Assembly (NCBI GenBank): GCA_015521565.1
Contig: WANX01000124.1
Coordinates: forward strand, 1 to 34,928
DNA: 34,928 nucleotides
Reading direction: 5' to 3'
Source of the DNA: Candidatus Hydrothermarchaeota archaeon
GTDB lineage: Archaea > Hydrothermarchaeota > Hydrothermarchaeia > Hydrothermarchaeales > BMS3B
Shown: piece after piece, positions 1-34,928 of the stretch
Layout of the letters: each line of letters begins with the position of its first letter
How positions within the stretch are numbered: position 1 is the first letter of the stretch
Translations under genes and position numbers: made by a program
Notes under the pieces: model-generated
Told to the model about the DNA's origin: nothing
Databases searched by the model: none
What the model saw: only the letters and a program-made list of their open reading frames with translations

Positions 1-272
1 ACGTGAGCAGGCATGTGGCGATAGACAAGATAATAGGCCTGGCCGCAGAGCGCAGCATCGACTTTGAGCGCAGCTACATCCTGACCTCAGGGAGAATGCC
101 CGGCGACATGGTGGTTAAGGCGGCGCGCATGGGGGTGCCCCTCATAGCCTCGCGCACAGCGCCCATATTCTCCGGGATTCTCGCAGCGGAGCGCACGGGC
201 ATGACGCTCGTCGGCTTTGTGCGGGGAAAAAGAATGAACATCTACACCCATGCCTGGCGGGTTGAGCGCTAA
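1..272 (+). CDS. fdhD: FdhD C-terminal part, formate dehydrogenase accessory sulfurtransferase (5' truncated)
   Basis: Only the last ~90 residues lie in the window; the frame is open to the left edge. They carry the conserved FdhD C-terminal motifs GRMPGDMVVKAARMGVP, IASRTAP and LVGFVRGKRMNIYTH. FdhD family proteins transfer sulfur to the molybdenum or tungsten cofactor of formate dehydrogenase; the sulfur-carrying cysteines are in the N-terminal half and cannot be checked here. The GTG at base 3 is an internal valine codon, not a start. The stop overlaps the stop of the convergent tatA gene by 4 bp. A formate dehydrogenase beside Tat components makes sense because many such enzymes are Tat-exported, but no dehydrogenase gene is visible here. 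Confidence 0.9.
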   Translation, partial: VSRHVAIDKIIGLAAERSIDFERSYILTSGRMPGDMVVKAARMGVPLIASRTAPIFSGILAAERTGMTLVGFVRGKRMNIYTHAWRVER

Positions 273-562
273 GAGGTGCGCTTCTTTATCTCCTTCAGAA
301 GCTCCTCCTTACTTTTCCCGGTGGGGTCGATGTTCATGTCCCTGGCGATGTCCCTGAGCAGGTCCATCTCCTTTCTGGCTTCTTCAATTTCCCTCTCCAC
401 CTCTGAGAGCTCGCGCCTCGCTTCCTCCTCAAGCTCTCTGGCGGCACGCCTGTACTCCGCCACCGCCTTGCCCAGAGAGTGCGCAAGCTCTGGAAGCTTC
501 TTGGGTCCGAAGAGCAGGAGAGCAAATATGAGGATTACCAGAATCTCGCTGTTGCCCAGCAT
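269..562 (-). CDS. tatA: TatA/TatE-family twin-arginine translocase subunit
   Basis: A 97-residue protein with the TatA plan: a short N-terminal membrane helix (about residues 5-18), the FGPKKLPEL hinge, an amphipathic helix (HSLGKAVAEYRRAARELEEE) and a long charged helical tail. TatA oligomers form the pore for folded, often cofactor-loaded proteins. It lies 9 bp downstream of a second tatA-like gene on the same strand, so the two are probably cotranscribed. No TatC is in the window. The tail ends with a small predicted helical segment (DPTGKSKEELLKEIKK) that looks like a folded mini-domain more than disordered sequence. Confidence 0.9.
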   Translation of the reverse strand: MLGNSEILVILIFALLLFGPKKLPELAHSLGKAVAEYRRAARELEEEARRELSEVEREIEEARKEMDLLRDIARDMNIDPTGKSKEELLKEIKKRTS

Positions 563-571
563 TCGCCTCGC

Positions 572-748
572 CTACTCCTTCTTTTCCTCCTCTTCCTTAC
601 CCTCCTTCTCCTCCTCTTCCATCCCCTTCTTGAACTCCTTCTTCGCCTTGCCCAGGGAGCGTGCCAGCTCCGGCAGCTTGCTCCCGCCGAAGAGAAGAAG
701 CACTATCAGCAGGATAATCAGCAGCTCCTGACCACCGAGCATTGGCAT
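572..748 (-). CDS. tatA: TatA-family translocase subunit, short form
   Basis: A 58-residue TatA-like protein beginning MPMLGGQELLIIL, with a membrane helix, the hinge FGGSKLPELARSLGKAKKEF and an extremely acidic/lysine-rich tail (runs of E and K). The open frame extends upstream to 943, but that part has no TatA character. ATG at 748 is chosen because a TATA-like box (770-779) is centred 26.5 nt upstream, the expected spacing for a leaderless archaeal mRNA. It is first in a two-gene tatA unit. Having two TatA paralogues is common in archaea; their division of labour is not known from sequence. Confidence 0.85.
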   Translation of the reverse strand: MPMLGGQELLIILLIVLLLFGGSKLPELARSLGKAKKEFKKGMEEEEKEGKEEEEKKE

Positions 749-769
749 GCTAAAAATTATGGGCAAGGT

Positions 770-779
770 TTTATATAAA
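770..779. promoter_or_regulatory. Symmetric TATA box shared by two divergent leaderless genes
   Basis: The 10-bp perfect palindrome TTTATATAAA has its centre at 774.5. The start codon of tatA (ATG, 748, minus) and the in-frame GTG of the plus-strand hypothetical (801) both lie 26.5 nt from that centre, the usual TBP-to-start distance. The sequence thus supports one TBP site driving two leaderless transcripts in opposite directions. Confidence 0.6.
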
Positions 780-800
780 TTCGACGGTAGTAATAGACAG

Positions 801-1220
801 GTGGTAAGAATAGAGGAGTATGAAAAAAGCCTGAACCTTGAAGCAGAGCTTTTTGGAATTGGAAGAAAGGTCGCCCTGGATGTGCTTGGGAGGGCTGGTT
901 TCAAGGTGTGGAACTTTCCGGCTTCATGTGCAGAGGCAGACAAAATGCGCTCTGCTCTGGAAGATAGGCTGTTTTATGCTCTTCGGGATTATATGGAAAG
1001 TCTTCAGGAAGAAGAAACCCGCGAGCTGCCTGACCTGCTGGCGGAGAAGGACAATGTGCTTTATGTTATCAGTCTGGTGCTAAATCAGGACGTTCTCCCT
1101 GGACCGCGCATGCGGGTGATGAGCAGAGCCAGGGAATTCAGACTTGTACCCGTGTTATTCCGCGCCGCGGTGGAGGTAAGTATCCCCTACTCTTCCCTGG
1201 AACTTCTGCAGGAGGAGTGA
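801..1220 (+). CDS. Hypothetical protein, 139 residues
   Basis: No family recognised. With the GTG at 801 as start the protein begins MVRIEEYEKSLNLEAELFG and is soluble, mixed alpha/beta, without signal peptide or membrane helix. Features are a central acidic helix (YMESLQEEETRELPDLLAE) and two cysteine-free halves; the only Cys is in NFPASCAEADK. The GTG is preferred over the ATG at 747 because a TATA-like box lies at 770-779, downstream of that ATG, so the ATG could not be on the transcript; the GTG would be leaderless. It is divergent from the tatA pair and followed by a separate operon with its own promoter. Confidence 0.65.
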   Translation: MVRIEEYEKSLNLEAELFGIGRKVALDVLGRAGFKVWNFPASCAEADKMRSALEDRLFYALRDYMESLQEEETRELPDLLAEKDNVLYVISLVLNQDVLPGPRMRVMSRAREFRLVPVLFRAAVEVSIPYSSLELLQEE

Positions 1221-1262
1221 CACACGCTCTGGTTGAGCTGAAGAGCAGGAGATGGTGCCAAG

Positions 1263-1270
1263 GTTTATAT
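1263..1270 (+). promoter_or_regulatory. TATA-like box of the Met/Gly-rich operon
   Basis: GTTTATAT is centred about 26 nt before a predicted transcript start near 1293. It is followed by a purine-rich leader with two Shine-Dalgarno-like tracts, the nearer AAGGAGG at 1307-1313. Confidence 0.5.
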
Positions 1271-1321
1271 TGTGCAAGCGTTTAATAATAAGGAGGGAGG
1301 AGAGTTAAGGAGGTTTGATGA

Positions 1322-1723
1322 TTGAGAATAGTGGATTTGCTGGCTGCGGTTGGTTTGGTTCTTCTTATCCCTGGGGCCGGGCTGTCATATGCTCCCGGCT
1401 ACGGAGGCTACTACAGTGGAGCGACAGCATATCCAAACAGCAGCTACCTTCAGGGATACCAGTGCCCTCACGAGTCCGGAGTGCAGAGCTATGGCGGTAT
1501 GATGGGCAGCATGCCCATGGGCGGCTACGGGTACTATGGAGCGGGTTCTTCCGGCTGGTTCCCTGTACTGCTGCTCCTGATAGCGGCGGCGGTGCTTCTT
1601 GTGTACTACACCCGCGGAGGGGGTGAGCAGAGGGATGCGAAGGATATCCTGGACATGAGGCTCGCCAGAGGAGAAATAAGCCTGGAAGAGTATCAGAAGC
1701 TGAGGGAGGTAATAGAAAGATGA
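1322..1723 (+). CDS. Membrane protein with Gly/Tyr/Met-rich outer segment and SHOCT domain
   Basis: A 133-residue protein: N-terminal hydrophobic signal or anchor (VDLLAAVGLVLLIPGAGLSYA), a ~50-residue external region rich in Gly, Tyr, Ser and Met with one Cys and one His (QCPHESG) and MMGSMPMGGYGYYG, a second membrane helix (WFPVLLLLIAAAVLLVYY), then a cytoplasmic SHOCT domain (DILDMRLARGEISLEEYQKL), a short helical module often at protein termini. The start is TTG at 1322, 8 nt after AAGGAGG (1307-1313). An out-of-frame ATG at 1318 sits only 4 nt from the same ribosome site. First gene of a three-gene operon; its stop overlaps the next start (ATGA). The molecular function is unknown. Confidence 0.75.
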   Translation: MRIVDLLAAVGLVLLIPGAGLSYAPGYGGYYSGATAYPNSSYLQGYQCPHESGVQSYGGMMGSMPMGGYGYYGAGSSGWFPVLLLLIAAAVLLVYYTRGGGEQRDAKDILDMRLARGEISLEEYQKLREVIER

Positions 1724-2280
1724 ACAGGGGAATAGCATTAATAATCGCAGCCGTTCTTGTGTTTATCGCCGCGGGAATGTACTTCCAGTACTCCTCTCCG
1801 GTAGGAGCGCCCTATGGAGGGATGATGGGAGGCGGGGGTATGATGGGAGGTGGATATCAGACACAGCCCGGTTATACTCCACCCCAGGTGCGATTCTCCT
1901 CAAACGGGGAAATGATATACTACACCGGGGTCAACATGGATGGGGAGCGGATATTGCCCAAGTACGGAGGCCCCATGTGGCTGTACAACCATGGTGGAAG
2001 CTGTGTATCCTGCCACGGCGAAGACGGCAGGGGTGGCAAGCCGGTGATGATGTGCTCAGAAGTGCCGGCTGACATACGGTACAGTGTTCTAACCGGAGAG
2101 ATGGAGCATGAAGGCGGGGAAGAGCACCCGCCCTACAACGATACCACTATAAAGCGTGCTATAACCCGGGGGCTGAACTCCGTCGGCGAGGAGCTGGACC
2201 CGTGCATGCCCAGGTGGCAGATAAGCGAAAAAGACCTGAACGACCTGATTCTCTTCCTCAAAGAGCTTGACAGGAGGTGA
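1720..2280 (+). CDS. Membrane-anchored monohaem cytochrome c with Met/Gly-rich linker
   Basis: A 186-residue protein: N-terminal anchor helix (IALIIAAVLVFIAAGMYF), a Met/Gly linker (GGMMGGGGMMGGG), then a class I-like cytochrome c fold. The haem site is the single CVSCH followed by GEDGRGG; the distal ligand is probably the Met of CMPRW near the C-terminus, followed by the usual final helix (ISEKDLNDLILFLKEL). The segment FSSNGEMIYYTG before the haem site resembles the start of many diheme or SoxX/NirM-like domains. It likely transfers electrons on the outer face of the membrane. Start ATG overlaps the previous stop. Two extra Cys (MMCSEV and DPCMP) could form a disulfide. Confidence 0.85.
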   Translation: MNRGIALIIAAVLVFIAAGMYFQYSSPVGAPYGGMMGGGGMMGGGYQTQPGYTPPQVRFSSNGEMIYYTGVNMDGERILPKYGGPMWLYNHGGSCVSCHGEDGRGGKPVMMCSEVPADIRYSVLTGEMEHEGGEEHPPYNDTTIKRAITRGLNSVGEELDPCMPRWQISEKDLNDLILFLKELDRR

Positions 2281-2285
2281 GCAGA

Positions 2286-2507
2286 ATGACAAAAAACGAC
2301 AGGCTTGTTGCGGGTATTATACTGACGGTTATAGGTGTGCTTGGCCTGAGCTCTGGTGGAATGGGATACGCCGGTATGGGCGGCATGATGGGGGGTTACG
2401 GAATGATGGGTTACCCGGGCTTCGGCTTCTTCCCGCTGCTGTTAAGCGCCGTATTCCTGGGAATAACCCTCTTCGGAGTATACCTGATATACGAGGCGGT
2501 GAAGTGA
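2286..2507 (+). CDS. Small two-helix membrane protein with Met/Gly loop
   Basis: A 73-residue protein with two membrane helices (LVAGIILTVIGVLGLSSGG and PLLLSAVFLGITLFGVYLIY) separated by a loop made almost entirely of Gly, Met, Tyr and Pro (GGMMGGYGMMG). Start ATG 2286 is chosen over GTG 2277 because GGAGGTGA (2272-2279) is correctly spaced only for the ATG. It is the third gene of the operon and shares the Met/Gly motif with both upstream products, suggesting that the three act together. No family recognised; a metal-binding or scaffolding role is inference only. Confidence 0.7.
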   Translation: MTKNDRLVAGIILTVIGVLGLSSGGMGYAGMGGMMGGYGMMGYPGFGFFPLLLSAVFLGITLFGVYLIYEAVK

Positions 2508-2536
2508 TTTGCAAAAGGCATTATCCTCTGCTCTCA

Positions 2537-2564
2537 CGCAGCTACAGGACTTGACGTAGCTGCG
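2537..2564. terminator. Inverted repeat between convergent genes
   Basis: Perfect 9-bp arms CGCAGCTAC (2537-2545) and GTAGCTGCG (2556-2564) with a 10-nt loop lie between the stops of the membrane-protein operon (2507) and cas6 (2569). No strong T tract follows on either strand, so a bidirectional hairpin terminator or 3'-end stabiliser is plausible but unproven. Confidence 0.45.
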
Positions 2565-2568
2565 GTGC

Positions 2569-3318
2569 TCATCTTCCCACCTTAACCTCCATGAAGCCAA
2601 AGCCGAGGGAGTTGCGCTCTCCGAAGCCTGCATCGATTGCAAAGCGCAGCAGCTCACGCTGCTCCCCGGTAAGATGCGAAAATCGGAACTCCCACAGTGA
2701 GCCAAACACACGTACCTCGCGGTTTTTAATCAGCAGGTGGTTGCACACCTGCTTCTTGAACAGAAACTCCTGAAAGAGCGGTCGCAGCTGCCCCTCTTCA
2801 ATATCTTCACCATGAAAGCCCCTGTACTTCTTCACCAGGTTGTCCTCAAGCTGGCGCAGGAAGGCGTCGAAGGTCATGTCCGGACGCCAGTAAACATAGC
2901 TGTGTTCGCTGACGATGCCGTACCTCGGGTAGTTCCGCTTCGGAATGCGCACTATTATCGGGGTCCGCGTAACAAGCGTGACTGAGCGCCTGATTTTCGG
3001 GCGCACCACACGAATACCCCTGAGATAGAACCGCATGCTGCCTATGTTAATCTCTTCCCGTGTGAGCAGCGCCTGTGCAAAGGTGCCCACCAGCTTCTCA
3101 TCCGGAGAGGACAGCACCAGCTGACGGCTCTCCCCCTGACGTGTATCGAAGGGCGGGTAGATGTTGGAAAAGCAGAAGTACTTGTAGCCCCTGAGATCGT
3201 GAAGGTGTTCATAGGGGGTGTTTCTCAGCAGAGAATATACAAACCCCTGGAGCTTCACGTGGTATCGCAGGTCATAGGCGTAGTCGCATGCACTTTCAAG
3301 AGTCAGCACCAGGCGCAT
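2569..3318 (-). CDS. cas6: Cas6-family CRISPR RNA endoribonuclease (orphan)
   Basis: A 249-residue RAMP-fold protein. The N-terminal half contains YSLL...HLHDLRGYKYFCFSN, matching the Cas6 active-site region; Tyr28, His40 and Lys46 align with the Tyr/His/Lys triad of Pyrococcus Cas6, including the exact 6-residue His-Lys spacing. The C-terminus has the diagnostic glycine-rich loop DAGFGERNSLGFGFMEV. Cas6 cuts pre-crRNA within repeats. Unusually, no other cas gene and no CRISPR array are in this window; the neighbours are a membrane-protein operon and proS. It may serve an array elsewhere in the genome or be a remnant, although the frame is intact and the active-site residues are present. Confidence 0.9.
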   Translation of the reverse strand: MRLVLTLESACDYAYDLRYHVKLQGFVYSLLRNTPYEHLHDLRGYKYFCFSNIYPPFDTRQGESRQLVLSSPDEKLVGTFAQALLTREEINIGSMRFYLRGIRVVRPKIRRSVTLVTRTPIIVRIPKRNYPRYGIVSEHSYVYWRPDMTFDAFLRQLEDNLVKKYRGFHGEDIEEGQLRPLFQEFLFKKQVCNHLLIKNREVRVFGSLWEFRFSHLTGEQRELLRFAIDAGFGERNSLGFGFMEVKVGR

Positions 3319-3344
3319 GCAGGTCCCCCTCCATTGAACTCCCC

Positions 3345-4757
3345 TCAGTAGCTCCTACCCATTAGCACAACCTTTTCTGCCCTTGCGGAGCAGCCTGTGC
3401 AGCTTCCGCTCGCCTCCTCATCCAGTATCCCGAGGATGTCCACATCCGCTCTATCCTCCATACTCTTGCCGCACTCTTCGCGTCCGCACCATGCTGTCCT
3501 GACCACGCCTTTGCGCTCCACCACCAGGGAGCGTATTTCCTCCATGCTTCTCGCCTCGTGGACTCTGCTCTCCATCTCACGCCATGCGCGCTCTTTCAGG
3601 TTAGCGGCTATTTCCCTGAGCGCCTCGCCCACGCGCTCCTTAACCTCGGAGCGCGGCACTGAGAAGCGCTCGCCGGTGTCGCGGCGCACAAGCGTAACCT
3701 CACCCCGCTCAATATCCCGCGGTCCGAGTTCTACCCGGAGAGGAACACCCCGGAGCTCCCAGTCGTAGTACTTTGCCCCCGGGCGAAGGTCGCGTGCATC
3801 CACATGTACCCTGAAGTCGCTCAGCTCGTCTTTAAGTTTCTCCATCTCTGCATCCACCATCTCCTTCCTGCCCTTGAACCATATAGGCACAATCACCACC
3901 TGAATCGGAGCCACCTCGGGCATCAGGCATAAGCCGGAGTCGTCGCCGTGCAGCGCAAGAAGCGCCGCTATGACGCGGTCGCTTATGCCGTAGCACGTCT
4001 GGTATGCGTACTCCTGCTCACCCTGCGGATTCTCAAAGGTTATCTCAAAGGTGCGCGCAAAGTTCTGCCCCAGGTTGTGCACCGTGGCAATCTGAAGTGT
4101 TCTCCCGTCGGGAAAGATGGTGTCGAAGGCGATGGTGTACTCCGCGCCGGGGAACCTGTCCCAGTCGGGGCGGCGGGAGATAATGTAAGGTATGCCCAGC
4201 GTGTCGAAGAACCTGCGGTAGCATTCTATTGCCTCGTGCACCTGGCGCTCAGCCTCTTCGGCACTCGCATGGGCGGTGTGCGCCTCTTTGAAGGTGGTAA
4301 TCTCCCGCAGCCTGATGAGCGGTCGCGTGTGCTTTGTCTCATAGCGGAAGGTGTTCACGACCTGGTATATCTTCAGTGGCATATCAGCGTGGCTCCTAAT
4401 CCAGAGAGCAAAAATTGGATACATGGCCGTCTCGCTGGTCGGACGAAGCGCAAGCTTCACCTTCAGCGGCTCAAGTCCGCCATGGGTTACCCAGTAAACT
4501 TCGTCCTCGAAGCCCGCGATGTGCTTCGCCTCCTTGGCAAACTCGTGCTCGGGTATAAGCAGAGGAAAAAGCGCCTCCTCATGACCCGTGCTGTCGAGAA
4601 TGCGGCGGATAATTTCGACGACGCGGGCGCGAATCTTAAAGCCGTAGGGACGCCACACGTATACGCCCTTAACCGGATAGCGCACGTCCAGAATCTCCGC
4701 ACGCTCGATTATCTCATTATACCACTCGCTGAAGCTGTGCCTCCACCTCTCGCGCAT
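3345..4757 (-). CDS. proS: Prolyl-tRNA synthetase, archaeal/eukaryotic type
   Basis: A class II synthetase of about 470 residues. Seen in the sequence: [23 protein letters not shown] at the N-terminus, motif 2 region [17 protein letters not shown], the proline-site segment [10 protein letters not shown], motif 3 region [14 protein letters not shown], and the archaeal C-terminal zinc domain with four Cys (CGREEC and CTGC) ending in GRSY. It charges tRNA-Pro. The frame has an earlier ATG at 4784, but the TATA-like box at 4801-4808 predicts a transcript start near 4778, downstream of it. The ATG at 4757 has GGTGA 4 nt upstream and gives the normal short N-terminus; ATG 4760 is an alternative. 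Confidence 0.95.
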
Positions 4758-4800
4758 CATCTCACCTTTCTCAATCCGGGTCATGGTATGCCTTTTCGGT

Positions 4801-4808
4801 ATTTAAAA
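4801..4808 (-). promoter_or_regulatory. TATA-like box of proS
   Basis: TTTTAAAT on the minus strand is centred at 4804.5 and predicts a start near 4778. This leaves a ~20-nt leader carrying GGTGA before the ATG at 4757. Confidence 0.5.
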
Positions 4809-4979
4809 GTTGCCTCCTTCGAGCGGCTCTCCCGAGCAGGCGCCGTCAACATAAGCTGCAAATGGGTGCTGGGGTATGTTTGACTGGGTGATAAAAGCGC
4901 TGAGAGATAGCATTCCAGAGACAGGGAACGCCTCCGGTGATAGTACTGCGTCTCACCTATTTGTACCTTGCGGGCGTGC

Positions 4980-4998
4980 TGCACCCACGCTGGGTGCA
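4980..4998 (-). terminator. Hairpin downstream of the DNA glycosylase gene
   Basis: Perfect 8-bp arms TGCACCCA and TGGGTGCA with a CGC loop lie 21 bp past the glycosylase stop in the 235-261-bp gap before proS. The rest of that gap holds only the proS promoter; no gene or RNA was recognised in it. Confidence 0.4.
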
Positions 4999-5019
4999 CG
5001 TTCGGCGGGGCACTACGAG

Positions 5020-5784
5020 TTATACCCGTGGTCTGTGCTCCCTCACCAGCACATACAGGTACTGCTGGGCGTATCCCTCATAGGGATGCCATTGCTCACG
5101 CGCGAACTGGCGTATCTTCCTCACGCCAGAAATTCCGTAGTAGGCGCGCATGGCACGGTGTATCCACACATCCACCGGAAAAGCTTCAAGATAGCCGAAG
5201 CCAAAGAGCAGCACACAGTCGGCTACCTTCTCTCCCACGCCAGGAAGCTTCATAAGTTCCTGTTTTGCTTCGTCGTAGCCCATTCTTCCTATCCTTCCGA
5301 AGTCCATGGACGACACTCTTGAGGCAGTCTCCCTCAAATACCTCTCCCTGAAGCCAAGTTTTGCGTGCGCAAGTTTCGCCCCGGCAAGCTCCTCCGGCCG
5401 GGGCATCTGTCCATTTCTGAGCAGACACTGCACATTCCTGCGTATCCTCGGAATGTTGTTATTTATAGAGCAGATAAAGGCCACAAGCGTTTCCCAGGGG
5501 TCGTTCTTTGTTATTCTCAGTCCGCGGAAGCGCTGAACAGCTTCCGCAAGAACTGCATCCCCGGATAGAACCTCATATATCTCCTCCAGGCTGTCCTCCA
5601 GTCTGAGAAACTCGCGCACCTGGCGCTCATCGCAGCCGCTGAAGAAGAGCTCATCACCGCTCTGCCAGAGGTAGCATCGTCCGTGGCTGAAATCTCTCCA
5701 GTACTTTCCATCCGTCTTATTCCAGAAGAACTGCGGCGGCTGACCGCTTTCCATGGTGAGTCTGAGGTCTAAAAGGGTGCGCAT
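5020..5784 (-). CDS. ogg: 8-oxoguanine DNA glycosylase/AP lyase, Ogg1 type
   Basis: A 254-residue HhH-GPD glycosylase with an N-terminal AlkA/Ogg1-like beta domain (about residues 1-90). Ogg1 hallmarks are CSINNNI (the NNN loop near residue 108), the helix-hairpin-helix LPGVGEKVADC with the catalytic Lys186, and FPVDVWIHR with the catalytic Asp205. It excises oxidised guanine and nicks the abasic site through a Schiff base on Lys. ATG 5784 is leaderless with respect to the TATATATA at 5808-5815. Divergent from the LOR/SDH gene. Functionally unrelated to its neighbours. Confidence 0.9.
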   Translation of the reverse strand: MRTLLDLRLTMESGQPPQFFWNKTDGKYWRDFSHGRCYLWQSGDELFFSGCDERQVREFLRLEDSLEEIYEVLSGDAVLAEAVQRFRGLRITKNDPWETLVAFICSINNNIPRIRRNVQCLLRNGQMPRPEELAGAKLAHAKLGFRERYLRETASRVSSMDFGRIGRMGYDEAKQELMKLPGVGEKVADCVLLFGFGYLEAFPVDVWIHRAMRAYYGISGVRKIRQFAREQWHPYEGYAQQYLYVLVREHRPRV

Positions 5785-5793
5785 GAAAAAGAT

Positions 5794-5815
5794 TATTAAT
5801 ACTCCGGTATATATA
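5794..5815. promoter_or_regulatory. Divergent AT-rich promoter core between ogg and the LOR/SDH gene
   Basis: Two TATA-like elements occur, TATTAATA (5794-5801) and TATATATA (5808-5815). The second is centred 27 nt before the ogg ATG (minus strand). For the plus strand the first predicts a start near 5824 and the second near 5838, so the downstream gene could start at ATG 5832 or GTG 5841. Confidence 0.5.
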
Positions 5816-5831
5816 CTCCTTGCGTGATAGC

Positions 5832-7058
5832 ATGGTTGCGGTGCGGGAGATTGAGCTCAGGGGACACATTATCGACTCCTTTATCCTGCCCAGGGTGTTT
5901 GATACCATAATGGACATGGGTGGCGATTTTGAGGTGCTTCAGTTCGATATAGGAAAGCACAAAACAGACCCAAGCTATGCCAGGATACTGGTAAAGGCAA
6001 AGACCAGAAAGCAGCTGGACGAGATACTGGGGGAGCTGAGAAAAGCGGGTGCACGGGTTCCAGAAGTTGAGGAACTCAGACTTGTACCCGCTCCCAAGGA
6101 CAGAACCCTGCCGGACGGCTTCTACTCCACCACCAATCACCCCACCTATGTTTTTGTAGATGGGGAGTGGGTGGAGGTGGAGAACATTGAAATGGACACA
6201 GCCATTGTGGTGGAACCTGAAAAGAAGCGCGCCTACTGCAAACCCATAAGCGAGATTAAGAAAGGAGACCTCATTGTGGTTGGACAGAGTGGAATTCGCG
6301 TGGAGCCGCCCGAGAGACCAAGAGGATTCTCTGTTTTTGAGTTTATGCGCAGCAGTGTGAGCAGCGAAAAGCCGTCAGAGCCTCTAATAAGAAATATAGC
6401 GGAAGCGATACTCGATGTGAAGCGCTCCGGCAGGAAGGTGCTCGCCGTCGTGGGGCCAGCGGTTGTGCACACCAGCGCCGCACCAGCGCTGGCCAGGATG
6501 ATACGCGATGGCTATATCGATGTGCTTTACGCGGGTAATGCGCTGGCTGTGCATGATATTGAAGCCCAGCTCTTCGGCACATCGCTTGGGATAAACATAA
6601 AAACTGGCAGGCCCGCAGAAGGCGGACACCGCCACCACCTGTATGCGATAAATGAGGTTATGAAGGCGGGAGGAATCGAAGAGCTCGTAAAGCAGGGAAA
6701 GCTTAAGGCCGGAATAATGTACGAGGTTATAAAGAGGGGGATACCCTATGTTCTCGCGGGCTCAATACGCGACGACGGCCCGCTGCCGGAGGTTATAACC
6801 GATGTGCTTGAGGCTCAGCGGGAAATGCGGCGTCACCTGAAGGGTGTGGGACTTGTACTTATGATGTGCACCATGCTGCACAGCATAGCTGTGGGCAACA
6901 TCCTCCCAAGCAGCGTAAAAACCATATGTGTGGACATAAATCCCGCGACGGTTACAAAGCTTACAGACCGCGGTACTGCGCAGGCTCTGGGGATCGTCAC
7001 GGATATAGGAGTATTCCTGCCAATGCTTGCAGATGAACTCCACAGATGCAGCAGATGA
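5832..7058 (+). CDS. LOR/SDH-domain protein, candidate archaeal ornithine cyclodeaminase
   Basis: About 408 residues, matching the standalone archaeal LOR/SDH bifunctional conserved domain family (TIGR00300). Visible blocks are [20 protein letters not shown] near the N-terminus, [20 protein letters not shown] and [20 protein letters not shown] in the Rossmann-like middle, and [18 protein letters not shown] followed by a C-terminal segment. The homologous domain of cyanobacterial AgrE/ArgZ converts ornithine to proline and ammonia, so that activity is the best inference; direct evidence here is family membership only. The frame begins at TTG 5820; ATG 5832 is preferred for promoter spacing. 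The gene is monocistronic and convergent to an RNA gene. Confidence 0.8.
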
Positions 7059-7066
7059 AAATAAGA
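7057..7066 (-). terminator. U-rich end of the structured RNA
   Basis: TCTTATTTTC on the minus strand directly follows the GC-rich closing stem of the RNA gene and abuts the stop of the convergent LOR/SDH gene (7056-7058). T-rich tracts terminate archaeal transcription. Confidence 0.5.
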
Positions 7067-7206
7067 GCGGGCCCGGCAAGACTGAGAGTCAGGTGCTCTT
7101 ACCCTCACGGGTAGAACAGCCTTCCTCTCCCACGGAGCATCCTCAAAGAGGAGTCCGTGCCGGCGTTGCTGCCGAAGCAGCTTGGCCGAGTTCTTACCGA
7201 GCCCGC
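7067..7206 (-). ncRNA. Structured non-coding RNA of unknown family (~140 nt)
   Basis: The gap between two convergent protein genes reads on the minus strand as a compact RNA. The ends pair (GCGGGC, 7206-7201, with GCCCGC, 7072-7067), continued by CGGCCAAG/CUUGCCG. Inside are a hairpin with a C(UUCG)G tetraloop (7168-7181), a hairpin CACGGA/UCCGUG with an inner CCUC-UUU-GAGG stem (7131-7159), and a ~10-bp hairpin closed by a GUGA tetraloop (UGUUCUACCC against GGGU-A-AGAGCA, around 7094-7119). The tetraloops are canonical only on the minus strand. A TATA-like box at 7228-7235 predicts a start at 7205-7206, and UCUUAUUUUC follows the closing stem. It lacks tRNA T-arm, 5S, SRP or RNase P signatures. 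Confidence 0.7.
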
Positions 7207-7227
7207 ATTTTATTATAGGCCCTCATA

Positions 7228-7235
7228 GTATAAAA
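7228..7235 (-). promoter_or_regulatory. TATA-like box of the structured RNA
   Basis: TTTTATAC on the minus strand is centred at 7231.5 with an A-rich stretch upstream (BRE-like). The predicted start, 7205, coincides with the first base pair of the RNA's closing stem. Confidence 0.6.
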
Positions 7236-7271
7236 CATTTTCTATTACCAGAGCTCAGCTTCCTGTGGAAA

Positions 7272-7766
7272 CTAAAAGCTGTCGCCTTTTCTGAAGACGA
7301 AGAGCATGGGCCTTTCCTTATAAACCCTCCAGCCCCTCACAAAAAACTCGTAGCTTGCCACCCTGGCACCTTCACGAAGCTCTTTTTCCAGCATAGGACG
7401 GAGCACCTCGTGCATGTCGAAGTTTAGGTAGAGCGCCACAACGTCGGCGTTTCGCACGACTGTTCTTCCCTTACTCCCCCTGTGCGCCCAGAATCCGGGA
7501 TCGAAGATGTCTCCGTGGATTATCTCCACCTGGCTGGTAAGCCCTCTGCTTTCAACCTCCTCTCTGGCCTGCTTCACCAGCTCTGCTTCCTTCTCGATCC
7601 CTATACATCTTGCTCCGAATTCCTCTGCACCCACTATCAGTATATTACCTCTGCCGCATCCCAGGTCAAAGAGCACCTCACCTTCACCCAGTTCTGCAAG
7701 GGAAAGGAGCTCTCTCGCCTTCTCAGGGGGTGTTGGATGATACGGTACGGAGGGTAGCTCAGTCAT
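7272..7766 (-). CDS. SAM-dependent methyltransferase, aKMT4-like protein-lysine methyltransferase
   Basis: A 164-residue class I methyltransferase. Motif I is VLFDLGCGRGNILI, the acidic loop is GIEKE and IIHGDIF follows. The stretch VPYHPTPPEKARELL before motif I, and YLNFDMHEVLRPMLEKEL followed by GARVASYEFFVRGW, strongly resemble crenarchaeal aKMT4, a broad-specificity protein-lysine methyltransferase related to Dot1. Substrate specificity cannot be read from sequence; other small-molecule or protein methyltransferases remain possible. Start ATG 7766 has GGAGG 8 nt upstream. It is divergent from the small acidic hypothetical gene, with AGGTTA repeats in between. Confidence 0.75.
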   Translation of the reverse strand: MTELPSVPYHPTPPEKARELLSLAELGEGEVLFDLGCGRGNILIVGAEEFGARCIGIEKEAELVKQAREEVESRGLTSQVEIIHGDIFDPGFWAHRGSKGRTVVRNADVVALYLNFDMHEVLRPMLEKELREGARVASYEFFVRGWRVYKERPMLFVFRKGDSF

Positions 7767-7788
7767 GCGCCGGCCTCCAAAGTTTAAC

Positions 7789-7829
7789 AGGTTAACTTGA
7801 GGTAGCTAACCTTAGTAAACAAAAGGTTA
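7789..7829. repeat. Three AGGTTA hexamers in a divergent promoter region
   Basis: AGGTTA occurs at 7789-7794 and 7824-7829, with an inverted copy TAACCT at 7807-7812. They lie between the methyltransferase start (7766) and the hypothetical gene (7843), overlapping the probable promoter. They could be operator half-sites; no regulator is identified. Confidence 0.35.
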
Positions 7830-7842
7830 AGGAGGCGGAAGC

Positions 7843-8211
7843 ATGCCACTGAGGGAGATAAACCGTATAGACAGTGATGATGAGATGTACATTAACTATA
7901 CTATGAAAAACACCTACGACATTAAACCAGGAGATGTGCTGGTTTTTGAGGTTCGCCGGCATTTTGACCAGAATAAGAGGCTGATTCGCGAGATAAATGA
8001 GACGGTGGAGGTGAAGGTTGACAACCCCAGGTGGATAAATTTTCCCCGGGACCTTCCGGAGTTTTATGAAAAGTACAGAGTAAAATTTGAAGACTACCTG
8101 GAGGTGGTGTACACCCACCTTAAGCGTGGAGAAGAGGTAATCGAGATATTCCCGGGTGAGATGAGGGAGTACCTGGACTTCAATCCCGACGCTGAAGAAG
8201 ATGAAGACTGA
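7843..8211 (+). CDS. Hypothetical acidic protein, 122 residues
   Basis: No family recognised. The soluble protein starts MPLREINRIDSDDEMYINYT and has a compact beta-rich middle (DIKPGDVLVFEVRRHFDQ resembles a small barrel segment), a helix-rich part (LPEFYEKYRVKFEDYLEVVY) and a highly acidic tail ending DAEEDED. There is no Cys and no membrane segment. The start is secure: AAGGAGG (7829-7835) lies 7 nt before the ATG. It is monocistronic and divergent from the methyltransferase; the next gene is convergent. The acidic tail suggests a protein- or translation-associated role, but nothing in the sequence settles this. Confidence 0.7.
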   Translation: MPLREINRIDSDDEMYINYTMKNTYDIKPGDVLVFEVRRHFDQNKRLIREINETVEVKVDNPRWINFPRDLPEFYEKYRVKFEDYLEVVYTHLKRGEEVIEIFPGEMREYLDFNPDAEEDED

Positions 8212-8235
8212 GTTTCTGTCCCTATCTAAGAAAAG

Positions 8236-9678
8236 CTACCTGTTTGGATTTCTGGACCCGGCCACCCTGAACACATCCTCCCTGACCCATATCCAGAAGA
8301 GGCTCTTAAGCCCCCGGGTAATGAGCTTCATGTCATCCAGGGTGCGTATTCCGAGGATTCGCCTCAGAATGTAGCGGGGCCTCGAGTAGAAGCGCCTGAA
8401 GGCTATTCTGCGCAGCTCTTCTATCTGCTCCTTCGTCATGGTACGGGGTATAAAGGCAGCCCCCTCGAAGGTGAAATCCTCGAGGCGGTGGGATGCATGA
8501 CCCAGCTCTGAGGCGCGCTCATACAGCTCAGTGCCCGGAAAGGGCGTCATAGTGTGGAAGTTCACAAAATCCGGGTCAAGCTCAATTGCAAAGTCTATTG
8601 TCCTGAGCGCCTCCTCATAGGTTTCTCCGGGTATTCCGAAGATGAAGGCTGTGACCACTCTCAGACCCGCCTTTTTCGCTGCCCTTACGGCACGCCTCGT
8701 CTGCTCCAGGGTGATACCCTTCTTTATAGCATTAAGATTCTTCTGCACACCGCTCTCGGCACCGAAAAATATTGCCCAGCAGCCAGCGCTGCGAAAGGTA
8801 CGCAGCAGTTCGTAGTCCACCTGATTTACCCGGGCCGAGACGAACCAGGTTACATCCAAACCACGGCGCCGCATCTCCTGCGCAATACGCTTTGCCCTGG
8901 AATAGTCGCCGCAGAAGGTGTCGTCCAGAAAACGTATTTCCCTGTATCCCTGCTCCACACACTCCTCAATCTCGGCCAGCACATTATCAACACTGCGGTA
9001 GCGTATTCTTCGCTCTCCTGTGAGCTGGTAGCAGTAGATGCAGCGCGCATTGCATCCCCGGGAAGTCATCACTATCGCCACTGGCTTCCTCCTGTAGGTT
9101 CCCGCGGGAGGTACGTACAGGTTCTTGTCCTCCAGCAGGTCCCTCGCCGGGAAGGGCAGTGAGTCCAGGTCCTCTATGGGCTTGCGGGGTGGATTTGAGA
9201 CCACCCTTTCCCCATCCCTGTAAACAATACCCCGGACTCCTTCGAGAGTATGCCCCCGCTCCAGCCTCTCCAGTGCCCTGCACATGGTTATCTCGCCCTC
9301 ACCCACAACCAGTGCGTCAATATCTCCCTGCTTCTCAAGGGCTCTTCTGCCCATAGCACTGGGATAGGGTCCGCCAACAAAAACTGTGGCATCGCTGACC
9401 CGCTTTACATCCCGGGCAGTTTTCACAGCCTTTGGCCACAGTGGGGTGTTGGCATATATTCCCACAACCTCAGGTTTAAAGCTCCTGATTCTGTCTATAA
9501 CCTCCCGGTGGTTCAAAAAAGAGCCGTCAAAGAACCTGACCTTATGTCCTGCCTCCCGCAATGCTGCGGCTACATATAGCACGCCCAGGGGTTGCCAGTA
9601 GTTAACCTGTGCCTTTGCCGTCTTCGTGGGGAATATATCCTCCGGTAGCCAGGAGGGCATAACAAGCGCTACCTTCAC
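8236..9678 (-). CDS. B12-binding-domain radical SAM enzyme
   Basis: About 480 residues in the class B layout. An N-terminal cobalamin-binding-like Rossmann domain (LGVLYVAAALREAGHKVRFF through VFVGGPYPSA and DALVVGEGE) is followed by a radical SAM barrel with the cluster motif CNARCIYC after TSRG. Further barrel landmarks are IRFLDDTF, FGAESGVQ and FIFGIPGETYEEA. The cobalamin domain lacks an obvious DxHxxG motif, so B12 may bind base-on or not at all. Such enzymes methylate or rearrange lipids, glycans and natural products. The start is the GTG at 9678, which overlaps the upstream stop and has GAGGAGG nearby. It forms a translationally coupled pair with the flavoprotein upstream. Confidence 0.85.
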   Translation of the reverse strand: MKVALVMPSWLPEDIFPTKTAKAQVNYWQPLGVLYVAAALREAGHKVRFFDGSFLNHREVIDRIRSFKPEVVGIYANTPLWPKAVKTARDVKRVSDATVFVGGPYPSAMGRRALEKQGDIDALVVGEGEITMCRALERLERGHTLEGVRGIVYRDGERVVSNPPRKPIEDLDSLPFPARDLLEDKNLYVPPAGTYRRKPVAIVMTSRGCNARCIYCYQLTGERRIRYRSVDNVLAEIEECVEQGYREIRFLDDTFCGDYSRAKRIAQEMRRRGLDVTWFVSARVNQVDYELLRTFRSAGCWAIFFGAESGVQKNLNAIKKGITLEQTRRAVRAAKKAGLRVVTAFIFGIPGETYEEALRTIDFAIELDPDFVNFHTMTPFPGTELYERASELGHASHRLEDFTFEGAAFIPRTMTKEQIEELRRIAFRRFYSRPRYILRRILGIRTLDDMKLITRGLKSLFWIWVREDVFRVAGSRNPNR

Positions 9679-11081
9679 TACCTGACCTCCTCTATGTACT
9701 CCGCTGCGCAATTAACCTCGAGGAGGTTGTGCCTCTCACCCATAAGATTCCTGGCAGCCTTTATACCGGTCTCCATCGCATGGTCCATGTTGTGGTACCT
9801 GAACATTCCCGTCCTTCCGACAAGCTGCAGATTCTCAAAGCGGGACAGGTAGTCGAGTATAACCTCATAGTGCCTTCGGTATCCAACCTCAAGCAGTGGA
9901 TATGCATTTGGGACCCTTACAACTCTGCTATCTATTACCTCATCCTCCCGAAGGAAGCCCAGAGACTCCAGGTGCTCCACAGTGAGCTGCGCAAGCTCTC
10001 CGGCTGACATGCTCCACAGCCTCTCCCCAGAGAAGCAGAAGTACTCGGCAACCAGCGAGGTCTTACCCCTGGGGGACATGGACTCGCTCCAGTTGTTCGG
10101 CTCATGAACTCTACCGAAGGGAACCTTCTTTTCGGGCAGATAAATCCAGCTCAGTCTGGTAACTCTTGGTCGGTTCACCATTATTGCCACTATAACTGTA
10201 TCCCTGAACCTGAGCCTTTCCGCCGCACGGAGCACCTCTTCAGGCGGAGGGGGCGATAGCATCTTCACAAGGCGGGGCAGGGGGATGCTTGAAATGTAGC
10301 TGTCTGCCTCAACTGTTATCTCACTGTCGCAGTTTCTCGCCGTTACGCTCTGAATTCTCCCGCCAGAATGCCGTATCCCACACACACTGAATCCGAGCAG
10401 AACCGGATTTGGTGAGACCTCCTCTGCCAGCCTCTCCGCAATTCTGCCGATTCCCTTCTCAGGGTACAGAAACTCCCTTATCAGAGTCGGTGGACGGTGT
10501 CTGCGGTTCAGTTTCAGCAGCGCATCCTTTATTGCGACGCTCAGTGAAAGCCCGCGGATGCGCTGTGCAACCCATTCGGCACTTATCCTGTCGCAGCTGA
10601 TACCCCACACCTTCTCACTGTACTCCTTGAAGAATATGTTGAAAAGCTCCCGTCCAAAATTTGCCACCACCCAGTCTTCCAGAGAGACCGGATTCCGCCT
10701 GGGACGCAGTCTCTCCCGGGAGTAGTCGAGCAGTATCCTGGCGCTCTCACATACACCCAGGCCAAGCAGAGCGTTCAGAGGACGCAGCGGGTAGTCGAAG
10801 TACCTGCCCTTCATGAAGATCTTGCTGTTTCTCCTGGCCAGAACAAGCTCGCCGTCCAGCAGCCGTATCACCAGATCCCCTATTTCCTGATTTTTGGTGA
10901 AGAACCTGTGACCTCCCAGGTCGAATCTGAAACCCCTGTGCACCACAGTTTTTGAAAGGCCGCCAACCCGGGGTTCCTTTTCTATTACCGCCACTCTTCT
11001 TCTCGACTTTGACAGGGTATAGGCTGCTGCAAGTCCTGCAAGTCCCGCACCAAGCACCACTGCATTGAATCTTCCACTCAA
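9678..11081 (-). CDS. FAD/NAD(P)-binding oxidoreductase, UDP-galactopyranose-mutase/amine-oxidase-like
   Basis: About 467 residues. A Rossmann FAD motif VVLGAGLAGLAAAY and IEKEPRVGGLSKT sit at the N-terminus, followed by FDLGGHRFFTKN, YFDYPLRPLNALLGLG and EYSEKVWGISCDRIS, typical of the UGM/protoporphyrinogen-oxidase-like branch found in cell-surface glycan clusters. The C-terminal FAD loop is GRTGMFRYHNMDHAMETG. It probably isomerises a nucleotide sugar or oxidises a lipid or sugar precursor; the partner radical SAM gene suggests a joint envelope modification pathway. TTG 11081 is chosen because GGAGGT (11092-11097) precedes it and the N-terminus is then of normal length; TTG 11126 is possible. 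Confidence 0.8.
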   Translation of the reverse strand: MSGRFNAVVLGAGLAGLAAAYTLSKSRRRVAVIEKEPRVGGLSKTVVHRGFRFDLGGHRFFTKNQEIGDLVIRLLDGELVLARRNSKIFMKGRYFDYPLRPLNALLGLGVCESARILLDYSRERLRPRRNPVSLEDWVVANFGRELFNIFFKEYSEKVWGISCDRISAEWVAQRIRGLSLSVAIKDALLKLNRRHRPPTLIREFLYPEKGIGRIAERLAEEVSPNPVLLGFSVCGIRHSGGRIQSVTARNCDSEITVEADSYISSIPLPRLVKMLSPPPPEEVLRAAERLRFRDTVIVAIMVNRPRVTRLSWIYLPEKKVPFGRVHEPNNWSESMSPRGKTSLVAEYFCFSGERLWSMSAGELAQLTVEHLESLGFLREDEVIDSRVVRVPNAYPLLEVGYRRHYEVILDYLSRFENLQLVGRTGMFRYHNMDHAMETGIKAARNLMGERHNLLEVNCAAEYIEEVR

Positions 11082-11264
11082 TTTACCTGATACCTCCGGG
11101 ATTCTGTGTGAAATATTTACCGGCAAACCTGCAGCGCCATTGATGAGTCCTTCCCCTGGCGCGGGAAGTCCTCTGACATAACCAGAAGATACACATCAAT
11201 TAAAAATTTGCAATCTGCACAAGGGGCAAGTCAACCAAAAAAGAAAAGGGGTTTAGGAGGAGGT

Positions 11265-12431
11265 TCAGTTCTTCTTCATGAACCTCCTGCGCAGTGCATA
11301 GCCAGCGAGCGGAAGCGCCGCAAGAAGGGCAACGCTGGTGGGTCCGCAGACGCCCTTGCCCTCCGCCTTGGCGGCCTCGGCTATCTGCTTGGTCTCCTCC
11401 AGCTGCTTCTTGAGGTCGGCGACCTCCTTCTCCAGGGCTGCAACCTTCTCGGCATTGGCGTCAGAAGCTTCCTTCAGCTCCTGCAGCGGTGTCTTGGGGA
11501 AGTCCTTGTACACGTTGAAGCTATCCGGCTCCATGGGCAGGTAGAACTCGTTGGCCCACTCCCTCAGAGAGCCGTCGTAGTTCTTCACCTTCTCATAGCC
11601 GAGCAGCTCGCTGAGGATGAACCAGGTGGTCGAGGACCTCACGCCTGTGTTGCAGTACACTATTATCTCCTTGTCGCCGGTGATGCCCTTCTCCTCTGCC
11701 ATCTTCTTCAGCTCTTCAACAGGCAGGAACTTGCCGTTCTTGGAAACCTCCTCAGGTGCAGACCACTGTATGGCTCCGGGTATATGGCCGCTCCTGACCC
11801 ACTTGCTCACCGAGAACTTCTTGCCATCATAGTACGCCTTTGGCCTGGTATCCACAAATATCACCTTGCCGGTCGCCAGGCCGCGCATCACGTCAAACTC
11901 CTTGACAGCGTATATCTTGCCATTTGGCGGATACTTCAGCGGGTAGTCGAGCGGCTCCACATCCGGCACCTCAGTGGTCAGCGGGCGACCCTCGGCTTTC
12001 CAGGCAGACTTGGTGCCGTCCATCACGCTTATCTTCTCAACATTCCAGAACTTCAGTGTCCAGTAGAAGCGTGTGGCCTGGGTCAGGCTGTCGCCGTATA
12101 TTACTATATGAGTGTCCGGTGTCACACCCAGCTTCCTCATCACATACTTCATTGACGCATAATCCAGCACCATGCGGTTTGTGTACGGCAGAAAGACCTC
12201 GCTGCTCCACTTGACGTTCACAGCACCGGGGATATGCCCCTTCTTGTAGCTGTCGCTCTTGCTCACCTCAACCAGACGTATCTCTGTCTGTGTCGGGTCC
12301 TTTATTGTGTCCAGACGCTCCTGCACCCAGTCCATTGACACCAGTGGACCGGGATACTCCTCAGCGCTCACCAGGGAGGCACTGGCCAGAAACAGCACGC
12401 CCACAAGCAGCGCCATTAATCCTCTATTCAT
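11265..12431 (-). CDS. Cell-surface thiosulfate sulfurtransferase (tandem rhodanese) with CGP-CTERM-like tail
   Basis: About 388 residues: signal peptide (MNRGLMALLVGVLFLASASLVSA), two rhodanese domains, a coiled coil (about residues 320-358) and a C-terminal sorting-like tail made of GKGVCGPT, a hydrophobic stretch and RRRFMKKN. The second domain has the active-site loop CNTGVRSS (Cys260); the first domain has YGDSLTQ and no Cys, the usual inactive copy. It moves sulfane sulfur from thiosulfate or persulfide to an acceptor outside the membrane. The tail matches the CGP-CTERM pattern, in which the Cys is thought to be processed and lipid-anchored. ATG 12431 has AAGGAGGT 7 nt upstream. Confidence 0.9.
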   Translation of the reverse strand: MNRGLMALLVGVLFLASASLVSAEEYPGPLVSMDWVQERLDTIKDPTQTEIRLVEVSKSDSYKKGHIPGAVNVKWSSEVFLPYTNRMVLDYASMKYVMRKLGVTPDTHIVIYGDSLTQATRFYWTLKFWNVEKISVMDGTKSAWKAEGRPLTTEVPDVEPLDYPLKYPPNGKIYAVKEFDVMRGLATGKVIFVDTRPKAYYDGKKFSVSKWVRSGHIPGAIQWSAPEEVSKNGKFLPVEELKKMAEEKGITGDKEIIVYCNTGVRSSTTWFILSELLGYEKVKNYDGSLREWANEFYLPMEPDSFNVYKDFPKTPLQELKEASDANAEKVAALEKEVADLKKQLEETKQIAEAAKAEGKGVCGPTSVALLAALPLAGYALRRRFMKKN

Positions 12432-12475
12432 GCCCTCCACCTCCTTTTTTCAGCAGGTTGGCAGGTCTCCAACAC
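12428..12475 (-). CDS. Possible 15-codon leader peptide upstream of the sulfurtransferase
   Basis: A GTG at 12475 lies just after a strong ribosome site GAGGAGGTGA and opens a frame that reads MLETCQPAEKRRWRA and stops at TGA 12430-12428, overlapping the sulfurtransferase ATG (ATGA). The frame contains the sulfurtransferase's own ribosome site. Two full Shine-Dalgarno sequences 40 nt apart are unusual. The peptide has a single Cys and may only serve translational coupling, or it may be fortuitous. Confidence 0.35.
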   Translation of the reverse strand: MLETCQPAEKRRWRA

Positions 12476-12570
12476 TTTCACCTCCTCTTTTTGTTTAATT
12501 ATTTTTTAATACCTCTGAAGTACATGTGTTTTTGCACTAATCATGCCGATTTATTAGGTATAGAAACATG

Positions 12571-12578
12571 TATTTAAA
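12571..12578 (-). promoter_or_regulatory. TATA-like box upstream of the sulfurtransferase
   Basis: TTTAAATA on the minus strand predicts a start near 12548 and a leader of about 117 nt that would include the possible leader peptide. A second AT-rich element at about 12492-12509 could give a shorter transcript. The rest of 12476-12690 shows no gene. Confidence 0.4.
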
Positions 12579-12690
12579 TTTTTCGAAAGCTTTTGCAGAC
12601 ATGACGAAAATATGGAAGACGGTCTTACGCTAAATTCGAAACTACTGCAGCTCAACTCACGGCGCGGATGGTGTGAATTTTAAATTATCT

Positions 12691-13467
12691 TCACCTGACC
12701 GCAGCCGCCTCTGCTGTGAGATTGGCCCACAGGAGCACATCCCTGTAGTTTCCGCAGCACGCCTCGTCCCAGATGCCTATCCTGATTTCCAGATTCAGCG
12801 GCTCGTACCGGGTATAATTCCTGGGCAGAGCCGCCACTATCCTGATGGGCGTACCCGGGGTTACATTGAGGGTCTCGAAATCTCTGATACCGAAAAGGTC
12901 GGGGGTAACATTCAGAATCTGCAGTGTCAGGTTACCTATCAACACCTCCACTCCTTCCCCCCAGATGCTCAGGTTTTCCAGAGCCACAGTCTCTATGAGC
13001 ACCTCCCCCTCATTAACCCGGACCTGCGGCCTTTCAAGCCCCTCAAAGGTGGATACTGATGAGTTCAGCGTGTAGTTCCTGTATAGCATCTGCCTTATAA
13101 GCATTTCAAGAGTCTGCTTTTCCTGGAAGCCTGCCACCCTGGTGAACTCCTGTCCCGAAGCATCAAAGAAGATAAAATAGGGCACACCTCTGACACCATA
13201 GGAGGCCACAAGCTCCTTCTCCCTGTCGAAATCTGCCAGAAAAAAGACAACCTCCGGAAACCTCTTCTTCAGCTCCTCCATTATTGGCTGCTGCTCTATG
13301 CACTTCCCGCACCATTCCGCGGCAATTTCAAGTACAACAGGAAAACCTCCGGCCAGAGCACTCTGAAAGGCCTCCTGATTGTAGTTAAAGGGAAGCGTGT
13401 TCTCCGGTGGAGAGGCGCATCCTGTGAGACCTGCCAATATTATGAAAGCCAGCCACAAATACTTCAT
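12691..13467 (-). CDS. Thioredoxin-like lipoprotein
   Basis: About 258 residues. It has a lipoprotein signal ending LTGC (Cys17) and a thioredoxin domain with AAEWCGKC (Cys53 and Cys56) and the cis-Pro loop GVRGVPYFIFFD. A C-terminal ~110-residue beta-rich domain carries several N-x-S/T sequons and a CC pair (DEACCGNYRD). It is probably an extracytoplasmic disulfide reductase or thiol carrier anchored by lipid. The frame opens earlier (13521), but ATG 13467 lies 28 nt from TTTTAAGT (13492-13499) and starts the signal peptide. It sits between the YeeE/YedE transporter and the rhodanese and so probably serves extracellular sulfur chemistry. Confidence 0.85.
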   Translation of the reverse strand: MKYLWLAFIILAGLTGCASPPENTLPFNYNQEAFQSALAGGFPVVLEIAAEWCGKCIEQQPIMEELKKRFPEVVFFLADFDREKELVASYGVRGVPYFIFFDASGQEFTRVAGFQEKQTLEMLIRQMLYRNYTLNSSVSTFEGLERPQVRVNEGEVLIETVALENLSIWGEGVEVLIGNLTLQILNVTPDLFGIRDFETLNVTPGTPIRIVAALPRNYTRYEPLNLEIRIGIWDEACCGNYRDVLLWANLTAEAAAVR

Positions 13468-13491
13468 TAAAATTAGTGGGGTTTCATCTAT

Positions 13492-13499
13492 ACTTAAAA
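13492..13499 (-). promoter_or_regulatory. TATA-like box of the thioredoxin-like lipoprotein
   Basis: TTTTAAGT on the minus strand predicts a start at about 13469, making ATG 13467 effectively leaderless. The gene can therefore be transcribed separately from the upstream sulfur operon. Confidence 0.5.
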
Positions 13500-13538
13500 G
13501 TTTTTCCAAATCATGGCGCAACAGTAAATGCCCAGGAA

Positions 13539-14072
13539 TCAGGCCCTTTTAAACCTTCTCCCCAAAAACACAAAAAGCCACAGGAAAAGCAGCGTGCCCA
13601 GAAGAACTGCAGCGCTCTGAGGAATACTGAGCAGACTGCTCAGAGTAAGCTCCCCGAATTCTGCCGGTTCAATAAAATTGTTCTTAATCCACGGGTAGGT
13701 CTCGCCAAATATCGCTATTCCCGTCAGCATTCCAATCAGCGCCACCAGAGATGTCACATATCCCTCCCCTATCCTGTAGAGTGTGCCGGAGGCGCACCCT
13801 CCTGCGAGCACCATTCCGATGCCAAATATGAGCCCACCTGCAGCTGTGAAAAGGCCCCCACTCTTGACATAGGGATAGGATTCAATCAGCCCGCCGGCAT
13901 GGAAGAGAAAGAAAGCAGGAGTGAGCACGGCCAGGTACAGCATCATGGCGCGGAGCAGGTGAGCATGTCTGAACAGAAAGAAGTCCCTGAAGGCAGAGGC
14001 CATGCAGAACTGTCCCCTCTCCAGCACAAACCCTATGCCGACGCCGAAAAGGAATCCCACCACCGCCTCCAT
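13539..14072 (-). CDS. YeeE/YedE-family transporter, half protein (motifs ERGQFCMASAFRD and GGCASGT)
   Basis: A 177-residue polytopic membrane protein with the conserved Cys motifs of the YeeE/YedE (TsuA) thiosulfate channel family, RGQFCMASAFRD near the N-terminus and LAGGCASGTLYRIGEG in the middle. In TsuA conserved Cys residues relay thiosulfate through the membrane. The protein is half the length of a full TsuA (about 350), and the neighbouring gene supplies the other half, so the two products probably form one transporter, as in PmpA/PmpB-type split systems. It starts 1 nt after the previous stop. The substrate is inferred from family and from TusA and rhodanese neighbours. Confidence 0.85.
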   Translation of the reverse strand: MEAVVGFLFGVGIGFVLERGQFCMASAFRDFFLFRHAHLLRAMMLYLAVLTPAFFLFHAGGLIESYPYVKSGGLFTAAGGLIFGIGMVLAGGCASGTLYRIGEGYVTSLVALIGMLTGIAIFGETYPWIKNNFIEPAEFGELTLSSLLSIPQSAAVLLGTLLFLWLFVFLGRRFKRA

Positions 14073-14543
14073 TCACACCAGCCTCATCAGTATTTTACCT
14101 CCAATGTATGCACCAGCTGCAATAGCTGCAAAAGCTATAAAACTCGAAACTGCGAGCTGGGGTATGCCTGACATTATGTGGCCCACATTGCACCCCAGCG
14201 CCAGTCTGGCACCGTACCCCATGAGAAGACCGCCCACAAAAACCTGCAAAAAGCGCCATCTGATAGGTGGCATCCTGATTTTGAAGTCCCCTCCAAGGTA
14301 TGCTCCAATAAAGGCTCCCGCAATAATCCCGAAGTTCAGCCACACCCGCCAGTTTAGCTCCGGCAAATATTTCTGAAAGTAGGCGCTGTTTCTCACATGT
14401 TCTGGCACAGCTATGTTCTCAATATATGCAACCAGATGGGTCTCCCCCGTGGTGATGCTCCAGGGGCGGTCGAGGGTTGCATACAGCAGCAGGTTCAGCA
14501 GTGCCAGAAGAAGTGCCGCCACCGCCGGTGAGAGGTAGCGCAT
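14073..14543 (-). CDS. YeeE/YedE-family transporter, half protein (motif LALGCNVGHI)
   Basis: A 156-residue membrane protein with an N-terminal helix, a ~55-residue external loop (DRPWSITTGETHLVAYI and onward), two or three further helices and the family motif YGARLALGCNVGHIMSG containing its single conserved Cys. It complements the adjacent half protein to a complete set of YeeE/YedE Cys motifs. Start ATG 14543 is 1 nt after the tusA stop. Gene order tusA, yeeE half, yedE half is frequent in sulfur-using prokaryotes, where TusA takes the imported sulfur in the cytoplasm. Confidence 0.85.
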   Translation of the reverse strand: MRYLSPAVAALLLALLNLLLYATLDRPWSITTGETHLVAYIENIAVPEHVRNSAYFQKYLPELNWRVWLNFGIIAGAFIGAYLGGDFKIRMPPIRWRFLQVFVGGLLMGYGARLALGCNVGHIMSGIPQLAVSSFIAFAAIAAGAYIGGKILMRLV

Positions 14544-14544
14544 A

Positions 14545-14766
14545 CTACTTACCCTTCAAAGTTATTGTTATTATGAACTCGGCACCGTTCTCCTCGATGG
14601 TGTAACTGTGTCCCTGTGCATCCATCTCCATGGGAATACTCTTCTTGGCAGGAGGATGGTCGGATATAACCTTGAGAACTTCGCCGGCCTTCATCTTTTT
14701 TATTTCATTTACACATTTTACCAGGGGTACGGGACATATCTCACCTCTCACGTCCAGAACCCGCAT
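14545..14766 (-). CDS. tusA: TusA/SirA-family sulfur carrier
   Basis: A 73-residue protein of the TusA fold. It begins MRVLDVRGEICPVPLVK, where Cys11 in the CPxP motif carries the persulfide, and continues KKMKAGEVLKVISDHP and the C-terminal beta strands. TusA-like proteins shuttle sulfane sulfur to tRNA thiolation, molybdenum cofactor maturation (via FdhD) or dissimilatory sulfur enzymes. It is 1 nt from both neighbours in the LysR-V4R-tusA-yeeE-yedE operon. An fdhD gene lies elsewhere in the window, but a link between the two is speculative. Confidence 0.95.
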   Translation of the reverse strand: MRVLDVRGEICPVPLVKCVNEIKKMKAGEVLKVISDHPPAKKSIPMEMDAQGHSYTIEENGAEFIITITLKGK

Positions 14767-14767
14767 A

Positions 14768-15295
14768 TTACTCCACCTTCGTTATTGTAAGCTCATAGTT
14801 CTCCTCGCTTTCATTGAATCTGTACTCGGCAACAAACATCTCCATGTTGAATATCTCCTCCAGAATTCCGCACAGCATTCCAGCCTCCAGGTTGTACACC
14901 GGAGGAAGAGACTTAACACCCAGGCCAGAAGGCGCATCCCTTATAATAGCCCTCATGCTCGGCAGTTCCGTGTCGAGCTCCAGTATCTCTATCTGACCGA
15001 ACCCCGTATTTCTCAGGATTATGGAGCACAGCTCATAGATTCTGGTCTGCTCACTGACCTCGCTGAGCTCCGGATACTGCTTGAGCACAAGCTGGGCATA
15101 TTTCTTCCCCATATCCCTTCCTATAAGGCGCAGAAGCATCTCGGAGCCCTCTCCTATTATTTTGTAGAGGCTCAGCCGCAGGGTGCTCAGCGTCTCGCTG
15201 AATATTATGGTACACCTCTCATTCATCATTATGGGATGGCCGGTCTCATCGTCCAGCCATATGTAGGGTATGTACTTTTTCGAATTCTGCTTCAT
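14768..15295 (-). CDS. V4R (4-vinyl reductase) domain protein
   Basis: A 175-residue cytoplasmic protein whose C-terminal half has the V4R signature: a middle helix bundle (EGSEMLLRLIGRDMGKKYAQ), then YNLEAGMLCGILEEIFNMEM and a strand ending EENYELTITKVE. V4R domains bind small hydrophobic or tetrapyrrole-like ligands, and some have a zinc- or Cys-based site; here Cys28, CSIIL and MLCGIL are candidates. Its position between a LysR regulator (adjacent, 1 nt) and tusA suggests a sensor for the sulfur operon. Ligand unknown. Confidence 0.75.
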   Translation of the reverse strand: MKQNSKKYIPYIWLDDETGHPIMMNERCTIIFSETLSTLRLSLYKIIGEGSEMLLRLIGRDMGKKYAQLVLKQYPELSEVSEQTRIYELCSIILRNTGFGQIEILELDTELPSMRAIIRDAPSGLGVKSLPPVYNLEAGMLCGILEEIFNMEMFVAEYRFNESEENYELTITKVE

Positions 15296-16222
15296 TTAAC
15301 CGCCTCTCACACGGTATTTTTGCAGAAGCTCAGTACCCTTTTCCACAAGATACGAATAGAAGTCGGCTATAACTGGATTCTCCAGGGCTTTCTCAGTGGT
15401 TATTGCATATATCGGCCGCTCGTCGGTGAAGTCCCTTATCTCCTTTATCACCACAAGCCCTCCCTCCTCATACCGCTTGGAGAGCACATAGCTTGCTATC
15501 GCAGTGCCCAGACCGGAGGAGACGCCGTATATCTGGGAGAAGATGTCATTCACGCTGCACTCAATTTTCTGCTCCTTTTCTATGTTTTTGAGCTCTTTAA
15601 GAGTGTCCTCTATGGCCGTGCTGCTGTATCCCTTATTGAGCGTAACCATGGGGTATGACAGAACGTCTTCAACTGTAACCTCATCTTTGACCGCAAGCTC
15701 ATGAGTTGGAGGAACAATCAGAACAAAGCGGTCATATCCTATCTCCTCCACCCTGTATCCATCGTCCAGCTTTAGAGGTGCCGGATACCCCGCAAGCACA
15801 ACACTCACCTCTCCATGCTCCAGCAGCTCCAGACACGTGTACTCGCCGGTGAGCTTCACCCGCACGTCCACATCCGGCTGCACCCTCTTGTAGCCCATCT
15901 GTATCTCCGCTATTATGGGCACGCCAACGCAGCCTATAGCGATGTTGACTATCTTTGTGGTCAGGTTTTTTATCCCCTTTTTTGTCTTTTCAAGCAGTGT
16001 AAAAAGTTCCCGTATGCTGTTGTACGCTATTTCTCCCTCTCTGGTTAATTTTACACCGCTGACATTTCTCTCAAGAAGCCGCGCCTCAAAAAACTTCTCC
16101 ACCGCATCGATGTGCAGACTTATTGTACTCACACTCATACCGAGGGTCTTTGAGGCCCCGAGAAAACTTCCCTCTTCAACAACCTCTTTAAAAGTGTTGA
16201 GGTAGTCCAGCCTCAGCTTCAT
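15296..16222 (-). CDS. LysR-type transcriptional regulator
   Basis: A 308-residue protein with an N-terminal winged helix-turn-helix (LDYLNTFKEVVEEGSFLGAS, then LGMSVSTISLHIDAVEKFF) and a periplasmic-binding-like effector domain (VNIAIGCVGVPIIAEI, FVLIVPPTHELAVKDEVTVED, GLGTAIASYVLSKRY). Full-length LTTRs are common in bacteria and less so in archaea. It is the first gene of its operon, so it probably controls the sulfur genes transcribed with it. The promoter has an inverted repeat (16247-16277) over the predicted transcript start, a likely autoregulatory site. ATG 16222 has only a weak upstream ribosome site (AGGTG). Confidence 0.9.
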   Translation of the reverse strand: MKLRLDYLNTFKEVVEEGSFLGASKTLGMSVSTISLHIDAVEKFFEARLLERNVSGVKLTREGEIAYNSIRELFTLLEKTKKGIKNLTTKIVNIAIGCVGVPIIAEIQMGYKRVQPDVDVRVKLTGEYTCLELLEHGEVSVVLAGYPAPLKLDDGYRVEEIGYDRFVLIVPPTHELAVKDEVTVEDVLSYPMVTLNKGYSSTAIEDTLKELKNIEKEQKIECSVNDIFSQIYGVSSGLGTAIASYVLSKRYEEGGLVVIKEIRDFTDERPIYAITTEKALENPVIADFYSYLVEKGTELLQKYRVRGG

Positions 16223-16246
16223 TTAAGCACCTATTTTTATTATTCT

Positions 16247-16277
16247 GATAACCACTTTAAGAGTTTTCGAAATTATC
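16247..16277. promoter_or_regulatory. Inverted repeat over the start of the LysR-sulfur operon
   Basis: GATAA (16247-16251) and TTATC (16273-16277) flank 21 bp, centred near the start predicted from the TATA-like box at 16290-16297. Its location fits a repressor or autoregulator site for the LysR-type protein. Confidence 0.4.
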
Positions 16278-16289
16278 ATAAAAGGGAAG

Positions 16290-16297
16290 TTATAAAA
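16290..16297 (-). promoter_or_regulatory. TATA-like box of the LysR-sulfur operon
   Basis: TTTTATAA on the minus strand is centred at 16293.5 and predicts a start near 16267 with a leader of ~45 nt. The surrounding 120 bp is strongly A/T-rich, unlike the coding regions. Confidence 0.5.
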
Positions 16298-16345
16298 TAG
16301 TTTAAGTTCTGCTAAAATTCTTTTTTTGTATTAAGGAATGGGCTC

Positions 16346-17014
16346 TCACGACTCCTGCAGGTATCCGCCCCTCATCCTCAGAATTCTGTCTGTCTGCGCG
16401 GCAAGCTCCCTGTTGTGGGTGACCAGCAGCACTGTTACCCCTTCTTTTCTGTTCATGCGGGTGAGCAGCTCCATCACCTGGGCTTCAGACTCCTCGTCCA
16501 GGTCGCCAGTTGGTTCATCTGCCAGAATTATCTCAGGCCGGTTGATGAATGCCCGCGCCACAGCCACTCTGCGCTGCTCTCCTCCGGAAAGCTGTGAGGG
16601 ATACGCTCCGGCTATGTGCTCCAGGCCAAGGCGCTCCAGCAGCTCCATGGCGCGTTCTTCATGGTGCCTCTCCACCCTGCCGGATAGCGCCACCGGAAGC
16701 AGGAGATTCGCCTTAACGTTAAGGGTGGGTATCAGGCTTGAGAACTGAAACATGAAACCAATTTTCTTATTTCTGAAGCGTGAAAGCTCCTCGTCGGAGA
16801 GGCTCCATATATCGGTTCCGTCTATCAGCACCCTTCCGTAGGACGGTCTTGTAAGTCCGCCTATCATCGAAAGCAGTGTGGTCTTTCCGCTTCCCGAGTG
16901 TCCCACAATTGAGACAAACTCACCTCTCTCCACGCTGAAATTCACGCCTCTCACAGCTTTCAGCTCCTGTCCTCCAATGCTGTATATTTTTGTAAGCCTC
17001 TCGGCAACTATCAT
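16346..17014 (-). CDS. ABC transporter ATPase, MacB/LolD type
   Basis: A 222-residue ATPase with Walker A GHSGSGKTT, Q-loop MFQFSSLIPTL, signature LSGGEQRRVAVARA, Walker B IILADEPTGDLD and switch His in LLVTHN. Sequence and length match LolD/MacB-type ATPases, which work with FtsX-like permeases in mechanotransmission rather than channel transport. It starts inside the stop of the permease gene (ATGA at 17011-17014). The pair lies beside the nosL operon, which has a second such ABC transporter; the substrate is unknown. Confidence 0.9.
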   Translation of the reverse strand: MIVAERLTKIYSIGGQELKAVRGVNFSVERGEFVSIVGHSGSGKTTLLSMIGGLTRPSYGRVLIDGTDIWSLSDEELSRFRNKKIGFMFQFSSLIPTLNVKANLLLPVALSGRVERHHEERAMELLERLGLEHIAGAYPSQLSGGEQRRVAVARAFINRPEIILADEPTGDLDEESEAQVMELLTRMNRKEGVTVLLVTHNRELAAQTDRILRMRGGYLQES

Positions 17015-18207
17015 CTTTCACCCAGCCTTATTGCATCGTAGGGCTCCAGCTCTGCGCTCCTGTACGCAGGATAGAAGCTTGCCACTGTGGCCAGAACCAG
17101 GGCCACATCAATGGTGGCGATGCTTATCAGAGCCACGTAGAGCTTGCTCGGAAGCAGGTAGGGCATCCTCAGGAACCCCACTATGAGCTCCTGGAAAACA
17201 GAAAGAAACAGGTAGCCCGTCAGCATGCCCAGAACGCTCCCGGCGGTTGCAAGCAAATAAGCCTCCACCACCACCTGTCCGAAGATAAAGCGCTTTGTAG
17301 CACCCAGGGCTCTGAGAATGCCGAACTCACGGCGCCGCTCATTCACACTCATGGATAGTATAACTGAAACGAGTATTACGGCAGTCAGCCAGGTTAGAGC
17401 GCTGAGCACCAGAAGGCTGCGCAGCAGAACCTGCATTTGCCTCTTAACATTGCTGAGCGCTTTCTCTGCCACAACTGCACGAAGCTCTGGAAACTGAAAT
17501 TCTATGGCCCTCGCTATGCTCACCGGATCAGCATCCGGTTCCAGCTGCACCATCAGAGCCGAGACCTGCCCTGGCTTAAGTGGCATATCTGCGATTTCCG
17601 GATACTCCCTGGAGCGCTCCGCCAGCCAGTACAGCCTGTCCACGGGGATAAAAACACCCCTGTCAAAGCTGGCCACACCGGTTGCAGGCATCCTCGCCAC
17701 AACTGTGAAGGTAAACCCGTATAGCTGAATCTGGGAGCCCGGTATCCAGCCGTACCCTGAGCCAGCAATGGCCTCAAAGGCTCCCAGTGCCCCCACCTGC
17801 TTTTCCACCCACGGGTTTACTATGAAGTCCCTGGCCGGGTCAAACCCCACTATGTACACCCCCTCCCTGAAGCAGCACCCCTCCCTTGTCTCCACCATGA
17901 CAATGGGGGCCACTCCAGCAACGTCTTCCAGGGTAGCTATCCTGTCCGCATAACTCAGACTGAAATACCCTCCGGGGGAGGTGCCGAGTAGTATGGACCC
18001 CTCCGGCTCTGCGCCTCCCGGCAGCACCATAATATCAGCACCCAGCTGTGCCATCCCCAGCTCCAGGGTTGAGGACATGCTCTTCATGAGCATAATAGAG
18101 GAGAACAGGGCCGAGGAGGCAATGGCTATTGCCACCACTATCCCCAGGGTCCTGAACTTTCTCATCCTCAGATTCTGCAGGGCCAGATGCAGAAGACCCA
18201 TTTTCAT
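17011..18207 (-). CDS. FtsX/MacB-like ABC permease
   Basis: A 398-residue permease with the FtsX/MacB topology: one N-terminal helix (LGIVVAIAIASSALFSSIML), a ~210-residue external domain, and three C-terminal helices containing the family motif EFGILRALGATKRFIFGQVV. The external domain has a Cys pair in ETREGCCFREG, unusual for a MacB core and a possible metal or disulfide site. It is cotranscribed with the ATPase downstream. ATG 18207 is about 3 nt from the start predicted by TATTTATC (18233-18240). Divergent from nosL. Confidence 0.9.
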   Translation of the reverse strand: MKMGLLHLALQNLRMRKFRTLGIVVAIAIASSALFSSIMLMKSMSSTLELGMAQLGADIMVLPGGAEPEGSILLGTSPGGYFSLSYADRIATLEDVAGVAPIVMVETREGCCFREGVYIVGFDPARDFIVNPWVEKQVGALGAFEAIAGSGYGWIPGSQIQLYGFTFTVVARMPATGVASFDRGVFIPVDRLYWLAERSREYPEIADMPLKPGQVSALMVQLEPDADPVSIARAIEFQFPELRAVVAEKALSNVKRQMQVLLRSLLVLSALTWLTAVILVSVILSMSVNERRREFGILRALGATKRFIFGQVVVEAYLLATAGSVLGMLTGYLFLSVFQELIVGFLRMPYLLPSKLYVALISIATIDVALVLATVASFYPAYRSAELEPYDAIRLGER

Positions 18208-18226
18208 ACTTTTAGGGTAGAGCCGT

Positions 18227-18248
18227 GGACAAGATAAATATTTTGTCC
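18227..18248. promoter_or_regulatory. Inverted repeat GGACAA-N10-TTGTCC over the permease promoter
   Basis: Perfect 6-bp arms (18227-18232 and 18243-18248) surround the TATA-like box TATTTATC (18233-18240), nearly sharing its centre. A protein bound here would occlude TBP, so it is a good repressor-operator candidate for the minus-strand ABC operon. Confidence 0.45.
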
Positions 18249-18269
18249 AGAGCTCCAGGCCATCAATTT

Positions 18270-18283
18270 CGCGTTCTGACGCG
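18270..18283. promoter_or_regulatory. Second inverted repeat in the nosL/ABC divergent region
   Basis: CGCGT (18270-18274) and ACGCG (18279-18283) flank a 4-nt spacer midway between the two divergent promoters. It may be a regulator site; no further support. Confidence 0.3.
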
Positions 18284-18352
18284 TTATTCTACTTTTTCCA
18301 GGATAATCTGAAAGCTGTAATTCTTTTTTCTGACGATTTCAGGGATTAGATT

Positions 18353-18360
18353 TTTATATG
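18353..18360 (+). promoter_or_regulatory. TATA-like box of the nosL operon
   Basis: TTTATATG is centred at 18356.5 and predicts a start at about 18383, so nosL (ATG 18381) is effectively leaderless. Confidence 0.55.
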
Positions 18361-18380
18361 TTTTCTATACTGTTAGCATC

Positions 18381-18854
18381 ATGCGGCTACTGCTGCTACT
18401 GGTACTGCTCCTGCTCCTCACCGCTGGATGCGCCCAGAAGGGAGAGCGCATAGTTTCACCCACCCTTGAGCCGGTGCCGATTCCCGGGAAGGTGCGCTGT
18501 CCAGAGTGCGGAATGTTCGTCAGTGACTATGAGAACTGGGCGTGCCAGGCAATACTCAGCAGCAGAGAGGTGGTTTTCTTCGACGAGCCGGGGGATATGT
18601 TTCTGTACCGGCAAAAGCACAGCGGCAGTATTCTCAGAATTTACTGCAGAGACTATTACACCCAGAAATGGGTGTCTGCTTCGGAGGCGTACTTTGTTGT
18701 AAATTCAGTAATCTCCACCCCTATGGGTTTCGGCATTGCTGTATTCTCCAGCAGGGAGGACGCCGAGAACTTCCGCCGTGAGTACTCCATGGGCCCCGCA
18801 ACAGAGGTACTCACCTTTGAGGAGGTCCTCCGGAGGGGTGTGAAGCCGCCATGA
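18381..18854 (+). CDS. nosL: NosL-family copper-binding lipoprotein
   Basis: A 157-residue lipoprotein: signal ending LTAGC (Cys17), then the NosL core with CPECGMFVSDY (Cys40, Cys43, Met45), ENWACQAIL, VVFFDEPGDMFLY, and later the DYYTQKWVSASEAYFV and STPMGFGIAVF segments. NosL proteins bind Cu(I) through the Cys/Met site and help mature copper enzymes such as nitrous oxide reductase; many relatives sit in other metalloenzyme contexts. No nosZ is in the window. First gene of a five-gene operon; its stop overlaps the next start. Confidence 0.92.
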   Translation: MRLLLLLVLLLLLTAGCAQKGERIVSPTLEPVPIPGKVRCPECGMFVSDYENWACQAILSSREVVFFDEPGDMFLYRQKHSGSILRIYCRDYYTQKWVSASEAYFVVNSVISTPMGFGIAVFSSREDAENFRREYSMGPATEVLTFEEVLRRGVKPP

Positions 18855-19156
18855 AACCAAGACCCTGGAAACTTGTGACCCTCCTTCTGCTTCTCCAGTT
18901 AATCACATTTGCACTTATGGCTGCATCACAGCCAGCAAGAACTGTGCTGGAAGAAAAGCGCAGCATCTCGAAAGCCCTGGGACTGACCGACCTCTCCATA
19001 GCAACAGACTGTTACTCCACCCGCAACCCGAGCACAGTTGACTTTTCAGGCTGCTTCCGGGACCTTCCAGCACAGCTGTGCTACCATGCCTCCTGCACAG
19101 GCTTCGCATCACCATCCTTCAGGGGATTCGGGACGAGGATAGAGGTGGAGCGATGA
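18851..19156 (+). CDS. Small exported protein with four cysteines, nosL operon
   Basis: No family recognised. A 101-residue protein with an N-terminal signal anchor (LVTLLLLLQLITFALMAASQ), a short helical stretch (TVLEEKRSISKALGL) and a Cys-containing C-terminal half with Cys in TDCYST, SGCFRD and QLCYHASC plus one His. The spacing allows two disulfides or a metal site. It overlaps nosL at its start and the permease at its end (both ATGA), so it is firmly part of the operon. A soluble partner of the permease or of NosL is the natural guess. Confidence 0.65.
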   Translation: MKPRPWKLVTLLLLLQLITFALMAASQPARTVLEEKRSISKALGLTDLSIATDCYSTRNPSTVDFSGCFRDLPAQLCYHASCTGFASPSFRGFGTRIEVER

Positions 19157-20310
19157 GTCTCAGGAAGCACCTCAACATTCTGGACTACGCCGTGCACTTT
19201 ATGCTGCGGCGCAGGGGGAAGAACATCGCAACAGTGCTTGTCTTCACCCTGGTGGTTTTCATGCTCGCCAGCGTTGTGATGATGATGGGCTCCCTCAGGG
19301 AAGAGGCGGAGAACACCCTGGCTCTCGCCCCGGATATAACTGTGCAGAAAATTGTCGCTGGCAGACAGGGGCTGGTGCCCCTAAGCTATGCCTCCAGGAT
19401 TCAGGATATACGGGGTGTCAGCCGGGTTGAAGGCCGGATATGGGGGTACTACTACGACGCGCTTGAGGACGCCACCTACACCATAATCGGGGTTGAGCAC
19501 CTGCCCTTCAGGGTGGTGGAAGGCAGAGCACCCCGGGGGCAGGAGGTCGTAGTGGGCGAGGCCATAGCAAAGCGGAAACGAATAATTCCGGGAGACAGGA
19601 TAATCCTCCGCGACCACAGAGGAAACTACGTCAAATTTACTGTGGTGGGTGTTTTCTCCCCCAGGTCATCGCTCCAGAGTGCAGACATCATAGCAATGCC
19701 CGGGAGCATCGCCAGGGAGTTCTTTGGAATACCCGACGACAGGGCCAACGACCTTGCGGTGTACGTGGCAAACCCGGCAGAACTTACCAACATTGCCTAC
19801 AAGATATCCCTGGCACTGCCAGATGCCCGTGTTCTCACAAGACAGCAAATACGCGAGACCTACGACGCCATCTTTGGCTGGCGTTCCGGCGTTTTTCTTG
19901 CCGCCATCTTTGGTGCAATTCTTGCCTTTGCCATTCTGGTATGGGATCGCGCCTCTGGGCTGACTGCAGAGGAGAAAAAGGAGATAGGCATTCTGAAAGC
20001 GCTGGGCTGGAGCACCGAGGATGTGCTGGAGATGCGCACCTGCGAAGGCGTGCTGCTGGCGCTTAACTCCTATCTGCTGGGAATAATACTCGCCTATATT
20101 CATGTCTTCTACCTGAACGCTCCGCTGCTCAGGCCTGTGCTCCTGGGCTGGTCCACCCTCTACCCGAGCTTTGAGCTTATGCCCGCGCTGTCGCTGGAAG
20201 ACCTGCTCCTCATCTTCATGGTGAGCGTGGTTCCCTTCATGGCAGCCGTGATTGTACCCTCCTGGAGGGCCAGCACCATAGACCCTGATGAGGCCATGCG
20301 GGGTGTATAG
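19153..20310 (+). CDS. FtsX/MacB-like ABC permease, nosL operon
   Basis: About 385 residues: N-terminal helix (NIATVLVFTLVVFMLASVVM), a ~220-residue external domain without Cys, and three C-terminal helices with the motif KKEIGILKALGWSTEDVLEM. This is the LolC/E-MacB topology, which transmits ATPase motion to an outside domain or partner. ATG 19153 overlaps the previous stop; the frame opens earlier (19078), but that part lies inside the upstream gene. The matching ATPase follows at once. Similar ABC pairs accompany NosL proteins in some bacteria; the substrate remains undefined. Confidence 0.9.
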   Translation: MSLRKHLNILDYAVHFMLRRRGKNIATVLVFTLVVFMLASVVMMMGSLREEAENTLALAPDITVQKIVAGRQGLVPLSYASRIQDIRGVSRVEGRIWGYYYDALEDATYTIIGVEHLPFRVVEGRAPRGQEVVVGEAIAKRKRIIPGDRIILRDHRGNYVKFTVVGVFSPRSSLQSADIIAMPGSIAREFFGIPDDRANDLAVYVANPAELTNIAYKISLALPDARVLTRQQIRETYDAIFGWRSGVFLAAIFGAILAFAILVWDRASGLTAEEKKEIGILKALGWSTEDVLEMRTCEGVLLALNSYLLGIILAYIHVFYLNAPLLRPVLLGWSTLYPSFELMPALSLEDLLLIFMVSVVPFMAAVIVPSWRASTIDPDEAMRGV

Positions 20311-20994
20311 GTGATACGCTGCGAAAAGACAACAAAGGTGTACAACAGGGGGAAGCCCAACGAGGTGGTGGCTGTCAGAGGGGTCAGTCTGGAAATCCGG
20401 GGAGGCGAGGTTGCTGTGCTCCGGGGACCCAGCGGCAGCGGCAAGACAACACTGCTAACCCTTATTGGCTGTGCTGCGAGGCCAACCTCCGGCAGGGTTT
20501 TTGTCCTCGGCAGGGAAGTTTCCAGACTGCCCGAAAGATTCCTCACACGGTTCCGGAGGGAGCATGTGGGCATAATCTTCCAGCAGTTCAACCTCATCCC
20601 GGAGCTCAGTGTGCTCCAGAACGTGGTAATTCCCCTCGTGCCCACCCCCACCCGGCCCGAGGAAGCGGAGGAACGCGCCATGGAGCTGCTGGAGCGCCTT
20701 GGCCTGGAGCACAGACACCACTTCAGGGTCAGAGAGCTCAGCGGGGGTGAAATGCAGCGCGTTGCGATTGCCAGAGCGCTTGTCAACCAGCCGGAGGTTA
20801 TCATAGCCGACGAGCCCACCGCCCACCTGGATTCGTCGCTTGCGGGGGACTTCCTCGAGATAATGCAGCAGCTGCAAAATGAGGGAAAGACAATAGTTAT
20901 AGCCACCCACGACCCGCTGGTATATGAACATGAGCTGGTTGATGTGGTGTTTGATATGCGGGACGGCAGACTGGTAGAGGTAGAAAGGAGATGA
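20311..20994 (+). CDS. ABC transporter ATPase, MacB/LolD type, nosL operon
   Basis: A 227-residue ATPase with GPSGSGKTT (Walker A), FQQFNLIPEL (Q-loop), LSGGEMQRVAIARA (signature), VIIADEPTAHLD (Walker B) and the switch His in IATHDP. The start is GTG 20311 immediately after the permease stop. It resembles the minus-strand paralogue (16346-17014) along its whole length, so the two ABC systems probably arose by duplication. The stop overlaps the next start (ATGA). Confidence 0.9.
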   Translation: MIRCEKTTKVYNRGKPNEVVAVRGVSLEIRGGEVAVLRGPSGSGKTTLLTLIGCAARPTSGRVFVLGREVSRLPERFLTRFRREHVGIIFQQFNLIPELSVLQNVVIPLVPTPTRPEEAEERAMELLERLGLEHRHHFRVRELSGGEMQRVAIARALVNQPEVIIADEPTAHLDSSLAGDFLEIMQQLQNEGKTIVIATHDPLVYEHELVDVVFDMRDGRLVEVERR

Positions 20995-22010
20995 TACTCA
21001 ACTTCTGGGTGCTCAGTCAGCTCCTCGGTCTTGCCGTTGTGCTCCTCCTGAGCATATACGCTGCACTGCAGGGAATTCGCATCCTGCTGCGCTGGCGACC
21101 TGGAAGTGCTACTGAGGAGCAGCTGGAGCTGGAGAAGCGCAGCTATCTGGTCTCGACGCTGGTGCAGTACGCCCTTGCGTTCCAGGTGCTCTCCCTTCTG
21201 CTTTTTGTGGCAACCGCGGACTATCTGGCAGGTTTCATCAGCGGAGCCATGTGCGCCTTTGGTTCGCTAAACGCCAACGACTACGGGTTCAGGGCGCTGG
21301 CTGTAAAGATAGCGGCCATTTTTGCCTACTCCTCATGGCTCGTAATAAACTATCTGGACTCCCGGACGGTGGACTATCCCCTGGTAAAACAGAAGTATGC
21401 CCTTCTTCTGCTTCTCCTTCCACTGCTCATTGCAGACATCTACCTGGAAGTTCGCTTCTACACTGGGATAAAGGCGGACGTCATCACCTCATGCTGCGGC
21501 TCTGTACTGCGCAGCCTGGACAATCCCTACGGTTTTGTGGCCATGCGCTTTCCCGGCGAGCTCGCCATGCTCCTGTTTTTCGGCTCCGTCTCTGCCGCAG
21601 CTGTGCTGCATCTGGTCCATCTGCGAACCTCCCGCCTCGCCTTTCCTGCAGGACTTGCCAGCCTCGCCGCCTTTTTGGCCTCCCTCCTCGCCATGTTCAC
21701 CTTCCTGAGCCCCTACTTCAACGTGGTGCTCTTCGGCCTGCCAACGCAGCACCGGTGCCCCTTTGAGGTTCTGCGCAGTCCTGCGGTGGGCTACACCCTG
21801 TACGCACTCATATTCACCGCGGGTGTGTCCGGCTCAATGGTGGCGCTGGCGGAGCTTCTCAAGAGGAAAAATTCACTGCGCGAGGACGCCACAAAGCTTC
21901 AGAGAACACTTGCCAGGTTATCCCTTGCCGCCTTAGCGGGCTCTCTCATCCTGTCCCTCGCCTTTATGCTTTTCTTCTACTCTGTGGTTGGAACCATCTT
22001 CTACCACTGA
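20991..22010 (+). CDS. Polytopic membrane protein with conserved-looking Cys motifs, nosL operon
   Basis: No named family recognised. It has 339 residues and about eight membrane helices. Loops near helix ends carry GAMCAFGSLNANDYG (Cys88), VITSCCGSVL (Cys168, Cys169) and TQHRCPFEVL (Cys256), with a His two residues before the last. The arrangement suggests an extracytoplasmic metal- or thiol-handling site. It is translationally coupled to the ATPase and ends the operon. Its last 78 bp overlap the 3' end of the convergent JAMM gene. A membrane component for copper or thiol delivery with NosL is inference. Confidence 0.75.
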   Translation: MILNFWVLSQLLGLAVVLLLSIYAALQGIRILLRWRPGSATEEQLELEKRSYLVSTLVQYALAFQVLSLLLFVATADYLAGFISGAMCAFGSLNANDYGFRALAVKIAAIFAYSSWLVINYLDSRTVDYPLVKQKYALLLLLLPLLIADIYLEVRFYTGIKADVITSCCGSVLRSLDNPYGFVAMRFPGELAMLLFFGSVSAAAVLHLVHLRTSRLAFPAGLASLAAFLASLLAMFTFLSPYFNVVLFGLPTQHRCPFEVLRSPAVGYTLYALIFTAGVSGSMVALAELLKRKNSLREDATKLQRTLARLSLAALAGSLILSLAFMLFFYSVVGTIFYH

Positions 22011-22406
22011 CAGCTCCTCCCGCCTGAACTTTCCGGAGTCTTCATCCCACACCCAGGATGCGGCCTCCCCCCTGAGGTTGATTATGACATAGCTTGCATC
22101 ATGCCAGCTCGCCCTGGCCCGGTCGATACCTGAGGGCACAACTCCTCCGTGGGGATGGGAGTGGTAGAACCCCAGCACCTCAAGTGAGCGCTCCTCGATA
22201 TCTGAGATCACCCTGACCAGCTCCTCCGGGTCAATGGTGTACTCAACCTCCGGCATGGGTGAAACGTTCCTGCATTGATACACTGCCCTTACATACCGGC
22301 GGCCGCCCCTTCGTATGCCAGCAACCACGCCGCACGCTTCCCGGGGTGCACACCTGCGGGCATGCTCAAGCATATCCCTCAGCAGCTTTCTGGGAATCAG
22401 AAGCAT
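21933..22406 (-). CDS. JAB1/MPN (JAMM) metalloprotease-like protein
   Basis: About 157 residues. JAMM core: REACGVVAG with the catalytic Glu, then LGFYHSHPHGGVVPSGIDRA, which supplies the zinc-binding H-x-H and the distal Ser/Asp (S-x2-D). Archaeal JAMM proteins remove SAMP/ubiquitin-like modifiers or act in sulfur transfer to cysteine or cofactors. ATG 22406 is taken because the longer frame to 22448 would run into the upstream gene. It starts 8 nt after the PQQ-repeat lipoprotein stop. Its hydrophilic C-terminal tail is encoded antisense to the end of the convergent membrane-protein gene. Confidence 0.85.
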   Translation of the reverse strand: MLLIPRKLLRDMLEHARRCAPREACGVVAGIRRGGRRYVRAVYQCRNVSPMPEVEYTIDPEELVRVISDIEERSLEVLGFYHSHPHGGVVPSGIDRARASWHDASYVIINLRGEAASWVWDEDSGKFRREELSVVEDGSNHRVEEKHKGEGQDERAR

Positions 22407-22413
22407 GACTCCA

Positions 22414-23541
22414 TCACTCCGGGGCAAAGGCGTAAAGCACGCCCTCAAGACTTGGAATGTACACCCTGCCCCGGGCTACCGCCGGCGAGGAGTAGGTCAT
22501 CCTGCCCAGGGAGGTGTTCCAGAGCACACTGCCATTCTGCACACTGAGGGCGTAGAATCTGCCATCCAGACCGCCGATGTATACCACATCTCCAGAAACT
22601 GCAGGTGAGCCTATAAACTCCGCTCCTATTTCGGTGCTCCACAGCTTTTCCCCGCTCCCGGCGTCCACCGCATAGACGAAGCCGTCGTAGCTGCCAAAGA
22701 TGACCCTGTTGTGTGCTACGGCAGGGGTGGAGTCTATGGGAGCGCCGGTCTCAAACCTCCAGAGCTCCCTGCCGGTATTTAAATCCAGGCAGTAGAGGTA
22801 GGAATCCTTTGACGGAATGTAAACCTTCCCACCTTCCACCGCCGGAGAGGCGTGAATGAATCCGCCGGTATCAAAGGTCCACAATACCTCCCCTGTCTGT
22901 GCATCCAGGGCATAGACCCTGTACTCCTGATAAGAGGACGTGATAACTGTGCCGCCGGAAATAGCCGGCGATGAGTGCACCTGTCCGGAGGTCCTCTTCT
23001 CCCAGAGCTTCCTTCCATTGGCTGCATTCAGGGCTACAATGGAGCCATCAAAGGTGCCGAAATACACCCTGCCCTGAACCACTGCAGGTGAGCTTAGAAT
23101 CTCTGCGCCTGCCCTGTATTTCCACAGCTTCTCACCGGTGGTCAGGTCGAGCGCATATAGATAACCGTCAAAGCTCCCGAAGAATACCACATCCCCTGCC
23201 ACTGCAGCCGTGGTGTGCACCTCACCTCCGGTGGGAAACTTCCACACCAGCTCACCGGTGGTTGCATTGAAGGCATAGAGATGCCAGTCTGTGCCGCCTA
23301 CAAGCACAAGACCGTCCGCCACAACCGGAGACGAGTATCCCACAAGTCCCTGAATCTGCGCCTTCCATAGCTGCTTAAGCGGAGGTCTGATATCCATCTC
23401 AGCCCTTCCGGTATGGGCTGGATCGTGCTGGAACATCACCCAGCCCTCACCGGTGCTGGAGAGCTCAGCCGAAGGTCCGCCTGCACCGGTGCATGCAGTG
23501 AAGACAGCCACAGATAACAAAAGCAGCAGAGGATGCCGCAT
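22414..23541 (-). CDS. PQQ-repeat beta-propeller lipoprotein (BamB-like)
   Basis: A 375-residue lipoprotein with signal ending FTAC (Cys17), then about eight ~40-residue repeats of the form SSPAV...V(Y/F)G(S/T)FDG.LYALD..TG..LW. Each has the Trp docking motif (LVWKF, KLWKY, VLWTF, ELWRF and others), giving a seven- or eight-bladed propeller. Such archaeal propellers are usually protein-binding or scaffolding, and PQQ itself is seldom bound. ATG 23541 coincides with the start predicted from the TATA-like box at 23564-23571. Cotranscribed with the JAMM gene; no functional link is established. Confidence 0.9.
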   Translation of the reverse strand: MRHPLLLLLSVAVFTACTGAGGPSAELSSTGEGWVMFQHDPAHTGRAEMDIRPPLKQLWKAQIQGLVGYSSPVVADGLVLVGGTDWHLYAFNATTGELVWKFPTGGEVHTTAAVAGDVVFFGSFDGYLYALDLTTGEKLWKYRAGAEILSSPAVVQGRVYFGTFDGSIVALNAANGRKLWEKRTSGQVHSSPAISGGTVITSSYQEYRVYALDAQTGEVLWTFDTGGFIHASPAVEGGKVYIPSKDSYLYCLDLNTGRELWRFETGAPIDSTPAVAHNRVIFGSYDGFVYAVDAGSGEKLWSTEIGAEFIGSPAVSGDVVYIGGLDGRFYALSVQNGSVLWNTSLGRMTYSSPAVARGRVYIPSLEGVLYAFAPE

Positions 23542-23563
23542 GGTTTCAATGCTTTTTTCATGA

Positions 23564-23571
23564 GTATTAAA
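23564..23571 (-). promoter_or_regulatory. TATA-like box of the PQQ-repeat lipoprotein
   Basis: TTTAATAC on the minus strand is centred at 23567.5 and predicts a start at 23541, exactly the ATG; the mRNA is probably leaderless. Confidence 0.55.
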
Positions 23572-23706
23572 TTTTTCGTTGCTTTTGAGGTTGTCGGAAA
23601 AATATGAAAGTTACATTATGAGAGGTAGCTCCGCATTATTATTCATGCCGGACAACAGGCGAAAAGTAAAAGAAGTTCATAAAAGGCGAGGTAATTCGGT
23701 TTATCA

Positions 23707-23725
23707 TTCCCCGCCGGGTGGGGAA
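23707..23725 (-). terminator. Hairpin after ftsY, end of the translation cluster
   Basis: TTCCCC (23707-23712) and GGGGAA (23720-23725) flank a 7-nt loop, 11 bp beyond the ftsY stop. The rest of 23572-23706 shows no gene. Confidence 0.45.
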
Positions 23726-23735
23726 GCCTGCAGTT

Positions 23736-24689
23736 CTACCCCAGCACCTCCCTGATGAGCCAGTCTGCGCTGAACTCGATCAGGTCATCGTAGCTCTGCC
23801 CGGTGCCCAGGAACAGCACCGGTCTGCGAATCGCATGGGCGATGCTTATAGCCGAGCCGCCCTTCGCATCAGCATCCGCCTTAGTGAGAATTACCCCGTC
23901 TATTTCAACAGCACCGTGGAAGCGCTCCGCCTGCTCCACTGCCGCGTTGCCGGTTAGTGCATCGCCCACAAAGAGCACCAGATCTGGCTTTGCCACGCGT
24001 GCTATCTTCTTCATCTCCTCCAGTAGATTGACGTTGGTCTCCATCCTGCCAGCGGTGTCTATGAGCACAACATCCTTGCCCCGGGCACGTGCGTGCTCAA
24101 TTGCGTCGTACGCCACAGCCGCGGGGTCGGAGCCGCGGGCATGCTTTATCAGCTTCACCCCGAGCCTTGAAGCATGCCTTTCAAGCTGCTCTATCGCACC
24201 CGCCCTGTAGGTGTCTCCGGCCGCAATCACGCAGCTGAAGCCCCTGTCGAGAAGGCGCTTTGCGAGCTTTGCTATCGTCGTGGTCTTTCCCGTGCCGTTA
24301 ACCCCGACGAAGAGGATTACAAAGGGTTTATCCTCCTTGCTTCGTATGGCCTCTTCCAGGTCAACACCCGGCATGTCGAGGATTTTCCTCAGGGTCATCT
24401 CCAGCGAAGCTCGAATCGCCTGCTCCAGCTCCGAGCGCCTGAACTTCTTCCCCAGGAGTCTGCGCTTTAAATCTGAGACGATTTCCTCAGCCACATCCAG
24501 CGCAACATCGCTCTCAAGCAGCGCAAGCTCAAACTCGCCAAGAACCTTCTCTATCTTCCTCTCATCCAGCACCACCTCCCCCCGAAGCAGCGCCATCGCC
24601 CTGTCGGTCATTCCGGGCCCGGCCTGCGTCTCCTCCCTGGAAAGTCTTCTGGTAAGCTCCCCTATCTTAGCCCTTAGGCTGGCGAACAT
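23736..24689 (-). CDS. ftsY: Signal recognition particle receptor FtsY
   Basis: About 317 residues: an N domain helix bundle (MTDRAMALLRGEVVLDERKI and onward) and an SRP GTPase domain with G1 GVNGTGKTTT, the DTYRAGAIEQLE insertion motif, G3 DTAGRM, G4 TKADADAKGG and the closing GTGQSYDDLIEF. It docks SRP-ribosome complexes at the membrane. The acidic A domain is very short, as in many archaea. ATG 24689 is chosen because GAGGTGG precedes it; it overlaps the prefoldin gene by 23 bp. Order L18ae-pfdA-ftsY is conserved in euryarchaea. Confidence 0.95.
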   Translation of the reverse strand: MFASLRAKIGELTRRLSREETQAGPGMTDRAMALLRGEVVLDERKIEKVLGEFELALLESDVALDVAEEIVSDLKRRLLGKKFRRSELEQAIRASLEMTLRKILDMPGVDLEEAIRSKEDKPFVILFVGVNGTGKTTTIAKLAKRLLDRGFSCVIAAGDTYRAGAIEQLERHASRLGVKLIKHARGSDPAAVAYDAIEHARARGKDVVLIDTAGRMETNVNLLEEMKKIARVAKPDLVLFVGDALTGNAAVEQAERFHGAVEIDGVILTKADADAKGGSAISIAHAIRRPVLFLGTGQSYDDLIEFSADWLIREVLG

Positions 24690-25140
24690 CCTCTGCTCCA
24701 CCTCTCTGGAGCTGTGCCTGCTGCATCGCCGCCACAATCTGCTCTACCACCGGCGCAATGGCTTCGAGGCCCTTGAGAACCTCCTGCAAACGTGATGAGT
24801 GCTCATCCCGCACCCTCTCCAGCTCCCTGACCCGCGCCTCCAGCTCCTGCCTGGCTTCGGCGGTGCTCCTGCGCGCAGCCACGTCGGCTCCCAGGCTAAG
24901 GATAACACTTCCCGTATCCTTCAGCTCGGCCCTGACGAAGGAGCCGGCACCCAGGGGCACGAGAATCTCATTCCCTTCCTTCAGCCTCTCCACCTCCTCA
25001 ATAGCCTCGATGGTGCGCCTGAATTCAGAGATATGCTGGTTCACCAGCTCCAGATTCTGCTGCAGCGCCTCCGCCTGGGTGCGCAGCACCTCATACTCTG
25101 CAAGCACCTTCTCCACAGGTATGCGCTTCTCCTCACTCAT
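24667..25140 (-). CDS. pfdA: Prefoldin alpha subunit
   Basis: A 157-residue protein with the prefoldin alpha layout: N-terminal coiled-coil helix (KVLAEYEVLRTQAEALQQN), the beta-hairpin region (NEILVPLGAGSFVRAELKD, then VILSLGADVAARRS), and a C-terminal coiled coil. Two alpha and four beta subunits form a jellyfish-shaped chaperone that hands unfolded proteins to the thermosome. It overlaps the L18ae gene by 8 bp and ftsY by 23 bp. The C-terminal tail is extended and Gln-rich (AAMQQAQLQRGG), longer than usual. Confidence 0.92.
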   Translation of the reverse strand: MSEEKRIPVEKVLAEYEVLRTQAEALQQNLELVNQHISEFRRTIEAIEEVERLKEGNEILVPLGAGSFVRAELKDTGSVILSLGADVAARRSTAEARQELEARVRELERVRDEHSSRLQEVLKGLEAIAPVVEQIVAAMQQAQLQRGGAEDVRQPKG

Positions 25141-25375
25141 GCTCCTCTACTCCGGCAAAAATTCTGATCTCGGGCTTCGTAGCCTCCTCCGGCGGAATCT
25201 CCTCCACCTTCTCGATTACGATGTTCCTGCGTTTTGTGCGGTGCTTGCTCCCGAACTCGGAGTAGACCTTCTCGTAGGCTTTGGTAACATCCACTGCACG
25301 GCACTCCCACACGAAGGGTTGCATCTGCCTGCCCATAAGGAACTTCCCCTTTATCCTGAAGGTTTTTACCTCCAT
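25133..25375 (-). CDS. rpl18a: Large ribosomal subunit protein L18ae (LX)
   Basis: An 80-residue protein: MEVKTFRIKGKFLMG, FVWECRAVDVTKAYEKVYSE, GSKHRTKRRNIVIEKVEEI. This is the short archaeal L18ae/LX form of the 60S L18a (eL20) protein. It is placed between eIF6 and prefoldin alpha, the usual euryarchaeal order. Confidence 0.93.
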   Translation of the reverse strand: MEVKTFRIKGKFLMGRQMQPFVWECRAVDVTKAYEKVYSEFGSKHRTKRRNIVIEKVEEIPPEEATKPEIRIFAGVEEHE

Positions 25376-25384
25376 GCTACCACC

Positions 25385-26050
25385 TCATAACAGGTCAAAA
25401 GCCTCCTGAATTCGCATTATCTCAGGACCAGTGGTGGCGCTCCCGAGAAGCGCACCCCTGGAGTTCACCACTATGCCTGTTTTGACAAAGCCGACACCCA
25501 TGTTCACTGTGCCTATCTCCGCCCTGACACCAAGCGCCTCTTCCACAAGCTCAAGCTCCGCCTCACCCAGCGAGGGATGAAGCAGCGCACCCTTCTGCGT
25601 GGCCACGCCGATGCTCCCCGGGGTGCGAAACCTGCCCAGGGAGGCCACCTCCACAACGCGGCAGCCCATCACCTCTTCAACAGCGCGCTTCGTGGCCTTC
25701 CTCAGCCCCCTGAACACAACTGCACCCTCGTCGCTGGCCAGCACCAGGTTGCCCAGGGCGTTGTGCCTCTCCTTCACCACAGCAACGCTTAACCCGGCGC
25801 TGCGAAGCGTCTCCACCTCTTCTCCGGTTGCAAGGTCGCTCACCACGGCGCCACGGTTGTTCATGGCAATCATCGCTCCAATAAGGGAGGTGCCGCAGAT
25901 GCTGGTGCGCACCACCTCCACCTCGAGCGCCTCTCTTGCAGCTTTCACGAATTCTGCGGGAGCATCCCTCGGCACAATCGCCACACTATCGTTGGCGGCA
26001 GCCAGGATTCCGATGTTGGGATTGCTGTTGTAGTCCACGCGGAGCAGCAT
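25385..26050 (-). CDS. eif6: Translation initiation factor 6 (aIF6)
   Basis: A 221-residue protein of the IF6 pentein fold with pseudo-fivefold repeats. Visible segments are NPNIGILAAANDSVAIVPRD, TSICGTSLIGAMIAMNNRG, VVSDLATGEEVETL, ERHNALGNLVLASDEGAVV and GTVNMGVGFVKTGIVVNSRG. It binds the 50S subunit and blocks premature 30S joining. It lies 2 nt downstream of L31e and upstream of L18ae. Confidence 0.95.
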   Translation of the reverse strand: MLLRVDYNSNPNIGILAAANDSVAIVPRDAPAEFVKAAREALEVEVVRTSICGTSLIGAMIAMNNRGAVVSDLATGEEVETLRSAGLSVAVVKERHNALGNLVLASDEGAVVFRGLRKATKRAVEEVMGCRVVEVASLGRFRTPGSIGVATQKGALLHPSLGEAELELVEEALGVRAEIGTVNMGVGFVKTGIVVNSRGALLGSATTGPEIMRIQEAFDLL

Positions 26051-26052
26051 GG

Positions 26053-26298
26053 CTACGACTCCAGGCTAACAACCACGCTTCCGTCGTCCTGCTTCTCCGC
26101 CCTTACCCTGAGCTTCGACGGAATTTTCTGAATCCCTCGCCTCCAGAGCGCCTGGTTCAGCCCCTCCTCTATGCGCACACGCTCGCTCTTCATATGTCTG
26201 GCTATAAATCTGCGAAGATACCGCACTGCTTTAGCGGCACGCTTTGTGCGCGGCGTGCGCTTTATTTTGTGGAACCTCACTGTGTACACTCTCTCCAT
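26053..26298 (-). CDS. rpl31e: Large ribosomal subunit protein L31e
   Basis: About 81 residues beginning MERVYTVRFHKIKRTPRTKR, continuing AVRYLRRFIARHMKSERVRIEEGLNQALW in family order and ending VSLES. ATG 26298 is preferred over the in-frame start at 26307 because it gives the standard N-terminus and GGTGT lies upstream. It follows L39e by 9 bp. Confidence 0.93.
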   Translation of the reverse strand: MERVYTVRFHKIKRTPRTKRAAKAVRYLRRFIARHMKSERVRIEEGLNQALWRRGIQKIPSKLRVRAEKQDDGSVVVSLES

Positions 26299-26307
26299 AT
26301 TCAACAC

Positions 26308-26460
26308 CTACACCTTAAGCTTGCTCCGCCTCCAGTATCTGCGCTTAGGATGGGTGCGCACTCTGCCGAGAGTCTTCGCCACCGCCCACACAGGCACGGG
26401 GCGGTTCTGCTTCATCGCCTTTGCCAGTCTGAGCTTTCGTCCCAGGGAAATCTTGCCCAT
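26308..26460 (-). CDS. rpl39e: Large ribosomal subunit protein L39e
   Basis: A 50-residue basic protein starting [20 protein letters not shown], then [19 protein letters not shown] and ending [11 protein letters not shown], the complete L39e (about 51 residues) of the exit-tunnel wall. The ATG has GGTGG 6 nt upstream. The upstream PP-loop ATPase frame has no stop before it and overlaps most of this gene in another frame on the same strand. Confidence 0.93.
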
Positions 26461-27052
26461 TTTGCACCACCTTGAGTCCTATAACCCTGCTCTGTACATG
26501 CCGGGGAAATATTTTGTTAACGTCATAACCCTTATCTTTGAGATACGCCCTGACCTCCTTCTCATAGTCGGCGCTTCTCGACACCTCGCTTGGCGCATAC
26601 TCGATGCTGAATAAGCTGGAGGTCAGGTGCTCTATACTCTTCTTTCCGAATCCGCGCAGCGGCGCAAGGTAGGCGACTCCGTAGCGCTGCTCGAGACTCT
26701 GCACCGCACTCAATGCCGGCACGGGGGAGCGGTCGTCTCTGCGTGTGCCGTCCGCTACGGCATCTGCTTCACCCGCAACCGCCTCGAGTGCCGCCAGATG
26801 CAGCAACTCCAGACCGTGCCTTGGAAAGCCATCGCTCGCTATAAGCTCGCAGGCGCTGTGCAGCAGCTTCAGGTCAAGTCTCTTTATCTCGTGCTCAAAG
26901 CCTATTGCCCGAGCGCTCTCCTTCGCATACTGCGCCGTGTCCGCGTAGCCGAAGGTTACTGTCACCAGCTTTACCCTGTACCCGAGCCTCGCAAGCATCC
27001 AGGCTGCGAGGGAGCTGTCCCTGCCTCCACTGTAGAGCAGACTAACATTCAT
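26345..27052 (-). CDS. PP-loop ATPase, COG2117-like
   Basis: About 235 residues. The ATP-binding PP-loop is [15 protein letters not shown]; also seen are [47 protein letters not shown] and [13 protein letters not shown]. It resembles the archaeal COG2117 group of predicted tRNA-thiolation-like ATPases found beside L39e; the substrate is unknown. The usual product would end near [12 protein letters not shown], but here the frame continues about 38 codons through the L39e gene before a stop at 26345, giving a hydrophilic tail of low family resemblance. ATG 27052 overlaps the PDCD5-like stop. Confidence 0.8.
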
Positions 27053-27375
27053 CACAGCCTTCTTATCTTTATATCCCTTCTCTTCGCGGCAAGGCGTCGC
27101 AGTATCTCCTTGAGCTGCGCGTCGGTGATGCGCTGCTTCACCTGTCCCGCCTGGGCGAGCTGTATCAGCATGGCCTCAACCTGGGCGGCGAACTCCGGGC
27201 GCGCCATCTTTATGTTGGTGAGCCTGCTCCTCGCCTCCGGCGTGAGAATGCTCCTGAGCACCACTCTCTTCTGCTCCTCCACCTGGCGGAGCTGTTCCTG
27301 ACGCAGCGCCTCCTCCTGAAGCTGGCGCTGAAGCTCGGCCAGCTTCCTGCGCTTCAGCTCCTCCAGGTCGTCCAT
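27052..27375 (-). CDS. PDCD5-family DNA-binding protein
   Basis: A 107-residue protein with a long charged N-terminal helix (EELKRRKLAELQRQLQEEAL) followed by the PDCD5/TFAR19 three-helix core, ending QRITDAQLKEILRRLAAKRR. Archaeal homologues bind DNA or act with chaperonin and translation components; the name is by homology only. It lies between S19e and the PP-loop gene, its conserved place in euryarchaea. Confidence 0.9.
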   Translation of the reverse strand: MDDLEELKRRKLAELQRQLQEEALRQEQLRQVEEQKRVVLRSILTPEARSRLTNIKMARPEFAAQVEAMLIQLAQAGQVKQRITDAQLKEILRRLAAKRRDIKIRRL

Positions 27376-27379
27376 ACTC

Positions 27380-27820
27380 TCACCTGTACCTCTGCAGCTC
27401 GGGCATGCGGCGGATTATTTTCGCCGCCGTTCTGTCAAGAAGGCTCATCGCCTTGGGTGTTGCTCTGCGTCCCTCTTCGGTCTTCTCCACAAGCCCCGCG
27501 GCCTCGAGCTGCTTAAGGATGTTACGTATCACTGAACCGCTTCCCCTGCGCACCGCATCCGGAGCACAGCCGCAGTTCTTGCGCCCGCCGTACCACCTGC
27601 GCAGCGTTTGAATGCCCACTGGGCCATGGATGTGAATCTTTCTGAGCACCGATGCTGCGCGGGTGTACCACCAGTCGCGCTGTGTGGGGGCCCGCTCACG
27701 ATTCGCACCGGTCTTAACAAAGGCCGCCCACGCGGGGGGCTTCACCTCCTTCATCTTCTTGAGCTCCGCAGAGAGTTCGCGGATGAGCTCAGAAGCGGGA
27801 ACATCATAAACCGTTGCCAT
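27380..27820 (-). CDS. rps19e: Small ribosomal subunit protein S19e
   Basis: About 146 residues beginning MATVYDVPASELIRELSAEL, with WWYTRAASVLRKIHIHGPVG, LRRWYGGRKNCGCAPDAVRR and VIRNILKQLEAAGLVEK, the S19e winged-helix fold needed for 40S/30S maturation. The frame opens at 27880, but ATG 27820 follows GGAGGTTT and gives the standard N-terminus. It follows the YhbY gene by 1 nt. Confidence 0.94.
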   Translation of the reverse strand: MATVYDVPASELIRELSAELKKMKEVKPPAWAAFVKTGANRERAPTQRDWWYTRAASVLRKIHIHGPVGIQTLRRWYGGRKNCGCAPDAVRRGSGSVIRNILKQLEAAGLVEKTEEGRRATPKAMSLLDRTAAKIIRRMPELQRYR

Positions 27821-27821
27821 G

Positions 27822-28097
27822 CTAAACCTCCTTACGCCTTCTTCTCCTGAATAAGCCAAAGGTTCTGCCTTTAACCTCAACTACCTCAGCTTGAGTAGCG
27901 TCTGCAATCTCTTTTGCAATCTCCTCCACGCCCTCGCCTGCGCTCCTGAGAACCCTGACCTTTATCAGCTCCTTATCCTCCAGCTGCCGCTCCACCTCGG
28001 GCAGTGCGCTGGCTGCACCCGCCTTGCCCACGATTACACTCGCCCTTCGGTGGTGCAGCTCTCTCTTAAACCTCTTCCTCTCCTTTGAGCTCAGCAT
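27822..28097 (-). CDS. YhbY/CRM-domain RNA-binding protein
   Basis: A 91-residue single CRS1-YhbY domain: helix ERKRFKRELHHRRASVIVGK, GAASALPEVERQLEDKELIKVRVL, with the G-K-A-G substrate loop (IVGKAGAAS) and a basic tail (LFRRRRRKE). YhbY-type proteins bind rRNA precursors during ribosome assembly. It overlaps the RNase P component 4 gene by 32 bp. Confidence 0.9.
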   Translation of the reverse strand: MLSSKERKRFKRELHHRRASVIVGKAGAASALPEVERQLEDKELIKVRVLRSAGEGVEEIAKEIADATQAEVVEVKGRTFGLFRRRRRKEV

Positions 28098-28419
28098 TTT
28101 TCCTCGCCTTCTTTTCCCTTACGTAGGGTATTCGCTTAACCTGTCCACACTCCAGGCACGTGAAGACCACCCGCTGCTTTGTGCAGCGCACCCGCAGGTT
28201 CACCCCGGGCACGAGAAAGCTCCCGCAGGCTTTGCAGAAGAACCTCTTCCATCCTGCGGGAAACCTAACGTTGTAACGCATTGCAATTCTGCGCGCAAGC
28301 TCCACGTAGCGCTTCGCCAGCGCTCTGTCGCGGGGAAAAACGTCTCTGGCGAGCTGCATGAGTATCTCAATCCGCTCCCTCGCTATGCGGCGCTCAAGCT
28401 TGAGGTTGCGCCTGCGCAT
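28066..28419 (-). CDS. rnp4: Ribonuclease P protein component 4 (Rpp21/Rpr2)
   Basis: A 117-residue protein: helical N-terminal half (ERRIARERIEILMQLARDVF, then VELARRIAMRYNVRFPA) that packs with Rpp29, and a zinc ribbon with FCKACG and FTCLECGQVKRIPY (four Cys). It is a subunit of the archaeal RNase P holoenzyme that trims tRNA 5' ends. The C-terminal tail is lysine-rich. It overlaps nep1 by 26 bp and YhbY by 32 bp, unusually long overlaps in this operon. Confidence 0.92.
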   Translation of the reverse strand: MRRRNLKLERRIARERIEILMQLARDVFPRDRALAKRYVELARRIAMRYNVRFPAGWKRFFCKACGSFLVPGVNLRVRCTKQRVVFTCLECGQVKRIPYVREKKARKNAELKGEEEV

Positions 28420-29080
28420 TCTCGATGCACCTCCTGTACTGGCTCACCACCTCGCTCGCAGCACTCCATGCGGCAAGGGGCTCCTGAAAAATCGACACGC
28501 GCTCAAAGGGATACTCCCCCTTAAAATCTCCGTGGGGGAATCCGCCGATTAAAATGCACACCTCGCCGTGTCTGGAGAGCTCCTCCGCAAGCTCCCAGCT
28601 CTCCATGCGCCTTCCCCTCTCGCTGAGCAGCACCACTCGTTTGGGGCTGAGCTGCTCCACCAGCTGGAGCAGCGACATGCGTCTGAGCTCGAGCAGAGTC
28701 CTATCGCCGGCGGCTATTCTGCGCTCGGCAAAGAGCTTTTCCATAAGACCGCGGAAGCGCTCACACGCGCGGGGCAGGCGTGTCTCTGGGTTTATGAAGA
28801 CCACCTCGTCGTTGCGGGTGTGGAGGTAGCACCTCAGCAAACCCTGCCTGTTCAGCGGAGATTCGAGGAGCACGAGCAGGGTGTAGTGGGCTATATCAGG
28901 TCTGCCGCGCCTCGCTGCGTTGCTGAGGGAGCGCATCGCTGCGTGGTGCCTTGAAGCGTCCAGTAGCATCTGCGTCGCCCTCCTGCGCCTCCTCCTTGCT
29001 TCTCTTCTTATCACAGGATGCCCGGCTATGCTCGCGGGCACTGGCTCAACCTCTGCCTCGGCTATTACGACGTGGAGCAT
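28394..29080 (-). CDS. nep1: Nep1/Emg1 rRNA pseudouridine N1-methyltransferase
   Basis: About 228 residues. SPOUT-class methyltransferase with the Nep1 signature: GRPDIAHYTLLVLLESPLNR, VVFINPETRLPRACERFRGL and the SAM knot VCILIGGFPHGDFKGEYPFE. It modifies a conserved pseudouridine in small-subunit rRNA during ribosome assembly. ATG 29080 is used because it precedes the canonical LHVVIAEAEVEPVP strand; the frame begins at 29110. First gene of the minus-strand ribosome cluster and divergent from the DUF531-fusion gene, so the promoter (29105-29125) is shared. Confidence 0.92.
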   Translation of the reverse strand: MLHVVIAEAEVEPVPASIAGHPVIRREARRRRRRATQMLLDASRHHAAMRSLSNAARRGRPDIAHYTLLVLLESPLNRQGLLRCYLHTRNDEVVFINPETRLPRACERFRGLMEKLFAERRIAAGDRTLLELRRMSLLQLVEQLSPKRVVLLSERGRRMESWELAEELSRHGEVCILIGGFPHGDFKGEYPFERVSIFQEPLAAWSAASEVVSQYRRCIENAQAQPQA

Positions 29081-29112
29081 CGCTGCATCCCCTTTAAATA
29101 CTCTGAACACAT

Positions 29113-29122
29113 CTTTTTATGT
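29113..29122. promoter_or_regulatory. Divergent promoter core between nep1 and the DUF531-fusion gene
   Basis: An AT-rich core (TTTTTATGT on plus, ACATAAAA on minus) predicts starts near 29144 (plus) and 29092 (minus). This gives a 31-nt leader for the plus gene and 12 nt for nep1. Confidence 0.4.
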
Positions 29123-29174
29123 CTTTTTAATTGTTAGTGAAAACCCCCAGAATAACCCGTCTGGAAGAGGGAAG

Positions 29175-30368
29175 ATGAAGATTGAAAGGAAGCTTATAGA
29201 AGAAATTGGAAGGCTGAGAAGACACCATATACCCTCCTACAGCCGTGGCCTGAAGAGGGTATTCAGAAGATATCTGGGAAAAACCGACAACTTCGACATC
29301 ATTGTTCACGCAGCGCTCAGGATACCCGACAGCTACTACAGCGCAGAGGTTATCAGCTACATAGCGGCAAGGGGTGCCCTGGAGGGACTGTCCCACTGCA
29401 GAAACTACTTCCCGCTGGCATTGAAGAAGGTGGAAGAGGTCCCGCAGGAGTGGAGAAGGGCAGAACTGCTGACGGAAATCGCCCGCAGAATCGGCAGAGC
29501 AGGTGGGGACCTGGAGGAGCTCTTCAATCACACAGTGCGGCTCCAGGATGAGAGGCACTACTACAGGGTCATGAAGAGGGTGGCAGGGGCGTATATGTAC
29601 AGTGGAATGCTGGAGAAGCTGATCGCACAAATAAGCAGGCTGGAAGGTAAACGCCGGAGGCAGGCGCTCAAAATCCTCGCATTGCACGCAGAGAAGATGA
29701 ACATGCAGGAGAAGCTGCTGCAGAGTCTGAGGAGTGGCGAGGACTCAGCCCTTGTGCAGGAGTATCTGAAGCGCCGGAAGAGAGCGCTCCGCAGAGGAAG
29801 CAGGCGCAGGCGCACGCAGGAGAGGGTGCCTGTATCCCCGGGAATACGTGGTATGGAGAGGTTCGCCCTGGGGCTTTACAACACCTACAGAGGTTCCATT
29901 AAGACAGCCCAGCTCAGAGCTGTGGCGAGGGCTGCCCCTCTGTGTCACGCGTACGGGATGAAGCTCGTCCTCCTGGGATTCAATACGGAAGACCCGGAAG
30001 AGCTGATAGAAAGGGTTTCTGTGGAGAGCCGCATAAGCGGCTGCGCCACATATCTGAAACTTCTGAGGGAGGCGGGACATCTTCTTGTGTTTTCCCATCC
30101 CGGCGATGGTTTTCTACCAGGAGCCGGAGAGCTTGTTGCAGCCACACCGGAACCACAGGAGGGAAAGAGAATTTCCCTTGAGGAGCTGATGCACCTGAAG
30201 GGGGATGTGTGCATCGTCATGGGGCTCGGCAGACGGGGTCTTCCCGGGCGATTTCTTGAGACTGTGGAGAGGCATGTGGAGCTCACCGGCCACGGGATTC
30301 CGCTGGAAACCTGCACAGTTATGGGGATAATATGCGAGAGGCTGAGAAGTAATATCGGGAGATGTTAG
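29175..30368 (+). CDS. Fusion of an alpha-helical solenoid and a DUF531 (SPOUT-like) domain
   Basis: About 397 residues. Residues ~30-230 are mostly amphipathic helices that look like degenerate TPR/HEAT repeats (VIHYAALR-like IVHAALRIPDSYYSAEVISY, LLTEIARRIGRAGGDLEEL, KILALHAEKMNMQEK), followed by a basic linker (KRRKRALRRGSRRRR). Residues ~235-395 match the archaeal DUF531 family: LGLYNTYRGSIKTAQLRAVA, MKLVLLGFNTEDPEELI, VCIVMGLGRRGLPGRF and ELTGHGIPLETCTVMGII, the last a trefoil-knot-like motif. Function unknown. ATG 29175 is the only plausible start. The stop overlaps the convergent gene by 4 bp. Confidence 0.7.
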   Translation: MKIERKLIEEIGRLRRHHIPSYSRGLKRVFRRYLGKTDNFDIIVHAALRIPDSYYSAEVISYIAARGALEGLSHCRNYFPLALKKVEEVPQEWRRAELLTEIARRIGRAGGDLEELFNHTVRLQDERHYYRVMKRVAGAYMYSGMLEKLIAQISRLEGKRRRQALKILALHAEKMNMQEKLLQSLRSGEDSALVQEYLKRRKRALRRGSRRRRTQERVPVSPGIRGMERFALGLYNTYRGSIKTAQLRAVARAAPLCHAYGMKLVLLGFNTEDPEELIERVSVESRISGCATYLKLLREAGHLLVFSHPGDGFLPGAGELVAATPEPQEGKRISLEELMHLKGDVCIVMGLGRRGLPGRFLETVERHVELTGHGIPLETCTVMGIICERLRSNIGRC

Positions 30369-31150
30369 CGCACAGGTATGCTTACAATCTGAAGCTCCTC
30401 CATCCTGAGCTCACCTTTCCGGTATTCCTCCCTGGTCACCAGATAAAAGTCCACCGCCTCGACCCTCTCATCTGCAATGCTACCGACCAGCAGAGCATTT
30501 GCCTTCTCATCCGTCTCAAAGGAGACCTCCGCTATCCTGCGGAACCTGTCCCTGAACTCTTTTTCAGTGGCCTTAAGAAGTATCACCATCACCTCACCTC
30601 CGGCGAGCCCTCCGCCGGGAACACCAAGCTTCTCACCAGCCACTATCTGAACCCTGAGCGGTACCATTCCCTGTTCAAGGAGGGCATCCTCTACCCTCTT
30701 TTCCCTTATGTCCTTTTCAAACAGCTTCTCCACCCTCACCGGCAGCGGTTGCATCTCCTCATAGCTTTCTGCACCTCTTGGAGCATACACCAGCACCCGG
30801 GGTACAGAGTCCAGGCGAAGCATCGCCACGCCCTCCAGTTCGGGTGAGGCGTTGAGAACCACCTCCGCGGCATATTCGAAAACTGCGCCATCCGAATCGC
30901 CGCCGCTCATCATGAGGAAGCCGACAGTAACCTCCGGGTCGGCATCAATATCCACATCCAGGGCCTTCTCAACCTCAGAGACCTTTGTGATGTAGTAGTC
31001 CTCCAGGATTATATTCTTCTTGAGAAGCTCATCCGCTATGACCTCCCGGGGGTCTTTCCCATAATTTTCAGCCTCCCCGGGTAAAATAAACCCGGCCACG
31101 AGAACTGATGCCACAAAGAGTAACAGCACAGCCTTAACTCCGGTACTCAT
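30365..31150 (-). CDS. Secreted or anchored hypothetical protein, 261 residues
   Basis: No family recognised. N-terminal signal anchor (VKAVLLLFVASVLVAGFILPG) and a soluble external domain with an apparent internal duplication: a strand-rich segment around EVTVGFLMMSGGDSD and a later one around GEVMVILLKATEKEFRDRF. Glycine loop GVPGGGLAGGEVM; no Cys. ATG 31150 coincides with the start predicted from the TATA-like box at 31173-31180, so the mRNA is leaderless. The gene is downstream of the methyl-transfer block on the same strand but has its own promoter. Confidence 0.7.
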   Translation of the reverse strand: MSTGVKAVLLLFVASVLVAGFILPGEAENYGKDPREVIADELLKKNIILEDYYITKVSEVEKALDVDIDADPEVTVGFLMMSGGDSDGAVFEYAAEVVLNASPELEGVAMLRLDSVPRVLVYAPRGAESYEEMQPLPVRVEKLFEKDIREKRVEDALLEQGMVPLRVQIVAGEKLGVPGGGLAGGEVMVILLKATEKEFRDRFRRIAEVSFETDEKANALLVGSIADERVEAVDFYLVTREEYRKGELRMEELQIVSIPVR

Positions 31151-31172
31151 ATTTCCAGGATAGCTCTGGGGG

Positions 31173-31180
31173 TATATAAA
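31173..31180 (-). promoter_or_regulatory. TATA-like box of the secreted hypothetical gene
   Basis: TTTATATA on the minus strand is centred at 31176.5 and predicts a start at 31150, exactly the ATG. Confidence 0.55.
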
Positions 31181-31185
31181 GCTGT

Positions 31186-31929
31186 TTATGAGTAGTACAT
31201 CTCCTCCCTCTCTCTTGCAAAGCGCGTTGTGAGCTGCGCCGCAAGCATGTGCATCGCCTTCGAGAAGGGCAGGTAGGCGAGAAGCGCAAAGGCTGAGAGG
31301 AAGTGCACAAGCTTCGCATACACAAAGAGCATGCCCTTCGCCTCAAGAGGCATGGAATAGAGCTGAGCCGCGATGAGGCTTCCAGCAGGCGAGAAGGGGT
31401 CGTATGCGGAGAATATCGCCAGCCTTGCGCCCTCAACGGCAAAGCCGGAGAGGATTATTACCAGGAGAAGGAGCAGGAATACCGCGTCTTCGGGGATGGA
31501 ATATACCTCCCGTCTGGCGAGCAGGTAGCGCCTTGCCATTGCATACAGCACCCCTGCAAGAAGGAGGAGGCCCGCAACATCCAGCGTGAGGCTGAGGAGG
31601 TGGTAGCCGGTGCGGAGCTGCACACCGAGGAGTGTTGAGCTGTAGCTCACCACACCACCGGCTACAATCAGGAGGAAGCTCCACACAACGAGCACCAGCA
31701 CAAGACCGCGCAGCCTGCTCCTGGGGAACACCCTCCTCGCGAGCAGGCAGTCCGCGGAGAAAAGGGAGGTGAAGCTCATCCACAAAATCCTGGATATGGA
31801 AAGTCCTCCCTTCGCTCTGGCGAGCAGGCTGAGCTTTAGCCAGATGCCGGCGGCAAAAATCATGAAAAAGCCGGTGGCGGCCAGGTAAAAGTACACCTCA
31901 AGCGCTGGCGGTATTACCATGTACTCCAT
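31186..31929 (-). CDS. b-type cytochrome membrane subunit, NarI/DsrM/HdrE-like
   Basis: A 247-residue protein with five or six membrane helices in the NarI-like order: FMIFAAGIWLKLSLLARAKG, then LFSADCLLARRVFPRSRLRG, helices to GYHLLSLTLDVAGLLLLAG and the last helix KLVHFLSAFALLAYLPFSKA. Only three His lie in or near helices (110, 209, 227). The 18-residue 209-227 spacing matches the C-terminal haem ligands of NarI, but the N-terminal ligand pair is reduced to one His. It would pass electrons between a quinone-type carrier and a partner. The catalytic partner (HdrD-like or other) is not in the window. It starts 4 nt after mtrH. Confidence 0.75.
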   Translation of the reverse strand: MEYMVIPPALEVYFYLAATGFFMIFAAGIWLKLSLLARAKGGLSISRILWMSFTSLFSADCLLARRVFPRSRLRGLVLVLVVWSFLLIVAGGVVSYSSTLLGVQLRTGYHLLSLTLDVAGLLLLAGVLYAMARRYLLARREVYSIPEDAVFLLLLLVIILSGFAVEGARLAIFSAYDPFSPAGSLIAAQLYSMPLEAKGMLFVYAKLVHFLSAFALLAYLPFSKAMHMLAAQLTTRFAREREEMYYS

Positions 31930-31932
31930 GGC

Positions 31933-32895
31933 TCACCCCGGCGCCTCCATCCCCCTGAGGGAGCTCTCCCCCCTTTTCAGCTCTTCCACGAAGTCCGGGT
32001 AGAACCTGCAGAGCGGGTGCTCCTTCCCGGGGAGCTCGCCGGTTTCCTGGTAGATAAGCGTCGCCAGCATGGCATTCACATTCGCAATCGCGGGGAATAT
32101 CCAGGGCGCGCTTTCAATTGGACCATAGAGCAGGAAGTCGTTCCAGAGCAGCGCTCCTGCTGCGTGGGCGGCGCTGTCTATGCCCACGAAGCCCGGCCTG
32201 CCCCACCTCGCCTCGGCGTCCTTCTTTATCAGGTCGGTTCCGTTCGACGGCGCACAGCCCGCGGGCAGGCGGAGCTCCTCCTTCACCAGCCTGCTGCCCA
32301 GGAATGAGAAGGGCGCGGAGGGCACGCTCATAAGCGAGGTGTCCACCAGCACATTTTTAAATCCTGCCTTTTCAGCCCTCGGGAGGAGCACCTCCCTGAG
32401 AAGCTCAACTCTCCCCTCAGGCGTCGGGTTCTGCATGTTGAAGGCGACAAGGAGCACGTTCTTCAAGCCCAGCTTGCTGAGCTCGCTTACCTCATACTCG
32501 GGGTCCTTCGCCCAGGGTGCGAGGCTGTTGTACAGGTGGCGCTCCTCCAGGCCAACCTCGGCGATGTAGCGCGCCGCCTCCACCTTTGGTTTCTCCGTCC
32601 ATATATCCGTAGCGAAGGGCATGTCAGTAACCTCCGCCACGAAGTCGATGTAGCGCCTTGCCTCCTCGCCGGAGGTGGCAACTATGTCCAGCATCGCGGG
32701 CATACCCGTGGCGTCGCTGAGCTCCTCCTGCCGGTTTATGAGCTCCTCCGCACGAGCGCGGTCGAACTCCCCCTTCCTGCGGGAGCGCAGGATTTTGTGT
32801 CCGTTGTAGAACATGGTGCCTATAAGCACCGTGGGATTCCCTCCCCCGAACTTCACGTTGCCTATCCTAACAGCTTTGCTCTTCAGGCTGAACAC
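31933..32895 (-). CDS. mtrH: MtrH-family methyltransferase (tetrahydromethanopterin S-methyltransferase subunit H-like)
   Basis: A 320-residue TIM-barrel methyltransferase of MtrH length. Visible blocks are NVKFGGGNPTVLIGTMFYNG, GMPAMLDIVATSGEEARRYI, RHLYNSLAPWAKDPEYEVSE, KNVLVDTSLMSVPSAPFS, LRLPAGCAPSNGTDLI and FLLYGPIESAPWIFPAIAN. In methanogens MtrH moves the methyl group of methyl-tetrahydromethanopterin to the corrinoid of MtrA. Here no other mtr subunit is present, so it is more likely a soluble corrinoid:pterin methyltransferase paired with its own corrinoid protein. It begins 1 nt after the RACo-like gene. Confidence 0.93.
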   Translation of the reverse strand: MFSLKSKAVRIGNVKFGGGNPTVLIGTMFYNGHKILRSRRKGEFDRARAEELINRQEELSDATGMPAMLDIVATSGEEARRYIDFVAEVTDMPFATDIWTEKPKVEAARYIAEVGLEERHLYNSLAPWAKDPEYEVSELSKLGLKNVLLVAFNMQNPTPEGRVELLREVLLPRAEKAGFKNVLVDTSLMSVPSAPFSFLGSRLVKEELRLPAGCAPSNGTDLIKKDAEARWGRPGFVGIDSAAHAAGALLWNDFLLYGPIESAPWIFPAIANVNAMLATLIYQETGELPGKEHPLCRFYPDFVEELKRGESSLRGMEAPG

Positions 32896-34842
32896 TCATC
32901 TCACCTGCTTTGGTATTTTATCCAGAATGTGCTGTATGTGCGGGAACCTGTCCTTCATGTGCGGGAAGTACATGGCCTGCATGAACTCCGTCTGGAAGTC
33001 CGGGTCAACGGTGAGCTCGATGTACCTTATGCGCCTCGCCACGCGGTTTGCCTCCTCCCGCTTCCTGCGGTTGAGCAGTGCAATGCGAGCGCCGTCGCCG
33101 GCGGCGTTGCCTACTGCCACAACCCTGCTCAAATCGCAGTCCGGGAACATGCCTATCACCATGCTCGCCTCCTTGTCTATGTAGCTCCCGAAGGCGCCCG
33201 CGAGCACCACCTTATCGACCTCGCTGACGCCGTAGCGCTTCATCAGAATCTTGCAGCCTGTGTAGAGCGCACCCTTCGCGAGCTGCACCGCCCGCACGTC
33301 GCTCTGCGTTACTGTAATGTCCCTGCCTATCGCCGTCTCCTCCGCCCGGGCGAGCACATACTCCGGCTGACCCTTCTCCCCGCAGCGAAGACGCGGAGTT
33401 TCCAGCGAGGTGTTGAAGGCGCCGCTGTTCTTTATTATGCCTGCCTTGAACATCTCCGCCACAGCTTCAATTATCCCGGAGCCGCATATACCGCGCGCCT
33501 CGCTCCTGGCCTCGTCGCTCCACTCCTCCTTACCTATCACCTTGTACCTGGGCTCCTTTGTCTCTGCATCGATGCGCACCCGCTCTATCGCTCCTGGAGC
33601 GGCGCGCATGCCGTGGGTAATCTGCGCACCCTCGAAAGCTGGTCCGGTGGCGCAGCTGGTGGAGAGCAGCTTTTCTTTATTTCCCAGCACTATCTCGCCG
33701 TTGGTGCCTATGTCTATTATGAGGTGAACCTCATCCTTCTTCTCCGGCTCAAGAGCCACGACAACGCCCATGTTGTCTGCTCCAACAAAGCCAGCCTCTA
33801 TGGGCAGGACGTGGACGTTCGCTCCTGGAGCTGCGTTTATCCTCAAATCCCTCGCCTTTACGTCAATGCTCCTGTGCACCGCGGGCGTGAAGGGCGAAAC
33901 TCCAAGGTACTCGGGGTAGATGTTGAGGTAGATGTGGTGCATCGCGGTATTACCTACAAGCACCAGCTCCAGAATCTCATCACTGTCTATCCCGGCCTTC
34001 TTGCACAGGTTTGAGACTATCTTATTTATCCCCCCTATTATAGCCTCGTGCATCTTCCGCAGGCCGTCTTCGTGCTCCATCGCGTAGGTTATTCGCGCCA
34101 TCACATCCTCGCCGAAGCTCACCTGCGGGTTCATCATCGAATCTACCGCGAGAACCTCGCCCGTGGCGATATCGGTGAGGTAGCCCACCACAGTGGTGGT
34201 GCCCACGTCGAAGGCCACGCCCAGAGTGCGCTCGCTGTAGCCGGGCTCAACGCTTATAATCTCGCGGCCCTGCCACACCGCAACGGTGACCTTCCACTTA
34301 CCCTCTCTCAGCACTTGCGGCAGCGCCTTAAGCGCGTGGTAGTCTATGCTCAGGTTCTCAAGGCCATGCTGCTCCTTAAGCGCGCGCAGCAGGCGCTCGA
34401 AGTCGCCCTCAGGGTCTTCAAGGCTTGGCAGGGGAAGCTCCACGTAGTACTTCCTCACCGCCGGATCGAGCTCCACGCTTATTTCGCCGGCCGCCTTGCG
34501 CACCACCTGCCCGCCCACGCGGCTCTCCTCGGGCACGAAGACCAGCACATCTCCGTGAATTCGGGCAGCGCACGCCAGGCGGAAGTTGTTCTCCACCTCA
34601 CCGTCCTTTAAGTGCCTCAGCTCCTCCTCGCTCATCGGCGAGAGGTTGCTCATGCTTGAGCGCACATCAAACTTGGCGAAGTAGCCCTCCTGAATCTGCA
34701 CCTTGCACTTCCCGCACACGCCCTTGCCGCCGCACACCTGCTCTATGCCCACGCCCAGCTCAATCGCAGCCTCGCGAAGCGTCTTGCCCTCTTCTATCTC
34801 TCCCCTGCGCCCCGAGGGCTGGAAGATCACCCTGTGCCTCAT
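32896..34842 (-). CDS. RACo-like corrinoid activation ferredoxin-ATPase (DUF4445/ASKHA)
   Basis: A 648-residue protein. An N-terminal 2Fe-2S ferredoxin domain has CGGKGVCGKC (three Cys) and a fourth in LACAAR. A linker follows, then the actin-like C-terminal domain with VAFDVGTTTVVGYLTDI (phosphate loop), NTAMHHIYL, IDIGTNGEIVLGNKEKL, AFEGAQITHGMRAAPGA and VVLAGAFGSYID. RACo proteins use ATP to reduce inactive Co(II) corrinoid to Co(I). Start ATG 34842 has AAGGAGAT upstream. Its place before mtrH and after a possible corrinoid gene supports the assignment. Confidence 0.92.
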   Translation of the reverse strand: MRHRVIFQPSGRRGEIEEGKTLREAAIELGVGIEQVCGGKGVCGKCKVQIQEGYFAKFDVRSSMSNLSPMSEEELRHLKDGEVENNFRLACAARIHGDVLVFVPEESRVGGQVVRKAAGEISVELDPAVRKYYVELPLPSLEDPEGDFERLLRALKEQHGLENLSIDYHALKALPQVLREGKWKVTVAVWQGREIISVEPGYSERTLGVAFDVGTTTVVGYLTDIATGEVLAVDSMMNPQVSFGEDVMARITYAMEHEDGLRKMHEAIIGGINKIVSNLCKKAGIDSDEILELVLVGNTAMHHIYLNIYPEYLGVSPFTPAVHRSIDVKARDLRINAAPGANVHVLPIEAGFVGADNMGVVVALEPEKKDEVHLIIDIGTNGEIVLGNKEKLLSTSCATGPAFEGAQITHGMRAAPGAIERVRIDAETKEPRYKVIGKEEWSDEARSEARGICGSGIIEAVAEMFKAGIIKNSGAFNTSLETPRLRCGEKGQPEYVLARAEETAIGRDITVTQSDVRAVQLAKGALYTGCKILMKRYGVSEVDKVVLAGAFGSYIDKEASMVIGMFPDCDLSRVVAVGNAAGDGARIALLNRRKREEANRVARRIRYIELTVDPDFQTEFMQAMYFPHMKDRFPHIQHILDKIPKQVR

Positions 34843-34844
34843 GG

Positions 34845-34928
34845 CTATATCTCCTTCTTCCTCTTCATCTCCCTCAGCGAGGAGACCATCTTTATAGCCT
34901 CTTCAAGAGCGCTTGCGGCGTCTTTACC
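34845..34928 (-). CDS. C-terminal end of an upstream gene, possibly a corrinoid protein (truncated)
   Basis: Only 27 codons and a TAG stop (34847-34845) are inside the window: GKDAASALEEAIKMVSSLRE followed by a lysine-rich end. The frame is open to the right edge. The helix resembles the last helix of cobalamin-binding corrinoid proteins (DAxxAVxxA pattern), which would fit the adjacent RACo-like and mtrH genes, but the fragment is too short to be sure. The RACo start lies 2 nt beyond the stop. Confidence 0.5.
   Translation of the reverse strand, partial: GKDAASALEEAIKMVSSLREMKRKKEI

Follow-up and report, generated by a model that had tools for sequence, protein, structure and literature searches.

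A structured RNA of about 140 nt with a four-way junction in Candidatus Hydrothermarchaeota, very likely a previously undescribed archaeal RNA family

A discrete gene for an RNA of about 140 nt, which forms a four-way junction of a closing stem (P1) and three hairpin arms, was found on the minus strand (positions 7206-7063) of a 34,928-nt stretch of DNA, called the window in the following. The host belongs to Ca. Hydrothermarchaeota (Ca. Pyrohabitans). Comparative sequence analysis indicates that this is very likely a real RNA gene and a previously undescribed archaeal family present in several Hydrothermarchaeota genera, because distant relatives among these uncultured archaea of hot vents keep the shape despite greatly changed sequences. 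Using iterated covariance models, one copy per genome was detected in 13 genomes, which represent nine genera and six families of one order. A first-pass annotation of the window had proposed a new archaeal family of structured RNAs of this size with a predicted promoter, and the lack of any Rfam match together with extensive compensatory change bears this out. To our knowledge, few structured RNA families are known in archaea beyond the universal ones, and the uncultured phyla are largely unexplored for RNA.

Fold of the RNA and its conservation in relatives

Folding of the window RNA yielded a minimum free energy (MFE) of -89.1 kcal/mol, compared with -56.4 +/- 4.0 kcal/mol for dinucleotide shuffles (z -8.1, 0/200). 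It was also the most stable among 2,900 tiled stretches of 144 nt from both strands of the window, which had a mean of -42.2 (sd 9.3) and a runner-up of -68.7. The three hairpins that had been read from the sequence by eye were recovered: the C(UUCG)G hairpin is arm 1, the two-part hairpin is arm 2, and the GUGA-capped hairpin is the apical part of arm 3 (Table 1). The pairing of the two ends (GCGGGC/GCCCGC) was found as well, but the length of six base pairs had been underestimated, because the stem consists of 14 continuous pairs and more past one bulge. In total, P1 has a length of 14-17 bp. Among the best-conserved parts is the A/G-rich helix of 6 bp at the base of arm 3, next to which lies an internal loop that is mostly rich in purines. 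The GUGA loop of this arm is not conserved in the relatives, and UUCG is found there in most other genera.

Table 1. Features of the RNA locus (positions in the window)
Feature	Position	Strand	Remarks
GTAATAGAAAA element, BRE-like, just upstream of the TATA box	7238-7248	-	(Near-)invariant in five genus members; present in G005
TATA box TTTATA	7229-7234	-	Begins at -28 relative to the first paired G (7206); slot occupied by TATA-like hexamers in 13 members
RNA proper, four-way junction	7067-7206	-	140 nt, counted between the terminal paired bases; 124-160 nt in relatives; based on fold, homologues and covariation
P1 closing stem, 5' strand	7190-7206	-	Partner is 7082-7067; in the family, 15/18 of its pairs changed on both sides
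Arm 1: stem, A-rich internal loop, stem, C(UUCG)G loop	7160-7189	-	Fold; 11/12 pairs covary
Arm 2: two-part hairpin	7131-7159	-	Fold; 12/13 pairs covary
Arm 3: GAGAG/CUCUC stem, purine-rich internal loop (GAA/UGA), short GG/CC stem, GUGA-capped apical hairpin	7083-7130	-	Fold; 15/17 pairs covary
P1 closing stem, 3' strand	7067-7082	-	Partner is 7206-7190; same covariation basis as the 5' strand
TCTTATTTTCAT, T-rich end, presumed oligo-U terminator	7055-7066	-	Overlaps the stop codon (7056-7058) of the convergent plus-strand gene; T-rich tail in 13/13

BLASTN revealed one copy in each of the four other members of the genus; beyond the genus it yielded only short chance matches and shared pieces of the promoter. 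When named genomes were scanned with a pattern, the RNA's 5' end was recognised in Ca. Pyrohabitans JdFR-16 and JdFR-17, in another Hydrothermarchaeota MAG and in a MAG filed as Euryarchaeota (G001-G004; the window MAG is G000). With a covariance model built from the five genus members (R1) a sixth member was found, G015, which belongs to another family of the order, has a different gene neighbourhood and possesses a TATA-like box and a T-rich end of its own. Its model-free fold gave the same junction, with -85.8 kcal/mol and a z of -8.1 against simple, not dinucleotide, shuffles. Model R2 matched G012 (E 5e-11) and G005 (E 0.001), and model R3 matched G016 (E 1e-11), G014 (9e-11), G011 (5e-10) and G017 (8e-7); none of the latter four had been used in building R3, nor in any model before its discovery.

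Since the reverse complements of members are able to form the same pairs, they score as well, with R1 up to 36 bits and with R2 and R3 about 31 bits; a score near 30 is therefore no proof by itself. G015 and G005, which had first scores of 32 and 27, were accepted on the basis of their promoters, ends and folds and of shared loop sequence. The weakly scoring G018 was accepted via its stem ends GCGAGTC/GACTCGC, which were identified by eye, and via a neighbour shared with G014, a gene head-to-head with the RNA in both genomes that we take by eye to be JAB-like. A stretch in G007:C152 (L050:1375-1522) was rejected; at the 3' end it is similar to the G005 RNA (95% over 20 nt), but it showed no convincing family fold and no clear promoter, and it is possibly a decayed copy. 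A pattern match in a Streptomyces contig was presumed to be due to chance.

When six members were aligned, 97.4% of the cells paired and 22 of 60 pairs showed changes on both sides. The larger alignment A12 comprised 12 of the 13 members as unaltered sequence; the training rows of alignment A10 had been hand-aligned with N padding, and those of G012 and G005 had been slightly abridged. Standard pairs made up 93.3% of the pair cells of A12, and compensatory changes were present in 53 of the 60 pairs, with 166 cells changed on both sides (0/500 shuffles), counts that lean towards the model because A12 was fitted to it. The homologue search thus turned up compensatory change on an extensive scale among the relatives. 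The covariation score was 0.654, compared with 0.245 +/- 0.016 after shuffling, a control that keeps the relatedness among the five genus members, and with at most 0.144 when the partners were slid. As an independent check, each of the 12 members (without G018) was folded alone, and each MFE structure was a P1-closed junction with three arms; arm details varied in G011 and G017.

Strand, transcription signals and gene neighbourhood

The assignment of the RNA to the minus strand agrees with an excess of G-U over A-C cells in the paired columns in this sense (74 versus 12), and in 13/13 members the energy was lower than that of the reverse complement. The TATA-like box that had been noted to place the start at the first paired base has counterparts in the family. 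The distance from the start of the hexamer to the first paired G is 23-31 nt (28-31 nt in 12 of the 13 members); summed over all 13, the slot scored 72, compared with 53.9 +/- 2.8 in shuffled sequences (0/2000). The U-rich tract that had been described after the last pair likewise recurs as a T-rich stretch in every member. No conserved reading frame was detected in the 13 members, in line with the earlier reading, and stops were scattered over different frames in different members. Transcription of the RNA is predicted from these signals. An element similar to GTAATAGAAAA was also found at L048:1501-1529 (G007:C9:2059-2087), before an unrelated A+T-rich stretch. As it occurs in G007 without the RNA, GTAATAGAAAA was regarded as a promoter element and not as a signature of the RNA, and its recurrence suggests that it is a common promoter element in the family.

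Two genes flank the RNA, one for a protein-lysine-methyltransferase-like protein (7272-7766, minus strand) and, with its 3' end, a convergent one for ornithine cyclodeaminase (5820-7058, plus strand). The neighbours are alike across the genus and differ between genera, which argues for a free-standing and probably trans-acting RNA. One gene that recurs in three families is presumably bioY (identified by eye); it is convergent with and adjoins the RNA in G012 and G016, and it lies just past a HEAT-repeat-like gene in G011. This proximity is probably just old synteny, and old synteny despite changing neighbours fits the vertical descent of a trans-acting gene. Behind bioY, a biotin-protein-ligase-like ORF was seen by eye in G012 and G016 (L044, L053). 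Elsewhere in the window, a Cas6 gene is encoded at 2569-3318 on the minus strand (TIGR01877, E 5e-31), and the first 5 kb contained no CRISPR-like repeat array.

Convergent genes end within 6 nt of the RNA 3' end in G000, G001, G014 and G016. This arrangement would suit a cis element, either an insulating or 3'-end structure where two genes converge or an antisense RNA to the 3' end of the convergent gene. Such a role is nevertheless highly improbable, because no convergent gene follows the RNA in G005, G011 and G018, a TATA-like box is present in all members, and the whole junction covaries. The least probable explanation of all, to which we give hardly any credence, is a MITE-like inverted-repeat mobile element. 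It would account for the long terminal inverted repeat, but it is contradicted by a distribution that is single-copy and syntenic, with one copy per genome, synteny throughout the genus and proximity to bioY in three families. Moreover, the internal hairpins covary, and a target-site duplication was not seen in the inspected flanks.

Distribution and possible function

Searches with R2 and R3 did not reveal the RNA in three class-level relatives, and R3 with permissive filters gave no match in 38 archaea from outside the phylum. R3 also found nothing outside the phylum among 394 genomes, which is a weak negative result, because the stricter filters used there also lost G014, G016 and G017. No copy was present in a scan of viral contigs or in the bioY neighbourhoods of seven genomes without RNA synteny. 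For the sister genus g3, about nine tenths of genome G006 (99% complete) were read; a descriptor that recovers the loci of 12/13 members gave nothing credible over 1.26 Mb, and R3 gave nothing over 1.21 Mb. Not being detected outside the phylum or in G006, the RNA looks lineage-specific and patchy, and it would thus have been lost, or have diverged past recognition, in parts of the family. That it was not found in G006 counts against the scaffold role favoured below, as an indispensable housekeeping RNA should be present there unless it has diverged. The first-pass annotation had also considered a lineage-specific regulatory RNA; the restriction to one order stands as far as seen, while the regulatory part found no support.

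The most likely role is that of a protein-binding scaffold RNA, to which we assign about an even chance. Its own archaeal promoter would start transcription at, or within 1-2 bases of, the first paired G, and the oligo-U tract just past the last paired base would end it, giving an RNA of about 145 nt. This RNA would fold to the closed four-way junction of P1 and three arms and would act in trans as the RNA component of a ribonucleoprotein. At least one protein would bind the purine-rich internal loops in arms 1 and 3, which the rigid junction and the long P1 would display, so that the RNA would serve as a scaffold and not as a base-pairing guide. Closed ends and few free single strands would confer stability at high temperature. 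However, the candidate protein-binding loops vary between families (GAA/AGA-type, AA/AA, CAAA/CAAA), so that no single recognition motif is evident, which counts against a scaffold. It is tempting to speculate that the RNA forms the core of a novel Hydrothermarchaeota ribonucleoprotein machine, ancestral to the order and additional to the ribosome, SRP, RNase P and modification-guide RNPs; we regard this wider proposal as unlikely. If it were correct, a protein-RNA machine would have been overlooked in the phylum.

Next after the scaffold comes a protein-sequestering regulatory RNA similar to 6S, CsrB or Y RNA, which would titrate a regulator, a polymerase or an RNA-binding protein instead of being a permanent part of an RNP. 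The same anatomy would be expected, i.e., a highly structured, closed, free-standing, lineage-specific and patchy RNA. We nevertheless consider it rather doubtful, because by inspection neither a repeated binding motif of the CsrB type nor an open promoter-like bubble of the 6S type was present.

Base-pairing RNAs are the commonest small RNAs of archaea, and an antisense or sRNA regulator or a modification guide (C/D, H/ACA) therefore had to be considered. The longest unpaired run is at most 5 nt in the MFE folds of 12/13 members, and with almost nothing unpaired a guide or antisense RNA is quite improbable. As to C/D box sRNAs, a C box (RUGAUGA) was found in 0/13 members and D boxes had no consistent placement; as to H/ACA sRNAs, the 3' ends are mostly GC-NCUU and an ACA box was found there in 0/13. 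The internal loop of arm 3, judged by eye, appears mostly symmetric in the predicted folds, unlike a kink-turn.

The hairpin ribozyme is built in a similar way, on a rigid four-way junction in which two arms bear internal loops, and this likeness would fit a ribozyme or self-processing RNA. Such an activity is very unlikely, slightly more so than a base-pairing RNA, because the internal loops lack invariant nucleotides, the loop-bearing arms are not adjacent in the junction, and no Rfam ribozyme matched except for a chance match to Pistol in one member (E 2.6).

Comparison with known RNA families

The Rfam scan for a known family gave no match at gathering level for the window RNA and only chance matches up to E = 10; with the 4,227 models of Rfam 15, no relation was found for the window copy or for eight further loci from members of eight other genera. 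HgcC, HgcE, HgcF, HgcG and SscA did not match up to E 10 (window, L033, L044, L045) or up to E 5 (L053-L057). That no tRNA, 5S, SRP or RNase P signature is recognisable was confirmed. ARAGORN and Rfam detected no tRNA or tmRNA in the window RNA. The archaeal SRP RNA model (RF01857) did not match it, and true SRP RNAs were located elsewhere in 15/17 genomes, including separate genes in all four other genus members; in the window MAG itself the SRP RNA was undetected, most likely due to an assembly gap. The true RNase P RNA gene (RF00373) lies at G000:C42:5387-5700 (195.8 bits). 5S rRNA (RF00001) did not match, and the RNA has a four-way instead of a three-way junction; in G011 a separate 5S gene is located 0.7 kb from the RNA. 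This 5S rRNA gene is accompanied by two long tRNA matches of 126 and 137 nt, which presumably contain introns, and all three are located immediately upstream of the RNA on contig G011:C68 (L055:1-800). A riboswitch or leader was rejected, because the genes that lie downstream are convergent, or else not related from one genus to the next.

The archaeal SRP and RNase P RNAs are likewise structured and promoter-driven, as housekeeping RNAs, but are separate genes. The Y RNAs, partners of Ro60, likewise have ends that pair to a long closing stem, with folded modules on top. The bulged helix is the Ro-binding motif of Y RNAs, but a conserved helix of this kind was not seen in the window RNA, and no Y RNA model of Rfam matched. 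Two further structured RNAs whose function is unclear, HgcC and sscA, come from hyperthermophilic archaea. HgcC occurs in several copies in Thermococcus kodakarensis and is partly located within transposase genes, and sscA of this species resides in a 5'-UTR (PMC4247193); in contrast, the window RNA is single-copy and intergenic, has its own predicted promoter and matches neither model. A close parallel is offered by the orphan structured ncRNA families of Rfam that were discovered by comparative genomics (e.g., PMC2864571), which are likewise free-standing, lineage-restricted, supported by covariation and orphan in function. The window RNA differs from them in showing no relation to any model and in being restricted, as far as seen, to a single archaeal order. 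Precedents thus exist for orphan structured RNAs as such, and the novelty lies at the level of the RNA family. With the alignment, the gene can be found in other genomes and in metatranscriptomes, and the compact junction is well suited to structure determination.
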